Assembly: GCF_000421525.1 (NCBI RefSeq)
Contig: NZ_ATXE01000004.1
Coordinates: 186,001 to 250,000 of the forward strand
From: Aestuariimicrobium kwangyangense DSM 21549
GTDB taxonomy: Bacteria; Actinomycetota; Actinomycetes; Propionibacteriales; Propionibacteriaceae
Reading direction: 5' to 3'
Length of the DNA stretch: 64,000 nucleotides
A program made the translations under genes and the position numbers. The notes under the pieces were generated by a model. That model saw only the letters and a list, made by a program, of their open reading frames with translations. It did not search any database and had not been told where the DNA came from. Positions 1-64,000 of the stretch are shown one piece after another. Numbering within the stretch: the first letter of the stretch is position 1; every line of letters starts with the position of its first letter.

Positions 1-458
1 ATGACTCACCGTCACCGGTCCTGGCCACCCCGCACCTGGCCATGATCGGCATCGCCATCGCCACCATCTGGTGGACGATCGGGTTCAACTTCGTGCTCTA
101 CCTCGCCGGTCTGCAGGACATCCCCCGAGAGCTCTACGAGGCCGCAGCCGTCGACGGGGCGACCCCGTGGCAGCAGATCCGCAGCATCACGGTGCCCATG
201 TTGAGCCCGACCACCCAACTGGTGGTGCTGCTGCAGATCATCGCCAGCCTGAAGATCTTCGACCAAGTGTACCTGATGACCGGGGGCGGCCCGGGCATCT
301 CGACAGAGGTGGTGCTGCAGCTGGTCACCAACACTGCCTTCACCGACTACCGCGTCGGTGCCGCATCGGCCGCCTCGGTGCTGTTGTTCCTCGTCATCCT
401 GATCGTGGCCCTCGTCCGTGTCGCCATCGACCGGATCCGTTCGAGGAAGGAAGCCTGA
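1..458 (+). CDS. Sugar ABC transporter permease, MalF/UgpA type (5' end outside window)
   Basis: This is the C-terminal part of an inner-membrane permease of a carbohydrate ABC importer; the reading frame is open to the left edge, so the start lies outside the window. The visible part begins within the periplasm-facing loop and shows the cytoplasmic EAA loop (EAAAVDGATPWQ, around positions 138-173), which docks to the ATPase, then two hydrophobic segments ending in a basic tail. The pattern is that of the MalF-like half of MalFG pairs. The stop overlaps the next gene's start (TGATG), so the two permeases are translationally coupled. The substrate cannot be read from the sequence; the nearby alpha-mannosidase makes a glycan-derived sugar plausible. 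Confidence 0.9.
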   Translation, partial: DSPSPVLATPHLAMIGIAIATIWWTIGFNFVLYLAGLQDIPRELYEAAAVDGATPWQQIRSITVPMLSPTTQLVVLLQIIASLKIFDQVYLMTGGGPGISTEVVLQLVTNTAFTDYRVGAASAASVLLFLVILIVALVRVAIDRIRSRKEA

Positions 459-1360
459 TGTCCACCACATCCGCACCCCGCCGGACCCGCGGTGTCTCGG
501 CGGCAGCTCCCCCGGCTCGGCAACCCGGCTCGAAGGGCTCGGGACGAAGCTTCGGCATCATCGCCTGGACCGTGCTCATCATCTTCTCGATCATCTGGCT
601 GATCCCCAGCTTCTGGGCGATCAAGACCTCTCTGACGGCGAACTCCACCGCATCGCTCGGCGCCATCCCCATCGTCAAGGACTGGCATCTCACCACCGCC
701 TCGTACCAGACCCTGCTGAAGGGCGGCGACATCTGGCAGTGGTACCTCGCCAGCGCCGTGACCGGCGTCGTCACGGTCTTCCTGAGCATGCTCGTGTGCA
801 CCATGGCGGGTTATGCCCTGTCGCGCATGAAGTTCAAGGGGTCAGCGGTGATGATGGGCCTGATCGTGCTCGGCGTGATGATCCCCGGCCAGGTGCTGAT
901 CGTCCCGCTGTTCGCCCTGCTCAACCAGCTGGGCATCCTGGGCACCTACTGGTCGGTGATCCTCCCGCAGGTTCCGCAGGTGCTGGCCGTGTTCGTCTTC
1001 AAGCACTTCTTCGACTCCCTGCCCAAGGACTTCGAGGAGGCTGCCCGCATCGACGGTGCCGGCTACTGGCAGACCTACACCCGCATCCTGTTGCCGCTGT
1101 CACGGCCGGTGATCGCGGCCATGTCGATCGTCACCTTCGTCGGCGTCTGGAACAACCTGCTGCTGCCGCTGTTCGTGCTGACCAACCCGAAGCTGATGAC
1201 CATCCCCGTGGGCCTGGCCACCGTGCAGGGATCCTTCGGTCAGCGCTACGCCGACATCCAGGCATCGTCCATCCTGGGCGCACTGCCGCTGATCATCCTG
1301 TTCCTGATCTTCCAGCGACAGGTCGTCGAAGGGGTGGCGGGCTCCGGCATCAAGGGCTGA
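458..1360 (+). CDS. Sugar ABC transporter permease, MalG/UgpE type
   Basis: Second permease of the carbohydrate ABC importer, 300 residues, the usual family length. The ATG at 458 overlaps the stop of the upstream permease, which decides the start; an in-frame upstream extension is only open frame across the neighbour. After a Ser/Pro-rich N-terminus of about 35 residues come six predicted membrane segments, with the EAA loop (EAARIDGAGYWQ) near residue 195. Solute-binding and ATPase genes are not in the window; the binding-protein gene probably lies upstream of the left edge, and in many actinobacteria such systems use a shared MsiK-like ATPase. Family assignment is firm, substrate unknown. 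Confidence 0.93.
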   Translation: MSTTSAPRRTRGVSAAAPPARQPGSKGSGRSFGIIAWTVLIIFSIIWLIPSFWAIKTSLTANSTASLGAIPIVKDWHLTTASYQTLLKGGDIWQWYLASAVTGVVTVFLSMLVCTMAGYALSRMKFKGSAVMMGLIVLGVMIPGQVLIVPLFALLNQLGILGTYWSVILPQVPQVLAVFVFKHFFDSLPKDFEEAARIDGAGYWQTYTRILLPLSRPVIAAMSIVTFVGVWNNLLLPLFVLTNPKLMTIPVGLATVQGSFGQRYADIQASSILGALPLIILFLIFQRQVVEGVAGSGIKG

Positions 1361-1390
1361 CCCGCCGGTGGGCCGTGACACACTGACGCC

Positions 1391-2338
1391 GTGCTGACCG
1401 TGACCGTCAAGGTGCCCAGTGACCTCACTGAGGTCGTGCTGGGACTGTGTGAGGGCGACGTCGCCATCTCGTCGGTGGCGGTCGCCCGCGGCCAGACCGT
1501 CATGCCACCCGGCGACGTGATCACCATCGACATCGCCCGCGAGGCTGGGGACGGACTGCTGCAGAGACTGCGGGAGGCGCAGGTGCCCCAACACGGCACC
1601 GTGCTCGTGCAGCCCGTGGCGACGTGGCTCTCGAGCCGGGGGCTGAGGTCTGAGCGGGCCGCCCCCGGCGACGGCACCGACGCGGTGCTGTGGGCCGAGG
1701 TGGTGCAGGGGCTGCGTGCCGACTCCCAGTTCACCTGGGTGTTCGCCACCACCATCTGCATGGCCACCCTGCTGGCCGCTGTCGCGATCGTGCTCGACTC
1801 CCCGATCCTGGTGGTCGGCGCGATGATCCTCGGCCCCGAGTTCGGGGCCATCGCCGGAACCGCGGTGGGGTTGCTGCGCGGTCGACGCGGCATGGTCGGA
1901 CGAGCAGTGGCCACCCTGCTGGGCGGGTTCGGCCTGGCCATGGCCGTCACGGCGTTGTTCGGCGTGATCTGCCGCGGGTTGGGCTGGATCACCTCCGACC
2001 AGGTGACGGGTGCTCGTCCGGCGACCGCCTTCATCTACTCCCCCGACAAGTGGTCGATCATCGTGGGACTGATCGCGGCCTCGGCGGGTGTGCTCGCCAT
2101 CACCTCGGGCAAGCGCGACGGCCTCTCGGGTGCGTTCGTGTCGGTGACGACCATCCCCGCGGCCGCCAACGTGGCGCTCGGTCTGGTCTTCGGCGCCTGG
2201 CCGGAGGTGATCGGCAGTGGTTTGCAGTTGGCGATCAACCTCACGGCCATGACCGTGGCGGGCTGGTTGACCCTGGTCGTGCAGCAACGCCTGTGGGCCC
2301 GCGTGCGTGCCACCTGGCACGCCCGGCGCCGCCCCTGA
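1391..2338 (+). CDS. DUF389 family membrane protein
   Basis: A 315-residue protein of the DUF389 family (the TIGR00341 type). The first 110 residues form a soluble ferredoxin-like region; the conserved block FATTICMATLLAAVAIV begins the membrane part, followed by SPILVVGAMILGPEFG, the family's most characteristic stretch, and about four further hydrophobic segments. Function is not established for the family. The GTG at 1391 lies 30 nt after the permease stop, so it may be read through from the transporter operon, but nothing in its sequence ties it to sugar uptake. Confidence 0.88.
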   Translation: MLTVTVKVPSDLTEVVLGLCEGDVAISSVAVARGQTVMPPGDVITIDIAREAGDGLLQRLREAQVPQHGTVLVQPVATWLSSRGLRSERAAPGDGTDAVLWAEVVQGLRADSQFTWVFATTICMATLLAAVAIVLDSPILVVGAMILGPEFGAIAGTAVGLLRGRRGMVGRAVATLLGGFGLAMAVTALFGVICRGLGWITSDQVTGARPATAFIYSPDKWSIIVGLIAASAGVLAITSGKRDGLSGAFVSVTTIPAAANVALGLVFGAWPEVIGSGLQLAINLTAMTVAGWLTLVVQQRLWARVRATWHARRRP

Positions 2339-2377
2339 CGTAGGTCCTCGCCGCGGTGACCAGTCTTGCCGAACACC

Positions 2378-2409
2378 TTGACAGGAGATTACTCCAAGAC
2401 TTGGATTAA
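2378..2409 (+). promoter_or_regulatory. Putative promoter of the alpha-mannosidase gene
   Basis: A perfect TTGACA at 2378-2383 is followed, after 17-20 nt, by TTGGAT/GGATTA as a weak -10. The region is distinctly more AT-rich than its surroundings. About 50 nt of leader would separate it from the ATG at 2458. The -10 assignment is uncertain. Confidence 0.5.
2393..2405 (+). promoter_or_regulatory. Palindromic operator TCCAAGACTTGGA
   Basis: A perfect 13-nt odd palindrome (TCCAAG-A-CTTGGA) lies in the spacer between the TTGACA hexamer and the start region of the mannosidase gene, ideally placed to block RNA polymerase. Its size and symmetry suit a LacI-, GntR- or ROK-type sugar regulator, but no such regulator gene is in the window. 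Confidence 0.5.
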
Positions 2410-2457
2410 ACGAGCACCGTTGCTCCCCTGCCCCGGCAGAAACAGGATTGGTTCCTC

Positions 2458-5457
2458 ATGCACGACTTCGTCGCCCGCACCGAACACCGCCTCACCCGCT
2501 TCATCAACGAGCGTCTGCGCCAGCAGTTGTACCGGGACCGGGCCCGGGTCGAGGTCACCCACTGGGAGGCACCCGACGAACCGGTCAGTTTCGCCGAGGC
2601 CACTGCCCAGACGTTCGCCCCCTTCGAGGTGGGCACCCCCTGGGGGCCTCCGTGGGGAACCGTCTGGTTCCACGTCACCGGCACCGTGTCAGTCGGGTGG
2701 GGCAAGGAGGCCGACACGCGGCCCGAACTGCACGTCGACCTCGGTTTCGCCGGCGGGGGAACGGGGTTCACCTGCGAGGCCAACGCGTGGTCGGCCCAAG
2801 GCACCCTGATCAAGGCGCTCGAGCCGATGAACCGCTACGTCACCCTCGATGCCGGCCCCGGGGAGTCGTTCGAACTGTTCATCGAGGCTGCCGCCAACCC
2901 CGTCGTCCCCTCGTTCAACTGGTACCAACCCACCCCGGTCGGCGACAAGGCCACTGCTGGCACTGACCCCATCTACGTGGTGAACACCCTCGAGGTGGCC
3001 CTGCTCGACACCGGCGTGTGGGAGTTGTCGCAGGACGTCGACGCCCTGCGCGGGCTGATGCTGGTGCTGCCGGCCGAGTCGACCCGCCGCCACCAGATCC
3101 TGTCAGCCCTCGAAGACATGATGGACGCCGTCGACCCGCACGACCTGGCCGGCACCGCTGCCCGCGGGCGGGAGGTGCTCCGTCCCGCCCTCGAGTCACC
3201 GGCCGGGCGCAGTTCCCACGTCGTGCACGCCACCGGCCATGCGCACATCGACTCGGCCTGGTTGTGGCCGGTGCGCGAGACCATCCGCAAGTGTTCACGT
3301 ACGTTCTCGAACGTCATCGCCCTGATGGACGAGGACCCCGACCTCACCTTCGCCTGCTCGTCCGCCCAGCAGTACGAGTGGGTGCGCGACCACTACCCCG
3401 AATTGTTCGAGCGCATCCGCGAGAAGGTGGCCGAGGGACGATTCGTGCCGGTCGGCGGCATGTGGGTCGAGTCCGACACCAACATGCCGGGTTCCGAGGC
3501 GATGGTCCGCCAGTTCGTGCTCGGCACCCGCTTCTTCATCGACGAGTTCGGGTTCGAGCCCAAGGACGTCTGGCTGCCAGACAGCTTCGGCTACTCCGGT
3601 GCGATGCCGCAGATCGCCCGGGCTGCCGGCAAGGACTCCTTCCTCACCCAGAAGATCAGCTGGAACGACACGAACACCTTCCCGCACCACACGTTCTGGT
3701 GGGAGGGGATCGACGGCTCGCGCATCTTCACCCACTTCCCGCCCTCCGACACCTACAACTCCCACCTCTCCGCCGAGGAACTGGCCCGCTCGGAGCGGCA
3801 GTTCCGTGAGAAGGGACGAGCCACCCACGCACTCGTCCCCTTCGGTTGGGGGGACGGGGGTGGTGGCCCCACCCGAGAGATGATGGCTGCCGCCCGGCGC
3901 AAGGCCGATCTGGAGGGGTCACCCAAGGTGGTGGTCGACACCCCCGCCGAGTTCTTCGCGGCCGCCAAGGCCGAGCACGGCCACCTCGACACGTGGACCG
4001 GGGAGATGTACCTCGAGTACCACCGCGGCACCTACACCTCGCAGCACCGCACCAAGGCCGGCAACCGGCGCTCGGAGCACCTGCTGCGCGAGGCCGAACT
4101 CTGGTGGACGACCGCTGTCGTCCGTGAGGGTGCGACGTGGCCCAAGGAACAGTTCGACCGGCTCTGGAAGCAGGTGCTGTTGCAGCAGTTCCATGACATC
4201 CTTCCCGGGTCGTCCATCGCCTGGGTGCACCACGAGGCCGAGCAGCACTACGGGGCGATCGCCGCCGAACTGGAGGAACTGATCGCCGAGGCCGGTCGCA
4301 TCCTGCTGGGCGCCGGTGAGACCCCGTTCGTGCTGAACGCTCGCCCGTTCGCCGACCACGGTGTGCCGGCGCTCGGCGTCGCCGCGGCCACCGAACCGCG
4401 CATCGCGGAGGTCGCGTCGTCCGGTGACGGGTTCACGCTCAGCAACGAGGCGCTGCTGGTCGAACTGGACGCCAACGGATTGGTGACCCGGCTGTTCGAC
4501 AGGCGTGCCGGCCGCGACCTGCTCCCCCCGGGCCAGGTCTCGAACCTGCTGCAGTTGCACCGCGACATCCCCAACGAGTGGGACGCCTGGGACATCAACT
4601 CCCACTACAAGCAGGTGACCCGCGACCTCACCGAGGTGGTGTCGATCGCGACGGTTCCGGGCGGTGTGGTGATCGAGCGGAGCACCGGAGCCTCGTCCAT
4701 CACCGAGACGGTGACGCTGGACGAGGCAGGGTTGCACCTCGACTTCGACATCGACTGGCACGACCGGCAGAAGCTGCTCAAGCTCACCCTGCCGTTCGCC
4801 CTGCACGCACGCGAGGCCACCAGTGAGATCCAGTTCGGGCACCTGGCCCGTCCGACCTCGGTGAACACGTCGTGGGATGCGGCCCGCTTCGAGACCGTCG
4901 CCCACCGCTGGCTGCACGTGTCCGAGCCCGGGTACGGGGTGGCGCTCGCCAACTCCTGCACCTACGGCTACGACACCCTGCGCACGACCGATGGTGACGG
5001 CAACTCGGTCACCACCGTCCGTCCATCCCTGCTGCGGGCCCCGATGTTCCCCGATCCGGATGCCGACCAGGGTCATCACCAGCTGTCCTTCCTGCTGGTG
5101 CCCGGCGCCGAGGTGGGTGACGCGGTCGAGGCCGGTTACGCCGAGAACCTGCCCACGCGGGTACTGGCGGGTGCCCACGGGGTCGACCCGCTGGTCACCA
5201 TCGACAATCCCGCCGTGGTGGTGGAGGCCGTGAAGCTCGCCGAGGACGGCTCCGGTGACGTGGTCGTGAGGCTCTACGAGTCGCGTGGGGGACGAGCGGC
5301 CGCCGTCCTCGGCGTCGGTTTCGAGCACGGCCCGGTCGTCGCCACCGACCTGCTGGAGCGACCGCTGGCCACCGGGACCCGGAGCCCGCTGGTGGGTCAG
5401 GACCGGCTGGAGCTGCGGCCGTTCGAGATCGTCACCCTGCGGATCGGCCGGGCCTGA
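2458..5457 (+). CDS. Alpha-mannosidase, glycoside hydrolase family 38
   Basis: A 999-residue cytoplasmic GH38 enzyme that removes alpha-linked mannose with retention of configuration, zinc-dependent. No signal peptide is visible. The N-terminal 250 residues match the bacterial/fungal type with a beta-domain before the catalytic barrel. The zinc-site motif HAHIDSAWL gives H261, H263 and D265; the nucleophile is D375 in WLPDSFGYS; a further zinc-site histidine lies in QFHDILPGS near residue 580. The C-terminal 400 residues form the beta-sandwich domains. The ATG at 2458 follows the only good promoter in the gap. The upstream sugar permeases suggest import of mannosides, trimmed inside the cell. 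It is convergent with purB, one base apart. Confidence 0.95.
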   Translation: MHDFVARTEHRLTRFINERLRQQLYRDRARVEVTHWEAPDEPVSFAEATAQTFAPFEVGTPWGPPWGTVWFHVTGTVSVGWGKEADTRPELHVDLGFAGGGTGFTCEANAWSAQGTLIKALEPMNRYVTLDAGPGESFELFIEAAANPVVPSFNWYQPTPVGDKATAGTDPIYVVNTLEVALLDTGVWELSQDVDALRGLMLVLPAESTRRHQILSALEDMMDAVDPHDLAGTAARGREVLRPALESPAGRSSHVVHATGHAHIDSAWLWPVRETIRKCSRTFSNVIALMDEDPDLTFACSSAQQYEWVRDHYPELFERIREKVAEGRFVPVGGMWVESDTNMPGSEAMVRQFVLGTRFFIDEFGFEPKDVWLPDSFGYSGAMPQIARAAGKDSFLTQKISWNDTNTFPHHTFWWEGIDGSRIFTHFPPSDTYNSHLSAEELARSERQFREKGRATHALVPFGWGDGGGGPTREMMAAARRKADLEGSPKVVVDTPAEFFAAAKAEHGHLDTWTGEMYLEYHRGTYTSQHRTKAGNRRSEHLLREAELWWTTAVVREGATWPKEQFDRLWKQVLLQQFHDILPGSSIAWVHHEAEQHYGAIAAELEELIAEAGRILLGAGETPFVLNARPFADHGVPALGVAAATEPRIAEVASSGDGFTLSNEALLVELDANGLVTRLFDRRAGRDLLPPGQVSNLLQLHRDIPNEWDAWDINSHYKQVTRDLTEVVSIATVPGGVVIERSTGASSITETVTLDEAGLHLDFDIDWHDRQKLLKLTLPFALHAREATSEIQFGHLARPTSVNTSWDAARFETVAHRWLHVSEPGYGVALANSCTYGYDTLRTTDGDGNSVTTVRPSLLRAPMFPDPDADQGHHQLSFLLVPGAEVGDAVEAGYAENLPTRVLAGAHGVDPLVTIDNPAVVVEAVKLAEDGSGDVVVRLYESRGGRAAAVLGVGFEHGPVVATDLLERPLATGTRSPLVGQDRLELRPFEIVTLRIGRA

Positions 5458-5458
5458 C

Positions 5459-6952
5459 TCAGAGCACCTCCCCGGGGCGGTACGACGCCGCCTCGGGGTG
5501 GGCGGCCGCCAACTCGCCGATGCGGGCCACGAGGTTGGCCACCTGGGACCGGGCGGCCCCCGACAGCTCCAGCGGATCGGTGACCATGGCCTCGAGCTGT
5601 TGCTTCGACAGACCCAGCCGCGAGTCTGCACCCAGCCGGTCGAGCAGGTCGTTCGTGCGGGCGCCCGACTCGCGCATGCCCAGCGCCACGGCCACCGCGT
5701 TCTCCTTGATGGCCTCGTGTGCGGTCTCTCGTCCCACGCCGGCGCGCACCGCTCCCATCAGGATCTTGGTGGTGGTGAGGAACGGCAGGTAACGAGCCAG
5801 CTCGGCCTCGATGACGGCAGGGAAGGCCCCGAAGTCGGTCAGCACGGTCAGGAAGGTCTCGAAGAGTCCGTCGAGGGCGAAGAAGGCATCGGGCAGCGCG
5901 ACGCGGCGCACCACCGAGCACGAGACGTCACCCTCGTTCCACTGGTCGCCGGCCAACTCGCCGACCATGGACACATAACCGCGAACGACCACCGCCAGCC
6001 CGTTCACCCGCTCGCAGGAGCGCGTGTTCATCTTGTGGGGCATGGCGGACGAGCCCACCTGACCCGGCTTGAACCCCTCGGTGACCAGTTCGTGCCCGGC
6101 CATCAGGCGGATCGAGGTGGCCAGGTTCGAAGGCGCCGCGGCGACCTGGGCGAGAGCGGTGACCACGTCGTAGTCGAGGGAGCGGGGGTAGACCTGCCCG
6201 GTCGAGGTGAACACCTGCCGGAACCCCAGGTGGGTCGCGATCCGCTGCTCGAGGTCGGCGAGCTTCGCCTCGTCGCCCCCCAAGAGGTCGAGCATGTCCT
6301 GGCTGGTGCCGACCGGTCCCTTGATGCCGCGGGCGGGGTAGCGTTCGATCAGTTCGTCGATGCGGCGGTGCGCCACCAGCAACTCGTCCGCGACGGTGGC
6401 GAACCGCTTGCCCAGGGTGGTGATCTGGGCGGCGACGTTGTGGGAGCGACCGGCAATGGGCTGGTCGCTGTACCGCGCCGCCAGGTCGGCGAGCATTGCC
6501 AGCGCCGCCACGATCCGGTCGCGCACGATGCGCAGCGAGGCGAGCACCTGCAACTGCTCGACGTTCTCGGTGAGGTCACGGCTGGTCATGCCCTTGTGCA
6601 CGTGTTCATGCCCGGCCAGGGCGTTGAACTCCTCGATGCGTGCCTTCACGTCGTGCTTGGTGACCCGCTCGCGGGCAGCGATGGAACCAAGATCGACTCG
6701 CTCGACGACCGCCCGGTAGTCGGCGAGCACCCGGTCGACGTCCTCGGCGGCACCCTTCTCGCCGGCGAAGGTGACCCCGAGGTCGCGTTGGGCCTCGATC
6801 ACCGCCAGCCACAACCGCCGTTCGGCGATGATCTTGTGTTCGGGACTCCAGATGGTGCGCATCGAGGTGGACGCGTACCGATTGGCGAGCACGTTCGGAA
6901 CGGGCGCGGGGTTTGCGGAAGCGGGGGTGACAGGCGGGCGGGTGACGGACAT
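5459..6952 (-). CDS. purB: Adenylosuccinate lyase
   Basis: PurB (497 residues) splits SAICAR to AICAR and adenylosuccinate to AMP, each with release of fumarate. The fumarase/aspartase superfamily signature GSSAMPHKMN lies near residue 300, and THxxxAQxxT-type and KRF regions precede it (SHNVAAQITTLGKRF). The protein has an N-terminal extension of about 20 Pro/Ala-rich residues before the conserved NRYAS start. The ATG at 6952 is 9 nt after the purD stop with GGAGG between them, so purD and purB form an operon. Length is slightly above the usual 430-480. Confidence 0.97.
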   Translation of the reverse strand: MSVTRPPVTPASANPAPVPNVLANRYASTSMRTIWSPEHKIIAERRLWLAVIEAQRDLGVTFAGEKGAAEDVDRVLADYRAVVERVDLGSIAARERVTKHDVKARIEEFNALAGHEHVHKGMTSRDLTENVEQLQVLASLRIVRDRIVAALAMLADLAARYSDQPIAGRSHNVAAQITTLGKRFATVADELLVAHRRIDELIERYPARGIKGPVGTSQDMLDLLGGDEAKLADLEQRIATHLGFRQVFTSTGQVYPRSLDYDVVTALAQVAAAPSNLATSIRLMAGHELVTEGFKPGQVGSSAMPHKMNTRSCERVNGLAVVVRGYVSMVGELAGDQWNEGDVSCSVVRRVALPDAFFALDGLFETFLTVLTDFGAFPAVIEAELARYLPFLTTTKILMGAVRAGVGRETAHEAIKENAVAVALGMRESGARTNDLLDRLGADSRLGLSKQQLEAMVTDPLELSGAARSQVANLVARIGELAAAHPEAASYRPGEVL

Positions 6953-6961
6953 GGTGCCTCC

Positions 6962-8242
6962 TCAGGCGGGGTCGCCGGCGAGCACCCGCGCGGCGATGTC
7001 ACGGCGGACGAATCCGGTCGGGAAGTCGATCTCGTCGACCAGGGCATAGGCCTGGTGACGGGCGGCGGCGAGGTCGGGCCCTCGTCCGACGACGGTGAGC
7101 ACCCGACCACCGGCGGCCACGAGTTGATCATGGTCTGGGTCGAGGGCGGTGCCGGCGTGGATCACCCAGGCGTCCTCGCGGTCGGGGGGCAGCATGATCG
7201 CCCCGCCCTTCGCCGGGGTGCCGGGGTAACCGTCGGCGGCCATCACCACCACGACGGCGGCTCCCGGGTGCCAGCGGACCTCGCCGAAGTCGGCGAGGGT
7301 GCCGGTGGCGGCGGCCAGCAGGAGTTGGCCGACGGGGGTCTCCACCAGTCCCATCAGGGCTTGGGTCTCGGGGTCGCCGAATCGGGCGTTGAACTCGACC
7401 ACCCTCAGTCCGCGGCTGGTCATCGCCAGACCGCAGTAGAGCAGGCCCGAGAACTCGATGCCCCGAAGGTTGAGCTCGTCGAGGGTCGGGCGCGCCACCG
7501 TGGCCAGCACCTGTTCGATGATGTCGTCGGGAGCCCAGGGCAGGGGTGAGTAGGCGCCCATGCCGCCGGTGTTGGGCCCGGTGTCACCCTCACCGACCCG
7601 TTTGAAGTCCTGGGCCGGCTGCAGTCCCACGCAGGTGGTTCCGTCGGTGATGACGAAGAGGCTGATCTCCTCACCGTCCAGGTACTCCTCGATGACCACC
7701 CGGTCGCAGCCGGCAGCGTGGTCGACCGCCGCCTGCCGGTCGTGGGTGACGATGACTCCCTTTCCGGCAGCAAGTCCGTCGGCCTTCACCACGTAGGGGG
7801 CACCGAACTCGTCCAGGGCGGCCGCGACCTCGTCGGCGGTGGTGCAGACCCGCGCGTCCGCCGTCGGCACCCCCGCGGAGGCCATCACGTCCTTCGCGAA
7901 GGACTTGGAGCCCTCGAGTCGGGCGGCCTCGGCGCTCGGACCGAAGCAGGGGATGCCCGCGGTGCGCACCGCGTCGGCGACCCCCGCGACCAAGGGCGCC
8001 TCCGGCCCCACGACCACCAGGCCGACGCCCAGCTCCACCGCGAGGGCGGCGACCGCAGCGCCGTCGAGCTGGTCAACGGGGTGGTTCGTGGCGATGGTGG
8101 CCGTGCCGGGATTGCCCGGGGCGACGTGCACCGCGATCACCTGCGGGTCCTGGGCGATGGCACGGGCGAGCGCATGCTCGCGTCCGCCGGCGCCCACGAC
8201 CAGCACGCTGAAGGGGGGCACACCGGGTCGCTGGGGGTTCAC
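6962..8242 (-). CDS. purD: Phosphoribosylamine-glycine ligase
   Basis: PurD (426 residues) joins glycine to phosphoribosylamine with ATP, the second step of purine synthesis. The N-terminal VLVVGAGGREHALA is the family's diagnostic motif, followed by HVAPGNPGT; the ATP-grasp centre shows VVKADGLAAGKGV and, further on, EFNARFGDPETQ with metal ligands. A GTG at 8242 is taken as start; a second possible start lies about 10 residues inside. It leads the purD-purB operon, with the ribosome site for purB placed right after the purD stop. Confidence 0.96.
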   Translation of the reverse strand: MNPQRPGVPPFSVLVVGAGGREHALARAIAQDPQVIAVHVAPGNPGTATIATNHPVDQLDGAAVAALAVELGVGLVVVGPEAPLVAGVADAVRTAGIPCFGPSAEAARLEGSKSFAKDVMASAGVPTADARVCTTADEVAAALDEFGAPYVVKADGLAAGKGVIVTHDRQAAVDHAAGCDRVVIEEYLDGEEISLFVITDGTTCVGLQPAQDFKRVGEGDTGPNTGGMGAYSPLPWAPDDIIEQVLATVARPTLDELNLRGIEFSGLLYCGLAMTSRGLRVVEFNARFGDPETQALMGLVETPVGQLLLAAATGTLADFGEVRWHPGAAVVVVMAADGYPGTPAKGGAIMLPPDREDAWVIHAGTALDPDHDQLVAAGGRVLTVVGRGPDLAAARHQAYALVDEIDFPTGFVRRDIAARVLAGDPA

Positions 8243-8328
8243 GGGGCCAGCCTAGTTGCTGGTCCCGCCGCGGCCGTCCAGCGCCGGTGCGCGAACATCT
8301 CCCCGTGGCGTCAACGGTGGCGGCGGCG

Positions 8329-8553
8329 TCAGCGGTGGCGGTGGCGGCGACGTCCCCAGCCGAAGTAGGCGACCGGACCGATCGTGTTCACGAAGGACCC
8401 CAACACCCAGGCCCATTTCGGACCCCGGATCTGCTCGGCCGGGCGCTTCTTGAGATCGCGCCACATGGCGACCTTGGCACTGAACTCGACCCCGGCAGCG
8501 ATGCCGAGGACCACCTTCTCCCCCGCGGTGAGCGGGCGCTTCTGCTTGCCCAT
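8329..8553 (-). CDS. Small PLDc_N-like membrane protein
   Basis: A 74-residue protein with two hydrophobic stretches. The second half, with RGPKWAWVLGSFVNTIGPVA and YFGWGRR, is the pattern of the phospholipase D N-terminal membrane module found as free-standing small actinobacterial proteins. The tail is Arg/His-rich. It probably sits in the cytoplasmic membrane; no catalytic part is present. Codon use is like the neighbours. Function is not known. Confidence 0.7.
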   Translation of the reverse strand: MGKQKRPLTAGEKVVLGIAAGVEFSAKVAMWRDLKKRPAEQIRGPKWAWVLGSFVNTIGPVAYFGWGRRRHRHR

Positions 8554-8587
8554 GCATCCAGCCTAGATCCGGCCTTCGGGCCCCCGT

Positions 8588-9655
8588 TCAGAGGGGGACC
8601 ACCACTCCGGTGCGCGCTGACCGGTAGAGCCCCAGCACCAACGCCAGAGAGCTGCGGTGCTCGACCAACGGCACCGGCGGACGAACCCCCTCCCCCACCC
8701 CGAGCCCGGTCAGGGCGTCGGCGATGGCTTCGTACTGGCGGGTGTGGCCCACTCCCAGGGGTTCCTCCCTGGTCACGGCCTCACGGAGGCCGGCGGGCAG
8801 GTCGTCCACCTGGTTGGTGCTCGACAAGGGGCGCTCGCGCACCTCGGAGTCGTCCTCGGCCGGGACCGAGCGGTGGAGGTAGCGGAGCCGGTGGTTCTCG
8901 ATGAGCGCCGACCCTTCGGAGCCCATCACCGAGAGGCTGACGTTCAGTCCGGGGTTGGCGGCGGTGGTGGCGTGCAGCGCAGCGAGGGCACCACTCTCGA
9001 ACCTCACCACGCCCACCGCTGTGTCCTCCACCTCGATGTGGTGGGCGAGAGTGGCCGTCCAGGCGAAGACCTCCACGGGTCGGCCGAGCAGGTGCACCAG
9101 TTCGTCGAGGGCGTGGATGCCCTGGTTGATCAGGGCCCCTCCGCCGTCGTGCTGCCAAGTGCCCCGCCAGTTGCTGCCCTCGAAGTAGGACTGGGGACGC
9201 CACCACGGCGTGGACGCGATGGCCGAGGTGATCCTCCCCAGCGAACCTGCCTCGATCAACTCGGCCACCAGGGAGGTCGCGGGGTCGAACCGGTGCTGGC
9301 TGATCACCGAGACCGTCCGGCCGGCGTCCGCCTCGGCGGCAAGCAGGGAGTCGATCCGCTCCAGGGTGATGTCGGCGGGCTTCTCGATCACCACGTGCTT
9401 GTCGAGGTCGAGCGCTTCGAGGGCGACCGCGACGTGGGCTCCCGTCGGCACGGTGACCGCGACCAGGTCGAAGGACACCACTCGGGCCGCCTCGGACAGG
9501 GTGCGGAAGGTCGGCACCCCGTAGCGGTCACCCCACGCAGGATGGCGGGGGGTGCGTTCGACGACGCAGGCCAGTTCGATTCCCCGGGCGGCCAAGATCG
9601 CCTCGGCGTGCACCGCGGCGATGAAACCCGTACCCACGAGCGCAACCCTGGTCAT
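8588..9655 (-). CDS. Gfo/Idh/MocA family oxidoreductase
   Basis: A 355-residue NAD(P)-dependent sugar oxidoreductase-like protein. The Rossmann motif VALVGTGFIAAVHAEA is at the N-terminus, the family EKP motif (VVIEKPADIT) near residue 90, and the C-terminal half has the open-faced beta-sheet pattern with NQGIHALDEL. Substrates in this family are sugars, inositols or bilin-type compounds and cannot be chosen here. Gene neighbours give no clear pathway, although the LarA-like racemase just upstream on the same strand (69 nt away) may be cotranscribed. Confidence 0.88.
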   Translation of the reverse strand: MTRVALVGTGFIAAVHAEAILAARGIELACVVERTPRHPAWGDRYGVPTFRTLSEAARVVSFDLVAVTVPTGAHVAVALEALDLDKHVVIEKPADITLERIDSLLAAEADAGRTVSVISQHRFDPATSLVAELIEAGSLGRITSAIASTPWWRPQSYFEGSNWRGTWQHDGGGALINQGIHALDELVHLLGRPVEVFAWTATLAHHIEVEDTAVGVVRFESGALAALHATTAANPGLNVSLSVMGSEGSALIENHRLRYLHRSVPAEDDSEVRERPLSSTNQVDDLPAGLREAVTREEPLGVGHTRQYEAIADALTGLGVGEGVRPPVPLVEHRSSLALVLGLYRSARTGVVVPL

Positions 9656-9724
9656 GGTCGCAGTCTGGCAGCGGGCCCACCCCCGCAGCAGGCGTTGCCA
9701 GGGCTTGCCCCGGGCCGGGCAGCC

Positions 9725-11137
9725 TCAGCCCGCCATCCGCGGGTGGAACGCAGGTGCCGTCAACTGGGGTACACACAGCACCCGCGGGGTTCGTCCGAGC
9801 AAGGCGGCGGCGTGACCGAGTGCCGACTCCACGTCGGGAGCGGTGCGCGCGCCCATCGCCCGGGCGAGGTCGGGGCGCTCGGCGCCGGCGATGACCACCG
9901 CCTGGGTCTGGTCGAGGGCGACCCCACCCATGTAGACCATCGAGAACGCGTGGAACGGGTGGTAGCCGTAGTCCTCACGGTACCGGGAGACCAGGCCCTC
10001 GTCGGTGGAGAGTTGATCATGGAACTGCACCATGTCGCGGGGGTGGTCGACGGCCTGCAGCAGGTCGAAGGCCGGCCGGTAGCTCGGGAAGTCGGCGTCG
10101 TTGAACCAGCCGTCGCAGATGCTGGCGGCGATCACGATGGGGGCGCGCACCAGAGCCGCCTTGGCCCGGACGATCGCAGCGCCACACGCCTGCATCATCA
10201 GGATCGGGTTCGAGCCCATCCCGGGCCCGTAGTGGAAGGTGCGCGGCATGCCCAGCAACAGGACGTCGAAGGGGTCACCGTCGAGCTCGACGTCGGTGCG
10301 CTGGGCCGCCAGTGGCCAACTGGCGCGCTCGACCTCGCTGATCGCCCCGGCTGCCACCGCCAGCTGTCGCGATCGGGAGTCGAGCACCGCGTCGACGGCC
10401 AGGAACCGACCGCCCAAGTGTTCCTCCATGCGCTCGCCGATGGCCCGCAGCTGTTCGCGGAAGCGTCCATGGGGGGTGGCGGGTACGAAGTCGGGGCGGT
10501 ACATCGTCCGCGGGGCGTGGTGGGCCGCGATCGAGCGCCACGAGGTCAGTCCGGTGGCGGGCATCTTCCAGCCGCCCGAGTACCCGCCGTACGGGTTGCC
10601 CGAGGCGTGCCCCACCAGCACCGAGAGGTCGGCTTCGACCGCGGCCCGGTTGACCTGCACCGGGTCTCCCAGGGACGACTCCCCCAGGTCGATCATGCCC
10701 TCGGGGTCCTCGGCGTCATGGTTGACGACCCTCATGCCGGCACAGCGCTCGAGCAGGTCGGCACCCAGGTACTCGGCCCACTCCTCGGGACGGTTCTTGC
10801 GGTGCAGTCCGATGGCGCACACGAGGGTGATGTCGCGGTCGCGCACACCGGCGGCAGCCAGTTCGTCCAGCACCGCCGTGATCGCCAGCCTGCGGTGCGC
10901 GGTGACGTGTGAGCCCCCCTTCACCCGGTCGGGGAAGCTGATGGTGACCGTTCCCCCGGGGCCGACCAGGTCTCCGATCGGGGGCATGCCCAGCGGTCGG
11001 GCGATCGCCTCCCGGGTGGCCCGATCGGGGTCAGCCAGCGGGGTCGGTTCGTGCACGATCCCCTCCCGGATCACCACTGAGTCGTCGGGGATCTCGACGG
11101 CCACGTCACCGTCGCCGTACTGAAGGTTCACCTGCAT
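9725..11137 (-). CDS. LarA-like nickel-dependent racemase family protein (DUF2088)
   Basis: A 470-residue protein of the lactate racemase (LarA) family, which interconverts alpha-hydroxyacid stereoisomers using a nickel-pincer cofactor attached to a lysine. The segment GYSGGWKMPATGLTSWRSI fits the family's cofactor-lysine region (around residue 190), followed by AAHH. The N-terminal domain carries DRVKGGSHVTAHRR and RKNRPEEWAEYLG. The ATG at 11137 is chosen because the frame upstream has no conserved sequence and runs over the divergent DUF488 gene. Cofactor-making genes (larB, larC, larE) are absent from the window. The hydroxyacid substrate is unknown; many family members act on substrates other than lactate. 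Confidence 0.83.
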   Translation of the reverse strand: MQVNLQYGDGDVAVEIPDDSVVIREGIVHEPTPLADPDRATREAIARPLGMPPIGDLVGPGGTVTISFPDRVKGGSHVTAHRRLAITAVLDELAAAGVRDRDITLVCAIGLHRKNRPEEWAEYLGADLLERCAGMRVVNHDAEDPEGMIDLGESSLGDPVQVNRAAVEADLSVLVGHASGNPYGGYSGGWKMPATGLTSWRSIAAHHAPRTMYRPDFVPATPHGRFREQLRAIGERMEEHLGGRFLAVDAVLDSRSRQLAVAAGAISEVERASWPLAAQRTDVELDGDPFDVLLLGMPRTFHYGPGMGSNPILMMQACGAAIVRAKAALVRAPIVIAASICDGWFNDADFPSYRPAFDLLQAVDHPRDMVQFHDQLSTDEGLVSRYREDYGYHPFHAFSMVYMGGVALDQTQAVVIAGAERPDLARAMGARTAPDVESALGHAAALLGRTPRVLCVPQLTAPAFHPRMAG

Positions 11138-11185
11138 GCGCTCGACTCTGGCACGCCCGGGGCCCACAGAGGAGAGACTCCAGGC

Positions 11186-11542
11186 ATGAAGTGCACGATC
11201 GCTCGCGTCCAGGACGCGAAGAAGGCCGGGCCGGACGACGGGTTCCGAGTGCTGGTCGACCGCTTGTGGCCCCGCGGGGTGAGGAAGCACGACCTGGACC
11301 ATGACCGGTGGGCCAAGGAGTTGGCTCCCAGCACCGAGCTGCGCCAGCGGTTCGGCCACGACCCCGACAAGTTCGCGGACTTCCGCACCGACTACCTCGC
11401 CGAACTGCAGCACTCGGACGAGGCCGGGCGCGTCGCCCGTGAACTGGTGGGCCTGCCCACGGTGATGCTGCTCTACTCTGCCCACGACACCGAGCACAAC
11501 CAGGCGGTCGTGCTCAAGGAATGGCTGGAGGGTCTGTCATGA
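11186..11542 (+). CDS. DUF488 family protein
   Basis: A 118-residue protein of the DUF488 family (short form). The conserved blocks VLVDRLWPRGVRK and WAKELAPSTELR are plain, as is LLYSAHDTEHNQAVVL near the C-terminus. The biochemical role is not established. The stop overlaps the next ATG (ATGA), so it is coupled to the dehydrogenase-like gene downstream. Confidence 0.88.
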   Translation: MKCTIARVQDAKKAGPDDGFRVLVDRLWPRGVRKHDLDHDRWAKELAPSTELRQRFGHDPDKFADFRTDYLAELQHSDEAGRVARELVGLPTVMLLYSAHDTEHNQAVVLKEWLEGLS

Positions 11543-12381
11543 GTGCGACGAGTGTGGGCGTCATCGGTCTGGGCGCGATGGGGTGGCCCATCGCCCACCA
11601 GCTGCGCGAGGCCGGCCGCGAGGTGGTGGTCACCGATGCCTCCGCCGCCGCACGGGATCGAGCCGCCGCGGCGGGCTTCAGCGTGTCCGAGACCAATGCC
11701 GCCCTGGCCGCCCGCGTGGGCGCGGTGGTGCTCTCGCTGCCCAATGACGCGATCGTCCGGCAGGTCACCCGGGAACTGTGGGCGACCGACGGCGGCCTGC
11801 TGGTGTGTGACACCTCGACCATCGGGCCCGGCACCGCGCGGGAGCTCGCCGACCTCGGCCCACACCTCGACACCCCGATCCTGGGGCGGCCGGCGGGCGT
11901 CGGCTCGTGGACGATCCCGGTCGGAGGCACCGAGTCACTGTTCGGCGCGGCGCGCGAGGTGCTCGAACCGCTGGCGCGGCGGGTCGTGCGGGTGGGTGAC
12001 CCCGGTGCGGCGGCGGCGCTCAAGGTGTGCAACAACCTGATGCTGTCGGCCATCAATGCGGTCACCGCCGAAGCGCTGGCGCTCGCCGGGGCCTCCGGTC
12101 TCGACCCGGCCACCTTCGTCGACGTGGTGCTCGACTCGGGGGCCGCCACGGTGTCGGGCCTGTTCCGTGATGTCGCACCCCGGGCGGTGGCAGGGGACTT
12201 CGTCCCCGTCTTCTCGGTCGCCCTGATGCGCAAGGATGCCCAGCTGGCGCTCGACCTGGCCGCCTCCGTCGGGGTCGACCTCGACGTGGTCGCGGCCAGT
12301 CAGCGCCTCAACGACGCCGCGATCGAGGCCGGCCTGGGTGGCGAGGACTCGATCGCGGTGTTGAAGACCCTGACCGGCTGA
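11539..12381 (+). CDS. NAD(P)-dependent beta-hydroxyacid dehydrogenase-like protein
   Basis: A 280-residue member of the 3-hydroxyisobutyrate dehydrogenase family. The nucleotide-binding motif VGVIGLGAMGWPIAHQL opens the protein; the substrate-site region with LGRPAGVGSW and the family's catalytic lysine region (AALKVCNNLMLSAINAV, around residue 165) follow. The ATG at 11539 overlaps the DUF488 stop, which decides the start. The usual DAPVSGG motif is changed to TPILGRPAG, so the substrate probably differs from classical members. Confidence 0.87.
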   Translation: MSATSVGVIGLGAMGWPIAHQLREAGREVVVTDASAAARDRAAAAGFSVSETNAALAARVGAVVLSLPNDAIVRQVTRELWATDGGLLVCDTSTIGPGTARELADLGPHLDTPILGRPAGVGSWTIPVGGTESLFGAAREVLEPLARRVVRVGDPGAAAALKVCNNLMLSAINAVTAEALALAGASGLDPATFVDVVLDSGAATVSGLFRDVAPRAVAGDFVPVFSVALMRKDAQLALDLAASVGVDLDVVAASQRLNDAAIEAGLGGEDSIAVLKTLTG

Positions 12382-12390
12382 GGACCGGCT

Positions 12391-12424
12391 GGTCGCCACT
12401 GGCCGAGGCCGCCGACTGGCGACC
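12391..12424. terminator. Probable bidirectional terminator hairpin
   Basis: GGTCGCCA at 12391-12398 pairs with TGGCGACC at 12417-12424, and the loop itself contains a small GGCC/GGCC pairing. It sits between the convergent dehydrogenase and purA stops. There is no U-tract on either side, common in high-GC actinobacteria. Confidence 0.45.
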
Positions 12425-12441
12425 CCGGGTGGAGGGCCTGC

Positions 12442-13961
<1,520 letters not shown>

Positions 13962-14411
13962 TCAGAACTCCTGGGTGTTGAGCTCCTGCCAGGCCTCCTC
14001 GGAGGAGTCGCGCAGGAACTGCGAGCACCGTTCGGCCTCGTCCACGTCACCGATCCGGACGCTGGCAACGGCCAGGGCCCACAGTGCGCGCAGGAAGCCC
14101 TGGTTGGGTTCGTGGTCCCACGGGATCGGTCCTGAACCCTTCCACCCAGCCCGGCGCAGGGCGTCGAGCCCCCGGTGGTAGCCGGTGCGGGCGTAGGCGT
14201 AGGCGGCCACGTCACCGCCCTCGGTGTGGGCGAGCAATGACCCCTCCGCCAACAACGCCCAGACGATGGACGAGGACGGGTACTCCCGCACCACGGAGAG
14301 GAAGCCGTCTCGTCCACGCTCGGCGAGCGCGTCGAGGGCCGGGTCGTCGGGCAGCCGCGTCGGGATTCCGGAGGCGGCCATCAGGTTCGGATGGGTCTCG
14401 GGTGTGGCCAT
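13962..14411 (-). CDS. DUF3151 family protein
   Basis: A 149-residue soluble protein matching the actinobacterial DUF3151 family, rich in conserved Trp and Gly: AYARTGYHRGLDALRRAGWK and PNQGFLRALWALAVAS. It looks alpha-helical, with TPR-like character. Function is unknown. The family is often found near purA and fructose-bisphosphate aldolase genes in actinobacteria (from memory); here it lies upstream of purA on the same strand with a 236-nt gap. Confidence 0.85.
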   Translation of the reverse strand: MATPETHPNLMAASGIPTRLPDDPALDALAERGRDGFLSVVREYPSSSIVWALLAEGSLLAHTEGGDVAAYAYARTGYHRGLDALRRAGWKGSGPIPWDHEPNQGFLRALWALAVASVRIGDVDEAERCSQFLRDSSEEAWQELNTQEF

Positions 14412-14427
14412 GGTCGGACTCTATCGC

Positions 14428-17400
14428 TCAGCGCTTCGGCTGCAGCGGGAGCACCGGTTGCTGGAGTGCCCCGACCTCGACCAGCGAGCGCTCCAGCAGC
14501 GGGGTCAGCGAGGTGACGTAGGTGTTGGTGAGGTGGCTGGACTGTCGATAGATGAACACGTTGCCCAGGGCCACGGGGCACAACTGCAGGGCGGGCGGGC
14601 AGATCCATGGGTTCATGCTGACCACGGGGGCGTCGAGTTGCCGGGCGGCGTAGCGCAGGTCCGCGGTTCCGTGGCCGTCGTTGGGGACGAATCGGCAGTT
14701 GTTCTGGCCGCTGTTGCGCTCCACGCACTGGTAGACCGATTCCTGGGTGGGCGGGGTGGGGTTGTCCTCGATGAACAGCACCTGACTGCCCTTGGCCTTC
14801 AGTTTCGACAGCAGGTCGACCATGCCGGGTCCTGTGGTGCCCTGGGTCTCGGCGTAGGTCGAGGTGATCACCAGGTCGGGCGGATCGGTCATCAATTGGG
14901 TGAGCAGGGCCGAGTTGTACTGGTTGCACCCCGGGTACTGGGGGGTGGACGCGAACGCGCAGCCCGACTTGGCCAGCGTCTGGATCCTCCAGCCGTGGCG
15001 GGCACCGATCACCCGCAGCGCAGGCTCCCACTGGTCCACCTTGGAGTCGCCCACCAGGGCCACCCGGACAGTGCCGTTCGGGTCACCGACGATGCACTGG
15101 TCGGGTCGTACCGGGGTGTCCTGGGTCTTGCCCCGCTGACAGCCCGAGGCATAGACCCACGGCACGTCCTTGGCGGCGACGGCCACCGCCGGTACCAGCG
15201 GCTTCGTCACTGCCATCGCCGCGTCGAGGTCGGTCCGCAGGGTGGGCATCCCCTCGACGGAGGAGTTGTGGACCAGCGACAGGGCGCCGGTGTAGTCGCC
15301 GGTCACCGGCAGCGGCGGGAGGGGCGCCGTCGGGGTCGGGGTGGGCGAGGAGGACGAGCTCGGCGAGGTGCTCGGTTCGGCGGCCGACGCCGAGGCGGTG
15401 GCCTGTCCACCCAACACGTCGACCTGCGCCACCGCCGGCACCTGGTGGCGGACGACCTGGGCCACGGCCACCGTCACCAGCAGCATGACCGCTGCCATGG
15501 CGAACACCCGGCGGGGGTGCTTCTGGAATCCACCGGCGAATCGGATCGGGTCCTCCACCAGCCGCAGGGTGAGCATCGACAACACCAGCGTCAGCAGCAC
15601 GATCACCACCCTCGAGAACCATCCCGCGTCGGGGTGGCGCAGCGTCCAGATCGCGATCAGCGGCCAGTGCCACAGGTAGATCGCGTAGCTGAGCATGCCG
15701 ATCTGGCGCATCACCGGGTTGCCGAGGGCACGCGCGACCCCCGTGGTGTCGTTGATGTTGCCGGCGACCAGGACCGCGGCACTGCCCGCCACCGGGAGCC
15801 ACGCCATCACCCCGGGCCATGGGTCACTTCGTCCGATCACGAAGGCTGACGCCACTACGGCCGTCACCCCGGCGCCGGCGAGCGGCATCGCCAGCCAGCG
15901 AGGCAGCCGGCGCATCCCCGCGGCCCCGCAGGCGACCATGGCGCCGATCGAGAGTTCCCAGAGTCGGGTGAAGGTGGAGAAATAGGCCCGACTGGCATCG
16001 TGGGCGGTGTACCACCAGGAGTAGAGGGCCGAGCCGACCGTGATCAGTCCGAGGCCGACCGTGATGGTCGGGAGCGCTCGCCTGCCCCATTTCCGTGCGA
16101 CCAGCAGGCACACGATGATGGTCAGCGGCCACAGGATGTAGAACTGCTCCTCGACACCCAGGCTCCAGTAGTGCTGGAAGGCCGACGGTGCGGCGTCCTC
16201 GGCGAGGTAGTCGACGGAGCGGGCCGTGAGGCCCCAGTTGAGCACGTAGACGGTGGCCAACTGGCCGTCGGTGCTGAGCCGGTCCCACTCGCTGGTGGGC
16301 AGCAGCCACCAACCGAGCAGCAGGGTGGAGAGGAGCACGAGGGTGGCCGCGGGCATCAGCCGCCGCAGCCGCCGTGACCAGAAGTCAGCCAGGTCGAGGC
16401 GACCTCGGCGTCGGACCATGCCGATCAGTTGCCCGGTGATCAGGAATCCCGAGATCACGAAGAAGACGTCGACCCCACTGAAGCCACCCCTGATCCCCGG
16501 GACACCCAGGTGGTACATGACCACCCAGATCACGGCGATGGCCCGCAGGCCCTCGATGTCGCCGCGCACGGTGGAGTACTTGGGTCGACGGTGCACCACC
16601 AGATCGAGCAACACCCGTCGCCAACTGCGCCGGGGTGCGGTGGTCATGGCGCGCCGTGCGGCAGGCCGGTGGGGGTCAACGGTGGGCGGTGCGTCGGTGC
16701 CGGGCGGCGTGCCAGCGGCCGGAGTGGCTGGGCTGGGCGGTGTCTGCTCGGGGGTCCTGGTCGGGAGCGACTCGGCTCCCACCTGCACGACCGTCCGTGG
16801 CCGATCTGCCACCGCCTGGGCGGCGCGGGAGTCGACCGTGGCATCCGGGAGATCGAGCGGGGCCGGGGCGGACAGGTCGAACGTGGTGGGCGGCAGCACG
16901 GTGGCGGCGATCTCGCCCCCACCGTTCGGGCCGGCACCGACCTGGCCCGAAACGCCCTGGGCTGCACTGGCCTGGCCTGGACTGATCTGCTCTGGACTGT
17001 TCTGTTCTGGACTGACGGGGGCGGGAGCGGTCCCGGACGGCACCGCCAGATAACCCACCACCTCGGACGCCGGCTCGCCGGTGACGAGGGTGGCTGCGGG
17101 TGAGGGCTGACGGTCAGCCTCCGGCTCCGGGATTGGATCAGGATCTGGATCCGGTTCCGGGACGAGGGTGAGCAGGTGCGCAGGCTCCGGCTCGGGATCC
17201 GGCACCACCTCAAGCTTGGGCCGGTCGCCGTCAACGGGCAGCGCACGACGGCTCGCCACCACCGGCACCATCCTCATCGGGGGCGGGGAGTCGTCCACCT
17301 CGGGCTCGATCGGATCACCCTCGGAGGCCAGGGCGCGTCGTGCCGCCAACTGGGCCCGCCGCGCCGAGAGCACCATCTCGTCGACGAACCTTCGGCCGGG

Positions 17401-17490
17401 CCCGGGCTCGTGGTCACTGGCGTGTCCCGGTTCACCCGAGCCACGTCTCGACGTCTCGTCGGAGGAACCACGGGCGGAGCCGGACTGCAC
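14428..17490 (-). CDS. OafA/YrhL-type membrane acyltransferase with SGNH-like C-terminal domain
   Basis: A 1020-residue protein in three parts. Residues 1 to about 305 are a low-complexity cytoplasmic region full of Pro, Glu, Asp and Gln, with repeated PEP/DPDP and SPEQ/SPGQ runs. From RGDIEGLRAIAVIWVVMYH to about residue 690 lies the acyltransferase-3 domain with some ten membrane helices and the conserved VDVFFVISGFLITG. After a Thr/Ser/Pro linker the last 250 residues form an extracellular SGNH-like domain (ALVGDSKVDQW carries the GDS nucleophile). Such proteins acetylate cell-wall polysaccharide or other surface glycans. The GTG at 17490 is preceded by AAAGGA. Acceptor unknown. Confidence 0.88.
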   Translation of the reverse strand: MQSGSARGSSDETSRRGSGEPGHASDHEPGPGRRFVDEMVLSARRAQLAARRALASEGDPIEPEVDDSPPPMRMVPVVASRRALPVDGDRPKLEVVPDPEPEPAHLLTLVPEPDPDPDPIPEPEADRQPSPAATLVTGEPASEVVGYLAVPSGTAPAPVSPEQNSPEQISPGQASAAQGVSGQVGAGPNGGGEIAATVLPPTTFDLSAPAPLDLPDATVDSRAAQAVADRPRTVVQVGAESLPTRTPEQTPPSPATPAAGTPPGTDAPPTVDPHRPAARRAMTTAPRRSWRRVLLDLVVHRRPKYSTVRGDIEGLRAIAVIWVVMYHLGVPGIRGGFSGVDVFFVISGFLITGQLIGMVRRRGRLDLADFWSRRLRRLMPAATLVLLSTLLLGWWLLPTSEWDRLSTDGQLATVYVLNWGLTARSVDYLAEDAAPSAFQHYWSLGVEEQFYILWPLTIIVCLLVARKWGRRALPTITVGLGLITVGSALYSWWYTAHDASRAYFSTFTRLWELSIGAMVACGAAGMRRLPRWLAMPLAGAGVTAVVASAFVIGRSDPWPGVMAWLPVAGSAAVLVAGNINDTTGVARALGNPVMRQIGMLSYAIYLWHWPLIAIWTLRHPDAGWFSRVVIVLLTLVLSMLTLRLVEDPIRFAGGFQKHPRRVFAMAAVMLLVTVAVAQVVRHQVPAVAQVDVLGGQATASASAAEPSTSPSSSSSPTPTPTAPLPPLPVTGDYTGALSLVHNSSVEGMPTLRTDLDAAMAVTKPLVPAVAVAAKDVPWVYASGCQRGKTQDTPVRPDQCIVGDPNGTVRVALVGDSKVDQWEPALRVIGARHGWRIQTLAKSGCAFASTPQYPGCNQYNSALLTQLMTDPPDLVITSTYAETQGTTGPGMVDLLSKLKAKGSQVLFIEDNPTPPTQESVYQCVERNSGQNNCRFVPNDGHGTADLRYAARQLDAPVVSMNPWICPPALQLCPVALGNVFIYRQSSHLTNTYVTSLTPLLERSLVEVGALQQPVLPLQPKR

Positions 17491-17652
17491 AGCGATCCTT
17501 TCGTGAGAGATGCGACACCACAGCCTAAGCCAGACCCATCCCGCGTCCGCAGGCGGCAGCGTAGGCTGGGCGGCAGCCTCGTCCGGCGTTCCCGGACGGT
17601 GCTGAACACCACCCCCTCAACCCTGTCTGCACGCCCCATCGGGAGGATCACC

Positions 17653-18225
17653 ATGTCCGGGACCGCCGAACTGCACCGCGCCACCTTGTCGCCCAGCAAG
17701 GCCGAGGTACTGGCTGACTGGCTGCCCCGTCAGGACTGGTTCGAGGGCGAGGATGCGGGCGACCTCGAGATCCTCGACACCTTCCGGTTCGTCGACCCCG
17801 AGGGTGAGGTGGGCATCGAGACCTTCCTGGTCCGCTCCCACGGTGCGATCTACCACGTGCCGTTCACCTATCGAGGTGCTCCGCTCAAGGGCGCGGACCG
17901 GTGGCTGGTCGGCACCATGCAGCACTCCGTGCTCGGCGAGCGCTTCATCTACGACGCTCCCGGCGACCCCGTCTACCAGGTGGAGTTGACCCGCGTGATC
18001 AGCGAGGGCGACAGCCAGGCCGAACTCGAACTCGACGGCGAACCGCTGGAACACCGGGCGACCGCCCAGGGCTCATGGGTCGACCCGACGGCCGAGTCGT
18101 CCGGTGTACTGCGGATCGCCCGCAACATCGACGAGATCTCCGCCGTCCGCGGACGAGGCACCCTGACCGTGGACTTCGCCGTTGACGGTGGACGCCGCGA
18201 AGCCGTGGTGGCCGTCCTGCGCTGA
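17653..18225 (+). CDS. Maltokinase N-terminal cap-like protein
   Basis: A 190-residue soluble protein resembling the stand-alone maltokinase N-cap-like proteins of actinobacteria. The conserved features are the start HRATLSPSKAEVLADWLP, the acidic FVDPEGEVGIETFLV, VPFTYRGAPLKGA and MQHSVLGERFIYDAPGDPVY. The kinase domain is absent, so it is not itself a maltokinase. The ATG at 17653 is chosen because homology-like sequence begins there and AGGA lies just upstream; the frame is open further upstream but covers the divergent promoter. A role in trehalose/glycogen metabolism is only suggested by the fold. Confidence 0.72.
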   Translation: MSGTAELHRATLSPSKAEVLADWLPRQDWFEGEDAGDLEILDTFRFVDPEGEVGIETFLVRSHGAIYHVPFTYRGAPLKGADRWLVGTMQHSVLGERFIYDAPGDPVYQVELTRVISEGDSQAELELDGEPLEHRATAQGSWVDPTAESSGVLRIARNIDEISAVRGRGTLTVDFAVDGGRREAVVAVLR

Positions 18226-18256
18226 GTCTGCGGGTGCCCACCGCCGGGGCACGGCA

Positions 18257-18390
18257 CCAGTTGCCCTCGTGCGGCCCAGTTGCCCTCGTGCGGCACCAGT
18301 TGCCCGCGCCCGGCGCAGTTGCCCTCGTCCAGGGGTAGGGCAGGTGCAGCGGAAGAGGGCAATTGGGGCCGGAATGGGGCAACGGGCGAG
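18257..18390. repeat. Inverted 19/20-nt repeat array, element 1
   Basis: Outward-reading units starting GGGCA on both sides of a 13-nt core (18325-18337, TCGTCCAGGGGTA). Left arm, minus orientation: GGGC ends at 18324, 18305, 18285 and 18266 (steps 19, 20, 19). Right arm, plus orientation: GGGC starts at 18338, 18357 and 18377 (steps 19, 20). Left units read GGGCAACTG then end near CACGA. The 280-nt gap holds this element and the weak promoter region of the next gene. The innermost units could pair in RNA (CAGTTGCCC with GGGCAGGTG). Confidence 0.8.
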
Positions 18391-18505
18391 CGCCGACACT
18401 CTGGCGCCTGTTCCACCTGTGGGTAACTTCGTCAACCGGTCCCAAGTTGTCCACAGACTTGTCCACCGCTCCTGATTCGAGCCGCGGGCGAGTTTGGCTG
18501 TGCCC

Positions 18506-19426
18506 ATGGATCCCATCACCACTGCCGAACTGACCTCCTCGGGCCACTCCCGACGCGACATCGCCCGTCTCTGCGAGAGCGGCCACCTCGTCCGCATCGC
18601 GCGGGGTGTCTACCTGCGGGGCGCCACTGACCGGACGACCCGACACCTGGCCCTGGCCTCGTCCCGGACCCACGCCCTGGCCTTGGAGAGTGCCGCACTC
18701 GCGCACGGACTGCCCGTGATCTCCACACCCGAGCAGGTGCACACGGTGCTCGCCGGCAGCGGACGTTCGCGCGGCCGACCTCGTGAACTTCAACTGAGTG
18801 GTCCGCTCCCGCCGCGGCATCTGGTGACCCTCGGGTCCCAACTCGTCACCAGTCGAGCGCGCACGGTCGTCGACCTCACCCGACTGCGCGGTCTGGAGCA
18901 GGGGCTGGTCACGTGGGACGCCGCCCGGTGGACGGCTCGGATCGAGGGGCGTCTCGAGACCTTCGACGCCGAGGTCGCCGACGTGATCGCGGTCATGTGT
19001 CGGCGCAAGGGCATCGGGCGTGCCCGGCAGGCGCAGGGACTGTCGTCCGCCTACTCCCAGAGCCCGGCCGAGACCCGCAGTCTGTTCGCGATCCGCACGC
19101 TCGCCCTGCCCGAGCCGCTGCAGCAGTTCGAGATCCGCGACCAGCACGGACGCATCATCGGCGCCAGCGACTTCGCCTGGGAGAGCGAGGGCGTGCTGGG
19201 CGAGTACGACGGCGAGGGCAAGTACTGCGAGCTGGCTCGACCCGGTGAGTCACCGGCCGATGTGGTGCGCCGGGAAAAGCGTCGCCAGGAGGCGATGGAG
19301 ACCGAGGGCTGGGTGTTCGCACGCTGGGGCAAGGAGGAGTTGGCGCGCCCACACCTGCTGCGGGACCGGATCCTCGCCGCCTTCAGGATCGCTGCAGGGC
19401 GGGGGACGATGCTGCGCGCCGGTTGA
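18506..19426 (+). CDS. AbiEi-like winged-helix protein with Vsr/DUF559-like nuclease domain
   Basis: A 306-residue protein. The N-terminal 45 residues are the AbiEi-type antitoxin wHTH (SRRDIARLCESGHLVRIARG, then VYLRG), a middle region of about 120 residues is shared with that family, and the C-terminal 120 residues look like a Vsr-like PD-(D/E)XK domain: E189 in SPAETRS, D222 in SDFAW, E233 and D235 in GEYDG, then a basic helix and EGWVFARWGKEEL. All candidate acidic residues are present, so it may be an active DNase. No AbiEii toxin gene lies beside it. The ATG at 18506 is preferred over an in-frame TTG (18494) or GTG (18500). Repeat arrays lie immediately on both sides. Confidence 0.75.
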   Translation: MDPITTAELTSSGHSRRDIARLCESGHLVRIARGVYLRGATDRTTRHLALASSRTHALALESAALAHGLPVISTPEQVHTVLAGSGRSRGRPRELQLSGPLPPRHLVTLGSQLVTSRARTVVDLTRLRGLEQGLVTWDAARWTARIEGRLETFDAEVADVIAVMCRRKGIGRARQAQGLSSAYSQSPAETRSLFAIRTLALPEPLQQFEIRDQHGRIIGASDFAWESEGVLGEYDGEGKYCELARPGESPADVVRREKRRQEAMETEGWVFARWGKEELARPHLLRDRILAAFRIAAGRGTMLRAG

Positions 19427-19450
19427 GTGGGGGTCCAGCGTCTCGGCTTT

Positions 19451-19670
19451 GCCCTCGTTGGGTTCCACCTGCCCTCGTGCGTTGCAGTTGCCCCCGGTCA
19501 GGGGCAGGGCAACTGGACGGAACGCGGGCAACTGGCGCGTAACCGGGGCAGCTGCGACGGAATGCGGGCAGGTACGACTGAACGCGGGCAGCTGGGACGG
19601 AACGCGGGCACCTGGGACGTAACCGGGGCAGGTGCGACGGAAGGCGAGCAGGTGCACCAGAACGCGCACC
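19451..19670. repeat. Inverted 19/20-nt repeat array, element 2 (longest)
   Basis: Left arm, minus orientation: GGGC ends at 19493, 19474 and 19454 (steps 19, 20). Core CCGGTCAGGGGCA at 19494-19506. Right arm, plus orientation: unit starts at 19507, 19526, 19546, 19566, 19586, 19606, 19626, 19646 and 19666, that is one 19-nt step then eight steps of exactly 20 nt at most. Typical unit GGGCAGCTGGGACGGAACGC; the last two units are decayed. CAGTTGCCC (19485-19493) and GGGCAACTG (19507-19515) are perfectly complementary. The array fills most of the 358-nt gap between the AbiEi-like gene and typA. Confidence 0.87.
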
Positions 19671-19673
19671 CCT

Positions 19674-19702
19674 CCCCCCCCCCCCCCCCCCCCCCCCCCC
19701 CC
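19674..19702 (+). repeat. C homopolymer of 29 nt
   Basis: Twenty-nine consecutive C bases, preceded by CACCCCT, at the end of the long repeat arm and 82 nt before the typA start codon. No other homopolymer of this kind occurs in the window. The exact length is doubtful because sequencing of such tracts is error-prone. Confidence 0.9.
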
Positions 19703-19735
19703 AGCGCCGTTTTCGGGGCATCCACGCCGGGGCGT

Positions 19736-19741
19736 TACGAT
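19736..19741 (+). promoter_or_regulatory. Possible -10 element of typA
   Basis: TACGAT (4 of 6 to TATAAT, fits TANNNT) lies 43 nt before the typA ATG. No convincing -35 is seen at 16-19 nt; the C tract would fall just upstream of the -35 position. Tentative. Confidence 0.3.
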
Positions 19742-19784
19742 GGCTCGGCGCTTCCAGGCGCCATCACCCTGATTTGGAGCGCCC

Positions 19785-21653
19785 ATGCCCTCACGCCAAG
19801 ACCTGCGCAATGTCGCGATCGTCGCCCACGTCGACCATGGCAAGACCACCTTGGTCGACGCCATGCTCCAGCAGTCGGGCGCCTTCCGCGAAGGTGCAGA
19901 TGTCACCGCACGCGTGATGGACTCGATGGACCTGGAGCGTGAGAAGGGGATCACGATCCTCGCCAAGAACACCGCGGTGCACCACGTGATCGACGGCCAG
20001 CCGATCACCATCAACATCATCGACACCCCTGGCCACGCCGACTTCGGTGGCGAGGTCGAGCGAGGCCTGTCGATGGTCGACGGCATCGTCCTGCTGGTCG
20101 ACGCGTCCGAGGGCCCGCTGCCGCAGACCCGCTTCGTGCTGCGCAAGGCGCTCAACGCCGACATGCCCGTCGTCCTCGTGGTGAACAAGGTCGACCGCGC
20201 CGATGCCCGCATCAGCGAGGTGGTCGACGAGACCTACGAGCTGTTCATGGACCTGCTCGACGAGAACCACAGCCAGGAGGCCCTCGACTTCCCGGTGATC
20301 TTCGCGTCGGCCCGCGCCGGCCGCGCCTCGCTCGAGCAGCCGGCCGACGGCGGCATGCCCGACTCCCCCGATCTCGAGCCGCTGTTCCGCACCATCCTCG
20401 ACACGATCCCGGCGCCGACCTACGACGAGGGCGCCCCCCTGCAGGCGCACGTCACCAACCTCGACGCGTCCCCCTTCCTGGGACGACTGGCCCTGCTGCG
20501 TGTGCGTCAGGGTCACCTCAACAAGGGGCAGACCGTCACCTGGATGAAGCGCGACGGTTCCACCCACAACGTCCGCATCACCGAACTGCTGGTGACCGAG
20601 GGCCTGCAGCGCAAGCCGGGTGAGACCGCCGGCCCCGGTGACATCGTGGCCGTCGCCGGCATCCCCGAGATCACCATCGGTGAGACCCTCGCCGACCCCG
20701 AGAACCCGATCGCGCTGCCGCTCATCCACGTGGACGAGCCGGCCATCTCGATGACCATCGGCACCAACACCTCGCCGTTGGTCGGCAAGGGCGGCAAGGG
20801 CCACAAGGTGACCGCCCGTCTGGTCAAGGAGCGCCTCGACTCCGAGCTGGTCGGCAACGTGTCGCTGCGCATCCTCAACACCGAGCGTCCCGACGCGTGG
20901 GAGGTGCAGGGACGAGGCGAGCTCGCCCTGGCCATCCTGGTCGAACAGATGCGCCGCGAAGGCTACGAGCTCACCGTCGGCAAGCCGCAGGTGGTCACCC
21001 GTGAGGTCGACGGCAAGGTGCACGAGCCCATCGAGCGCCTCACCATCGACGCCCCCGAGGAGTTCCTGGGCACCATCACCGAGCTGCTCGCCGTCCGCAA
21101 GGGTCGCATGGAGTCGATGACCAACCACGGCACCGGCTGGGTGCGCATGGAGTTCATCGTGCCTGCCCGTGGACTGATCGGGTTCCGCACCCAGTTCATG
21201 ACCGAGACCCGCGGCACGGGCATCGCCCACCACGTCAGCGAGGGCTACGAGCCATGGGCCGGCGAGATTCGTTCGCGTGAGTCCGGGTCGCTGGTGAGCG
21301 ACCGCGCCGGCAAGGCCTCGGCCTATGCCATGACCAACCTGCAGGAGCGCGGCACCCTCTTCATCGAGCCCACCACCGAGGTCTACGAGGGCATGATCGT
21401 CGGCGAGAACTCCCGCGCGGACGACATGGACGTCAACATCACCAAGGAGAAGCAGCAGACCAACGTGCGCTCCTCGACGTCCGACAACTTCGAGAAGTTG
21501 GTGCCGCCGCGCAAGCTGAGCCTTGAACAGTGCCTCGAGTTCTGCCGCGAGGACGAGTGCGTCGAGGTCACCCCCGAGTCGGTGCGCATCCGCAAGGTCG
21601 AGCTCGACGCCAACGCCCGCGCCAAGAACCGCAACCGCATCAAGAAGTCCTGA
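19785..21653 (+). CDS. typA: Translational GTPase TypA/BipA
   Basis: TypA (622 residues) is a ribosome-bound GTPase of the EF-G family needed for ribosome assembly and growth under stress. G1 is AHVDHGKTT near residue 14, the switch/G3 region is DTPGHADFGGEVERGL near 80, and G4 is VNKVDR near 135. Domains II, III, V and the TypA-specific C-terminal domain follow (RGLIGFRTQFMTETRG near 460; C-terminal VRIRKVELD). The ATG at 19785 follows TTGGAG. The gene is alone on its strand and convergent with the sirtuin gene. Its upstream region is unusual because it consists of the repeat array and the C tract. Confidence 0.97.
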   Translation: MPSRQDLRNVAIVAHVDHGKTTLVDAMLQQSGAFREGADVTARVMDSMDLEREKGITILAKNTAVHHVIDGQPITINIIDTPGHADFGGEVERGLSMVDGIVLLVDASEGPLPQTRFVLRKALNADMPVVLVVNKVDRADARISEVVDETYELFMDLLDENHSQEALDFPVIFASARAGRASLEQPADGGMPDSPDLEPLFRTILDTIPAPTYDEGAPLQAHVTNLDASPFLGRLALLRVRQGHLNKGQTVTWMKRDGSTHNVRITELLVTEGLQRKPGETAGPGDIVAVAGIPEITIGETLADPENPIALPLIHVDEPAISMTIGTNTSPLVGKGGKGHKVTARLVKERLDSELVGNVSLRILNTERPDAWEVQGRGELALAILVEQMRREGYELTVGKPQVVTREVDGKVHEPIERLTIDAPEEFLGTITELLAVRKGRMESMTNHGTGWVRMEFIVPARGLIGFRTQFMTETRGTGIAHHVSEGYEPWAGEIRSRESGSLVSDRAGKASAYAMTNLQERGTLFIEPTTEVYEGMIVGENSRADDMDVNITKEKQQTNVRSSTSDNFEKLVPPRKLSLEQCLEFCREDECVEVTPESVRIRKVELDANARAKNRNRIKKS

Positions 21654-21680
21654 TCCGCGCGGGCACTGACCCCGCAGGCC

Positions 21681-22514
21681 TCACGCCAACTGGTCCGCCA
21701 GTCGGGTGAGCGTCTGCGAGGTGCCCGCGTCGATGATCATGGTCGCCAGGTCGTCGGCGCGGGTTCGTCCGTGGTTGACGATCACCACGTCGCGACCGGC
21801 CTTGGCCGCCCACCGCACGAACCTCAGCCCGCTCATCACCGTCAGTGACGACCCGACCACCAGCAGTGCCTCGGCCTCGTGCACGCGCTGCCACGCGGCG
21901 TCGACCCGCTCGGGTGGCACGGACTCACCGAAGAAGACCACGTCGGGCTTCAGCACGCCGCCACAGTCGACGCACTCGGGGACGACGAAGCTGTCGGGTT
22001 CGGCCAGGTCGGCGTCCCCGTCGGGACGAAGTTCCGCCTCGCCCGCCGGGATGCGCCCGGTGACCCGCGGGTTGAGTTGTTCCAGCCTGAGCTGCAGGTC
22101 GTCGCGGTGGCTGAGCCGGCGGCAGTCCAGGCACACCACCCGACTGATCAGCCCGTGCAGGTCGATCACCTCGGCACTGCCGGCCTGGCTGTGCAGTCCG
22201 TCGACGTTCTGGGTGAGCACCGGAGCCCCCAACGCCACCAGCGCCCGGTGCCCCGGGTTGGGTCCGGAGTGGCTGAAGCTGCGGTAACCCATCATCGACC
22301 GGAACCAGTAGCGACGTCGGGCCGACTCGTCGCGAACGAAGGCCTGGTACTGGATCGGGTTGGTGGGACGGGCGTCGGGCCCCCGGTAGTCGGGGATGCC
22401 AGAGTCGGTGGAGATTCCGGCCCCCGTCAGTGCCAGCCAGTTCCGGCCGCGCAGCACCCCGGCGAGGCGCTCGACGGCCTCGGCGGTGGGCGGATGGGTG
22501 ACCGGCACGCGCAC
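21681..22514 (-). CDS. NAD-dependent protein deacetylase, Sir2 family
   Basis: A 277-residue sirtuin that removes acyl groups from protein lysines using NAD. Motifs in order: LTGAGISTDSGIPDYRG (near residue 29), TQNVDGLH (near 101), catalytic His in DLHGLISRVVC, two zinc Cys pairs (CLDC and CVDC), and VVGSSLTV for NAD binding near 220. An insertion of about 45 residues separates the Cys pairs. It ends 27 nt from typA in convergent orientation. Upstream of it, 30 nt away, is the asparaginase gene on the same strand, probably cotranscribed. Confidence 0.94.
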   Translation of the reverse strand: MRVPVTHPPTAEAVERLAGVLRGRNWLALTGAGISTDSGIPDYRGPDARPTNPIQYQAFVRDESARRRYWFRSMMGYRSFSHSGPNPGHRALVALGAPVLTQNVDGLHSQAGSAEVIDLHGLISRVVCLDCRRLSHRDDLQLRLEQLNPRVTGRIPAGEAELRPDGDADLAEPDSFVVPECVDCGGVLKPDVVFFGESVPPERVDAAWQRVHEAEALLVVGSSLTVMSGLRFVRWAAKAGRDVVIVNHGRTRADDLATMIIDAGTSQTLTRLADQLA

Positions 22515-22544
22515 CAGAATACGACCGGCACACAGCCGGCCCGC

Positions 22545-23567
22545 TCACACCAGGGCGGCCGCCACCCGGTCGACGACCGATCGGCGCACCTGCGTGACCC
22601 CCACCGGCTCACCGTGACCCAGCACCGGCAGCAGCGAGATCTCGGTGAGGGCCTCGGACCCGTGTCCGAGTGCCGTGAGCACCACCGCCGCGAGCTGGAA
22701 GACGCCGCGCATGTTGCCGTCGTCGGACTTGACGGCCACTCCGGTGCCGTCGGGCAGTCCGATGGCGAGGCACCCCTCGGCGCCGCCCTTGCAGATCAGC
22801 CCCGGCACGGCGCGATGCAGCGCCAGGTCGTCGCGGTGGGTGCCGGAGACGTACTCCGGGAACTGGCGGTAGGCGTCGGCCACCTGCCGCTCGGGCCCGT
22901 CGGTGGCACCCGCGATCCGGCCGAAGGCGCGCGCCAGACCCGTCAGGCTCATCCCGAACAGCGGCGCCCCGCAGCCGTCGATGGAGGCGTGGCTCGCCTC
23001 CCCGGCGAACTCGGTGACCGCCTCGGCGATCGCCTGCTGCAGGGGGTGCGAGGGATCGCGGTAGGTGCTCGTGGGCCAGCCCGCTCGTACGCAGGTGCGC
23101 AGCATCGCGGCGTGCTTGCCCGAGCAGTTCATGGCCAACGGTTCCTTGTCGTGACCCTCCCGGATCCAGGCCACGCGAGCATCCTCGTCGAGGGGGAAGT
23201 CGGGCGTGGTCTGCAGGTCGGTGACGTCGAGACCCGCGCCTGCCAGCACCTCGACCACCAGGTCGCGATGGAACGCCTCACCCGAGTGAGATGCCGCGGC
23301 GAGGGCCAGCGCGGCCCCGTCCAGGTCGAGACCGGCCCGCAGCATGGCGATCGCCTGCACCGGCTTGATCGACGACCGCGGGAACATCGAGGCGTCGACG
23401 GAGCCCAGCGAGAACGACACCTCGCCGCCCGGACGGGTGACCACCACCCGCCCCCGATGCACGCACTCCACCAGGTCGCCCCGCACCACCTCGGTCAGCA
23501 CCGGGTCGGTGTCGAGGGCGTCGTCGAGGGCAGGGTTGTCGATGCGGCTGAGTGTCATGTCCGTCAT
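22545..23567 (-). CDS. Asparaginase (asparaginase II-type family)
   Basis: A 340-residue protein of the bacterial asparaginase family typified by the thermolabile rhizobial enzyme; it hydrolyses asparagine to aspartate and ammonia and is unrelated to the classic EcAII fold. Visible conserved blocks are RSSIKPVQAIAMLRAG, ASHSGEAFH, NCSGKHAAML with its Cys and Lys, and DGCGAPLFGM. No signal peptide. The ATG at 23567 is preferred (a second ATG is three codons in); the longer frame overlaps the next gene's C-terminus. It lies 25 nt downstream of the DUF4091 gene and upstream of the sirtuin gene on the same strand. Confidence 0.9.
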   Translation of the reverse strand: MTDMTLSRIDNPALDDALDTDPVLTEVVRGDLVECVHRGRVVVTRPGGEVSFSLGSVDASMFPRSSIKPVQAIAMLRAGLDLDGAALALAAASHSGEAFHRDLVVEVLAGAGLDVTDLQTTPDFPLDEDARVAWIREGHDKEPLAMNCSGKHAAMLRTCVRAGWPTSTYRDPSHPLQQAIAEAVTEFAGEASHASIDGCGAPLFGMSLTGLARAFGRIAGATDGPERQVADAYRQFPEYVSGTHRDDLALHRAVPGLICKGGAEGCLAIGLPDGTGVAVKSDDGNMRGVFQLAAVVLTALGHGSEALTEISLLPVLGHGEPVGVTQVRRSVVDRVAAALV

Positions 23568-23592
23568 TCTGGCAGCCGTCGGACGGCCCGGC

Positions 23593-25299
23593 TCAGCGCC
23601 CACCCAGGGCGGCGCGCACCCGCCGGTCGAGTTCGAGTCGACGGCGGCGGTAGTCCACGGGGTCGGGCCAGGCCGCCTCGTAGCCGCGCTCCCCGGCGAA
23701 GGAACCCTCGGGGTCCATGATCGCCAGGACAGCCTCTCGTCCGACCAACTGCTCGGCCCAGGCCATCACGCGGGCGTCATGGGTCATGGTGCCCAGCACG
23801 CGGTGTCGCAGGCTCGGCCAGCACTCCCCCTCGGGCCCGGGGTAGACGACGAAGGGGTCCCCGGAGGGGAACCGTCCGCCGGCGGAGGTCTCCCGGAACG
23901 GATCGATGGGACGCACTGCGTACTGGGCCCAGTAGAAGTTGTAGCCCCAGTGCAGGAAGGTGTCGGCGCCCTGGACGAACATCTGCGCCGCCAGGTGGCG
24001 GTGGCCGATCGCATGCTGGGCGATGAATCGGTTCGAGACGGCGCGCGCCTGTCCGACGCAGTAGTAGACATTGCGCACGGTCAGCCCCCGCTCGAGGAAG
24101 TCGTGCACGTGGTCGGTGGCCACGATGGGGTGGTCGACCACGTCGGCGAAGTCGGGGGACGAGAGCGCGTCGATGATCACCGCACCCTCGAGCAGGTCGG
24201 CCACCACCGCACGGGCGGCCGCGTAGGCCTCGAGGTGCTGCTCGCTGGGCTCGTCCGAGATGTGCCAGAGCACGTTCTCGACACCCCACTCCGGTTCGAG
24301 GTGGTCGCGCAGGAAGGGGATGGCCTCGGCGAGGAACTCACGCCACGCCGGATCGGTGGCGGCGACGTGCCAGCCGAAACGCATCTGGGGTCCCTCGGCC
24401 GTGTCGACCCACACCTGGGGGGTGCGGCGGGCACCCCACTGGGTGAACAGGTGGGCAATCTCGACCTGACGGATGCCGTGCTCGCGCAGCAGCCCCAGGA
24501 AGCGGTCGAGCAGGTCGGTGTTGAACTGGTAGCCGTCCTCATCGTGCCAGACGCCCAGCAACTGCACGTTCGGACGATAGGTGCCCACGGCCGTGTCGAG
24601 GCTGGGAGTCCACACCGGGGTGAGCACGGCCGTCACGCCCATGTCGGCTGCCGATGCGATGTGGGACCCGATCGCCTTCCAGTGCAGTTCGGAGTGCACG
24701 GGAGTCTCGTAGTAGGCAGCCAGTGAGTCACTGTGCAGCCAGGCGATGTGCCGGATCGGCGTGGACGGGGCCTCGACGGGGGTGACCTCCAACGGCAGGT
24801 CGGCCTCGAGCAGAAGCCTTCCCTCGCCGGCCTGCTCGTCACCCCAGGCGCGCGGTCGGTGCACCAGTCGGACGGCGACAGGACCGGCGCTGACACCGGA
24901 CAGGCCGAGGTCCACCCAGAACGAGTTCCAGCCGGGGCTGCGCAGGTCCAGGGCCGATGTCGCCTGCCCCTCACCCGAGGCCAGCGGCACCAGCAGGTCG
25001 GGGTAGAGGCCCGGCACGTCATCGATGTAGTTGTCGTCGTGCACGGGGAAGATCGGCATGTCGGCGGGCACGAGCGCCGCCCGGTGCAACGTCACCGAGG
25101 TTCCGGCGCAGCTGACCGTCAGGTCGAACTCGTCGGCGGGCAGCCGGTCGAGGTCCGGATAGCGCACGGCCACCTGGAAGCTGATCCGTTCGCCGGCATG
25201 ACCCGTCAAGGGCACCGAGGTGTCGAAGGGACGGGGATCGCGCTTGGGGAAGACCTTCTCGAGGTCGTCGACCAGGACGGCGGTGAAGTGCTCGCTCAT
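23593..25299 (-). CDS. DUF4091 domain protein, glycosidase-like
   Basis: A 568-residue cytoplasmic protein with the DUF4091 arrangement: an N-terminal beta-sandwich of about 170 residues, then a TIM-barrel-like region. Recognisable features are the WHISDEPS segment near residue 355 with an acidic pair typical of glycosidase active sites, and FLHWGYNFYWA near residue 450. No signal peptide is seen. Family members are annotated as glycoside hydrolase-like, but substrates are not established. The ATG at 25299 is used, since the upstream frame is only extra. It may cooperate with the mannosidase in glycan use, but nothing direct shows that. Confidence 0.8.
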   Translation of the reverse strand: MSEHFTAVLVDDLEKVFPKRDPRPFDTSVPLTGHAGERISFQVAVRYPDLDRLPADEFDLTVSCAGTSVTLHRAALVPADMPIFPVHDDNYIDDVPGLYPDLLVPLASGEGQATSALDLRSPGWNSFWVDLGLSGVSAGPVAVRLVHRPRAWGDEQAGEGRLLLEADLPLEVTPVEAPSTPIRHIAWLHSDSLAAYYETPVHSELHWKAIGSHIASAADMGVTAVLTPVWTPSLDTAVGTYRPNVQLLGVWHDEDGYQFNTDLLDRFLGLLREHGIRQVEIAHLFTQWGARRTPQVWVDTAEGPQMRFGWHVAATDPAWREFLAEAIPFLRDHLEPEWGVENVLWHISDEPSEQHLEAYAAARAVVADLLEGAVIIDALSSPDFADVVDHPIVATDHVHDFLERGLTVRNVYYCVGQARAVSNRFIAQHAIGHRHLAAQMFVQGADTFLHWGYNFYWAQYAVRPIDPFRETSAGGRFPSGDPFVVYPGPEGECWPSLRHRVLGTMTHDARVMAWAEQLVGREAVLAIMDPEGSFAGERGYEAAWPDPVDYRRRRLELDRRVRAALGGR

Positions 25300-25380
25300 G
25301 GCTCCACTCTTCCAGCGCCCGGGCATCGGTCCCAGCCCGACCGTGGATTCGCGCGCCCTCGGTGACCGCGCTCAGCCGGG

Positions 25381-25386
25381 TAGACT
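25381..25386 (+). promoter_or_regulatory. -10 element TAGACT for a leaderless transcript
   Basis: TAGACT lies 6 nt before the GTG at 25393, so transcription would start at or next to the start codon. This supports the start chosen for the micro-protein and heads the run of small genes up to 27085. Confidence 0.5.
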
Positions 25387-25392
25387 CACGGG

Positions 25393-25569
25393 GTGAACCT
25401 TGCGGGTGTGCTGGTGGTCATCCTGATCGTCGCGGTCGGCCTGATCGGCCTGGCCGCGATCGCTGGCGTGGTGCTGTTGATGTTGCGCAGCGGACGGGTC
25501 AGCTTCGAGGAACTGCCCGCCCGCAGGAGTCAACCGGACACGTCCGCCCGAACCGTCGAGGAGAACTGA
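25393..25569 (+). CDS. Single-pass micro membrane protein (58 aa)
   Basis: Too short for usual gene finding. A GTG start is followed by one strongly hydrophobic helix (residues 3-34, rich in Val, Leu, Ile, Ala, Gly) and a polar tail containing RSGRVSFEELPAR. The stop is 3 nt before the next ATG, and a leaderless-type -10 precedes the start, so it is probably a real first gene of the operon. Function unknown. Confidence 0.62.
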   Translation: MNLAGVLVVILIVAVGLIGLAAIAGVVLLMLRSGRVSFEELPARRSQPDTSARTVEEN

Positions 25570-25572
25570 CCC

Positions 25573-26085
25573 ATGGCCTTCGAGATCCCCCAGAACCTGT
25601 CCAACAACCTGATGGGCGTCGCCTGGATGATCGGTACCTGGCGGGGCAACGGCCACGGGGTGCACCCGGGCCTCGACGGCAAGCCCGGCGAGCAGTTCGA
25701 GTACGGCCAACAGATCGACATCGTCGAGAACGGTGGCGACTTCCTGCACTACCACTCGCAGCTCTACACCACCGACGCCGCCGGGGCACCGGAGCAACCC
25801 CTGTGGAGCGAGTCCGGCTACTGGCGTCCGGCCCCGGACGGTTCGGTCGAGGTCGTGATGAGCAACCCCGAGGGCTGGGCCGAGGTGTGGGCGGGCAGCA
25901 TCGAGGGGGCCAAGATCGAACTGGTCACCGATGCCGTGATGCGCACCCAGGGGGCTGCCGTCGCCTACACCGGTGGCCAGCGGCTCTACGGCCAGGTCGA
26001 GGGCGACCTGCTGTGGACCTTCGACCGGGCCACCGCCGAGCAACCCCTGCAGCCGTACCTGTGGGCTCGACTGCAGCGGGCCTGA
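25573..26085 (+). CDS. Nitrobindin-like FABP family protein
   Basis: A 170-residue beta-barrel protein of the THAP4/nitrobindin-like family (DUF1794). GTWRGNGHG near residue 21 is the family signature GxWxGxG. Relatives bind heme through a histidine near the C-terminus and interact with nitric oxide or peroxynitrite; here the C-terminus (PYLWARLQRA) lacks an obvious His in the last ten residues, so heme binding is uncertain. It follows the micro-protein by 3 nt and precedes YgfZ by 4 nt, so it is in the same operon. Confidence 0.86.
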   Translation: MAFEIPQNLSNNLMGVAWMIGTWRGNGHGVHPGLDGKPGEQFEYGQQIDIVENGGDFLHYHSQLYTTDAAGAPEQPLWSESGYWRPAPDGSVEVVMSNPEGWAEVWAGSIEGAKIELVTDAVMRTQGAAVAYTGGQRLYGQVEGDLLWTFDRATAEQPLQPYLWARLQRA

Positions 26086-26089
26086 GCTG

Positions 26090-27085
26090 ATGACCATCGT
26101 TCACGTCCTCGCCGGCCCCGATGCCGGTCTCGTCTGGCACCACGGCAGCCCCGTCGCCGAACAGCGCGCCCTCGAAGCGGGCACCGGTGTCGTCGACTGG
26201 TCGCCGAGCCCCGGCGTCGGGCGGGGTGTCCTGACGGTCACCGGGCCTGACCGGCTGACCTGGCTGCACTCGCTGACCACCCAGCACCTCGAAGGCCTGG
26301 GCGCGGGCGAGCCGTTCACCGCGCTGGTGCTGTCACCCACCGGGCACATCGAGCACGTGCTGCACGGGGTGGACGACGGTGGGACGGTCTGGGCCTGGAC
26401 CGAGCCCGGCCGGGTGGCCGACCTGGTCTCCTGGCTCGACCGGATGCGGTTCATGACCCGCGTCGAGGTCGCCGACCGTTCCGACGAGGTCGGCCTGGTC
26501 TGGGTGGGCGATGGGGTCGACACCCCAGGGGACGCGAAGCCGCTGGCAATCCGCCGCTCCCCGCTGGGCGGCCGTGAACTGTTCTGGCCCCGCGAGGCCC
26601 CCTTGCCCGAAGGCGTGCCCGTGGGCGTGTGGGCCGCGGAGGCGATCCGCATCGCAGCCGGACAGCCCCGCATCGGCGTCGACACCGATCACCGCACCAT
26701 CCCCAATGAGATCGGGCTGCTCGGCACCCACCTCGACAAGGGGTGCTACCGAGGGCAGGAGACGGTGGCCCGGGTCCACACCCTCGGACGACCGCCACGC
26801 CGGCTGGTGCAGCTGATGCTCGACGGATCGGTCGACGCGCTTCCCGAGACCGGGTCACCCGTGAGGGCCGACGGTCGTGAGGTGGGGTTCGTGGGTTCGT
26901 CCTCCCGGCACCACGAACTGGGCCCGATCGCCCTCGCCCTGGTGAAGCGGAACCTGCCGGTCGAGGCGACCGTCGTGGTCACGGGCGTGGGCACCGACGA
27001 CCAGCCCGGTAGCGACATCACCGCTGCCCAGGAGCCCCTGGTCGACCCCGAGGTGGGTCTGCACGTTCGTCCTCGTCTGGGCTGA
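26090..27085 (+). CDS. ygfZ: Folate-binding YgfZ family protein
   Basis: A 331-residue GcvT-like protein that aids iron-sulfur cluster handling in a folate-dependent way. The signature K-G-C-Y-x-G-Q-E is intact as KGCYRGQETVAR near residue 220, preceded by IPNEIGLLGTHLD. The ATG at 26090 is the right one; the upstream frame overlaps the nitrobindin-like gene. The 3' end runs over the convergent GNAT gene by 68 nt. Its neighbourhood with a FABP-family gene is a common actinobacterial order (from memory). Confidence 0.92.
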   Translation: MTIVHVLAGPDAGLVWHHGSPVAEQRALEAGTGVVDWSPSPGVGRGVLTVTGPDRLTWLHSLTTQHLEGLGAGEPFTALVLSPTGHIEHVLHGVDDGGTVWAWTEPGRVADLVSWLDRMRFMTRVEVADRSDEVGLVWVGDGVDTPGDAKPLAIRRSPLGGRELFWPREAPLPEGVPVGVWAAEAIRIAAGQPRIGVDTDHRTIPNEIGLLGTHLDKGCYRGQETVARVHTLGRPPRRLVQLMLDGSVDALPETGSPVRADGREVGFVGSSSRHHELGPIALALVKRNLPVEATVVVTGVGTDDQPGSDITAAQEPLVDPEVGLHVRPRLG

Positions 27086-27629
27086 GGGACCCCGTCCCAC
27101 CGACATCCTGGGTCGCACCCACACCCTGGGTCGCGCCCACACTCTTGGTCATCTGAGTGCACCAGGTCACGTAGCGGGTGCCGTCGTCCTGGGGCCAGCC
27201 GTCGAGCACCAGGCCCGAGTCGACGTAGCCGAGACGTGAGTACAACGCCCGGGCCCGTGGGTTGTCCCACTCCACGCCGAGACCGGCGTGGTCTCGGCCT
27301 CGCTCCACGATGCGGTGCTCGAGGGCCCCGATCAGGGCGGTGCCCACACCCAGGGACTGCCAGCGGGCGTCCACCGAGAGCATCCACAACTCACTGGGCA
27401 GTTTGCGATGGTCGACGGCCCCGCAAGCCACGAGCTGACCGGTCGGCAACTCCCCCACCAGCACGTCCACCTCGCCGGCCCAGGCCAGGTCGAGGGCCTC
27501 ACCGATGGCCGCCAGGTGCACCTCACCACCCGACCACCCGAGCCGCTGCGGGTCGACGTCGTCGCGTTGCAGGTCGCGGAACGTGATCGGCACCTGCAGC
27601 ACCACCGTGCGCTCCAGTCCCGTGTCCAT
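27018..27629 (-). CDS. GNAT family N-acetyltransferase
   Basis: A 203-residue protein with the GNAT fold: [20 protein letters not shown] near residue 95 holds the acetyl-CoA loop, and [13 protein letters not shown] the C-terminal core. The substrate is unknown. The ATG at 27629 gives a 27-nt divergent gap to dtd. After the domain the tail has a VGATQ repeat ([15 protein letters not shown]) from an 18-20-nt DNA duplication, and the last 22 codons overlap the end of ygfZ on the other strand. The tail may be non-conserved extension. Confidence 0.82.
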
Positions 27630-27656
27630 GCGAGCCAGTGTGGCAGCCTGAGCCCC

Positions 27657-28121
27657 ATGCGTGTCGTGCTGCAGCGAGCCACCCGGGCCCAGGTCACCGT
27701 CGACGGCGAGGTGGTCGGACGACTGTCGTGCCCCGGTCTGGTGGCCCTGGTCGGCATCACCCACGCCGACAGCCGCGAGACGGCGGTGAGGATGGCCGCC
27801 AAGACGTGGGGCCTGCGCATCCTGGAGGCACCAACGGGCGGCGACACCGTCCAAGCGGAGTGCAGTGCCTCCGACCTGCACGCGCCGATCCTGGTGATCA
27901 GCCAGTTCACCCTGTACGCCGACGTGCGCAAGGGCCGTCGCCCCTCATGGAGTGCCGCGGCACCGGGCCCCGTCTCCGAGCCCCTCGTCGAGGCCTACGT
28001 GCAGGCCCTGACCGATCTCGGCGCGCGGGTCGAGACGGGCCGGTTCGGTGCCCAGATGCAGGTCGAACTCGTCAACGACGGTCCGGTCACCATCATCCTG
28101 GACAGCGAGTCCTGGGGCTGA
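27657..28121 (+). CDS. dtd: D-aminoacyl-tRNA deacylase
   Basis: Dtd (154 residues) hydrolyses D-amino acids and glycine mischarged on tRNA, protecting translation. Both family motifs are present: [18 protein letters not shown] (active-site SQxTLY, near residue 81) and [11 protein letters not shown] near the C-terminus (Gly-cisPro motif GPVT). The start MRVVLQR is the usual one, so the ATG at 27657 is secure; length is standard. Confidence 0.97.
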
Positions 28122-28155
28122 TGCAGAGCCGGAGGAGCGCTGCGCCCCGCCCGCG

Positions 28156-29244
28156 TCAGACCTTGGTCTGGAACGAGACCGACGACAACAGAACGGCGTC
28201 GCGGGTCGCCTCCCCCACCCGTCCGGGGCGGGTCGAGGCCTCGATCGTCAGGGTGACCCGACCGGTCAGGGTGGTGGGCGGAATGAGCACCTGCTGCACC
28301 GACGGGTTGTTGTCCGAGAGGCTCTGCACGAACCAGGAGCCGTCGGCCATCGTCCACCTCACCCTGGTGACCTTGCGGTACTGGTCGTACAGCTGGTCCT
28401 TGCCCGCGGTCTTGACGTAGCCGTTCTGCAGCCCGACCCCGACCAGCACTGACCCGTTCGGGAAGGTGAAGGTCAGTGACTGGCCCAGACCGTCGCCGTT
28501 GCACCGCCAGGCCGTGTCAGGGTTGTCGTCCAGCACCGCTGCTGCCGGGTAGGTCACCCGCCGACCGTCGGCGTCGGTGGCATCGGGGGCGGTGCAGGAC
28601 GCGCTCACGGTGTCCGCCTTCAGCGGGGCCGTCGGTCCCGCCCACGGGGCGACCACCGGCGAAGCGGAGGTGCTCGGAGTGCCCGGGCGCGAACCACCCG
28701 ACGAACCACTGACCCCGGGCGAGGCCGGGTCACGCTGCTCGTCCCCCCGGATCAACTGCCCGGCGGACAACCCCACGGCCAGCGCCAGCACCACTGCGAG
28801 CAGGGTGACCCATCCCGGGTGGCGTCCGATGAACGAGGTGCGCGGTGGGTGCGCTCCGCCGACGCGGGTCTGGGCCCCGGTGTCGTGCTGGGACGCCGTC
28901 GCACCGGACGACCAGGTGGGCGCCGGGGTGGGTGGGATCGCAGGAGCGGTCGGCTCGGGAGCGGGCGGGACGACCTCAGCCCGCCCCGATGGTTGCGAGC
29001 GCGGGGCGTAGCCGGGTTTGAACTGGGTGGTGTAGCGCTCCTGGGTGAAGTCGAACTCAGCGGTGGCAGCACCGTCGTGCGGGCCGTCTGCTGGCTGACC
29101 CCCCAACCCGGGCTCCGGGTGCTGTTGGGGGGTGGCAGGACGACCCGCGCCACCGCCGGCGCCGCGCGGGGGCGCGTCGTCGGAGGGCGTGCGATCGGGG
29201 CTGGTCCGCGGGCGGAACCAGTCGTCTGGCATCTCGTCAGGCAT
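28156..29244 (-). CDS. Membrane-anchored protein with discoidin/NADase-type glycan-binding-like domain
   Basis: A 362-residue protein. Residues 1-135 are a Pro-rich, probably disordered cytoplasmic region; a single membrane helix follows (VTLLAVVLALAVGLSAGQL, near 140-160); then a Ser/Pro/Gly linker, and a C-terminal beta-sandwich of about 150 residues. That domain has VLDDNPDTAWRCNGDG and VGVGLQNGYVK, the pattern of discoidin-like domains called NADase-type glycan-binding. It would face outward and may bind surface glycan. The ATG at 29244 is backed by a minus-strand TACAGT 7 nt upstream (leaderless). A start four codons later is also possible. Confidence 0.75.
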   Translation of the reverse strand: MPDEMPDDWFRPRTSPDRTPSDDAPPRGAGGGAGRPATPQQHPEPGLGGQPADGPHDGAATAEFDFTQERYTTQFKPGYAPRSQPSGRAEVVPPAPEPTAPAIPPTPAPTWSSGATASQHDTGAQTRVGGAHPPRTSFIGRHPGWVTLLAVVLALAVGLSAGQLIRGDEQRDPASPGVSGSSGGSRPGTPSTSASPVVAPWAGPTAPLKADTVSASCTAPDATDADGRRVTYPAAAVLDDNPDTAWRCNGDGLGQSLTFTFPNGSVLVGVGLQNGYVKTAGKDQLYDQYRKVTRVRWTMADGSWFVQSLSDNNPSVQQVLIPPTTLTGRVTLTIEASTRPGRVGEATRDAVLLSSVSFQTKV

Positions 29245-29368
29245 CGTCGTCACTGTAGCCCGGCGTCCGTGACCGTCGCCCCGAGTGATGACGAGCGCGT
29301 GGACGTGGCACCATGAGACCACCCGTTCCGGCAGACCCGGGCGGGACGGCGCAGAGAAGGGAGTGCCC

Positions 29369-30016
29369 ATGGCGGATCTCGTCGTGGTCACGACCCAGTC
29401 GTCGGCCGACGGTCTGCCGCCCGCGCTCACCCTGCTGCCGCACGCGGTCGAGTTGGTCACCGATGCGGCCGACCAGCTCAGCATGATCGATGCCGACGTC
29501 GTGGTGATCGATGCTCGCTCCGAGCTCTCCCGCGCCAGGGATGCCTGCGTGGCGGTGCGCACCCGCTCGTCGATGCCGATCCTGCTGCTGGCCAGTACCC
29601 AGACCCTGTCGGTGGTGCAACCCAACTGGGGTGCCGACGACTTCGTGCTCGAGACGGCCGAGGCGGCGGAGTTCGAGGCACGCATCCGGTTGCTGACCCA
29701 GTCGCGGCGCACCTCGTCACTGATCGAGGCTGGCCCCATCCAGATCGACGAGGAGGGCTACACCGTCACGGTGGGTGGCCATTCCCTGGACCTCACCTAC
29801 ACCGAGTTCGAACTGCTCAAGTACCTGGCCGTGCACCCCGGTCGGGTGCTGACCCGTGAGCACCTGCTCAGCGAGGTGTGGGGCTACGACTACTACGGGG
29901 GTACCCGCACCGTCGACGTGCACGTGCGCCGGCTTCGGGCCAAGCTCGGCCCGGAGTACGAGGGGCACGTCACCACGGTGCGCAACGTGGGTTACCGGTT
30001 CAGCCCCGTTCGCTGA
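29369..30016 (+). CDS. glnR: GlnR-type orphan response regulator
   Basis: A 215-residue OmpR-family DNA-binding protein of GlnR type, the main nitrogen regulator in many actinobacteria, acting on genes such as glnA, amtB and nirB. The receiver-like domain is atypical: the N-terminal acidic pair is replaced by VVTTQ and the conserved Lys site by FVLET, while the Asp of VVVIDARSEL remains, as in known GlnR proteins. NWGADDFVLETAEAAEFEAR is close to GlnR. The winged helix at about 115-212 has LTYTEFELLKYLAVHPGRV and GGTRTVDVHVRRLRAKLG. No sensor kinase gene adjoins it. GAAGGGAG precedes the ATG at 29369. Confidence 0.9.
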   Translation: MADLVVVTTQSSADGLPPALTLLPHAVELVTDAADQLSMIDADVVVIDARSELSRARDACVAVRTRSSMPILLLASTQTLSVVQPNWGADDFVLETAEAAEFEARIRLLTQSRRTSSLIEAGPIQIDEEGYTVTVGGHSLDLTYTEFELLKYLAVHPGRVLTREHLLSEVWGYDYYGGTRTVDVHVRRLRAKLGPEYEGHVTTVRNVGYRFSPVR

Positions 30017-30704
30017 CGGGTTCGCCCTCCGAGGGCTTGAAGCCGCGCAGTCCGGCCAGCACCACCCCGCAGGCGCTGAGCACCAGGGCCAACCAGGTGA
30101 GCATGGTCGCCAACCCGCCCGCTGCCGGGGTCAGGGTGGCCCGCCAGCCGGCGAACGCCTCGACCAGTGCGGTCACCACCGACATCCAGCCGCCGAGCTT
30201 CGACAGCCCCAACCAGGGCGACAGGCGCGCGGAGCGCACCCCCCTCCACTCCAACCAGGCCAGCACCCACAGCCGCCACTGCAGCAGGCAGACCAACAAC
30301 ACCATGACGGCGCCGACGTTGGCCGCCGTCGACCACAGCCGGTCGGCCTGCCCGTCCACCCGGACCACCGAGGCCGCCACCATGGCGACCGCACCCAGCA
30401 GCGCCGCTCCCACCCCGATGCGGGTGATCCGCACCCGTTGCCTGGCCATGGCGGCCAGCTCGGGGTTGGGTGGTGGTGGCAGGTGGCGTGGTTGGGAACC
30501 GTGGTCGGGGCTGGCTTCCTGCGTGGTCACCTCGGGGCTGCCGTCCGGTGCCAGGGTCCGCAGCACCAGGGTGTCCTCGTCGTCGGTACGCACGGGCGGC
30601 GCGTCCACCGTCTCGTGGGTGGCCGTTGCCCTGCCGCGCAACCGCGACCAGCCGCCCGCACGCCAGCGGCGGAGGGGCCAGCGACGAGGGCCGGGGGTGC
30701 GCAT
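30000..30704 (-). CDS. Hypothetical membrane protein
   Basis: A 234-residue protein with a basic, Arg-rich N-terminus, a polar region of about 55 residues, and four hydrophobic segments (near 95-115, 125-145, 160-185 and 200-222). No family recognised. The ATG at 30704 is preferred over a GTG two codons upstream. Its end overlaps the end of glnR by 17 nt in convergent orientation. Codon use is like neighbours, so it is probably real. Confidence 0.62.
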   Translation of the reverse strand: MRTPGPRRWPLRRWRAGGWSRLRGRATATHETVDAPPVRTDDEDTLVLRTLAPDGSPEVTTQEASPDHGSQPRHLPPPPNPELAAMARQRVRITRIGVGAALLGAVAMVAASVVRVDGQADRLWSTAANVGAVMVLLVCLLQWRLWVLAWLEWRGVRSARLSPWLGLSKLGGWMSVVTALVEAFAGWRATLTPAAGGLATMLTWLALVLSACGVVLAGLRGFKPSEGEPVSERG

Positions 30705-30813
30705 GAGCACACACTAACGGCGCGATCCGACACTCGAAGCACTCTCGTCGCCGTCCGGCGACGTGCATGGTGTGATGGAGTCACGACCACCCGTGAAGCT
30801 GTCGAGGAACCCC

Positions 30814-31752
30814 ATGAGCGAAGCCCCTCCCGCGCAGGTCCGTCGCCTGCCCCACACCGACGGCGAGGCCCTGCGCCCCTGGTCCCGGGCGGTGCACGAG
30901 ATCGTCGAACGTGCGGTGCTGGTCGACGGTGTGGCGCCGGTCAACGAACTCGGACGGATGGCCCTGCACGGCAAGCGCGCGGGGGTGCACTGGCTGGCCA
31001 GTGACAGCACGGGCGGGGGCGGGGGCGGGCCGGACGACGGGGGTCACGCGGTGCTGGGCTGGGCCTGGCTCGACCCGGCCGACTCCTCGGTACAACTCGT
31101 CGTCCACCCCGACCACCGTGGGCGGGGGATAGGCACGGCGCTGGCCGAGGCGGTCGTCCGCGACGCCCACCCCCACCACTGGTGGTCGTTCGGCACCCTG
31201 CCGGCCGCCGCGGCCCTGGCCGCCCACCTCGGGCTCCACCTGGAGCGCCAGCTGTTGATCATGGTGCGCGACTTGATCGCACACCCCCAGGCCCCGCCCG
31301 AACCGCTGCCCGGTGTCGAGCTGGTCCCGTTCACCCCCGATCTCACCGCCGACCTGGTGCGCATCAACGCCGCCGCCTTCGCCCACCATCCGGAACAGGG
31401 CGCGATGACCGTTGACGACGTCGCCGCCCGGGTCGCCGAGCCGTGGTTCGACCCCGAGGGGCTGCTGTTCGCCCGGGACACCCGCACCGAGGAGTTCCTC
31501 GGGTTCCACTGGACCAAGCTCGAAGAGGTTCCCGGACGAGCCCCGGTGGGCGAGGTGTACGTGCTCGGGGTCCACCCCGACGTCCACTCCCGGGGTCTGG
31601 GTCGCCACCTGCTGGCGGCCGGCCTGGCCCACCTGCAGTCGCGTGGGGCGGAGCACGTGCACCTCTACGTCGAGGCCGACCAGACCCGGGTGGTGCAGCT
31701 GTACGACTCCGCTAGCTTTGAGGTGCACAACCGCGACAGCAGCTACGCGTGA
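30814..31752 (+). CDS. mshD: Mycothiol synthase
   Basis: MshD (312 residues) transfers acetyl from acetyl-CoA to Cys-GlcN-Ins, the last step of mycothiol synthesis. It has two GNAT repeats: the N-terminal one with [20 protein letters not shown] near residue 105, and the catalytic C-terminal one with [20 protein letters not shown] near 250 and [19 protein letters not shown]. The ATG at 30814 has GAGGA 5 nt upstream; earlier in-frame ATGs lack it. Residues 67-73 are a Gly run from a G-rich DNA stretch. The stop overlaps the ppk start (GTGA). Confidence 0.93.
31011..31029 (+). other. G-quadruplex-type G-rich stretch in mshD
   Basis: Four G runs of 3, 5, 5 and 3 separated by single C bases lie on the coding strand. 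This is the canonical G3+N1 pattern with 1-nt loops and encodes six glycines in the linker between mshD strands. Confidence 0.5.
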
Positions 31753-33926
31753 ACAAGCGCGGGCGAGAGGTGGATGAAGTGGCCCAGTCGAGTCAGATGG
31801 CGTCCAGCCCGAGCGGGGTCGCGGCCAGGCGCGCACTCGAGGCCGTACCCGAGGGTGCGCTGCCTGCCGACCGCTACTCCGACCGCGAACTGTCGTGGCT
31901 GGCCTTCAACAACCGGGTGCTCGACCTGGCCAAGGACCAGGGCCGGGTGCCGCTGCTGGAGCGGGCCAAGTTCCTGGCCATCTTCTCGTCCAACCTCGAC
32001 GAGTTCTTCATGGTCAGGGTGGCGGGACTCAAGCGCCGCATCGCCGCAGGCGTGGCCGTGCCCTCGGTCACCGGCCAGATGCCGCGCGACCTGCACGATG
32101 CCATCCTCAACCGAGCCCAGGAACTGGTGGCCGACCAGTCGCGCACCTTCCACGAGGTGGTGCGCCCCGAACTCGCCGAGAATGGCATCGAGGTGCTGAC
32201 CTGGCCAGAGCTGGAGGCCGCCGAGAAGGACCGGATGCGAGGTCTGTTCGCCGAGCGCATCTTCCCGGTGCTCACCCCCCTGGCCGTCGACCCCTCACAC
32301 CCGTTCCCCTACATCTCGGGGCTGTCGATCAACCTGGCCGTGCAACTGCAGCACCCCCTGACAGGGGCGCACCAGTTCGCGCGCATCAAGGTGCCCTCGA
32401 TCCTCAGTCGGTTCATCAACCTCGGTGGTGGCCGCTTCCTGCCGCTGGAGGAGGTGATCAGCCGCCACCTCGACCAGTTGTTCATCGGCATGCGAGTGGT
32501 GGAGTACACGACCTTCCGGGTGACCCGCAACGAAGACCTCGAGGTCGAGGAGGACGATGCCGAGAACCTGCTGTTCGCCCTCGAGAAGGAGTTGTTGCGC
32601 CGCAAGGTGGGTCGTCCGCCGGTGCGCCTCGAGGTGCAGGACGACATCTCCGAGCGGATGCTCGACCGGCTGATCACCGAGCTCGACATCAGCGAGAAGG
32701 AGGTCTTCCGCATGCCGGCCCCGCTCGACCTGACGGGACTGTTCTCGTTGGGCGGCATCGACCGGGAAGACCTCAGCTATCCGAACTTCCTGCCCATCAC
32801 CCATCCCCACCTGGCTGAGGTCGAGACAGCGCAGCCCGCTGACATGTTCGCCGCGCTGCGGAAGCGCGACGTGCTGCTGCAGCACCCCTACGACTCGTTC
32901 GCCACCTCGGTGCAGCGGTTCATCGAGCAGGCGGCCGCCGACCCACAGGTGCTGGCGATCAAGCAGACCCTCTACCGCACCTCGGGCGACTCCCCCATCG
33001 TCGACGCCCTGATCGAGGCAGCGCTGGCCGGCAAGCAGGTGCTCGCCGTGGTCGAGATCAAGGCCCGGTTCGACGAGCAGAACAACATCGCGTGGGCACG
33101 CAAGCTCGAGAAGTACGGTGTGCACGTCGTCTACGGCATGGTCGGGTTGAAGACCCACTGCAAGTTGTCGCTGGTGGTGCGCGACGAGCAGGAGAGCCTG
33201 CGCCGCTACGCCCACATCGGCACCGGCAACTACAACCCCAAGACGGCCCGCCAGTACGAGGACATGGGGCTGCTCACCTCGAACCCGGTGGTCACCGAGG
33301 ACGTCGCCCGGCTGTTCAACCACCTCTCGGGGGTCACCCACAACACCGACTACCGCCGCCTGCTGGTGGCCCCGCACGGCGTGCGCCAAGGGTTGCTCGA
33401 ACGCATCCAGAACGAGATCGACAACCAGGAGGCCGGTCTGCCGGCCGGGATCCGGATCAAGGTCAACTCCCTGGTCGACGAGGCCATCACCGACGCCCTG
33501 TACCGGGCCTCGAACGCCGGGGTGCCGGTCGACCTGTGGGTCCGTGGCATCTGCACCATCCGTCCGGGCGTGGTGGGGCTCAGCGAGAACATGCGCGTGC
33601 GCAGCATCCTGGGTCGCTTCCTGGAGCACTCGCGACTGTTCTGGTTCGCCAACGGGGGACGACCGACCGTGGGGCTCGGGTCGTCCGATCTGATGCACCG
33701 CAACCTCGACCGGCGGGTCGAGGTGGTGGTCAGCATCACCCACCAGGCGCACATCGCCCAGATCGAACGACTCTTCGACCTCGCCTTCGCCGATGACACC
33801 GTCAGTTGGCAGTTGCACGACACCACCTGGGTCGAGCGCTCCCGCGATGACCGGGGTGAACCGTTGGTCGACATGCAGGCGCTGCTGGTGGCCGAGACGG
33901 CCAAGCGTCGCGCGTCGGCCAAGTGA
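31749..33926 (+). CDS. ppk: Polyphosphate kinase 1
   Basis: PPK1 (725 residues) reversibly polymerises the gamma-phosphate of ATP into inorganic polyphosphate. The N-terminal domain starts [38 protein letters not shown] follows; the active site has H489 in [10 protein letters not shown], matching the autophosphorylated His (435 in E. coli numbering), and a second conserved His region later. An N-terminal extension of about 35 residues precedes the domain. The GTG start overlaps the mshD stop, so translation is coupled; mutT1 follows after 7 nt. Confidence 0.97.
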
Positions 33927-33933
33927 GGCCTGG

Positions 33934-34824
33934 GTGACCAAGAAGACCAAGCTGCAGGCGGCCGGGGCCTGCGTCATCCGCGAGGGGGACGACGGGCAAC
34001 CAGAAGTGCTCGTCGTGCACCGACCGGCCTACGACGACTGGAGCCTCCCCAAGGGGAAGCCCTCCCCCGACGAGGACCTGCCGGTGACGGCCGTGCGCGA
34101 GGTGCTCGAGGAGACCGGCTGTCTGGTCGCCATCGGCGCCCCGCTGGGGCATGAGTTCTACGAGACCTCGAAGGGGCGCAAGCGGGTCACCTGGTGGGCG
34201 GGGCGCCTGCTCAGCGAGGTGCCACGACCACCCGACGCCGAGGTCGACCGGGTGGAGTGGATGAGCCTCGCGCGGGCGCGTCGCAAGCTCAGCTACCCCG
34301 ACGAGGTGAGGGTGCTGGAGCGGGCGGTGACGATGGTGCCGACCTCGGTGCTGGCGATCGTCCGGCACGGCAAGGCGATGGACCGCAAACACTGGTCGGG
34401 CGGCAAGGACTGGAAACGCCCCTTGTCCGGACGCGGACGACGGCAGGCCAAGCGGTTGGCGCCCCTGCTGCGGGCCTACGGGGTGGAACGCGCCGTCAGT
34501 TCGACGTCGACCCGTTGTGTGCAGACCTTGGAGCCCTTCACCCGCGGCGCCGGGATCGACCTCGAACTCGCCCCGGAACTGTCGGAGGAGGCCTTCGAGA
34601 CCGACCCCCTGCCCGTGCGCACCACGATGCGCGCCCTGCTTGCCGATGCGCGGTCGGTGCCCGGGCGGGCCGTCGCGGTCTGCGGACACCGACCGGTGCT
34701 GCCCGAGATGCGCGAGGCCATCTTCGCCCCCACCGAGCCGATGCTCACCGGGGAGGTCGAGGTGCTGCACGTCACCGAGGGCGGCGAGATCCTCGCCGTG
34801 GAGCAGCACAAGTCCCGCTTCTGA
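33934..34824 (+). CDS. mutT1: MutT1-type NUDIX hydrolase/histidine phosphatase fusion
   Basis: A 296-residue two-domain protein. Residues 1-140 are a NUDIX domain with a perfect box (G-x5-E-x7-REVLEETGC, starting GKPSPDE near 43). Residues 145-296 are a SixA-like histidine phosphatase with IVRHGKAM and a later CGHRP. The mycobacterial counterpart hydrolyses 8-oxo-GTP/dGTP to the diphosphate and diadenosine polyphosphates; the same role is likely here. The GTG at 33934 is used because the earlier frame overlaps ppk. Its position next to ppk matches mycobacteria. Confidence 0.93.
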   Translation: MTKKTKLQAAGACVIREGDDGQPEVLVVHRPAYDDWSLPKGKPSPDEDLPVTAVREVLEETGCLVAIGAPLGHEFYETSKGRKRVTWWAGRLLSEVPRPPDAEVDRVEWMSLARARRKLSYPDEVRVLERAVTMVPTSVLAIVRHGKAMDRKHWSGGKDWKRPLSGRGRRQAKRLAPLLRAYGVERAVSSTSTRCVQTLEPFTRGAGIDLELAPELSEEAFETDPLPVRTTMRALLADARSVPGRAVAVCGHRPVLPEMREAIFAPTEPMLTGEVEVLHVTEGGEILAVEQHKSRF

Positions 34825-34896
34825 ACCACGTGCTCACGGGCATCGCCACTGGTCAGCGCGAGATCCAACGGTGCGCTCCGCAGATGTACCGGCCCC

Positions 34897-34918
34897 GTTC
34901 ACGTTTTGTTCACGCGTT
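34897..34918 (+). promoter_or_regulatory. PHO box (PhoP-binding direct repeat) upstream of pstS
   Basis: Two adjacent 11-nt units, GTTCACGTTTT (34897-34907) and GTTCACGCGTT (34908-34918), match the actinobacterial PhoP site GTTCACC-N4. They end 27 nt before a -10 TAGCGT (34946-34951), so PhoP would cover the missing -35 and activate transcription under phosphate limitation. Confidence 0.82.
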
Positions 34919-34945
34919 GAGCGGATTCCCGTCATCCGTGCTCCC

Positions 34946-34951
34946 TAGCGT
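34946..34951 (+). promoter_or_regulatory. -10 element of the pst promoter
   Basis: TAGCGT fits TANNNT and has no recognisable -35; the PHO box takes that place. The leader to the GTG at 35020 would be about 62 nt, with AAGGA 8 nt before the start codon. Confidence 0.5.
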
Positions 34952-35019
34952 GTCGCTCGACGCTGCCGCAGGAAACCTCCCGCCGGCGCGGACCACGATC
35001 GCTAACGAAGGAATGGACT

Positions 35020-36207
35020 GTGATCCTCACCCGCTTCGCCAAGGTGGCCGCCATCGCCGCCATCGGCACCCTGAGCCTGGCTGCCTGCGGTGGCACCACG
35101 ACCACCAGCACCGACTCCGCCTCGTCGGCGGCCTCCTCGGCCGCCAGCTCGGCCTCCAGCACCGAGACCTCGGCATCGGCGAGCCAGTCGGCCGGTGGCA
35201 CCGAGCTCACCTGCCCGGCCGGCAAGATCAACGGTGGCGGCTCGTCCGCCCAGGACATCGCCATGCAGGCGCTGACCAAGGAGTACAACTCGCTGTGCTC
35301 CGCCAACGGCTCCGAGGTGATCTACACCAAGTCGGGTTCGGGCCAGGGCATCAAGGACTTCTACAACAAGCAGCTGCAGTGGGCCGGTTCCGACTCCGCA
35401 CTGAAGACCGAACCCAAGGACGGCGTCGTCGAGACCGAGAAGGTCAAGGCCCGCTGCGGTGGCAACGAGGGCTGGAACCTGCCGATGATCGTCGGCCCGG
35501 TCGCCTTCGCCTACAACCTCGACGGTGTCGACAAGCTCACCGTGACCCCGGCCATCGTCGCCGACATCTACGCGGGCAAGATCACCACCTGGAACGACAA
35601 GGCCCTGGCCGCCGCCAACCCCGGCGTCACCCTGCCTGCCGAGAAGATCGCCCCCTTCTTCCGCGCTGACGAGTCGGGCACCTCCGAGAACGTCACCAAG
35701 TACCTCAAGGCCGCCGCCCCCAAGAACTTCACCGCCGAGACCAGCAAGACCTTCCCGGCCAAGGTCGGCGAGGGCAAGCAGGGCACCCAGGGTGTGGCCG
35801 ATGCCATCAAGTCCACCAAGGGTGGCTTCGGCTACGTCGAGTGGAAGTACGCGCAGGATGCCCAGCTGGGTGTCAGCTCGGTCGACAACGGCTCGGGAGC
35901 GGTCGAACTGACCGCCGAGAACGCCGGAAAGGCCATGGAGTCGGCGAAGATCGTCGGCACCGGCAACGACCTGGCCCTGAAGCTCAAGTACGACGGCACC
36001 CCCGCCGGGGTCTACCCGATGGTCATGGTGACCTACGAGATCGTCTGCTCGGCCGGTCTCGACCAGGCCCAGGGCGCGCTCATGAAGGACTTCCTGACCT
36101 ACATGACCACCCCGGAGGCCGTCACCACCCTGCAGAGCGCCGGCTACGCCCCGCTCCCCGAGGCCGTGGCCACCAAGGTCTCGACCGCCATCCAGGCGCT
36201 CAAGTGA
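35020..36207 (+). CDS. pstS: Phosphate ABC transporter substrate-binding lipoprotein
   Basis: PstS (395 residues) captures phosphate outside the membrane for the Pst importer. The signal peptide ends in a lipobox LSLAAC (Cys near residue 26), followed by a Ser/Thr/Ala-rich linker of about 40 residues. The binding domain has GGGSSAQ, YTKSGSGQGIKDFYN and RADESGTSENVTKYL, with the phosphate-contacting Ser/Arg/Asp/Gly residues in the usual places. GTG 35020 is preceded by AAGGA. It is the first gene of pstSCAB, behind a PHO box. A palindrome after the gene probably raises PstS relative to the permease. Confidence 0.97.
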   Translation: MILTRFAKVAAIAAIGTLSLAACGGTTTTSTDSASSAASSAASSASSTETSASASQSAGGTELTCPAGKINGGGSSAQDIAMQALTKEYNSLCSANGSEVIYTKSGSGQGIKDFYNKQLQWAGSDSALKTEPKDGVVETEKVKARCGGNEGWNLPMIVGPVAFAYNLDGVDKLTVTPAIVADIYAGKITTWNDKALAAANPGVTLPAEKIAPFFRADESGTSENVTKYLKAAAPKNFTAETSKTFPAKVGEGKQGTQGVADAIKSTKGGFGYVEWKYAQDAQLGVSSVDNGSGAVELTAENAGKAMESAKIVGTGNDLALKLKYDGTPAGVYPMVMVTYEIVCSAGLDQAQGALMKDFLTYMTTPEAVTTLQSAGYAPLPEAVATKVSTAIQALK

Positions 36208-36268
36208 CGATGACCCCCCAGGGTCACCTCGTGGATGCGCAAGACTGATCCACACTGAGACAACCACG

Positions 36269-36302
36269 GGAGGGCCCCCCGCTCATGAGCGGGGGGCCCT
36301 CC
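36269..36302 (+). terminator. 34-nt perfect palindrome between pstS and pstC
   Basis: GGAGGGCCCCCCGCTCA is followed directly by its reverse complement, a 17-bp hairpin with essentially no loop, then TTCG. It lies 62 nt after the pstS stop and 17 nt before the pstC ATG. It may act as a partial terminator or as an RNA stabiliser for pstS mRNA; the ATG-proximal position also leaves room for effects on pstC translation. Confidence 0.7.
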
Positions 36303-36318
36303 TTCGTCAGGGAGAACC

Positions 36319-37389
36319 ATGAACCAGCCAGCTGAGCCGCTCAGGGCGGCCACGCTCGAACCGGAGGACCACGACACGCTCGCCCACCTGGCGGGCGCTG
36401 CGGACGAGTCCCCGGTCGGCAAGCACCTCACCCCCGAGACCCGTGGTCGGATCACCATCCCCCACGTCGAACTGGCCCCTCCCACCAAGGGTCCCGACCG
36501 CTTCTTCTCCGGCCTGACGGTGACCACGGGAGTGGTGATCGTGGCCATGATCGCCGCCATCGCCATCTTCCTGGTGGCGTCCGCGGTGGGGCCGCTGAGC
36601 CGCAACCAGGTCAACTTCCTGACCTCGACCCGCTGGGACATCTCCGACCAGAACCTCGCCTTCGGCATCGCAGCACTGCTGTGGACGACCGTGCTCAGCT
36701 CGATCGTGGCCATGGTGATCGCCGTCCCCGTCGCCATGGGCGTGGCGCTGCTGATCACCCACTACGCGCCGTCCCGGGTGGGCCGGGTGGTCGGCTTCCT
36801 GGTTGACCTGCTGGCCGCGGTCCCCTCGATCGTCTACGGCCTGTGGGGAGCCCGCGTGTTCGCGCCGTGGCTGAAGCCCTTCGGCGACTGGCTGTCGGAC
36901 ACCCTCGGTTTCATCCCCCTGTTCGAGCGGGGTGTCACTTCGGCGGGCACGGTCTTCGCGGCATCGCTGGTGCTGGCGATCATGATCCTGCCCATCATCA
37001 CCGCCATCTCGCGCGACGTCTTCGACCAGACCCCCCGCGACCACATCGAGGCCGCCTGGGCTCTCGGCGCCACCAAATGGGAGATGATCCGGATCGCCGT
37101 CATCCCCTACGGGCGGTCGGGATCGATCGCCGCCGCCATGCTGGGTCTCGGACGTGCCCTGGGTGAGACCATCGCCGTCATGCTGATCCTGTCGACCGTG
37201 CCCGGTTTCAGCTGGTCGCTGTTCTCGGGCGGCCAGACCTTCGCCTCGCTGATCGCCCGCGGGGCCCCGGAGTTCGACAGCCCGACCAAGGCCGGCGCCT
37301 ACATCGCGGCCGGTCTGGTGCTGTTCGTGCTGACGTTCGCAGTCAACGGCGTCGCCCGCGCCGTGGCCGCCGGCGGAAAGAAGGGCTGA
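36319..37389 (+). CDS. pstC: Phosphate ABC transporter permease PstC
   Basis: PstC (356 residues) is one of the two membrane subunits of the phosphate importer. After about 60 residues of polar N-terminus there are six predicted membrane segments; the EAA loop (EAAWALGATKWEMIRIAVIP) is near residue 245 and the family block DLLAAVPSIVYGLWG near 165. The ATG at 36319 has AGGGAGAA upstream. The pstA ATG follows one base after the stop. Confidence 0.96.
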   Translation: MNQPAEPLRAATLEPEDHDTLAHLAGAADESPVGKHLTPETRGRITIPHVELAPPTKGPDRFFSGLTVTTGVVIVAMIAAIAIFLVASAVGPLSRNQVNFLTSTRWDISDQNLAFGIAALLWTTVLSSIVAMVIAVPVAMGVALLITHYAPSRVGRVVGFLVDLLAAVPSIVYGLWGARVFAPWLKPFGDWLSDTLGFIPLFERGVTSAGTVFAASLVLAIMILPIITAISRDVFDQTPRDHIEAAWALGATKWEMIRIAVIPYGRSGSIAAAMLGLGRALGETIAVMLILSTVPGFSWSLFSGGQTFASLIARGAPEFDSPTKAGAYIAAGLVLFVLTFAVNGVARAVAAGGKKG

Positions 37390-37390
37390 G

Positions 37391-38644
37391 ATGTCCCAGA
37401 CCACGAACCAGTCACCCACCAGTGGGACCAGTTACTCCCCCAGTTCGACCGACCTGGGACGACCCAAGGGTTCGCGCCAGTTCGTCGACAACCTGATGCG
37501 CGTACTGATCTGGTTCGCCGCGGTGGTCGCGATCATCCCCCTGTTGTGGATCCTGGCGACGGTGTTCACCAAGGGAGCCGCCCTGCTGGTGACAGCCGAA
37601 CCCGACTACACGCGCATCTGCGTGGTCGAGGCCAAGGCACCCGACGGCGCCCACCAGAACTACCGCCGGGTGCCCGAGTCCCAGTGCAACCAGACCGCCG
37701 GAACCGGCCAGGCCCAGGCCACACACATCTGGAGCGTCGGCGGTGCCTACCCGGCCGTCGGCCAGTACGTGGACTACAACGCCGTCCCCGCCTCGACGTC
37801 CGACCCCAACCAGCGCACGTCGACCATCCGCATCAAGGGCCAGACACAGTCGGAGCAGAAGGCCCAGGTGGTGGGTATCCCCGGTGGCGACAAGCAGGGC
37901 AAGGTGCGCACCTTCAGCCTGCAGTGGTGGACGACCGACCAGTCCCGCACCGACCAGACGAGCCCCAACGGCGGTGCGCTGCACGCCATCGTCGGCACGC
38001 TCGAGATCGGCCTGATCACCTCGATCGTCGCCGTCCCCCTCGGCATCCTGGGGGCCATCTACCTGGTGGAGTACGGCCGTGGCAAGCGGCTCGCCCGGCT
38101 GGTCAGCTTCATGGTCGACATCCTCACCGGGGTGCCCTCGATCGTGGCCGCGCTGTTCATCTACGCGCTGCTGATCACCGTGTTCGGCATGGGGCGGTCC
38201 ACCTTCGCCTCGTCCATGGCCCTGGTCCTGCTGATGCTGCCGACGGTGCTGCGCTCGACCGAGGAGATGCTCAAACTGGTGCCCGACTCGTTGCGCGAGG
38301 CCTCCTACGCCCTGGGGGTGGCCAAGTGGCGCACCATCCTGCAGGTGGTGGTGCCCACCTCGTTCACCGGTATCGCCACGGGCGTCGTCCTGGGCATGGC
38401 CCGGGTGATGGGTGAGACGGCACCCCTGCTGATCCTGCTCAACTACGGCCCCCGGCTCGTCGGCAACCCGTTCGGGTCCAACATGGGCTCGCTGCCGACG
38501 ATGATCACCGGCGCGGCCAACACCGCCGCCAACTACCCGGGCGCTGAACGCGGCTGGGGAGCAGCCCTCACCCTGATCCTGCTGGTGATGGGACTCAACC
38601 TGATCGCCAAGTTCATCGGTGCCCGCACCAAGAAGACCCGCTGA
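37391..38644 (+). CDS. pstA: Phosphate ABC transporter permease PstA with large insertion
   Basis: PstA (417 residues) is the second permease subunit. The core is normal: TM1 at about 38-60, then five helices from residue 195 on, [19 protein letters not shown], and the EAA loop near 302 ([15 protein letters not shown]). Between TM1 and TM2 there is an insertion of roughly 120 residues (67-190) that should face outward; usual PstA is about 300 residues. The insertion contains just two Cys (C77, C99), a possible disulfide. The gene is coupled to pstC (1 nt) and followed by pstB after 10 nt. Confidence 0.94.
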
Positions 38645-38654
38645 GGAAGACACA

Positions 38655-39431
38655 ATGGCCAAGCGCATCGAGGTCAAGGACCTCAACATCTACTACGGCA
38701 GCCACCACGCCGTGCAGTCGGTCAACCTGACGGTCGAACCCAGGTCGGTGACCGCCTTCATCGGGCCGTCCGGGTGTGGCAAGTCCACCGTGCTGCGCAC
38801 CCTCAACCGCATGCACGAGGTGATCCCCGGCGCCTACTGCGAGGGCGAGGTGCTGCTCGACGGCATCAACCTCTACGGCAAGGACGTGGACCCCGTCGCC
38901 GTCCGCCGGCAGGTGGGCATGGTCTTCCAGCGGCCCAACCCGTTCCCGTCGATGTCGATCTACGAGAACGTGGTCGCCGGCCTCAAGCTCAACGGTGTGA
39001 AGTCGAAGAAGGTGCTCGACGAGGCGGCCGAGAAGTCGCTGCGCGGGGCCAACCTGTGGAAGGAGGTCAAGGACCGGCTCGACAAGCCCGGGATCGGCCT
39101 GTCGGGGGGTCAGCAGCAGCGCCTCTGCATCGCCCGCGCCATCGCCGTCTCGCCCGACGTGCTGCTGATGGACGAACCCTGCTCGGCCCTCGACCCGATC
39201 TCGACCCTGGCCATCGAGGACCTGATCCACGAACTCAAGGACGAGTACACGGTGGTGATCGTGACCCACAACATGCAGCAGGCCTCGCGGGTGAGTGACC
39301 GCACCGCCTTCTTCAACCTGGCCGCGCAGGGCCAACCCGGCGAGCTGGTGGAGCTGGACGACACCGAGAAGATCTTCTCGAACCCGACCAAGCAGGCCAC
39401 GGAGGACTACATCACGGGACGCTTCGGCTGA
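38655..39431 (+). CDS. pstB: Phosphate ABC transporter ATP-binding protein PstB
   Basis: PstB (258 residues) energises phosphate import. Walker A is GPSGCGKST (near residue 38), Q-loop [17 protein letters not shown], signature LSGGQQQR, Walker [16 protein letters not shown], and the switch His in [10 protein letters not shown]. The C-terminus ends in [11 protein letters not shown], typical of PstB. The ATG at 38655 is preferred to a further upstream start that overlaps pstA. phoU is not present downstream. Confidence 0.98.
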
Positions 39432-39479
39432 GCCGGGAGCTGGTGGATTCCTGAAGTTTTGGCGGCCCGTCGACGCTGG

Positions 39480-39509
39480 GTCAACGCCCCCCGGGGTGGG
39501 GGCGTTGAC
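39480..39509 (+). terminator. Terminator hairpin of the pst operon
   Basis: GTCAACGCCCCC (39480-39491) pairs perfectly with GGGGGCGTTGAC (39498-39509) around a 6-nt loop, 49 nt after the pstB stop. No U-tract follows; the downstream gene starts 28 nt later, so TTGAC of the right arm could also belong to a promoter. Confidence 0.6.
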
Positions 39510-39536
39510 GGGGCACCAACACACCGAGGAGGAACC

Positions 39537-40073
39537 ATGTTCCGCACCACCCTCCGCCGCAGCGCGGCAGCCCTTGCCCTGGGCGTCGCTGTGACGGCCG
39601 CACCCGTCGCCCTCGCGACCACGAGTGCCTCCGCCGCAACCCCGTACTGCGGCATCTACTGGGGGTCCCTGGCCAAGTCGTCGTCGAGGATGACCACCAG
39701 CACCGTCACCGGCCTGCGTGCCGGTGAACACCCCTGCTACGACCGTCTCGTCGTCGACATCAAGGGCCGGGTCACCGGCTACGACGTGCGCTACGTCTCG
39801 CAGATCACCATGGACGCCTCGGGCATGCCCGTCGCCGTCGCCGGTGGGGCCAAACTCCAGGTCATGGTCCGCGCGGCCTCCTGGACCCGTCCCGCCATGC
39901 CCAACGTCAGCGGCTACACGACCTTCCGACAGGTGGTCTGGGCCGGCTCCTTCGAGGGCCAGTCCTCCTTCGGTCTGGGTGTGCGGGCTCGGCTGCCGTT
40001 CCGAGTGTTCACCCTGTACGACGCCACCACCAACAAGACCCGTGTGGTGGTCGACGTCGCCCACCACTGGTGA
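39537..40073 (+). CDS. Secreted AMIN-like domain protein
   Basis: A 178-residue exported protein. The signal peptide runs to about residue 33 with an Ala-x-Ala-type site (ASAATP); it is not a lipoprotein. The mature part matches the actinobacterial AMIN-like domain: CYDRLVVDIKGRVTGYDVRY near 65-85, repeated beta-strands, FEGQSSFGLGVRARLPFRVF, and RVVVDVAHHW at the end. Two Cys (near 39 and 64) could pair. Related domains bind cell-wall components, but the function of this one is unknown. GAGGAGGA precedes the ATG. Confidence 0.78.
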   Translation: MFRTTLRRSAAALALGVAVTAAPVALATTSASAATPYCGIYWGSLAKSSSRMTTSTVTGLRAGEHPCYDRLVVDIKGRVTGYDVRYVSQITMDASGMPVAVAGGAKLQVMVRAASWTRPAMPNVSGYTTFRQVVWAGSFEGQSSFGLGVRARLPFRVFTLYDATTNKTRVVVDVAHHW

Positions 40074-40108
40074 CCTGACCCCTTCGACCGGTTCCGGCCG
40101 AGCCCTGC

Positions 40109-41458
40109 TCAGCCACACCTGACCAGGCCGAGCGACTGTTTCAGCTCGACCACCCGGGTGGCGCTCTGGGCCAGGCGCTGCCGGAACCGGTACGAGGACT
40201 GTGCCCGGCCAACCAGCGCGTTCGACATCGTGCCGATGGTCTGGGGGTTGGCGTTGACCACCAGGTCTCCGCCGGCCTCGACGAAGCGGACGGCCCGCTG
40301 CCCGCTGGGCACACCCTGGACGGATGCGGCGGCCCCCAGGTCGTCCGAGATCACCACACCCCGGAAACCCAGGTCGCCCCGCAGCATGCCGGTGATGACG
40401 GTCGAGGAGAAGACCGCCTGGTTGTCGGGGTCGATGCGGGTGTAGAACGCGCTCGAGATCATCACCGAACTGGCCCCTGCCCGGATCCCCGCGCGGAAGA
40501 CGGCCAGCCCGGCATCGTCGCGGGCGATGGTGGTGTCGGTGGCTGCGGCGATGTCGGTGTTGGAGGTGACCTGGCCCAACCCCGGGAAGTGCTTCAGGCT
40601 GCTGGCCACCCCCGCTCGGTCGAGACCGGTGACCACTCCGGCGACCAAGGGCGCCGCCTGGCTGCTGGTGGTGGCGTAGTTGCGACCCAGTCGTCCGATC
40701 GGTTCGTTGGTGGTCAGCTTGTCGGTCGGCACCACGTCGGCAACCGGTGCCAGGTCGTAGCGCACCCCCACCGCCGTCATCTGTCCTCCCCACTTCGTCC
40801 AGTTGGAGGTCAGCTGCGCGGGCGTCAGGGTGCCCTGGGCGCGGGCACTGGGGATCGGTGGCAGGCCGGGGCCCTGCAGTCGCTGGATGCTTCCGCCCTC
40901 CTGGTCAGCCGCGACCACCACGGGCACCGCCATGTTGAGACCCGTCAGCCGACTGGTCGAGGCGCGCACCTGGGAGGCGCCGTCCCAGCTGCCGAGCAGC
41001 ACGGCCGAACCCACCTGGTAGCGCTCCATCACGGCCAGCTGGTCATCGCTGACCGGAGCGCCGTTGACCCCCATCATCAACACTTGCCCCGCCTGCTGCC
41101 TGGCCGTCATCTGGTCGACCACCTGCCGACAGGCCGACGGCGGGGTCGGTCGCTGCCCGGGCGCGGTGCTGGCCGGTGGCGTGGAGGCACCGCTGGAGTG
41201 CGCCGTCGAAGGGGAACTCGTCCTGCTGGCGGTCGCGCTTCCCGGTGGGCTCGACGCCGGGGTCGGGGTCTGGTGCCCCACCGACGTGGTGGACGACTGC
41301 GAGGTGGCGGGGGTCGGCACGGAGGGAGGTCGGCTGCCCCCGGTGGCGGTGACCCCGGTCGACGGCTCCGTGGTGGGCACCCCGCTGCAGGCCGCCAGGC
41401 CGAGGGCGAGGGAGCCTGCCAGCAGCAGCGAGGGAGCGAGTCGCAGCCGTCGGGTCAT
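40109..41458 (-). CDS. GH3 beta-N-acetylglucosaminidase-like lipoprotein (LpqI/NagZ type)
   Basis: A 449-residue lipoprotein (lipobox LGLAAC, Cys near residue 24) with a Ser/Thr/Pro linker to about residue 110 and a GH3 domain. The fold motifs VVVAADQEGGSIQRL, SSLKHFPGLG and VISDDLGAAA (candidate nucleophile Asp) are present. The Asp-His dyad of Gram-negative NagZ (motif DSH after the KHFPG loop) is replaced by VTSNTD, as I recall for mycobacterial LpqI. It probably releases GlcNAc from muropeptides in wall recycling. The ATG overlaps the mycothione reductase stop (TGATG), so the two are coupled. Confidence 0.87.
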   Translation of the reverse strand: MTRRLRLAPSLLLAGSLALGLAACSGVPTTEPSTGVTATGGSRPPSVPTPATSQSSTTSVGHQTPTPASSPPGSATASRTSSPSTAHSSGASTPPASTAPGQRPTPPSACRQVVDQMTARQQAGQVLMMGVNGAPVSDDQLAVMERYQVGSAVLLGSWDGASQVRASTSRLTGLNMAVPVVVAADQEGGSIQRLQGPGLPPIPSARAQGTLTPAQLTSNWTKWGGQMTAVGVRYDLAPVADVVPTDKLTTNEPIGRLGRNYATTSSQAAPLVAGVVTGLDRAGVASSLKHFPGLGQVTSNTDIAAATDTTIARDDAGLAVFRAGIRAGASSVMISSAFYTRIDPDNQAVFSSTVITGMLRGDLGFRGVVISDDLGAAASVQGVPSGQRAVRFVEAGGDLVVNANPQTIGTMSNALVGRAQSSYRFRQRLAQSATRVVELKQSLGLVRCG

Positions 41459-42957
41459 CACCCCTCCTGTGCCTGGTCGGTCCGAGGGCTCCGGCGGGGC
41501 AGTTGTTCGACCAGCCCGAGCAGGGCGTTCTCGATCACCTCGGTCAGCGCGGGATGGATCCAGTACTGGCCTCGCGCCATCGTCTCGATGTCGGTGCCCA
41601 GGCTCATGGCCTGCACGCACAACTGCACCAGCGAGGCGGCTTGGGGACCCATCACGTGCGCGCCCAACAGTTGGCCGGTGTGTGGGTCGGCCAGCAGTTT
41701 CACACAATGGGTGCGGTCCTCCAGTGCCCACCCGAAGGCGACGTCGCCGTACTCCTGCACCTTGACGATGTGGTCGATGCCGGCAGCCTCGAGTTGCGCC
41801 TGGGTCAGGCCCACCTGGCCGATCTGCGGGTCGGAGAAGACCGCGCAGGGCACGAAGCGGTGGTCGGCGCGCACCCACTCGTCCCTCGGGTGGGAGAGAT
41901 TGTGCTGCACCACCCGCATCTCGTGGTTGGCCACGTGCTTGAGCTGCCAGCGCGAACAGATGTCACCCAGTGCCCAGATGTGGTCGACGGAGGTTCGCTG
42001 GTACTCGTCGACGACCACGTATCCGGCGGCGTCGACGTCGACACCCGCGCGGCCGACCTCGAGGCTGTCGGAGTTCGAGACCCGGCCAGTCGAGTTGAGC
42101 ACCAGGTCGGCCTCGTGGCGCAGTTCGGTGCCATCGGCGGTGGTGGTCACGACGACGACGGTCCCGGCTTGCGTGGCGGAGGCGGCCACCCGCTCCAGAC
42201 GCACCACCTGTTGGTTGAGCTGCAGGGTGACCCGCTCGCCGAGGGCGGCGGTGAACCGACGCGAGATGGTCTCGTCTGCCTTCTTCAGCAACCGGTCACC
42301 GCGGTGGACGAGGGTGACCTCCGCCCCGAAGGAGGCGAAGACGTGGGCGAACTCGGCGGCGACGAAGCCTGCGCCGAGGATCACGATCCGTCGAGGCAGG
42401 GCCGGGATGCGCATCACCGTGTTCGAGGTGTGCACCAGTCCCGCCTGCACGGCCTCGTCGAAGCCCGGCACCTCGAGTTGGTGGGGACGTGAACCGGCGG
42501 CGAGCACGAACTGCTCGGCCCGCACCTGGGTACCGTCGGCCAGCCGCAGGGTGTGCCCGTCGACGAAGGTGGCGTGCTGGCGGTACACGTCCACCCAGGG
42601 CTGCTGCTCGCGCCACTGCAGCCCGCCGGTCGAGATGGCGTCGATGCGACCGAAGATGCGATCGCGCACCTGGTCGAACCGCACTCTCCGCAGGTCGAGG
42701 TCGACCCCCAGCCGGTGCGCCTCGTGCGGGCTGGCGGCCAGGTCGGCGGGCAGCACGAACATCTTGGTGGGGATGCAGCCGACGTTGAGGCAGGTGCCAC
42801 CGAACACCGGGGCCCCGAGTTCGGCGTTCACACCCTCGTCGACCAAGGCCACCCGCAAGCCCGAGAAACGCTCGTCGAGCAGGGAGTTGCCCGACCCCGA
42901 ACCGATCACGCACAGGTCGTACGGGGCGGGCTGCTGCTGCGCCGGAACAGGAGTCAT
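41458..42957 (-). CDS. mtr: Mycothione reductase
   Basis: A 499-residue flavoprotein disulfide reductase that returns mycothione to mycothiol using NADPH. FAD binding: DLCVIGSGSGNSLL; redox-active disulfide GGTCLNVGCIPTKMF near residue 50; NADPH site RIVILGAGFVAAEFAHVF near 190; second FAD motif IWALGDICSRW; and the dimer-interface His region WIHPALTEVIENAL at the C-terminus. The sequence SGSGNSLLDERF is typical of mycothione reductases rather than lipoamide dehydrogenase. With mshD in the same window this shows a mycothiol-using host. ATG 42957 is the first start after the divergent promoter. Confidence 0.93.
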   Translation of the reverse strand: MTPVPAQQQPAPYDLCVIGSGSGNSLLDERFSGLRVALVDEGVNAELGAPVFGGTCLNVGCIPTKMFVLPADLAASPHEAHRLGVDLDLRRVRFDQVRDRIFGRIDAISTGGLQWREQQPWVDVYRQHATFVDGHTLRLADGTQVRAEQFVLAAGSRPHQLEVPGFDEAVQAGLVHTSNTVMRIPALPRRIVILGAGFVAAEFAHVFASFGAEVTLVHRGDRLLKKADETISRRFTAALGERVTLQLNQQVVRLERVAASATQAGTVVVVTTTADGTELRHEADLVLNSTGRVSNSDSLEVGRAGVDVDAAGYVVVDEYQRTSVDHIWALGDICSRWQLKHVANHEMRVVQHNLSHPRDEWVRADHRFVPCAVFSDPQIGQVGLTQAQLEAAGIDHIVKVQEYGDVAFGWALEDRTHCVKLLADPHTGQLLGAHVMGPQAASLVQLCVQAMSLGTDIETMARGQYWIHPALTEVIENALLGLVEQLPRRSPRTDQAQEG

Positions 42958-42977
42958 GGCGCCAGTCTTGCACGCCC

Positions 42978-42983
42978 TAGAAT
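42978..42983 (+). promoter_or_regulatory. -10 element TAGAAT, leaderless start for the SDR gene
   Basis: TAGAAT (5 of 6 to consensus) is 6 nt before the ATG at 42990, within a 32-nt divergent gap shared with the mycothione reductase gene. Transcription would start at the A of the ATG or next to it. Confidence 0.55.
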
Positions 42984-42989
42984 CGGCCC

Positions 42990-43799
42990 ATGAACACCCC
43001 AGGAACCGGCAGCCGAGAACCCGGCGCACCAGAACCCGGCAGTTGGGCGTTGGTCACGGGCGCCTCCGGCGGACTCGGTGAGGCCTTCGTCGACCACTTG
43101 GCCACCAAGGGCGTCAACGTGGTCGTGACCGGCCGACGCGCCGACGCACTCGAGCGGACGGCCCAGCGGGCGCGGGCGAAGGGTGTCGAGGCGGTGGTGC
43201 TGACGTGCGACCTCGGCGTCAAGGAGGAACGCGACGAACTCGTCGCCGAGATCTCGCGGCGCGGGCTGCGGGTGCAGACGCTGGTGAACAACGCCGGCTT
43301 CGGCACCATCGGTGATTTCGCCGCCGGTGACCCGGCACGCCACCTCGAGAAGGTGCGCGTGAACTGTGAGGCGCTCACCGACCTCACCCAGCGCTACCTG
43401 CCGGGCATGCTGCAGCAGCATCGCGGCACCATCATCAACGTCTCGTCGACCGCCAGCTTCCAGCCCCTGCCGGGGATGGCCGTCTACGCCGCCACCAAGG
43501 CCTATGTGCGCTCCTTCTCGGAGGCACTGTGGCATGAGCTCAAGGGCACCGGGGTCAAGGTGGTGACCCTGTGCCCCGGCCCGACCGAGACCGGGTTCTT
43601 CGAGGTGGCCGGTGACTCGAAGGCGCTGGGGTGGCGCCGTACTCCCGAGCAGGTGGTCGAGACCTGTTTCCGTGGCCTCGGGCGTGGCCTGCCCACCGTG
43701 GTGGACGGCCCGCTCAACCTGGCCCAGGCCGTGGCGGGCCGGTTGGCCCCGACGAGGCTGGGGCTGGCCATCTCCCACCGGGTGATGCAGCAGCGCTGA
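42990..43799 (+). CDS. SDR family NAD(P)-dependent oxidoreductase
   Basis: A 269-residue classical short-chain dehydrogenase. Cofactor motif TGASGGLGEAF near 24-34, NNAG near 100, catalytic Ser in NVSSTAS and YAATK with the Tyr/Lys pair near 167-171, and a C-terminal PGPTETGFF. The R in TGRRADAL suggests NADPH. It resembles the DltE/YqjQ-type subgroup; substrate unknown. The N-terminal 17 residues are Gly/Pro/Glu-rich and not part of the fold. Confidence 0.9.
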   Translation: MNTPGTGSREPGAPEPGSWALVTGASGGLGEAFVDHLATKGVNVVVTGRRADALERTAQRARAKGVEAVVLTCDLGVKEERDELVAEISRRGLRVQTLVNNAGFGTIGDFAAGDPARHLEKVRVNCEALTDLTQRYLPGMLQQHRGTIINVSSTASFQPLPGMAVYAATKAYVRSFSEALWHELKGTGVKVVTLCPGPTETGFFEVAGDSKALGWRRTPEQVVETCFRGLGRGLPTVVDGPLNLAQAVAGRLAPTRLGLAISHRVMQQR

Positions 43800-43821
43800 C
43801 GCCGGTCCGCGCCGGCAGGGC

Positions 43822-43851
43822 CCTCAGCGCACCAAGGACCTCAGCGCACCA
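43822..43851 (+). repeat. 17-nt period tandem duplication of the 3' end of the GerMN gene
   Basis: CCTCAGCGCACCA occurs at 43822-43834 and again at 43839-43851. The second copy holds the last codons and stop of the gene; the first copy is a relic downstream of it. Small scale and probably without function. Confidence 0.5.
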
Positions 43852-44887
43852 GGAACAGTTTCACGACCTGCAACTGGCCGTCCTTGGGCGAGGTGTACTC
43901 CAGGTGCAGGGCGTACGATCCGGCCGCCAGGTCGGGACCCTGGATGGTGAACGGCGTGTAGCCACCCGCGGGTTTGCCGAAGGTCACCGCCTTCCATCCC
44001 GACGCGGAGGCACCCTTGGCGACGATCGACCACGACAGTCCGTCCGTGCCGGTCAGGGCCGTCGTCTTGACCTGACCGGTGATCGTCACCGGCGAGGTGA
44101 TCGCCTCTCCGTACTCGAAGGAGTCGACGATGACGTCGGTGAGCGGCTCGACCCCGGAGCGGGTGAAGTCGGTACTGGGGGCACCGATCAGCGGCAGGTT
44201 GGGTGAACCGTCCACCAGGATGCGCACCACCTTCTGTCCGTTGCGATCGCCGACGGCGGCGGTGGCGGTGTAGGTCACCTGGTTGATGCCCTGCAGCACC
44301 TGCGCCCTGGTCTGCATCGACCCGAAAGCTGTCTTCGACAGGTCGAGCGTGATCCGGTTGCCCGCCACCTGGGCCGAGTTCACCTGTCCACCCGACCATC
44401 GCGAGCTGTAGCTGGGATCGAGCGGTGCCACGTTGAGCACGGCGGCGACGGCGGTGGTCAGCCGGTCGGTCTGGGTCGGCAGGTCACGGAACTCGCGGGC
44501 CAGTGAGCCGTGGGAGTCGACGTAGTAGACGGCCACCTCGCGGTTGATGGTGGGGATGGACGGGGGGCCGGTGGGGGCCTGCGAGGTCATCGACGGCGAG
44601 GACGCGGGTGAGGTCGCGCTGGACGCGGCCGGGTTGGGCAGCAACCCCGGCGCCAGCAGCGGCAGCGCCACCCCGACCGCCACGGCGGCGACGGCCACGG
44701 CGGCCAGCCAGCGGAAGGTTCCCGAACGCGGGCGCTCGTCCTCGATGCGTGACTCCTCGGCGACCGCCCACAGGTCCGCGAAGCGGTCCGAGGGGCGCAC
44801 CCTGTCACCCTCGCGCCGCAGCACCTGGCGCAACAGTTGGGTGTACTCGTCCTCCGGCAAGTCGCCCAGAGGCATCGGTTCGTCCAT
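43841..44887 (-). CDS. GerMN and Gmad2 domain membrane protein, candidate anti-sigma factor
   Basis: A 348-residue protein. About 58 polar cytoplasmic residues (MDEPMPLGDLPEDEYTQLLR start) precede one membrane helix (near 58-80), then a Ser/Pro/Thr linker. Outside come a GerMN domain (about 118-235, VAVYYVDSHGSLAREFR and ITLDLSKTAFG) and an immunoglobulin-like Gmad2 domain (about 250-348). The start ATG overlaps the stop of the ECF sigma gene (TGATG). Such gene pairing, a short cytoplasmic part and one membrane pass suggest an anti-sigma factor; no ZAS zinc motif (HxxxCxxC) is visible, so this is inference. Confidence 0.75.
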   Translation of the reverse strand: MDEPMPLGDLPEDEYTQLLRQVLRREGDRVRPSDRFADLWAVAEESRIEDERPRSGTFRWLAAVAVAAVAVGVALPLLAPGLLPNPAASSATSPASSPSMTSQAPTGPPSIPTINREVAVYYVDSHGSLAREFRDLPTQTDRLTTAVAAVLNVAPLDPSYSSRWSGGQVNSAQVAGNRITLDLSKTAFGSMQTRAQVLQGINQVTYTATAAVGDRNGQKVVRILVDGSPNLPLIGAPSTDFTRSGVEPLTDVIVDSFEYGEAITSPVTITGQVKTTALTGTDGLSWSIVAKGASASGWKAVTFGKPAGGYTPFTIQGPDLAAGSYALHLEYTSPKDGQLQVVKLFLVR

Positions 44888-45456
44888 CACCGCCCCTCCC
44901 TCACGACCGGCGCCAGGGACTGGCGCAATGCCTGCATGCCGCGGTGGGCGTGTGACTTGACGGCGCCCTTCGAGATGCCGAGGGTCTCCGCGATCTCGGC
45001 CTCGCTGGCCTGGGAGTAGAAGCGAAGGATCAACACCTCTCGCTGGCGTTGGGGGAGCGTTCGCAGAGCCATCATCACCTCGTCATGGGTCTCGCCTCGG
45101 TCGAGGGCTGCCTCGGGGGTCTCGACCCCGGCCCGTGGGTCGGGACGATACCGGTTCACCACGGCCCGGTGGCGGTGCACCGACCGGCAGCGGTTGACCA
45201 CGGTCATCCGCAGGTAGGCGGCGGCGTGTTCCATCGAGTCGAACTGTTCCCGCCGGTGGTGCACCGCAACCAGGCCGTCCTGCACCACTTCCTCGGCCTG
45301 GTCGGACGAGCCGAGCAGCAACGAGGCCAGGCGCACCATGCCAGCCCAGTGGGCGGTGTAGAGGTCGCGCAGCCAGACCTCGCCGGTGGTGTCACGATCC
45401 ATCGGACGCCTCGTCCACACGGTGGTCGTCACCGGTCGTTCCAGCAGGATCGTCAC
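44887..45456 (-). CDS. SigE-family ECF RNA polymerase sigma factor
   Basis: A 189-residue ECF sigma factor. Region 2 covers about 28-95 (LYTAHWAGMVRLASLLLGSS, VVQDGLVAVHHR, AAYLRMTVVNRCRSVHRHR) and region 4 about 122-175 (LPQRQREVLILRFYSQASEA, GISKGAVKSHAHRGM). It fits the SigE-type actinobacterial group. The first 19 residues may be extension; an internal ATG lies at residue 19. It sits 85 nt after ccsB on the same strand and is coupled to the GerMN/Gmad2 gene. Confidence 0.9.
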   Translation of the reverse strand: MTILLERPVTTTVWTRRPMDRDTTGEVWLRDLYTAHWAGMVRLASLLLGSSDQAEEVVQDGLVAVHHRREQFDSMEHAAAYLRMTVVNRCRSVHRHRAVVNRYRPDPRAGVETPEAALDRGETHDEVMMALRTLPQRQREVLILRFYSQASEAEIAETLGISKGAVKSHAHRGMQALRQSLAPVVREGR

Positions 45457-45541
45457 ACCCCGGCAACGTCCGGGACACGGCTGCGGTTGTCATCGGGAGG
45501 AGTTTTCCAGTTGGGGGGTTCGTGCAACCGGTCGGTCGCGC

Positions 45542-46582
45542 TCAGATCCCCGCGTACGAGTGCAACCCGTTGATGAACAGGTTGACGCCGATGAAGTTGA
45601 ACCAGAACGAGGCCATGCCCACCAGGGCGATGATGGCCGCATTGCGGCCCTTCCACCCGGCAGTGGCCCGCGCGTGCAGGTAGCCGGCGTAGACCACCCA
45701 GGTGATCAGGGCCCAGGTCTCCTTGGGGTCCCACCCCCAGTACCGCCCCCAGGCGTACTCGGCCCAGATCGACCCGGCTGCGACGGTGAAGGTCCACACG
45801 GGGAAGCCGAACGCGTGCAGCCGGTAGGCGAGGGTGTCGAGCCTGTCGAGGGAGGGCACCCGGGCCAGGAAGCCGGTGAGCACCGGGTCGGTCCGCTGGC
45901 GACGACGGCTGCGGGTGAGCACCGCCGTGGTGCCACCGGTGGGCACTACCTCGGTGTGCGAGGCCGGGAGCGACGACCCCGGCTCGCCGCCCTCGTCGCT
46001 CACGACGGGTGCGGTGGGCGTCGCCCGGTTCACGGCCCGCGACTTGAGCAGGTAGACCAGGGAGGCCAGTCCGCCGACGTTGAAAGCGGCCGCGGAGATG
46101 CAGGCGGCGACGATGTGGATCACGAACCAGATGGAGTGCAGGGCGGGTACAAGCGGGGCCACGGCCACGTAGAAGACGGTGGCGGCAAGGCCCTGCCCGA
46201 TCGCCAGCAGCAGGGTGACGGGGCCGCCGAGCCACCGCAGCCCGAAACGCCACACCCCCACCAGGAAGGCCATCACCACGAAGGCCAGCGCCGAGATCAC
46301 GAACTCGTACATGTTGCCCCACGGCGCCCGACCGGCCGCCAGCCCGCGCGTGACGACCCCGAACAGGTGTGCGGCAGCCGCCAGCACCGTCAACGAGATA
46401 CCGAACCGCCCGGCCTGGTCACCGCGCAGGCGGGCCGGGTCGTGGTCGTCGGCCTGGTCGGCGTTCCCGGCAACGGGCACCCCCCGCAGGAAGGCCCACT
46501 CGGCCGCGTGGCAGAGGAAGGCGACCAGGTAGAGCACTGCGGAGGTGACGATCGCGAGCGCGGAGTAGTTGGTCAACGTCAT
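45542..46582 (-). CDS. ccsB: Cytochrome c biogenesis protein CcsB/ResC
   Basis: A 346-residue membrane protein of cytochrome c maturation system II, which together with ResB carries heme across the membrane and attaches it to apocytochromes. The heme-handling tryptophan motif WGWDPKETWALITW is near residue 280 with His residues on both sides. About eight membrane helices; a non-conserved cytoplasmic insertion of about 70 residues (near 165-235). The ATG overlaps the resB stop (ATGA). It is the last gene of the long heme/cytochrome block. Confidence 0.94.
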   Translation of the reverse strand: MTLTNYSALAIVTSAVLYLVAFLCHAAEWAFLRGVPVAGNADQADDHDPARLRGDQAGRFGISLTVLAAAAHLFGVVTRGLAAGRAPWGNMYEFVISALAFVVMAFLVGVWRFGLRWLGGPVTLLLAIGQGLAATVFYVAVAPLVPALHSIWFVIHIVAACISAAAFNVGGLASLVYLLKSRAVNRATPTAPVVSDEGGEPGSSLPASHTEVVPTGGTTAVLTRSRRRQRTDPVLTGFLARVPSLDRLDTLAYRLHAFGFPVWTFTVAAGSIWAEYAWGRYWGWDPKETWALITWVVYAGYLHARATAGWKGRNAAIIALVGMASFWFNFIGVNLFINGLHSYAGI

Positions 46583-48165
46583 GGCGTGGCCTCCTGATCG
46601 GTCGGGTTGTCGGGGTCGGCGCCGGTGGCGACCAACAGGTCGGCCACGTCGTCGGAGAGTCCCAGGCGGGAGTCGGCGCGGTCGAGACCAGCCGCCTCCA
46701 CCAGCAGTGTGCCCGTATCGGCTTCGCGGCGCAGCTTCACGAACAGTCGACGGGGTCGGACGAACAGGCTGAGGCAGATGCCGAACACCCCCAGGGCGAG
46801 CGATCCGAAGACCAAGGGCAGCCCCGGCGCGCGGGAGAACTGCATCTTCGTCCAGCGCTGGTAGCCGCGGAAGGTGATCGAACCCTGCTGGTCCGGCAGC
46901 TGGTAGGTGTCGCCGGGCTTGAGCCGCAGCCGGAGCAGGTCGTTGCCGTTCTTGATCTGGGTGAGGCCGGTGGTGTCGAGCACGTAGACGTTCTCGGGAC
47001 GACCCGTCTCCTGCTTCGGCTTGCCCGACCAGGCGTTGAGGAAGAGTTCGGGGTTCAGGGCGTCGGGGAACAGTGAGCGCGGGCCGGCGGCGTCGACCGT
47101 CGCGGTCGGCAGCAACCAGCCCTCGAAGGCGAGCCGCTCGGGCCGGGCGTCAGGGGCCTTGATGACTCCTGCCGACTTGAAGTTGCCATCCTGGGGCAGG
47201 AACACCACCGGGCCCGCGAACGCCAGGTTGCCCGAGCCGTCGCGCACCTCGACGTTGGCCGCATAGCCATGGCTGATCAGGTGGATCGTGGTGCCGTGCA
47301 CGTTCAGGGGGTGGTTCACCTCGATGGTGCGTCTGCTGCTCGAGGCGTCACCGCTGGCCGACTGCTCGGTGACGGTGACGTCGGCGCGGAACTCGCGGGC
47401 GGCCCCGGTCTGCACCGGTCCGGTCTCGAAGGTGGCGGTGAACCGGTTGAGCACCAGTGAGAAGGGGGGCAGGTGGTCGGTGTTCACGGCGGCCCCGGCG
47501 TGGAACTCGTCGTACTGGGTGATGTTGTTCGAGAAGCCTTGTCCCTCGACCACGATGGCCGATCCCTTCGATCCCCACAGGGTGTTCCAGGCGACGCCGA
47601 CCAGCACCACCACCAGGCTCACGTGGAAGAGCAGGTTGCCGAACTCGCGCAGGTAGCCGCGCTCGGCGCTCAGTCCGACGGTGCCGTCGGGCAGGTCGGT
47701 CCTGCGCGTGCGGAAACGCTTGCGGCGCAGCCACCCCTCGGCCGCGGCCACGACCTCGTCCGCCTCGACGCCGGTCAGCTCCCCGCGTCCCCACTCCGGC
47801 AGCCGGTCGAGTCGGCTGGGCAGCGCCGGAGGGGGGTTGCGCAGGGCGCGGGCGTAGACCATGACGCGCGGCAGGATGCAGCCGACGAGGCTGACGAACA
47901 GCAGCAGGTAGATGGCGGAGAACCACACCGAGGTGAACACGTCGTACATGCCCAGGAAGCGGTAGACCTTGTCGAGCCCCGGCTGGTCACGCGCGATCTG
48001 GGCGACGCGCGAGGGCGAGGTCGACGACTGCGGCACCAGCGATCCGGGGATCGCGGCGAAGGCCAGCAGGAACAGCAACACCAGGGCCGTGCGCATGCTG
48101 GTGAGTTGGGTCCACAGCCAGCGGGCCATGCCGACGAAGCCGATCTCGGGTGCTTGGTCACTCAT
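46579..48165 (-). CDS. resB: Cytochrome c biogenesis protein ResB
   Basis: ResB (528 residues) is the partner of CcsB in system II. Three membrane helices near the N-terminus (RTALVLLFLLAFAAIPGSLVP first), a large extracytoplasmic domain from about 210 to 440, and a last helix (PGLPLVFGSLALGVFGICLS) before a cytoplasmic tail. The ATG at 48165 overlaps the ccdA stop by one base; the frame upstream is open but runs over ccdA. Confidence 0.93.
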   Translation of the reverse strand: MSDQAPEIGFVGMARWLWTQLTSMRTALVLLFLLAFAAIPGSLVPQSSTSPSRVAQIARDQPGLDKVYRFLGMYDVFTSVWFSAIYLLLFVSLVGCILPRVMVYARALRNPPPALPSRLDRLPEWGRGELTGVEADEVVAAAEGWLRRKRFRTRRTDLPDGTVGLSAERGYLREFGNLLFHVSLVVVLVGVAWNTLWGSKGSAIVVEGQGFSNNITQYDEFHAGAAVNTDHLPPFSLVLNRFTATFETGPVQTGAAREFRADVTVTEQSASGDASSSRRTIEVNHPLNVHGTTIHLISHGYAANVEVRDGSGNLAFAGPVVFLPQDGNFKSAGVIKAPDARPERLAFEGWLLPTATVDAAGPRSLFPDALNPELFLNAWSGKPKQETGRPENVYVLDTTGLTQIKNGNDLLRLRLKPGDTYQLPDQQGSITFRGYQRWTKMQFSRAPGLPLVFGSLALGVFGICLSLFVRPRRLFVKLRREADTGTLLVEAAGLDRADSRLGLSDDVADLLVATGADPDNPTDQEATP

Positions 48166-48941
48166 CAGATCGGTGTCCCCCAGTTGACGACGACCTGCCG
48201 TAGTTCGGCCATGGCTCGGTCCCACACCCCACTCATCAGGGCGATCCCGACCAGCACCATCAGCGCTGCTCCCACGACTTGGAAGACCCGTTGGTGCCGC
48301 TGGACGAAACCGACGAGCCGGCCGAAGGAGCCGAAGGCCACGGCGGCCAGCAGGAACGGGATGCCCAGCCCCAGTGCGTAGACGAAGGCGAGCAGGGCAC
48401 CGCGTCCGGCGGAGCCCTCGGTGAAGGCCAGGGAGAGCACCACCGACAGCGCCGGGCCGATGCAGGGTGTCCACCCGATCGCGAAGACCAGTCCCAGCAC
48501 GGGGGCCATCGCGACCCCCACCTTGGGGGCGCGGCTCAGTTTGATCGTGCCCTGCCCGATCGGCAGCCAGCCGGCGAACAACAGACCCAACCCGATGATC
48601 ACGACCCCGGCGATGACCGAGATCAGGCGCTGGTGCACCAACAGGGTTCCGCCGAGGCCGCCGACGGTCGCCCCGGTGAGCGTGAAGACGACCGCGAAGC
48701 CGAGCACGAACAGGGCGGTGCCCGCCACCATCCGGCCGCGGGGGGTTCGTCCGGCCGAGATCTCACTGACGCCCAGACCGGTGGCGTACGACAGGTAGCC
48801 CGGCAAAAGGGGCAGGCAGCACGGCGAGAAGAAGCTGACCAACCCGGCCAGCAGGGCGACGGGCAGGGCGAGCAGCAGCCCACCCTGGATGGAACTCTCG
48901 ATCCACCCCTGCAGGGGAACGAGCACCTGGAGCGGCGTCAC
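48165..48941 (-). CDS. ccdA: Cytochrome c biogenesis protein CcdA
   Basis: A 258-residue DsbD-type thiol transporter that carries reducing power from cytoplasmic thioredoxin to the outside. Six helices; the redox Cys lie in FFSPCCLPLLPGYLSYATG (helix 1) and IGWTPCIGPALS (helix 4). It supplies electrons to the TlpA/ResA protein encoded just upstream, for apocytochrome reduction. The GTG at 48941 overlaps the tlpA stop (GTGA). Confidence 0.95.
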   Translation of the reverse strand: MTPLQVLVPLQGWIESSIQGGLLLALPVALLAGLVSFFSPCCLPLLPGYLSYATGLGVSEISAGRTPRGRMVAGTALFVLGFAVVFTLTGATVGGLGGTLLVHQRLISVIAGVVIIGLGLLFAGWLPIGQGTIKLSRAPKVGVAMAPVLGLVFAIGWTPCIGPALSVVLSLAFTEGSAGRGALLAFVYALGLGIPFLLAAVAFGSFGRLVGFVQRHQRVFQVVGAALMVLVGIALMSGVWDRAMAELRQVVVNWGTPI

Positions 48942-49549
48942 TTGCCCGCCACCAGGTCACCGATGGCCGTCACCAGGGTCGAGGTGGACACCTGACCGAG
49001 CACTCGTCCGGCAATTCCGCCGCTGGGGTCGACGAGCAGGGTCGAGGGGATGGCCTTGGGTGGCAGATCGGTCAGCTTCATCAACAGCGCACCGTCGGGG
49101 TCGTAGAAGCTGGGCCACGTGAGCCCGAACGAACGGACGAAGCTCTGCGCGGGCGCCCGGTCGAGGTCGCGGGTGTTGATGCCGATGAAGTCGGCGACGT
49201 CGGCGGTCTTCCTGGCCGCTTCGAGCAGGTGACCGGCCTCGGCCCGGCAGGGCGAGCACCACGACCCCCACACGTTGATCACCATTACCCGACCCTTGCG
49301 GCCCTGTGTGGTGAGCGCCAACTGGTCGAGGTCGTGCCCCGACAGCACGGGCAACTGCTTGCGTTGGCCCACCGCCACCCGGGTGAAGCTGCCGTCGCCC
49401 TGCGCGAAGCCGGTGTCGGAGCTCGCCGACGGATTCGAGGAGCACGCCACCAGGCCGAGCGAGGAGGCAGCGGCCAGACCGCTCAGCAGACCTCGACGCG
49501 ACAGGGAGCGCGCGGCACCGGGCCGGGGCGCCCGGAGTGGTTCGACCAT
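48938..49549 (-). CDS. TlpA/ResA-type thiol-disulfide lipoprotein
   Basis: A 203-residue exported thioredoxin-like protein. The N-terminus SLSRRGLLSGLAAASSLGL carries a twin-arginine pair and a lipobox ending in LVAC (Cys near 36), so it is probably a Tat-exported lipoprotein. The active site WGSWCSPCRAEAGHL (CxxC) is near residue 90 and the cis-Pro IPSTLLVDP near 165. Likely reduces the CxxCH motif of apocytochrome c, fed by CcdA. ATG at 49549, 2 nt after the phosphatase stop. Confidence 0.92.
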   Translation of the reverse strand: MVEPLRAPRPGAARSLSRRGLLSGLAAASSLGLVACSSNPSASSDTGFAQGDGSFTRVAVGQRKQLPVLSGHDLDQLALTTQGRKGRVMVINVWGSWCSPCRAEAGHLLEAARKTADVADFIGINTRDLDRAPAQSFVRSFGLTWPSFYDPDGALLMKLTDLPPKAIPSTLLVDPSGGIAGRVLGQVSTSTLVTAIGDLVAGK

Positions 49550-49551
49550 GG

Positions 49552-50223
49552 TCACGATCCCGAGCTGAAGCTCTTGCCGCGGTCCTTGGCCTTGACCAGG
49601 TCGCCCGCGGGCTCGGTGTACGAGACCCGGACGACGCGCCCCTCGCGCAGGTGCAGCGTGGTCACCGAGGCGACATTGCACTGGCGCTTGCGGGGGTCGT
49701 GCACCAGGCGGCGACCCTCGGCGTCGAGTCGTGCGATCCAGATCGGCAACTGGTGGCTGACCACGACCGCCTGTCCCGCCTCGCCGGCCGCGACCGCGGC
49801 CTCGGCCACCGCCTCGACCATGCGGTCGCGCACGTGGGTGAAGGGTTCACCCCAGCTGGGACGCAGTGGGTTGCGCAGCTTCCACCAGTTGGCGGGCTTG
49901 CGCAGTGCCTGGTTGCCAGCGCCGAAGACCTGCCCCTCGAAGTCGTTGACGGCCTCGATGACACCGGGCTCCGCGACCACCTCGAGTTCGGGGTGGGCAG
50001 CCGCGATCGGGGCGATCGTCTCGCGGGCACGCTCCAGCGGTGAACAGCGCAGCGCGGTCAGGGGGACGTCGGCGAACCACTCCCCGAGCCGGTCGGCCAT
50101 GGCTCGTCCATTGTCGGAGAGGTGGAAATCGGGCAGGCGCCCGTACAACACACCGGTCGGGTTGAACACCTCGCCGTGGCGCACCAGGTGCACCAGTGTG
50201 TCCGTGGGCGGAGCCACCTTCAC
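49552..50223 (-). CDS. Histidine phosphatase family protein
   Basis: A 223-residue phosphoglycerate-mutase-like phosphatase. The catalytic His is in [14 protein letters not shown] near residue 15, the second conserved Arg in [12 protein letters not shown], and the second His in [10 protein letters not shown] near 158. Substrate unknown. A similar gene commonly stands between hemL and the cytochrome biogenesis genes in actinobacteria (from memory). The ATG overlaps the hemL stop. Confidence 0.9.
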
Positions 50224-51596
50224 TGCTGTCGCCGTCCCTTCTGGTCGATGGCGTGCCGGGCTGCGGCTGCGGCCGCCGGCAGTGCCCCCACGATACGTGC
50301 CACCGCCGAATCGTCATGAGCAGCGCTCAGGAACCAGCACTCGTAGCCGCTGGGGGGCAGGTAGACCCCTTGGTCGAGCATGGAATGGAAGAACGCGGCG
50401 AAGGCCTCGGACGACTGTTCGCCGGCCTGGACGTGGTTGGTGACGGGCCGCTCGGTGCCCACCTCACCGTCGAACAGGAAGACCGAGAACATCGACCCGG
50501 CCGAGTTGATGGTGTGCTGCACCCCCGCCGCGGTCAGGGCCTGTGAGGCTGCGGCACGCAGGGTGTCGGCGGTGCGGTCGAGGTGCTGGTAGACCTCGTC
50601 GGTGGCCAGCCGCAGGGTGGTCGCACCGGCGGCGCAGGCCACTGGGTTGCCCGACAGGGTGCCCGCCTGGTAGACGCCACCGACCGGGGAGAGGTGGGCC
50701 ATCACGTCGGCTCGGCCCCCGAACGCAGCGGCCGGGAATCCGCCACCCATCACCTTGCCGAAGGTCATCAGGTCGGGCACCACGTGGTCGAGGCCGTACT
50801 GGCCCTGGCTGCTCACCCGGAAGCCGGTCATCACCTCGTCGGAGATGAACAGCGCACCGTTGGCGCGGGCGACCCGGGCGAGGAAGGCGTTGAAGGGCTC
50901 CGGGCTGCCATCGGGTCCGGGAGCGGTCGACGGGGGCAGGCAGCCGGTGTTGCCGGGAGCCGCCTCGGTGATCACGGCGGCGACCTGGCCCGGGTGGGCC
51001 GCGAACGCTGCCTCGACCCCGGCGCGGTCGTTGTAGGTGACCACGATGGTGTCGTGGGTCGTGGCCTCGGTGACCCCGGGGGACGAGGGCACGGTCTGGT
51101 CGCCGGCCTCTCGCAGGGTCAGCAGACCCGAACCCGCCTGCACCAGCAGGGAGTCGACGTGACCGTGGTAGCAGCCGGCGAACTTGATGATCTTGGCCCG
51201 GCCGGTCACGCCCCGGGCGAGCCGGAGCACGCTCATGGTGGCCTCGGTGCCCGAGTTCACCAGGCGCACCTGTTCGACGGGGGTGCGTTCGACGATCAGT
51301 TCGGCCAACTCCACCTCCGCCCGGGTGGGGGCGCCGAAGCTCGTGCCGTGCGCGGCGGCCCGTCCGACGGCGGCCAACACCTCGGGGTGGGCGTGGCCGA
51401 GCAGCATCGGCCCCCAGGAGCAGACGAGGTCGACGAGGCGGTTGCCGTCCTCATCGGTGACGTAGGCACCCTTCGCGGAGGCCATGAAGCGCGGGGTGCC
51501 ACCGACGGAGCGGAAGGCCCGCACGGGCGAGTTCACCCCGCCCGGGATGACACGCTGGGCACGGGCGAAGAGTTCGGCCGAGGTGGAGTCGATCAT
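50220..51596 (-). CDS. hemL: Glutamate-1-semialdehyde 2,1-aminomutase
   Basis: HemL (458 residues) makes 5-aminolevulinate from glutamate-1-semialdehyde with PLP. Family blocks: [13 protein letters not shown] at the start, [45 protein letters not shown] and the PLP lysine in [17 protein letters not shown] near residue 265. The ATG at 51596 is chosen; the longer frame overlaps hemB. It follows hemB by 17 nt. Confidence 0.97.
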
Positions 51597-51613
51597 GGTG
51601 GTGTCCCTTCGGG

Positions 51614-52639
<1,026 letters not shown>

Positions 52640-52682
52640 AGGAGGACGGCCAATCGGTGGGGTGCGGTCGGGCGGAAGGGGG

Positions 52683-54263
52683 TCAGGAATTCTCCTGGAG
52701 CCTCCGCAGGGCCGCGGGTTGACGCCCGCGGCGGGGCTTCAGGGAGGGTCGGACGTTGGGCTTGCCCTTGGCAGCCAGTTGGTCACGGCGCTCCTCGGCG
52801 AACCGGGCCAGCGCGTCGGCCAACTCGATGGCACTGGGGTGCTCGGCCTGCACGTCCACCCGCAGTCCGTGCTCGCGACAGGTGGCGGCGGTCTGCGGGC
52901 CGATGACGGCGATCACGCTGGCATTGTGCGGCTTGCCGGCGATGCCGACCAAATTGCGGACGGTCGATGACGAGGTGAAGACCACGGCGTCGAACTGTCC
53001 CGTCTTGATCATCTCGCGGGTGTCCAGCGGCGGCGGGGCGGCCCGCACGGTGCGGTAGGCGACCACGTCCTCGACCTCCCAGCCCAGGTCGACCAGACCG
53101 TGGGCGAGGGCGTCGGTGGCGATGTCGGCCTTGGGCACCAGCACCCGGTTGATCGGGTCGAAGAGTTCGTCGAACGCGGGGAACTCCGCAGCGAGCCCGG
53201 CGGCTGACTGGTCCTCGACGGGCAGCAGGTCGGCCTTGAGCCCCCACTGGAGCAGCGCCTCGGCCGTGGCGGGACCCACGGCGGCCAACCGCAGCCCGGA
53301 GAAGACACGGGCGTCCAGTCCCCACGAGATGACCTTCTCGCGCAGGGCTCGGACGGCGTTGGCCGAGGTGAACGCGATCCACTGGTAGCGGCCCTCGACG
53401 ATGCCCTGCACCGCCTTGTCCATCTGCTGGGGGGTGCGCGGCGGTTCGACGGCGATGGTGGGAACCAGGTGGGTGTCGGCGCCGTAGGTGGCCAGCCGAC
53501 GTACCAGCGGGCCGGCCTGGTCCTGGGTGCGGGGAACGAGCACCTTCCAGCCGAACAAGGGCTTCGACTCGAACCAGTCGAGTTGGGCACGTTCCTGGCC
53601 GCCGGCCGATCGTCCGATCACCACCACCACGGTGGTGTCGTCGGCGACGGCGAGCGCCGTCACGGTGGCGGCGATGCTGCCCACCGTCGTGCCCCGGCTG
53701 GTCTGCGAGGTGGATCCTGCCCGCACGGTGACGAGGGCTGGCTCGTCGGCGCTGGGCCTGGAGGCGAGGGCGATGCGCTCCACCTCGGGCATGTGGGAGG
53801 CGGCACCGATCACCACGAGGGTTCCCTCGGGGGCCCAGTGGGAGTCCTCGTCGACCTGGTCGTGCAGCGTGATCAGCTGGACCTGGGCATCGGAGAGCGA
53901 GACACCGGCGAACTCCGCCATCGCTGTCTTGCGGGGGATCCCGGGGATGACGTCGATGTCGTAGCCGGCCTTGGTGCACTCGCGGGCCAGCGCGGTGGCC
54001 CGGGCGTCCATCAGGGGGTCCCCGTCGACCATCACGGCCACCAAGCCGTCGTCCACCACGTGGTCGAGCAGGGTTGATCCCTCGGCCATCAGGGTGACGG
54101 AGGCGTCCCCGAGATCGAGGTCGCGCAGCAGTTCACGCTGTTCCTCGTGGGCGAGGAGCACCGTGTCGGCTCGCTGCAACACCTCCACGGCAGCCAGCGT
54201 CAGCAACGCGGGCACCCCGGGCCCGGCGCCGACGAAGGCGATTCGTCCGCGATGCATGCCCAT
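52683..54263 (-). CDS. hemD: Uroporphyrinogen-III synthase fused to a SUMT-like methylase domain
   Basis: A 526-residue fusion. Residues 1 to about 245 are a tetrapyrrole methylase (SUMT/CobA-like) domain; residues 255-500 are HemD, closing hydroxymethylbilane to uroporphyrinogen III. HemD features: GWKVLVPRTQDQAGPLVRRL, YQWIAFTSANAVRALRE, AVGPATAEAL and VVFTSSSTVRNLVG. In the methylase half the GPGDP motif reads GPGVP and GGDPFxFGRG reads DGDPLMDARA, so methylation may be lost. The ATG at 54263 (MGMHRG) has GGAGG 7 nt upstream. The C-terminus is a basic tail (PRRGRQPAALRRLQ). Confidence 0.92.
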   Translation of the reverse strand: MGMHRGRIAFVGAGPGVPALLTLAAVEVLQRADTVLLAHEEQRELLRDLDLGDASVTLMAEGSTLLDHVVDDGLVAVMVDGDPLMDARATALARECTKAGYDIDVIPGIPRKTAMAEFAGVSLSDAQVQLITLHDQVDEDSHWAPEGTLVVIGAASHMPEVERIALASRPSADEPALVTVRAGSTSQTSRGTTVGSIAATVTALAVADDTTVVVVIGRSAGGQERAQLDWFESKPLFGWKVLVPRTQDQAGPLVRRLATYGADTHLVPTIAVEPPRTPQQMDKAVQGIVEGRYQWIAFTSANAVRALREKVISWGLDARVFSGLRLAAVGPATAEALLQWGLKADLLPVEDQSAAGLAAEFPAFDELFDPINRVLVPKADIATDALAHGLVDLGWEVEDVVAYRTVRAAPPPLDTREMIKTGQFDAVVFTSSSTVRNLVGIAGKPHNASVIAVIGPQTAATCREHGLRVDVQAEHPSAIELADALARFAEERRDQLAAKGKPNVRPSLKPRRGRQPAALRRLQENS

Positions 54264-54267
54264 CACC

Positions 54268-55278
54268 TCACCTCCGTGAGTCCTGTGAGGGGCCTTCGAG
54301 TACCCCCGGACGAGACCCATCCAACCGCGACAACACCGTTTCGGCCAAGTCCTGACCGAGGTGACGATGCCGGGTCGAGTCGCGCCAGGGTGCCCGTCCC
54401 TGCAGTCGGACGAGGCCTCCGTTGTCGGCCACGCAGACCTGCAGCTCGAGTTCTTCGCCATCGACGTGCGCCCACGCCCCCACCGGCGCCAGACAACCTG
54501 CCTCCAGCGTGGCGAGGAACTCGCGTTCGGCGGTGACCGCCGCCCGCGTGGCAGGGTCGTCGAGATCGGCGAGCAGCCGGCGGATCCGTTCGTCCGACTC
54601 GCGACACTCCACCCCCAGGGCGCCCTGCCCCGGGGCCGGCAGCACCTGGTCGAGGCCGAGTTCGGTCAGCCGCACCGTGGCTCCCGACGTGGTGCCCAGG
54701 TCGGCGGGCAGCGGGCCTTCGGCCGGCACCTTGCCCAACCGGGCCAGACCAGCCCGCGCCAGGACGGTCGCATGCACGGCCGGCTGCCCCGTCGCCGGTG
54801 CGTGGTCGTCGTCGACGGTGACGAGGTTGAGTCGGGTGTCGACATTGCCGCGCACCGACACGAAGGTCGGGGCGATTCCCCGGTCGGCCGCCAGGGCGGC
54901 CAGTTGGGCCTGCCGACGGGGTGACCCGGTGCCGACGACGGTGGCGTCGTCCCACTCGTCGATCGGACGACCCACGAGCACGTCGTTGACCCGTTCACGG
55001 GTCGGGGTGGCGGCCACCACCAGGCCGGGGTGGGGGGCCACCGGTAGGTCCTTCAGCGAGTGCACCGCCAGGTCGATGGAGCCGTCCAGCAGCCGGGCAC
55101 GCACGGCGGCGGCGAACACTCCCGTGCCACCGATCTCGGTGAGGGCTCGGCGGTCGGTGTCGCCCTCCGAGGTGATGCCGACGAGGGTGACCTCGTGTCC
55201 TCGGCCGCGCAGCAGCCCGGCGATGTACTCGGCCTGCACCACGGCCAGCGGGGAACGACGGGCACCCAGGTGGATCAT
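54268..55278 (-). CDS. hemC: Hydroxymethylbilane synthase (porphobilinogen deaminase)
   Basis: HemC (336 residues) polymerises four porphobilinogens on a dipyrromethane cofactor. GARRSPLAVVQAEYIAGLL at the start, HSLKDLPV near residue 76, RGNVDTRL near 145, and the cofactor Cys in LEAGCLAPVGAWA near 255. The start overlaps the hemA stop (ATGA); hemD begins 4 nt after its stop. Standard family length with a short C-terminal extension. Confidence 0.97.
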   Translation of the reverse strand: MIHLGARRSPLAVVQAEYIAGLLRGRGHEVTLVGITSEGDTDRRALTEIGGTGVFAAAVRARLLDGSIDLAVHSLKDLPVAPHPGLVVAATPTRERVNDVLVGRPIDEWDDATVVGTGSPRRQAQLAALAADRGIAPTFVSVRGNVDTRLNLVTVDDDHAPATGQPAVHATVLARAGLARLGKVPAEGPLPADLGTTSGATVRLTELGLDQVLPAPGQGALGVECRESDERIRRLLADLDDPATRAAVTAEREFLATLEAGCLAPVGAWAHVDGEELELQVCVADNGGLVRLQGRAPWRDSTRHRHLGQDLAETVLSRLDGSRPGVLEGPSQDSRR

Positions 55279-56642
55279 GACAGCTGCTCCGCGATCGGGT
55301 CGGTGAGGCCCAGGCGCGGTGAGGCCACGATCAGCGCCGCATGGGTGTCACAGTGCTCGGGGGCGGCGGCGTCGGGGTCGGCCACCTCGTCGAGGTCGAG
55401 CCGGAAGAGGCGGCGCAACATGTCGGCGTAGTCGGTGGCCACATCGGTGCCGGCCAGTTGGCGGGCTTCGACGGAGGGTGCGTGCACCAGCTTCTCGGCC
55501 ACCCGCTGCAGGGCCTGGGAGACCTCGTCGAGTTGGCGCTCCGACAGGGGTTGCCCAGCCGACTGGCTGCGCCGCACGAGTCTGGCCCGTTCGGCCTCGA
55601 CCACCTGGTCGGCCATGGCCCGCAGGGCGACGACGGCCGGAGTGACCGCCTTGGACCGGTCGGCGCGCAACTGGTCGGCGACCTCCTCGGCCACCAGGGC
55701 GCGGGCGGCGGCCACCTCGGTGTCGTGGCTGTGATCGCCCTCCGAGGCTGCTGCCAGGGTGGTGAGGTTCACCAGGGTGGTGTGCTCGGCCACCGCGTCG
55801 TCGACGTCGGCTGGCAGTGCGAGGTCGATGATCACGTCGGGACGATGCTCGAGCCCGGCCAACAGGCGGGGATCGATCAGGCTGTGGGCGGCCCCGGTGC
55901 AGGTGATGACGACCTCGGCCCAGCCCAGCAGCTCCGGCAGGTCGGACAGGTTCGCCGCGCGTCCCCCGACCTCGCCGGCCAGCCGGTCGGCCTTCTGCCG
56001 GGTGCGGTTGATGCAGACCAGGTCCGCGCGCCGGGCATGCATCCCTCGGGCGGTGAGCCCCGCCATCTGGCCGGCGCCGATCACGAGCGTGCGCCGGCGG
56101 TCGAGCGAGATGCCCTGTGCCTGCGCCAGGTCGAGGGCCGCGGTGAACACGGATCGTCCGGCGTGACCGATCGCGGTCTCGGACTGCACCCGCTTGCCCA
56201 CCCGCAGGGCGTTCTGGAAAAGCGAGTTGAGTTCGCGGCCGACCGCGTGGCGGCGTTGGCCCCGCAGCAGCGCCTCGCGTACCTGTCCGATGACCTGGCT
56301 CTCCCCGACCACGAGTGATTCCAGTCCCGCGACCAGGTTGAAGACGTGGTGCACAGCCGCCTCGTCCCATGCGACGTCGCAGATCTCGCCGAGCGACTCG
56401 CGATCGAGGCCGGTCTGGGAGCCCAGGGCGTCGGCGATGGCGTCGAGGCCAGTGTGGAAGCGGTCACTGATCAGGTGCACCTCGGTCCGGTTGCACGTCG
56501 ACAGCACCAGGGCCTCGCTGATCCCGGGGTTGGTCAGCAGGCGGGCCTGCACCAGGTCGGCGGCGCGGCCGTCGAGCGCGACCTGCTCGACGGTCGAGAT
56601 GGGGGCGGTGCGGTGCGAGATCGACAGTGTCAACAGGTTCAC
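55275..56642 (-). CDS. hemA: Glutamyl-tRNA reductase
   Basis: HemA (455 residues) reduces glutamyl-tRNA to glutamate-1-semialdehyde, the entry to C5-pathway tetrapyrroles. The catalytic Cys is in LSTCNRTEVHL near residue 50; GESQVIGQVREAL near 115; the NADPH domain has VIGAGQMAGLTARGM near 190; and a helical dimer domain closes the protein. It starts within the end of the glutaredoxin-like gene (ATGA overlap). A Rex repressor gene, which precedes hemA in many actinobacteria, is missing here. Confidence 0.97.
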   Translation of the reverse strand: MNLLTLSISHRTAPISTVEQVALDGRAADLVQARLLTNPGISEALVLSTCNRTEVHLISDRFHTGLDAIADALGSQTGLDRESLGEICDVAWDEAAVHHVFNLVAGLESLVVGESQVIGQVREALLRGQRRHAVGRELNSLFQNALRVGKRVQSETAIGHAGRSVFTAALDLAQAQGISLDRRRTLVIGAGQMAGLTARGMHARRADLVCINRTRQKADRLAGEVGGRAANLSDLPELLGWAEVVITCTGAAHSLIDPRLLAGLEHRPDVIIDLALPADVDDAVAEHTTLVNLTTLAAASEGDHSHDTEVAAARALVAEEVADQLRADRSKAVTPAVVALRAMADQVVEAERARLVRRSQSAGQPLSERQLDEVSQALQRVAEKLVHAPSVEARQLAGTDVATDYADMLRRLFRLDLDEVADPDAAAPEHCDTHAALIVASPRLGLTDPIAEQLS

Positions 56643-57091
56643 TGTTGCTCCTCCTCAGCACGGTGCACCAAGGCGCTGGTGAGATCACCTGGGGTGAGCC
56701 TCCAGCGGGCGATGATGCGGCCGTCGACGATCACCACGGGTACCTCGGTGGTGAAACGATCGCGGGTTTCGCGGTCGTCATCGATGGTGACTCGGGCATG
56801 GCCGACACCCAAGTCGGTGACCACCTGCCGGACGACCTGTTCGGCCTCATCGCACAGGTGGCAGCCCTCCCGTGTCAGCAGGACGACGCGATGGTCGCGG
56901 CTGGCGGCCAGCACGGGGGCGGGCAGGGGCGCCTCATGGGCGAGCGCCCCGGTGGTGGGTGGTTCCGGGTGGGTCCGGTCGGGGGTTGACGAGAGAGCCC
57001 CGGGAACTCCAGAACCCGCACCCACCGAGGTGGGCGCGGGGCCAGCTTCGCGGGAGCGGTCAGCGCCGAGGAGTCGGCGCCACCAACCCAC
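56639..57091 (-). CDS. Glutaredoxin-like protein with N-terminal extension
   Basis: A 150-residue protein whose last 85 residues are a thioredoxin-fold glutaredoxin-like domain of the DUF836 type: VVLLTREGCHLCDEAEQVV holds CHLC, and VPVVIVDGRIIARWRL the cis-Pro. The first 60 residues are polar and Pro-rich, not part of the fold. It starts with GTG at 57091, 21 nt after bS22, and its stop overlaps hemA. A role in thiol chemistry at the head of the heme operon is suggested by position only. Confidence 0.85.
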   Translation of the reverse strand: MGWWRRLLGADRSREAGPAPTSVGAGSGVPGALSSTPDRTHPEPPTTGALAHEAPLPAPVLAASRDHRVVLLTREGCHLCDEAEQVVRQVVTDLGVGHARVTIDDDRETRDRFTTEVPVVIVDGRIIARWRLTPGDLTSALVHRAEEEQQ

Positions 57092-57112
57092 AGCCGTCGC
57101 CCCCGGCGTCGA

Positions 57113-57214
57113 TCACTTGCCGGCGCGACGACGCTGGATGCGCGTCTTCTTCAGCAGCTTGCGGTGCTTCTTCTTCGCCATGCGCTTGCGACGCTTCTTG
57201 ATGACAGAACCCAC
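57113..57214 (-). CDS. Small ribosomal subunit protein bS22
   Basis: A 33-residue, extremely basic peptide starting [23 protein letters not shown] and then [11 protein letters not shown]. It matches bS22, the actinobacterial 30S protein seen in mycobacterial ribosome structures near the decoding centre, related to the AURKAIP1/COX24 domain. It is too short for most gene finders. GAAAGG lies upstream. It is the first gene of the block leading into hemA. Confidence 0.9.
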
Positions 57215-57305
57215 GTCAGGCCTTTCAATGAAATGTTGGGGCGGATCCCGTCGCAGCAGCGACAGGGTCCGGACACACCGGGACACGGCCCGGCGCAGAC
57301 ACGTC

Positions 57306-57311
57306 ACTGTA
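57306..57311 (-). promoter_or_regulatory. Possible -10 for the bS22-hem block
   Basis: On the minus strand TACAGT (57311 to 57306) fits TANNNT and would give a leader of about 85 nt before bS22. No good -35 is seen. A separate plus-strand CAGACT at 57351-57356, 7 nt before the GTG at 57364, would serve the DUF1707 gene. Confidence 0.4.
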
Positions 57312-57363
57312 CCCGCACGACTCTGCTGCGGGGAAATCGACACCATGCGGCAGACTGAACCCC

Positions 57364-57960
57364 GTGAGCCTTCCCGACCTCCCTCACCACCCCGTCTGGA
57401 CGCAGTTCCGGATCGATCCCCGCCAGGCCCCGCAGATGCGGCTGGCCGACCGTGATCGTGATGTCGCCCGCGAGGTGCTGGCCAGTGGTTACGCGGACGG
57501 CCAGCTGAACCACGAGGAGTACCTGCAGCGCCTCGACCAGGCCAGCGTCGCGAGCACCTTCGGCGAGCTGATGCCCCTGGTCGGCGACCTGACGATGGTC
57601 TCGTCGGGCCCACAGACGAGGTCGTCCGAACCGGTGTTCGCGGAGCCGCAGGCGACCGGGCGGCGTCGAGGGCTCGACGTGGCGGTGGACGTGGTGGCGA
57701 TGGTGGGCGCCGGCGTGGTCGGGATCAACGTGGCGATCTGGGCGTTGGTCGCGCTCAACCTGGGGTCGAACTGGGTGCACCTCTACTTCTGGCCGGTCTG
57801 GGTTGCCCTGGCCATGGCCATCCCGGTGGCGGTGTTGCTGATGGTGCGCGGTGCCACCGACACCGAGCAGGACCAGGTCAACCGGGAGCACCACCGCGCT
57901 CGCCGACGGAGCCTGCGGGCCAGACGGCGCCAGCGCCGTCGCGAGTTGGGACGCCGCTGA
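57364..57960 (+). CDS. DUF1707 domain membrane protein
   Basis: A 198-residue protein with the SHOCT-like DUF1707 domain near residues 20-75 ([22 protein letters not shown], shortened here to its core [14 protein letters not shown], then [12 protein letters not shown]). A Ser-rich linker leads to two hydrophobic helices (about 105-130 and 138-162) and a very Arg-rich tail. Function unknown; similar proteins are common near envelope genes in actinobacteria. Start GTG 57364, probably leaderless. Confidence 0.82.
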
Positions 57961-57968
57961 GACAGGGA

Positions 57969-57990
57969 GCGAGCCCTCGGGTGGGCTCGC
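57969..57990 (+). terminator. Terminator hairpin after the DUF1707 gene
   Basis: GCGAGCCC (57969-57976) pairs with GGGCTCGC (57983-57990) around TCGGGT, followed by CTTC. It starts 9 nt after the stop codon. Confidence 0.6.
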
Positions 57991-58010
57991 CTTCGGGGCG
58001 TGGTCGAATC

Positions 58011-58153
58011 TGCCCGGCTTCGGCGCACCTGCCCCCCTTCGGGACAGGCTGCCCCCCTATCGCGCATCTGCCCTATCCCTGTCCGGTGGCAACTGCTCCC
58101 AATCAGGGCAACTGGTGCGGAACGAGGGCAACTGCTGAGGAACGAGGGCAAGG
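58011..58153. repeat. Inverted 19/20-nt repeat array, element 3
   Basis: Minus-oriented units have GGGC ends near 58073, 58054, 58034 and 58015 (steps 19, 20, 19); plus-oriented units start at 58087 (TGGC), 58106, 58126 and 58146 (steps 19, 20, 20). The 13-nt core at 58074-58086 reads CCGGACAGGGATA on the minus strand, the same type as in elements 1 and 2, so this copy is inverted. Units such as GGGCAACTGGTGCGGAACGA are close to those near 18.3 kb. It lies between the DUF1707 terminator and proC. Confidence 0.82.
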
Positions 58154-58208
58154 CGAGCGGCCAGGCGCCCGGTCGGGTCGTCCGGCACGTGGCGCCCGGC
58201 CGTCGCCC

Positions 58209-60085
<1,877 letters not shown>

Positions 60086-60145
60086 CTACGGGCGGGCCGC
60101 CCGACCGCCCGGCCGGTCCCGCGGGCTGGGTCGGTCAGCGGGGGC

Positions 60146-60712
60146 TCACCTCTTCGTCCACGTGCACCGACGCGACTCGAAGTACTTGTCGCTCTTCGCG
60201 ATCGTCACGATCGCGGGGCCGTTGCCATTGGCCACGATCGCCTCGAGATCGCCGCTCGCATTGCTCAACCTGGCCCAGTAGCAGGTCGAGCCGGTCCCCC
60301 GGTAGGTGCCGGCCTGGAGGTCCACCCCGATCTCGTAGATCCCGTCCTCCTCGATGGCAGCGGCTGGCGGTGCAGGTTTCGCCGTCACGGTGGTCTTGAC
60401 GGTTCTGGTCGTCTCAACGGTCGCGGTGGCCGTGACGGTGGCACCGGGCGCACCCGGCTGGGTCACGGCCTTCGTCGCGGTCACCGTGGTGGTGGCGGTC
60501 GTCGTGGGCCCGGCAGCCGCAACCCCGGACGAGGAACCGCCCCCGCCGGCGGAGGCACCCACCGCCAGCCCCACCACGCCGGCCGCCACTGCGACGGCGA
60601 ACCTCGACGTGTACCAGTGCCCGGGACGCTTCACCGGAACGGGCGGGGCAACCCAGGCGGGTGCAGGATTCTGAGGACCCCAGACGGGCCCATTCTGTTG
60701 TGACATTGACAT
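60146..60712 (-). CDS. Membrane-anchored secreted protein with Thr-rich stalk
   Basis: A 188-residue protein. After a Gly/Pro/Gln-rich start comes one membrane helix (RFAVAVAAGVVGLAVGASAG, near 36-55), a Thr/Val-rich stalk with TVTAT repeats (about 68-115), and a C-terminal domain of about 60 residues: IYEIGVDLQAGTYRGTGS, CYWARLSNASGD and a final CTWTKR. The two Cys likely pair. Similar domains occur in actinobacterial lipoproteins and secreted proteins; function not known. ATG 60712 is chosen (second ATG two codons later). Confidence 0.7.
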   Translation of the reverse strand: MSMSQQNGPVWGPQNPAPAWVAPPVPVKRPGHWYTSRFAVAVAAGVVGLAVGASAGGGGSSSGVAAAGPTTTATTTVTATKAVTQPGAPGATVTATATVETTRTVKTTVTAKPAPPAAAIEEDGIYEIGVDLQAGTYRGTGSTCYWARLSNASGDLEAIVANGNGPAIVTIAKSDKYFESRRCTWTKR

Positions 60713-60748
60713 TCCCCCATCGTGCGCATTCCGCAGGCTCTGATCGTG

Positions 60749-60770
60749 CACCATTCATCATTGAATGGTG
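60749..60770. promoter_or_regulatory. Inverted repeat CACCATTCA-N4-TGAATGGTG
   Basis: A perfect 9-bp inverted repeat with a 4-nt centre (TCAT), 37 nt upstream of the secreted-protein ATG, in the most AT-rich stretch of the region (60755-60850). It could be an operator for either divergent gene. The rest of the 263-nt gap shows no clear promoter pair. Confidence 0.45.
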
Positions 60771-60975
60771 ACAGCAGAAATGTTACGCACGATGGCGGGT
60801 CAGCAATAGACCGATTGACCACAAATGTTGAATTCTTCGCTGGAATTGATGTGCGGGGAGCATTGCGGTCGGCTTTGGTTCGGCCATGGATTTTCGACAC
60901 GGCCCCTTCGTTCCCCACCCGACCAACCGGAGGCCACTCCCCCACCCAGCCGCCGACGGGGTGCAGACTGGATCC

Positions 60976-61473
60976 ATGGTGCAGCTCAGCGCAGTCCTCG
61001 GCGACATCACCACCCAGACCACCGACGCGATCGTCAACGCCGCCAACCGAGCCATGCGTGGCGGAGGAGGCGTCGACGGAGCCATCCATCGCGCGGGCGG
61101 GCCGTCCATCCTGGCGGAGTGCATCGAGCAGTTCCCCCACGGCCTCGCCACCGGTGACGCGGGGGCCACGAGCGCCGGACGCATGCCCGCCCGCTGGGTG
61201 ATCCACACCGTCGGCCCCAACCACGCGGCCGGCGAGACCGACCGCACGCTGTTGGAATCCTGCTACCGGCGTTGCCTCGAGGTGGCCGACGAACTGGGGG
61301 CGCGCTCCATCGCCTTCCCCTTGGTCAGCGCAGGGATCTACGGGTGGCCCTTGGACGATGCCATCGCCGTGGCCGTGGAGACCATCTCGTCGAACCCGAC
61401 CAGGGTGGAGCGGGCGCTCATCGTCGCCCGCGACCCGGAAACCCTGGCGCGGGTGGAGCGCCACCTGACGTGA
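60976..61473 (+). CDS. Macro domain protein, O-acetyl-ADP-ribose deacetylase type
   Basis: A 165-residue stand-alone macro domain (MacroD/YmdB-like) that should bind ADP-ribose and remove it or its acetyl ester. DAIVNAANRAMRGGGGVDGA near residue 15-35 is the diagnostic loop with catalytic Asn and Asp; FPLVSAGIYGWPLDDA near 120 is the second ADP-ribose loop. The ATG at 60976 is at the family start. O-acetyl-ADP-ribose is the product of sirtuins, one of which is encoded at about 22 kb. Confidence 0.92.
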   Translation: MVQLSAVLGDITTQTTDAIVNAANRAMRGGGGVDGAIHRAGGPSILAECIEQFPHGLATGDAGATSAGRMPARWVIHTVGPNHAAGETDRTLLESCYRRCLEVADELGARSIAFPLVSAGIYGWPLDDAIAVAVETISSNPTRVERALIVARDPETLARVERHLT

Positions 61474-61491
61474 CGCCCACCCGATCGCCGG

Positions 61492-62394
61492 TCAGGGGCT
61501 GGTCTCGCCCCCGTTGACGTGCAGGGTCGAACCGACGACGTAACTCGACTCGGCCGATGCCAGGTAAACATAGGCGGGGGCCAGTTCGGCGGGTTGCCCG
61601 GCCCTGCCCAGAGGAGTCTTCTGACCGAACTTCGGCACTGCTTGCGGCGGCTGTCCGCCCGAGACCTGCAGCGGCGTCCAGATCGGCCCGGGGGCAACGG
61701 CATTCACCCGAATTCCCTTGGGTGCCAATTGGGCGGCCAGGCCCTTGGTGAAATTGTTGATCGCGGCCTTGGTGGTCGCGTAGTCGAGCAGATGAGGGCT
61801 GGGGTCATAGGCCTGGATCGAGGTGGTGTTGATGATGGAGGCGCCTTCCGACAGGTGCGGGAGGGCCTCCTGGGTGATCCAGAACATGGCATAGACATTG
61901 GTGCGCAGCGTCTTGTCGAACTGGTCGCTGGTCAGCTCGGAGAGGTCCTCGCAGGACTGCTGGTAGCCGGCGTTGTTGACCAGGATGTCGAGACCGCCCA
62001 GGGCGCTGACCGCATCGCGGACGAGTCCACGCGCTGGCTCCTCGAAGCTGATGTCGGCCGGCAGCAGCACGGCCTTGCGCCCGGTCTGCTCGATCAGGGC
62101 AGCCACCTCTTCGGCATCGTCCTGCTCCGAGGGGACGTAGTTGAGGGCCACGTCTGCACCCTCGCGGGCGAAGGCGATGGCGACTGCTCGTCCGATCCCG
62201 GAGTCGGCACCCGTGATCAAGGCCTTGCGCCCCAGCAACCTGCCACTGCCGCGGTAGGTGGACTCACCGTGGTCCGCCTTGGGGTCCAGTTTGTGGTCGA
62301 ATCCCGGCCATTCATGGGTCTGCTCGGGGAATTCACCCGAGTGGTACTGGGTACGCGGGTCGGGAAGGTCGGGGGTGGTGGGCTGATCAGGCAC
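61492..62394 (-). CDS. SDR family oxidoreductase, stress-type with N-terminal extension
   Basis: A 300-residue short-chain dehydrogenase of the YhdF/YhxC-like group often found among general-stress genes. A 45-residue N-terminal lead ([20 protein letters not shown], then [11 protein letters not shown]) is typical of that group. Cofactor motif [13 protein letters not shown] near 52, NNAG near 130, catalytic YATTK near 198, PGPIWTPL near 228. GTG 62394 has GAGGAGA 7 nt upstream, which decides the start; a minus-strand TAGGGT (62444 to 62439) is a possible -10. Substrate unknown. Confidence 0.88.
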
Positions 62395-62484
62395 GGTGGT
62401 CTCCTCGAAGTGGGGTGGTCCGGCTGTTCTTCTCCTCCACCCTAGGCACGCGAACCACCCGGGCACACCCCCCAATGGGCGCAA

Positions 62485-63279
62485 TCACAGCCAGCTGACT
62501 CGTCCGGCGAGGAAGGAGTAGCCCACGAAACTGGCGACGTCGAGCAGGGTGTGCGCGATGACCAGCGGCCAGATGCGCCTGACCTTGACGAAGAAGACCC
62601 CGAAGATCAGCCCCATCACCAGGTTGCCGACGAATCCGCCGAAGCCCTGGTAGAGGTGGTAGGCCCCTCGGATCAGGGCCGAGCAGGCCACCACCACCCA
62701 CGTGCGCCAGCCGGCCTGCAGCCACCGGGTCACCAGGTAGCCGATCATGACGACTTCCTCGAGCACCCCGTTCATCGCGGCGGCCAGCACCAGCACCGGC
62801 ACCGTCCACCAGTTCTCGCCCAGGTTGGCCGCCTGCACGGTGGTGTTGATCCCCAGGGCGCGTGCACCCAGGTAGAGGCCGAGCCCCGGGATTCCGATGC
62901 CAGCGGCCACACCCACTCCCCACACGAGGTCCCGTCCGACTCTCCTCGGAGAGGTACCCAGCGCCGCGGCGACGCCGCCTCGGGGGACGAACCGGCTGGC
63001 CAGCAGGTGGACGGCCAACAACGCGGGCACGATGCCGAAGCCGACATTGGCCAGTTGGTAGGCGAGGTCCAACCACGGACGATCAGGGGTGGCCGAGGTG
63101 TTGAGCTGGGAGGTCTGCTGTGCCAGCGGCACCGCCCGGGTGAGGCGCTCGATGATGCTGAGCACGGAGTAGACCGCCGACTGCCCCAGCGAGATGGCGA
63201 GCACGATCGCGGTCTCGACCAGCAGGGTGCGTCGGCGCCGATTGGTGGCCAGAACCTCGAGGACCGGGACACCGGTCAC
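62485..63279 (-). CDS. CPBP family intramembrane protease-like protein
   Basis: A 264-residue membrane protein with about seven hydrophobic segments. The CPBP (ABI) motifs are recognisable: LEEVVMIGYLVTRW (EE pair, but without the usual Arg of EExxxR), AYHLYQGFGGFVGNLVMG and AHTLLDVASFVG with His residues. The family includes CAAX-type proteases and bacteriocin self-immunity proteins. Start GTG 63279 lies 5 nt after the proline dehydrogenase stop, so it is cotranscribed; the longer frame runs over that gene. Confidence 0.82.
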   Translation of the reverse strand: MTGVPVLEVLATNRRRRTLLVETAIVLAISLGQSAVYSVLSIIERLTRAVPLAQQTSQLNTSATPDRPWLDLAYQLANVGFGIVPALLAVHLLASRFVPRGGVAAALGTSPRRVGRDLVWGVGVAAGIGIPGLGLYLGARALGINTTVQAANLGENWWTVPVLVLAAAMNGVLEEVVMIGYLVTRWLQAGWRTWVVVACSALIRGAYHLYQGFGGFVGNLVMGLIFGVFFVKVRRIWPLVIAHTLLDVASFVGYSFLAGRVSWL

Positions 63280-63284
63280 GGTGG

Positions 63285-64000
63285 TCAGCGCCGTCCGATC
63301 AACTGGCGTGCGAACAACGACACCGTGGCGGGCTTCTCGGCCACCCGTCGGGTGAAGTAGCCGTACCAGTCCGTGCCGTAGGGCAGGTAGACCCGGCACT
63401 GGTGACCGATGTCGACCAGTCTGCGCTGCTCGATCGGGCGCACACCGAACAACATCTGGAACTCGAACGACCCCGGGTCACGGCCGAGTTTGCGGGCCAG
63501 CGCCACCCCGATCTCGACCAGCCGCGGGTCATGGGTGGCGATCATCGGATGTCCGGGACCCTCCATCAGTACCCGGAGGCACCTGGCATAGGAGAGGTCG
63601 ATCTCGTGGCGCGACTGCAGGGCGACACCGGCGGGCTCGGAGTAGGCGCCCTTGCACAGTCGTACCCGCGACTCTTCGGTCGCCAGGGCTCGACAGTCGG
63701 ACTCGGTGCGCCGGAGGTAGGCCTGCAGCACGGCACCCGTCGAGGGGAAGTCCTGCCGCAGTCGCTCGACGACGGCGAGTGTGGCATCGGTGGTGGTGTG
63801 GTCCTCCATGTCGACCGTCACGGTCGCGCCGATCCCGGCAGCGGCCTCGCAGATGCGGCGGGTGAAGTCGTGGGCAAGCTGCTCACCGGCGCGCCCCAGC
63901 TGCAGTCCCACGGCCGACAACTTGACCGAGACGTCGACCTGGTCGGCCCATGGCTCCTGCGCCACCAGGGCCAGCAGGTCGAGATAGCCCTGGGTGCACT
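63285..64000 (-). CDS. Proline dehydrogenase (N-terminus outside window)
   Basis: The frame is open to the right edge, so only the last 238 residues are seen. This is the FAD-binding TIM barrel of a monofunctional PutA/PutB-type enzyme oxidising proline to pyrroline-5-carboxylate. Visible motifs are VSVKLSAVG, VTVDMEDHTTTDATL, VLQAYLRRTESDC, VRLCKGAYSEP, FEFQMLFGVRP and RVYLPYGTDWYGYFTRRVAE, the last with the substrate-binding Arg pair. A GTG inside the frame at 63965 is not the start because conserved sequence continues upstream (YLDLLALV). Confidence 0.92.
   Translation of the reverse strand, partial: CTQGYLDLLALVAQEPWADQVDVSVKLSAVGLQLGRAGEQLAHDFTRRICEAAAGIGATVTVDMEDHTTTDATLAVVERLRQDFPSTGAVLQAYLRRTESDCRALATEESRVRLCKGAYSEPAGVALQSRHEIDLSYARCLRVLMEGPGHPMIATHDPRLVEIGVALARKLGRDPGSFEFQMLFGVRPIEQRRLVDIGHQCRVYLPYGTDWYGYFTRRVAEKPATVSLFARQLIGRR

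Follow-up and report, generated by a model that had tools for sequence, protein, structure and literature searches.

A single-copy gene for a predicted AbiEi/Vsr-type nuclease lies between two members of a dispersed family of palindromic arrays, and similar pairings recur across actinobacteria

The window analyzed here is a stretch of 64,000 nucleotides from Aestuariimicrobium kwangyangense DSM 21549 (contig NZ_ATXE01000004.1, positions 186,001 to 250,000; the genome is called G000 below). It contains a gene at 18506-19426 that is flanked by two related, non-coding elements, one upstream (18252-18385) and the other downstream (19446-19666). Both elements are built from short units that run outward from a central core in mutually inverted orientation, and a third copy of the element is found elsewhere in the window. 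The features to which we refer are the following.

18252 to 18385, + strand: w18, the upstream partner element; core 18325-18337; left units at 18324, 18305, 18285 and 18266; right units at 18338, 18357 and 18377.
18506 to 19426, + strand: single-copy gene for a protein with an AbiEi-type module (residues 1-181) and a predicted Vsr/I-Bth0305I-type nuclease domain (residues 184-298), as assigned from Pfam, fold and alignment.
19446 to 19666, + strand (by its core): w19, an inverted array of three left and eight right units (unit readout; profile).
19446 to 19493, - strand: left arm of w19, with units proceeding outward from 19493, 19474 and 19454 (unit readout).
19494 to 19506, + strand: core of w19, 13 nt, asymmetric, CCGGTCAGGGGCA (family consensus about CCGNNCAGGGRYA).
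19507 to 19666, + strand: right arm of w19, eight units with steps of 19, 20, 20, 20, 20, 20 and 20 nt.
19669 to 19702, + strand: C tract, adjoining the outermost right-arm unit.
58006 to 58154, - strand (reverse orientation): w58, the third copy in the window; core 58074-58086; located between convergent genes.

The right arm of w19 had been singled out in a preliminary description as a periodic sequence with one 19-nt step from 19507 followed by steps of exactly 20 nt up to the C tract. This reading was confirmed by the unit starts (GGGCA..TG), which lie at 19507, 19526, 19546, 19566, 19586, 19606, 19626 and 19646; the steps are thus one of 19 nt and then six of exactly 20 nt. The left arm is the inverted counterpart of this arm around the core at 19494-19506, and the arm first described is half of one element among at least 26 copies, with nothing peculiar to it. 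A family profile matched w19 at G000:C4:205448-205553 (E 3.6e-23), w19 itself being a member of the model. TRF reported a period of 20 (8.1 copies) for the right arm and also a period of 80 (1.8 copies, 88% match). The second signal is a four-unit block duplication, units 1-4 having given rise to units 5-8, and it is because of this en bloc duplication that the arm looks so strict. Strict 20-nt spacing did not survive as a general rule: it is local to this right arm, whereas the family mixes or alternates 19 and 20 nt. The C tract spans about 34 nt, 29 of them uninterrupted. It is the only C/G run of 11 nt or more in the window and in the examined loci of the same genome, and it may be hypervariable or a weak point of the assembly.

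Other copies of the element were first detected by a paired-unit pattern search of the genome. At least 26 copies are present; 25 were read out and compared, and the 26th was located by profile at G000:C4:172105. A pattern of four units and the 13-nt core at fixed spacing, allowing at most one mismatch, had 26 matches in the genome vs. none for the reversed control. The same pattern had no match in 96 relatives or in 84,980 other genomes, and searches for the exact family of the window genome returned nothing from IMG/VR and no plasmid match. All copies share one layout, in which units (GGGCANNTG plus about 10 nt) extend outward, mutually inverted, on both sides of a 13-nt asymmetric core (about CCGNNCAGGGRYA); the smallest copies measure 109 nt. 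GGGCA is near-invariant in the units, and the two bases that follow it vary, as do the spacers. Among 50 arms, the first step is 19 nt in all 50 and the second is 20 nt in 47, with later steps of 19 or 20 nt and few exceptions. This regularity bears out the earlier suggestion that unit length is constrained despite drift in sequence. The accompanying idea that arms grow by copying whole units also held, as the extra units visibly arose by exact or near-exact tandem duplication of a single unit (20 nt), a pair (39 nt) or a block of four (80 nt).

With genes called by a simple codon model, all 25 examined copies were intergenic. They occur in gaps of every type (convergent, codirectional and divergent) and show no orientation preference relative to the genes, and a terminator or promoter-linked role was rejected given the absence of such a bias. 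The copies are spread unevenly over the contigs: 19 were found on C1 (1.46 Mb), five on C4 (0.35 Mb), two on C2 (0.74 Mb) and none on C3 (0.43 Mb). Close pairs of elements seem to be commoner than expected of 26 randomly placed copies. Two such pairs, each with members about 1.0-1.2 kb apart, surround ordinary genes, which encode a 244-aa protein (L073, cores near 3000 and 4170) and a 223-aa protein (L079, near 3070 and 4110). The notion that element pairs act as mobile gene cassettes was considered for e724k/e725k and e1432k/e1433k and rejected, as the enclosed genes are ordinary.

Does the inverted layout reflect a fold in RNA or sites in DNA? An RNA hairpin or a bidirectional terminator would fit with the folding energy of the strand, which is better than that of shuffles (z -3.2 and -2.2). 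However, arms from the same copy in the window family were 67% identical vs. 69% when arms were shuffled between copies (p(>=) 0.993), that is, they are less complementary than shuffled ones; at non-motif arm positions, z was -2.9. RNAalifold found a two-sided change in just one of 19 predicted pairs, with a covariation term of the wrong sign, and there was no Rfam match in the window. The missing gene-orientation bias also speaks against a terminator. There was no covariation between arms in the TGCA and TACCC families of a same-genus relative (G001; z 1.3 and 0.0), and it was weak in the family of Nakamurella silvestris (z 1.4). An exception is the GGGCA family of G001, with co-variation at its innermost arm positions, which pair better than shuffled ones; this could reflect either a folded palindrome or symmetric binding. 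Taken together, we regard an RNA hairpin or terminator as extremely improbable. The idea that conservation reflects a hairpin, in RNA or as a cruciform, was rejected for the window family; in view of the inner positions of the G001 GGGCA family, a folded palindrome may have a role in some families. Because the motif is conserved in the window family and the arms do not co-vary, the conserved entity would be a set of DNA sites rather than an RNA fold; judged from these alignments, the units resemble binding sites for a protein on DNA.

That a protein reads the units had been part of the preliminary description, which envisaged binding at every second helical turn. The first half of this proposal gains indirect support from the short conserved motif in each unit, from the lack of arm co-variation, and from the adjacent AbiEi-type/nuclease gene, which is tied to such arrays across actinobacteria. 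The helical half fits only roughly: two turns of B-DNA take up about 21 bp, and steps of 19-20 bp fall short of that.

We therefore turn to the protein encoded at 18506-19426. Its only Pfam match is AbiEi_4, at the N-terminus (PF13338, 36.5 bits vs. a cut-off of 25). Alignment of 31 homologs revealed the invariant residues E189, D222, E233-x-D235-G, K239-Y240, E257 and R260, a pattern that we take to be typical of PD-(D/E)xK nucleases; with these conserved acidic residues at its putative active site, the protein is a predicted nuclease. An AlphaFold2 model had a mean pLDDT of 95. In this model, residues 184-298 superpose on the catalytic domain of I-Bth0305I (3r3p; Z 11.4, rmsd 2.6 A over 97 residues) and on Vsr (1cw0; Z 8.8), which indicates a Vsr/I-Bth0305I-type catalytic-domain fold as far as the predicted structure goes. 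Residues 1-181 superpose on the AbiEi antitoxin 6y8q (Z 11.1, rmsd 6.6 over two domains), which also ranked at the top in Foldseek; the Pfam match and this similarity both identify an AbiEi-type wHTH antitoxin module. Neither a gene for an AbiEii nucleotidyltransferase toxin nor one for a modification enzyme was recognized beside the window gene, the neighbors of which encode a Mak_N_cap protein and TypA. PADLOC labeled all 31 homologs AbiEi. Because no AbiEii partner was recognized at the window gene and the family carries an additional nuclease domain, this label is probably a widespread mis-annotation in defence-system surveys. The window genome encodes a second homolog (G000:C1:1391048), which is 37% identical to the window protein. 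This second gene (L212) is flanked by its own, different pair of matching arrays with GTGGCTGGC units.

We then examined whether repeats flank such genes elsewhere. Homologs were chosen by protein similarity alone, and the 350 nt upstream of each gene were locally aligned with the 350 nt downstream; the threshold was the 99th percentile of 453 control ORFs (about 1%). Flank-flank repeats above this threshold were present at 34 of 40 unique Propionibacteriales loci and at 62 of 76 named actinobacterial loci drawn from a scan of 84,980 genomes. About 15-18% of the homologs had no flank repeat by the threshold used, and some homologs may be plain regulators or dead copies. With flanks paired from different homologs as the reference instead of control ORFs, 48 of the 76 loci exceeded the 99th percentile. 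Flanks of different homologs were alike only at protein identities of about 50% or more, where shared descent of the locus also contributes. A scan of the homologs' flanks for inverted arrays with steps of 11-40 nt found a step of 19 in 49 flanks, 20 in 36 and 39 in one (85 of 86 arrays at 19 or 20), and none when the flanks were shuffled. As the steps are 19 or 20 throughout while the sequences differ, we conclude that the geometry is universal and the sequence is not. Taxa with the link between nuclease and palindromes include Rhodococcus, Nocardia, Pseudonocardia, Geodermatophilus, Nakamurella and Propionibacteriaceae. When stretches of 120-140 kb from three genomes (G012, G020 and G034) were scanned de novo for arrays, none of the non-coding hits was convincing.

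The nearest relative examined was G001, the TypA of which is 73% identical to that of the window genome. Its orthologous gene (L107:6569-7501) is flanked by two related elements, at L107:6341 and 7678. G001 has five homologs in all; the second lies between a different pair of elements (L108:16342 and 17441), and the others are likewise paired.

Cognate copies were counted genome-wide for four families, which gave 26, 21, 11 and 258 copies. Three nuclease paralogs of G001 each have their own dispersed family, comprising about 12 (GGGCA), 21 (TGCA) and 11 (TACCC) copies; for the latter two, the controls were 0, as were the counts in seven other genomes. In G006, the same family occurs on both sides of its gene and at about seven places in the genome, and its congener G030 yielded neither a nuclease homolog nor an element match. 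The largest count, 258 (control 0), was that of N. silvestris. When 24 of these copies were aligned, conservation ended sharply about 38 nt from the center on both sides, and none of the 24 was inside a predicted ORF. A discrete, sharp-ended unit in unrelated contexts matches what copying predicts. Two copies in this genome, L329:612 and L329:3615, have a common left flank and differing right flanks, as would be seen if a segmental duplication had its junction at the element. Some N. silvestris (G097) copies, e.g., L326:616, have a different spacer and core (TCTGCAGT), which suggests that there are subfamilies within the 258.

From these data, we think it likely that the dispersed palindromic element and the nuclease gene form a two-component system in which the element is mobilized in trans. 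The proposal builds on what was observed directly, namely the element family, its geometry, its growth by unit duplication, the way it accompanies the gene, and the repeated occurrence of this arrangement, with dispersed cognate copies, across actinobacteria. We saw no insertion event, empty site or target-site duplication. The fold and the conserved residues suggest DNA binding at each unit and nuclease activity, and the copy number and sharp copy ends point to mobilization in trans. Specifically, each unit (GGGCANNTG plus about 10 nt) would be bound by one protomer via its AbiEi-like part. The inverted layout would bring two or more protomers into opposing positions on either side of the core, over which the nuclease subunits would meet and nick or cut the DNA. 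The binding mode of AbiEi and Rv2827c fits such an arrangement, because a 13-nt core separates inverted units of about 20 nt. After cutting, the single-copy gene, acting in trans, would have the element copied into further intergenic sites, much as a RAYT is proposed to mobilize REPINs, and the arms would lengthen by tandem duplication of whole units. We also lean, by a small measure, toward a broader view: a widespread actinobacterial class in which every one of numerous AbiEi-Vsr nuclease genes, present in single copy, has a separate dispersed family of 19/20-nt registered palindromic arrays; these would be trans-mobilized, RAYT/REPIN-like in function, and of independent origin.

The main rival is a regulatory reading: the flanking arrays would be operators through which the gene controls itself, and the dispersed copies would serve as the binding sites of a regulon or titrate the protein, with the protein acting mainly as a DNA-binding regulator and its nuclease serving elsewhere, e.g., in defence. 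AbiEi-type antitoxins do autoregulate via inverted repeats (PMC7319586), the N-terminal part of the window protein has their fold, and PADLOC's uniform calls for the 31 homologs would be apt. Autoregulation explains why there is an array upstream but leaves the downstream one unaccounted for, however, and gaps of all three kinds (convergent, codirectional and divergent) harbor dispersed copies, which show no bias in orientation to the genes. Up to 258 sharp-ended copies also go far beyond the needs of a regulon, and no AbiEii toxin gene was recognized beside the window gene. We thus consider this account unlikely.

Two further accounts assign the arrays to the chromosome's own protection or organization. 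If the nuclease attacked invading DNA, the chromosomal arrays might protect against it or control it, and both the Vsr-like nuclease fold and the several paralogs per genome, with distinct specificities, would suit this self-marking or restriction role. We hold it to be quite improbable: no modification enzyme was recognized beside the window gene, and this role would not account for how many copies there are, for their sharp ends or for arm growth by duplication of units. Closer to the preliminary description is an architectural role, in which a nucleoid protein on the repeated units organizes the chromosome. Regular spacing and intergenic positions agree with this, but 19-20 bp does not correspond to whole turns of B-DNA, and the element's sequence varies with the associated nuclease gene, even to the point of several families in one genome, rendering the idea very improbable.

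To our knowledge, dispersed palindromes in bacteria have so far been tied to one type of enzyme, the RAYT tyrosine transposases. Here, a nuclease family that is now annotated as AbiEi antitoxin and is unrelated to RAYT is associated, across actinobacteria, with palindrome families of its own, pointing to an unrecognized, REP/transposase-like two-component system of gene plus palindromes. In the open-licence literature, we found no description of DUF559/AbiEi proteins with palindromes or REP elements, nor of REPINs in actinobacteria. If the proposal is true, a large, mis-named protein family would gain a likely function, the maker of intergenic repeats in high-GC genomes would be identified, and a naturally diversified set of protein/DNA specificities on a fixed site geometry would be at hand. 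It also becomes directly testable what moves or maintains those bacterial palindromes that are not tied to RAYT.

How does the arrangement compare with known systems? The closest parallel is REPIN/RAYT, in which, as in Pseudomonas fluorescens SBW25, distinct REPIN groups each occur beside their own single-copy RAYT (PMC3116915). The window genome likewise has dispersed extragenic palindromes, intergenic in position, with cognates flanking a single-copy enzyme gene, and distinct families in one genome each accompany their own gene. Unlike in REPIN/RAYT, the enzyme is an AbiEi/Vsr-type nuclease rather than a Y1 tyrosine transposase, and the element consists of 19/20-nt units arrayed in register on either side of a core. 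A search for PF01797 (Y1_Tnp) had no match in G000, G001 or G006 and did find the domain in five of 14 control genomes. RAYT was accordingly rejected as the enzyme, the gene beside the elements having another fold, and the system is not a REPIN/RAYT member because no Y1 transposase is present. AbiEi antitoxins resemble the window protein in their N-terminal fold, and known AbiEi-type proteins bind inverted repeats 3 or 13 bp apart (PMC7319586; 6y8q): AbiEi binds two 23-bp repeats separated by 3 bp; in the case of Rv2827c, the paired 23-bp repeats are 13 bp apart and each takes up one monomer (PMC7319586). In contrast to AbiE, the window protein has an additional C-terminal nuclease domain and no recognized AbiEii neighbor, and its arrays occur on both flanks as well as dispersed. 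I-Bth0305I and Vsr-like homing endonucleases share the catalytic-domain fold, but the window gene is free-standing between two elements, not in an intron or intein, and it combines an AbiEi-type fusion with dispersed palindromes. Finally, MITE-like repeats such as ERIC and NEMIS are also small, non-coding, intergenic palindromes; they differ from the present element in three respects: its registered arms vary in unit number, its core (in the window family) is asymmetric, and it is found on either side of a dedicated nuclease gene.
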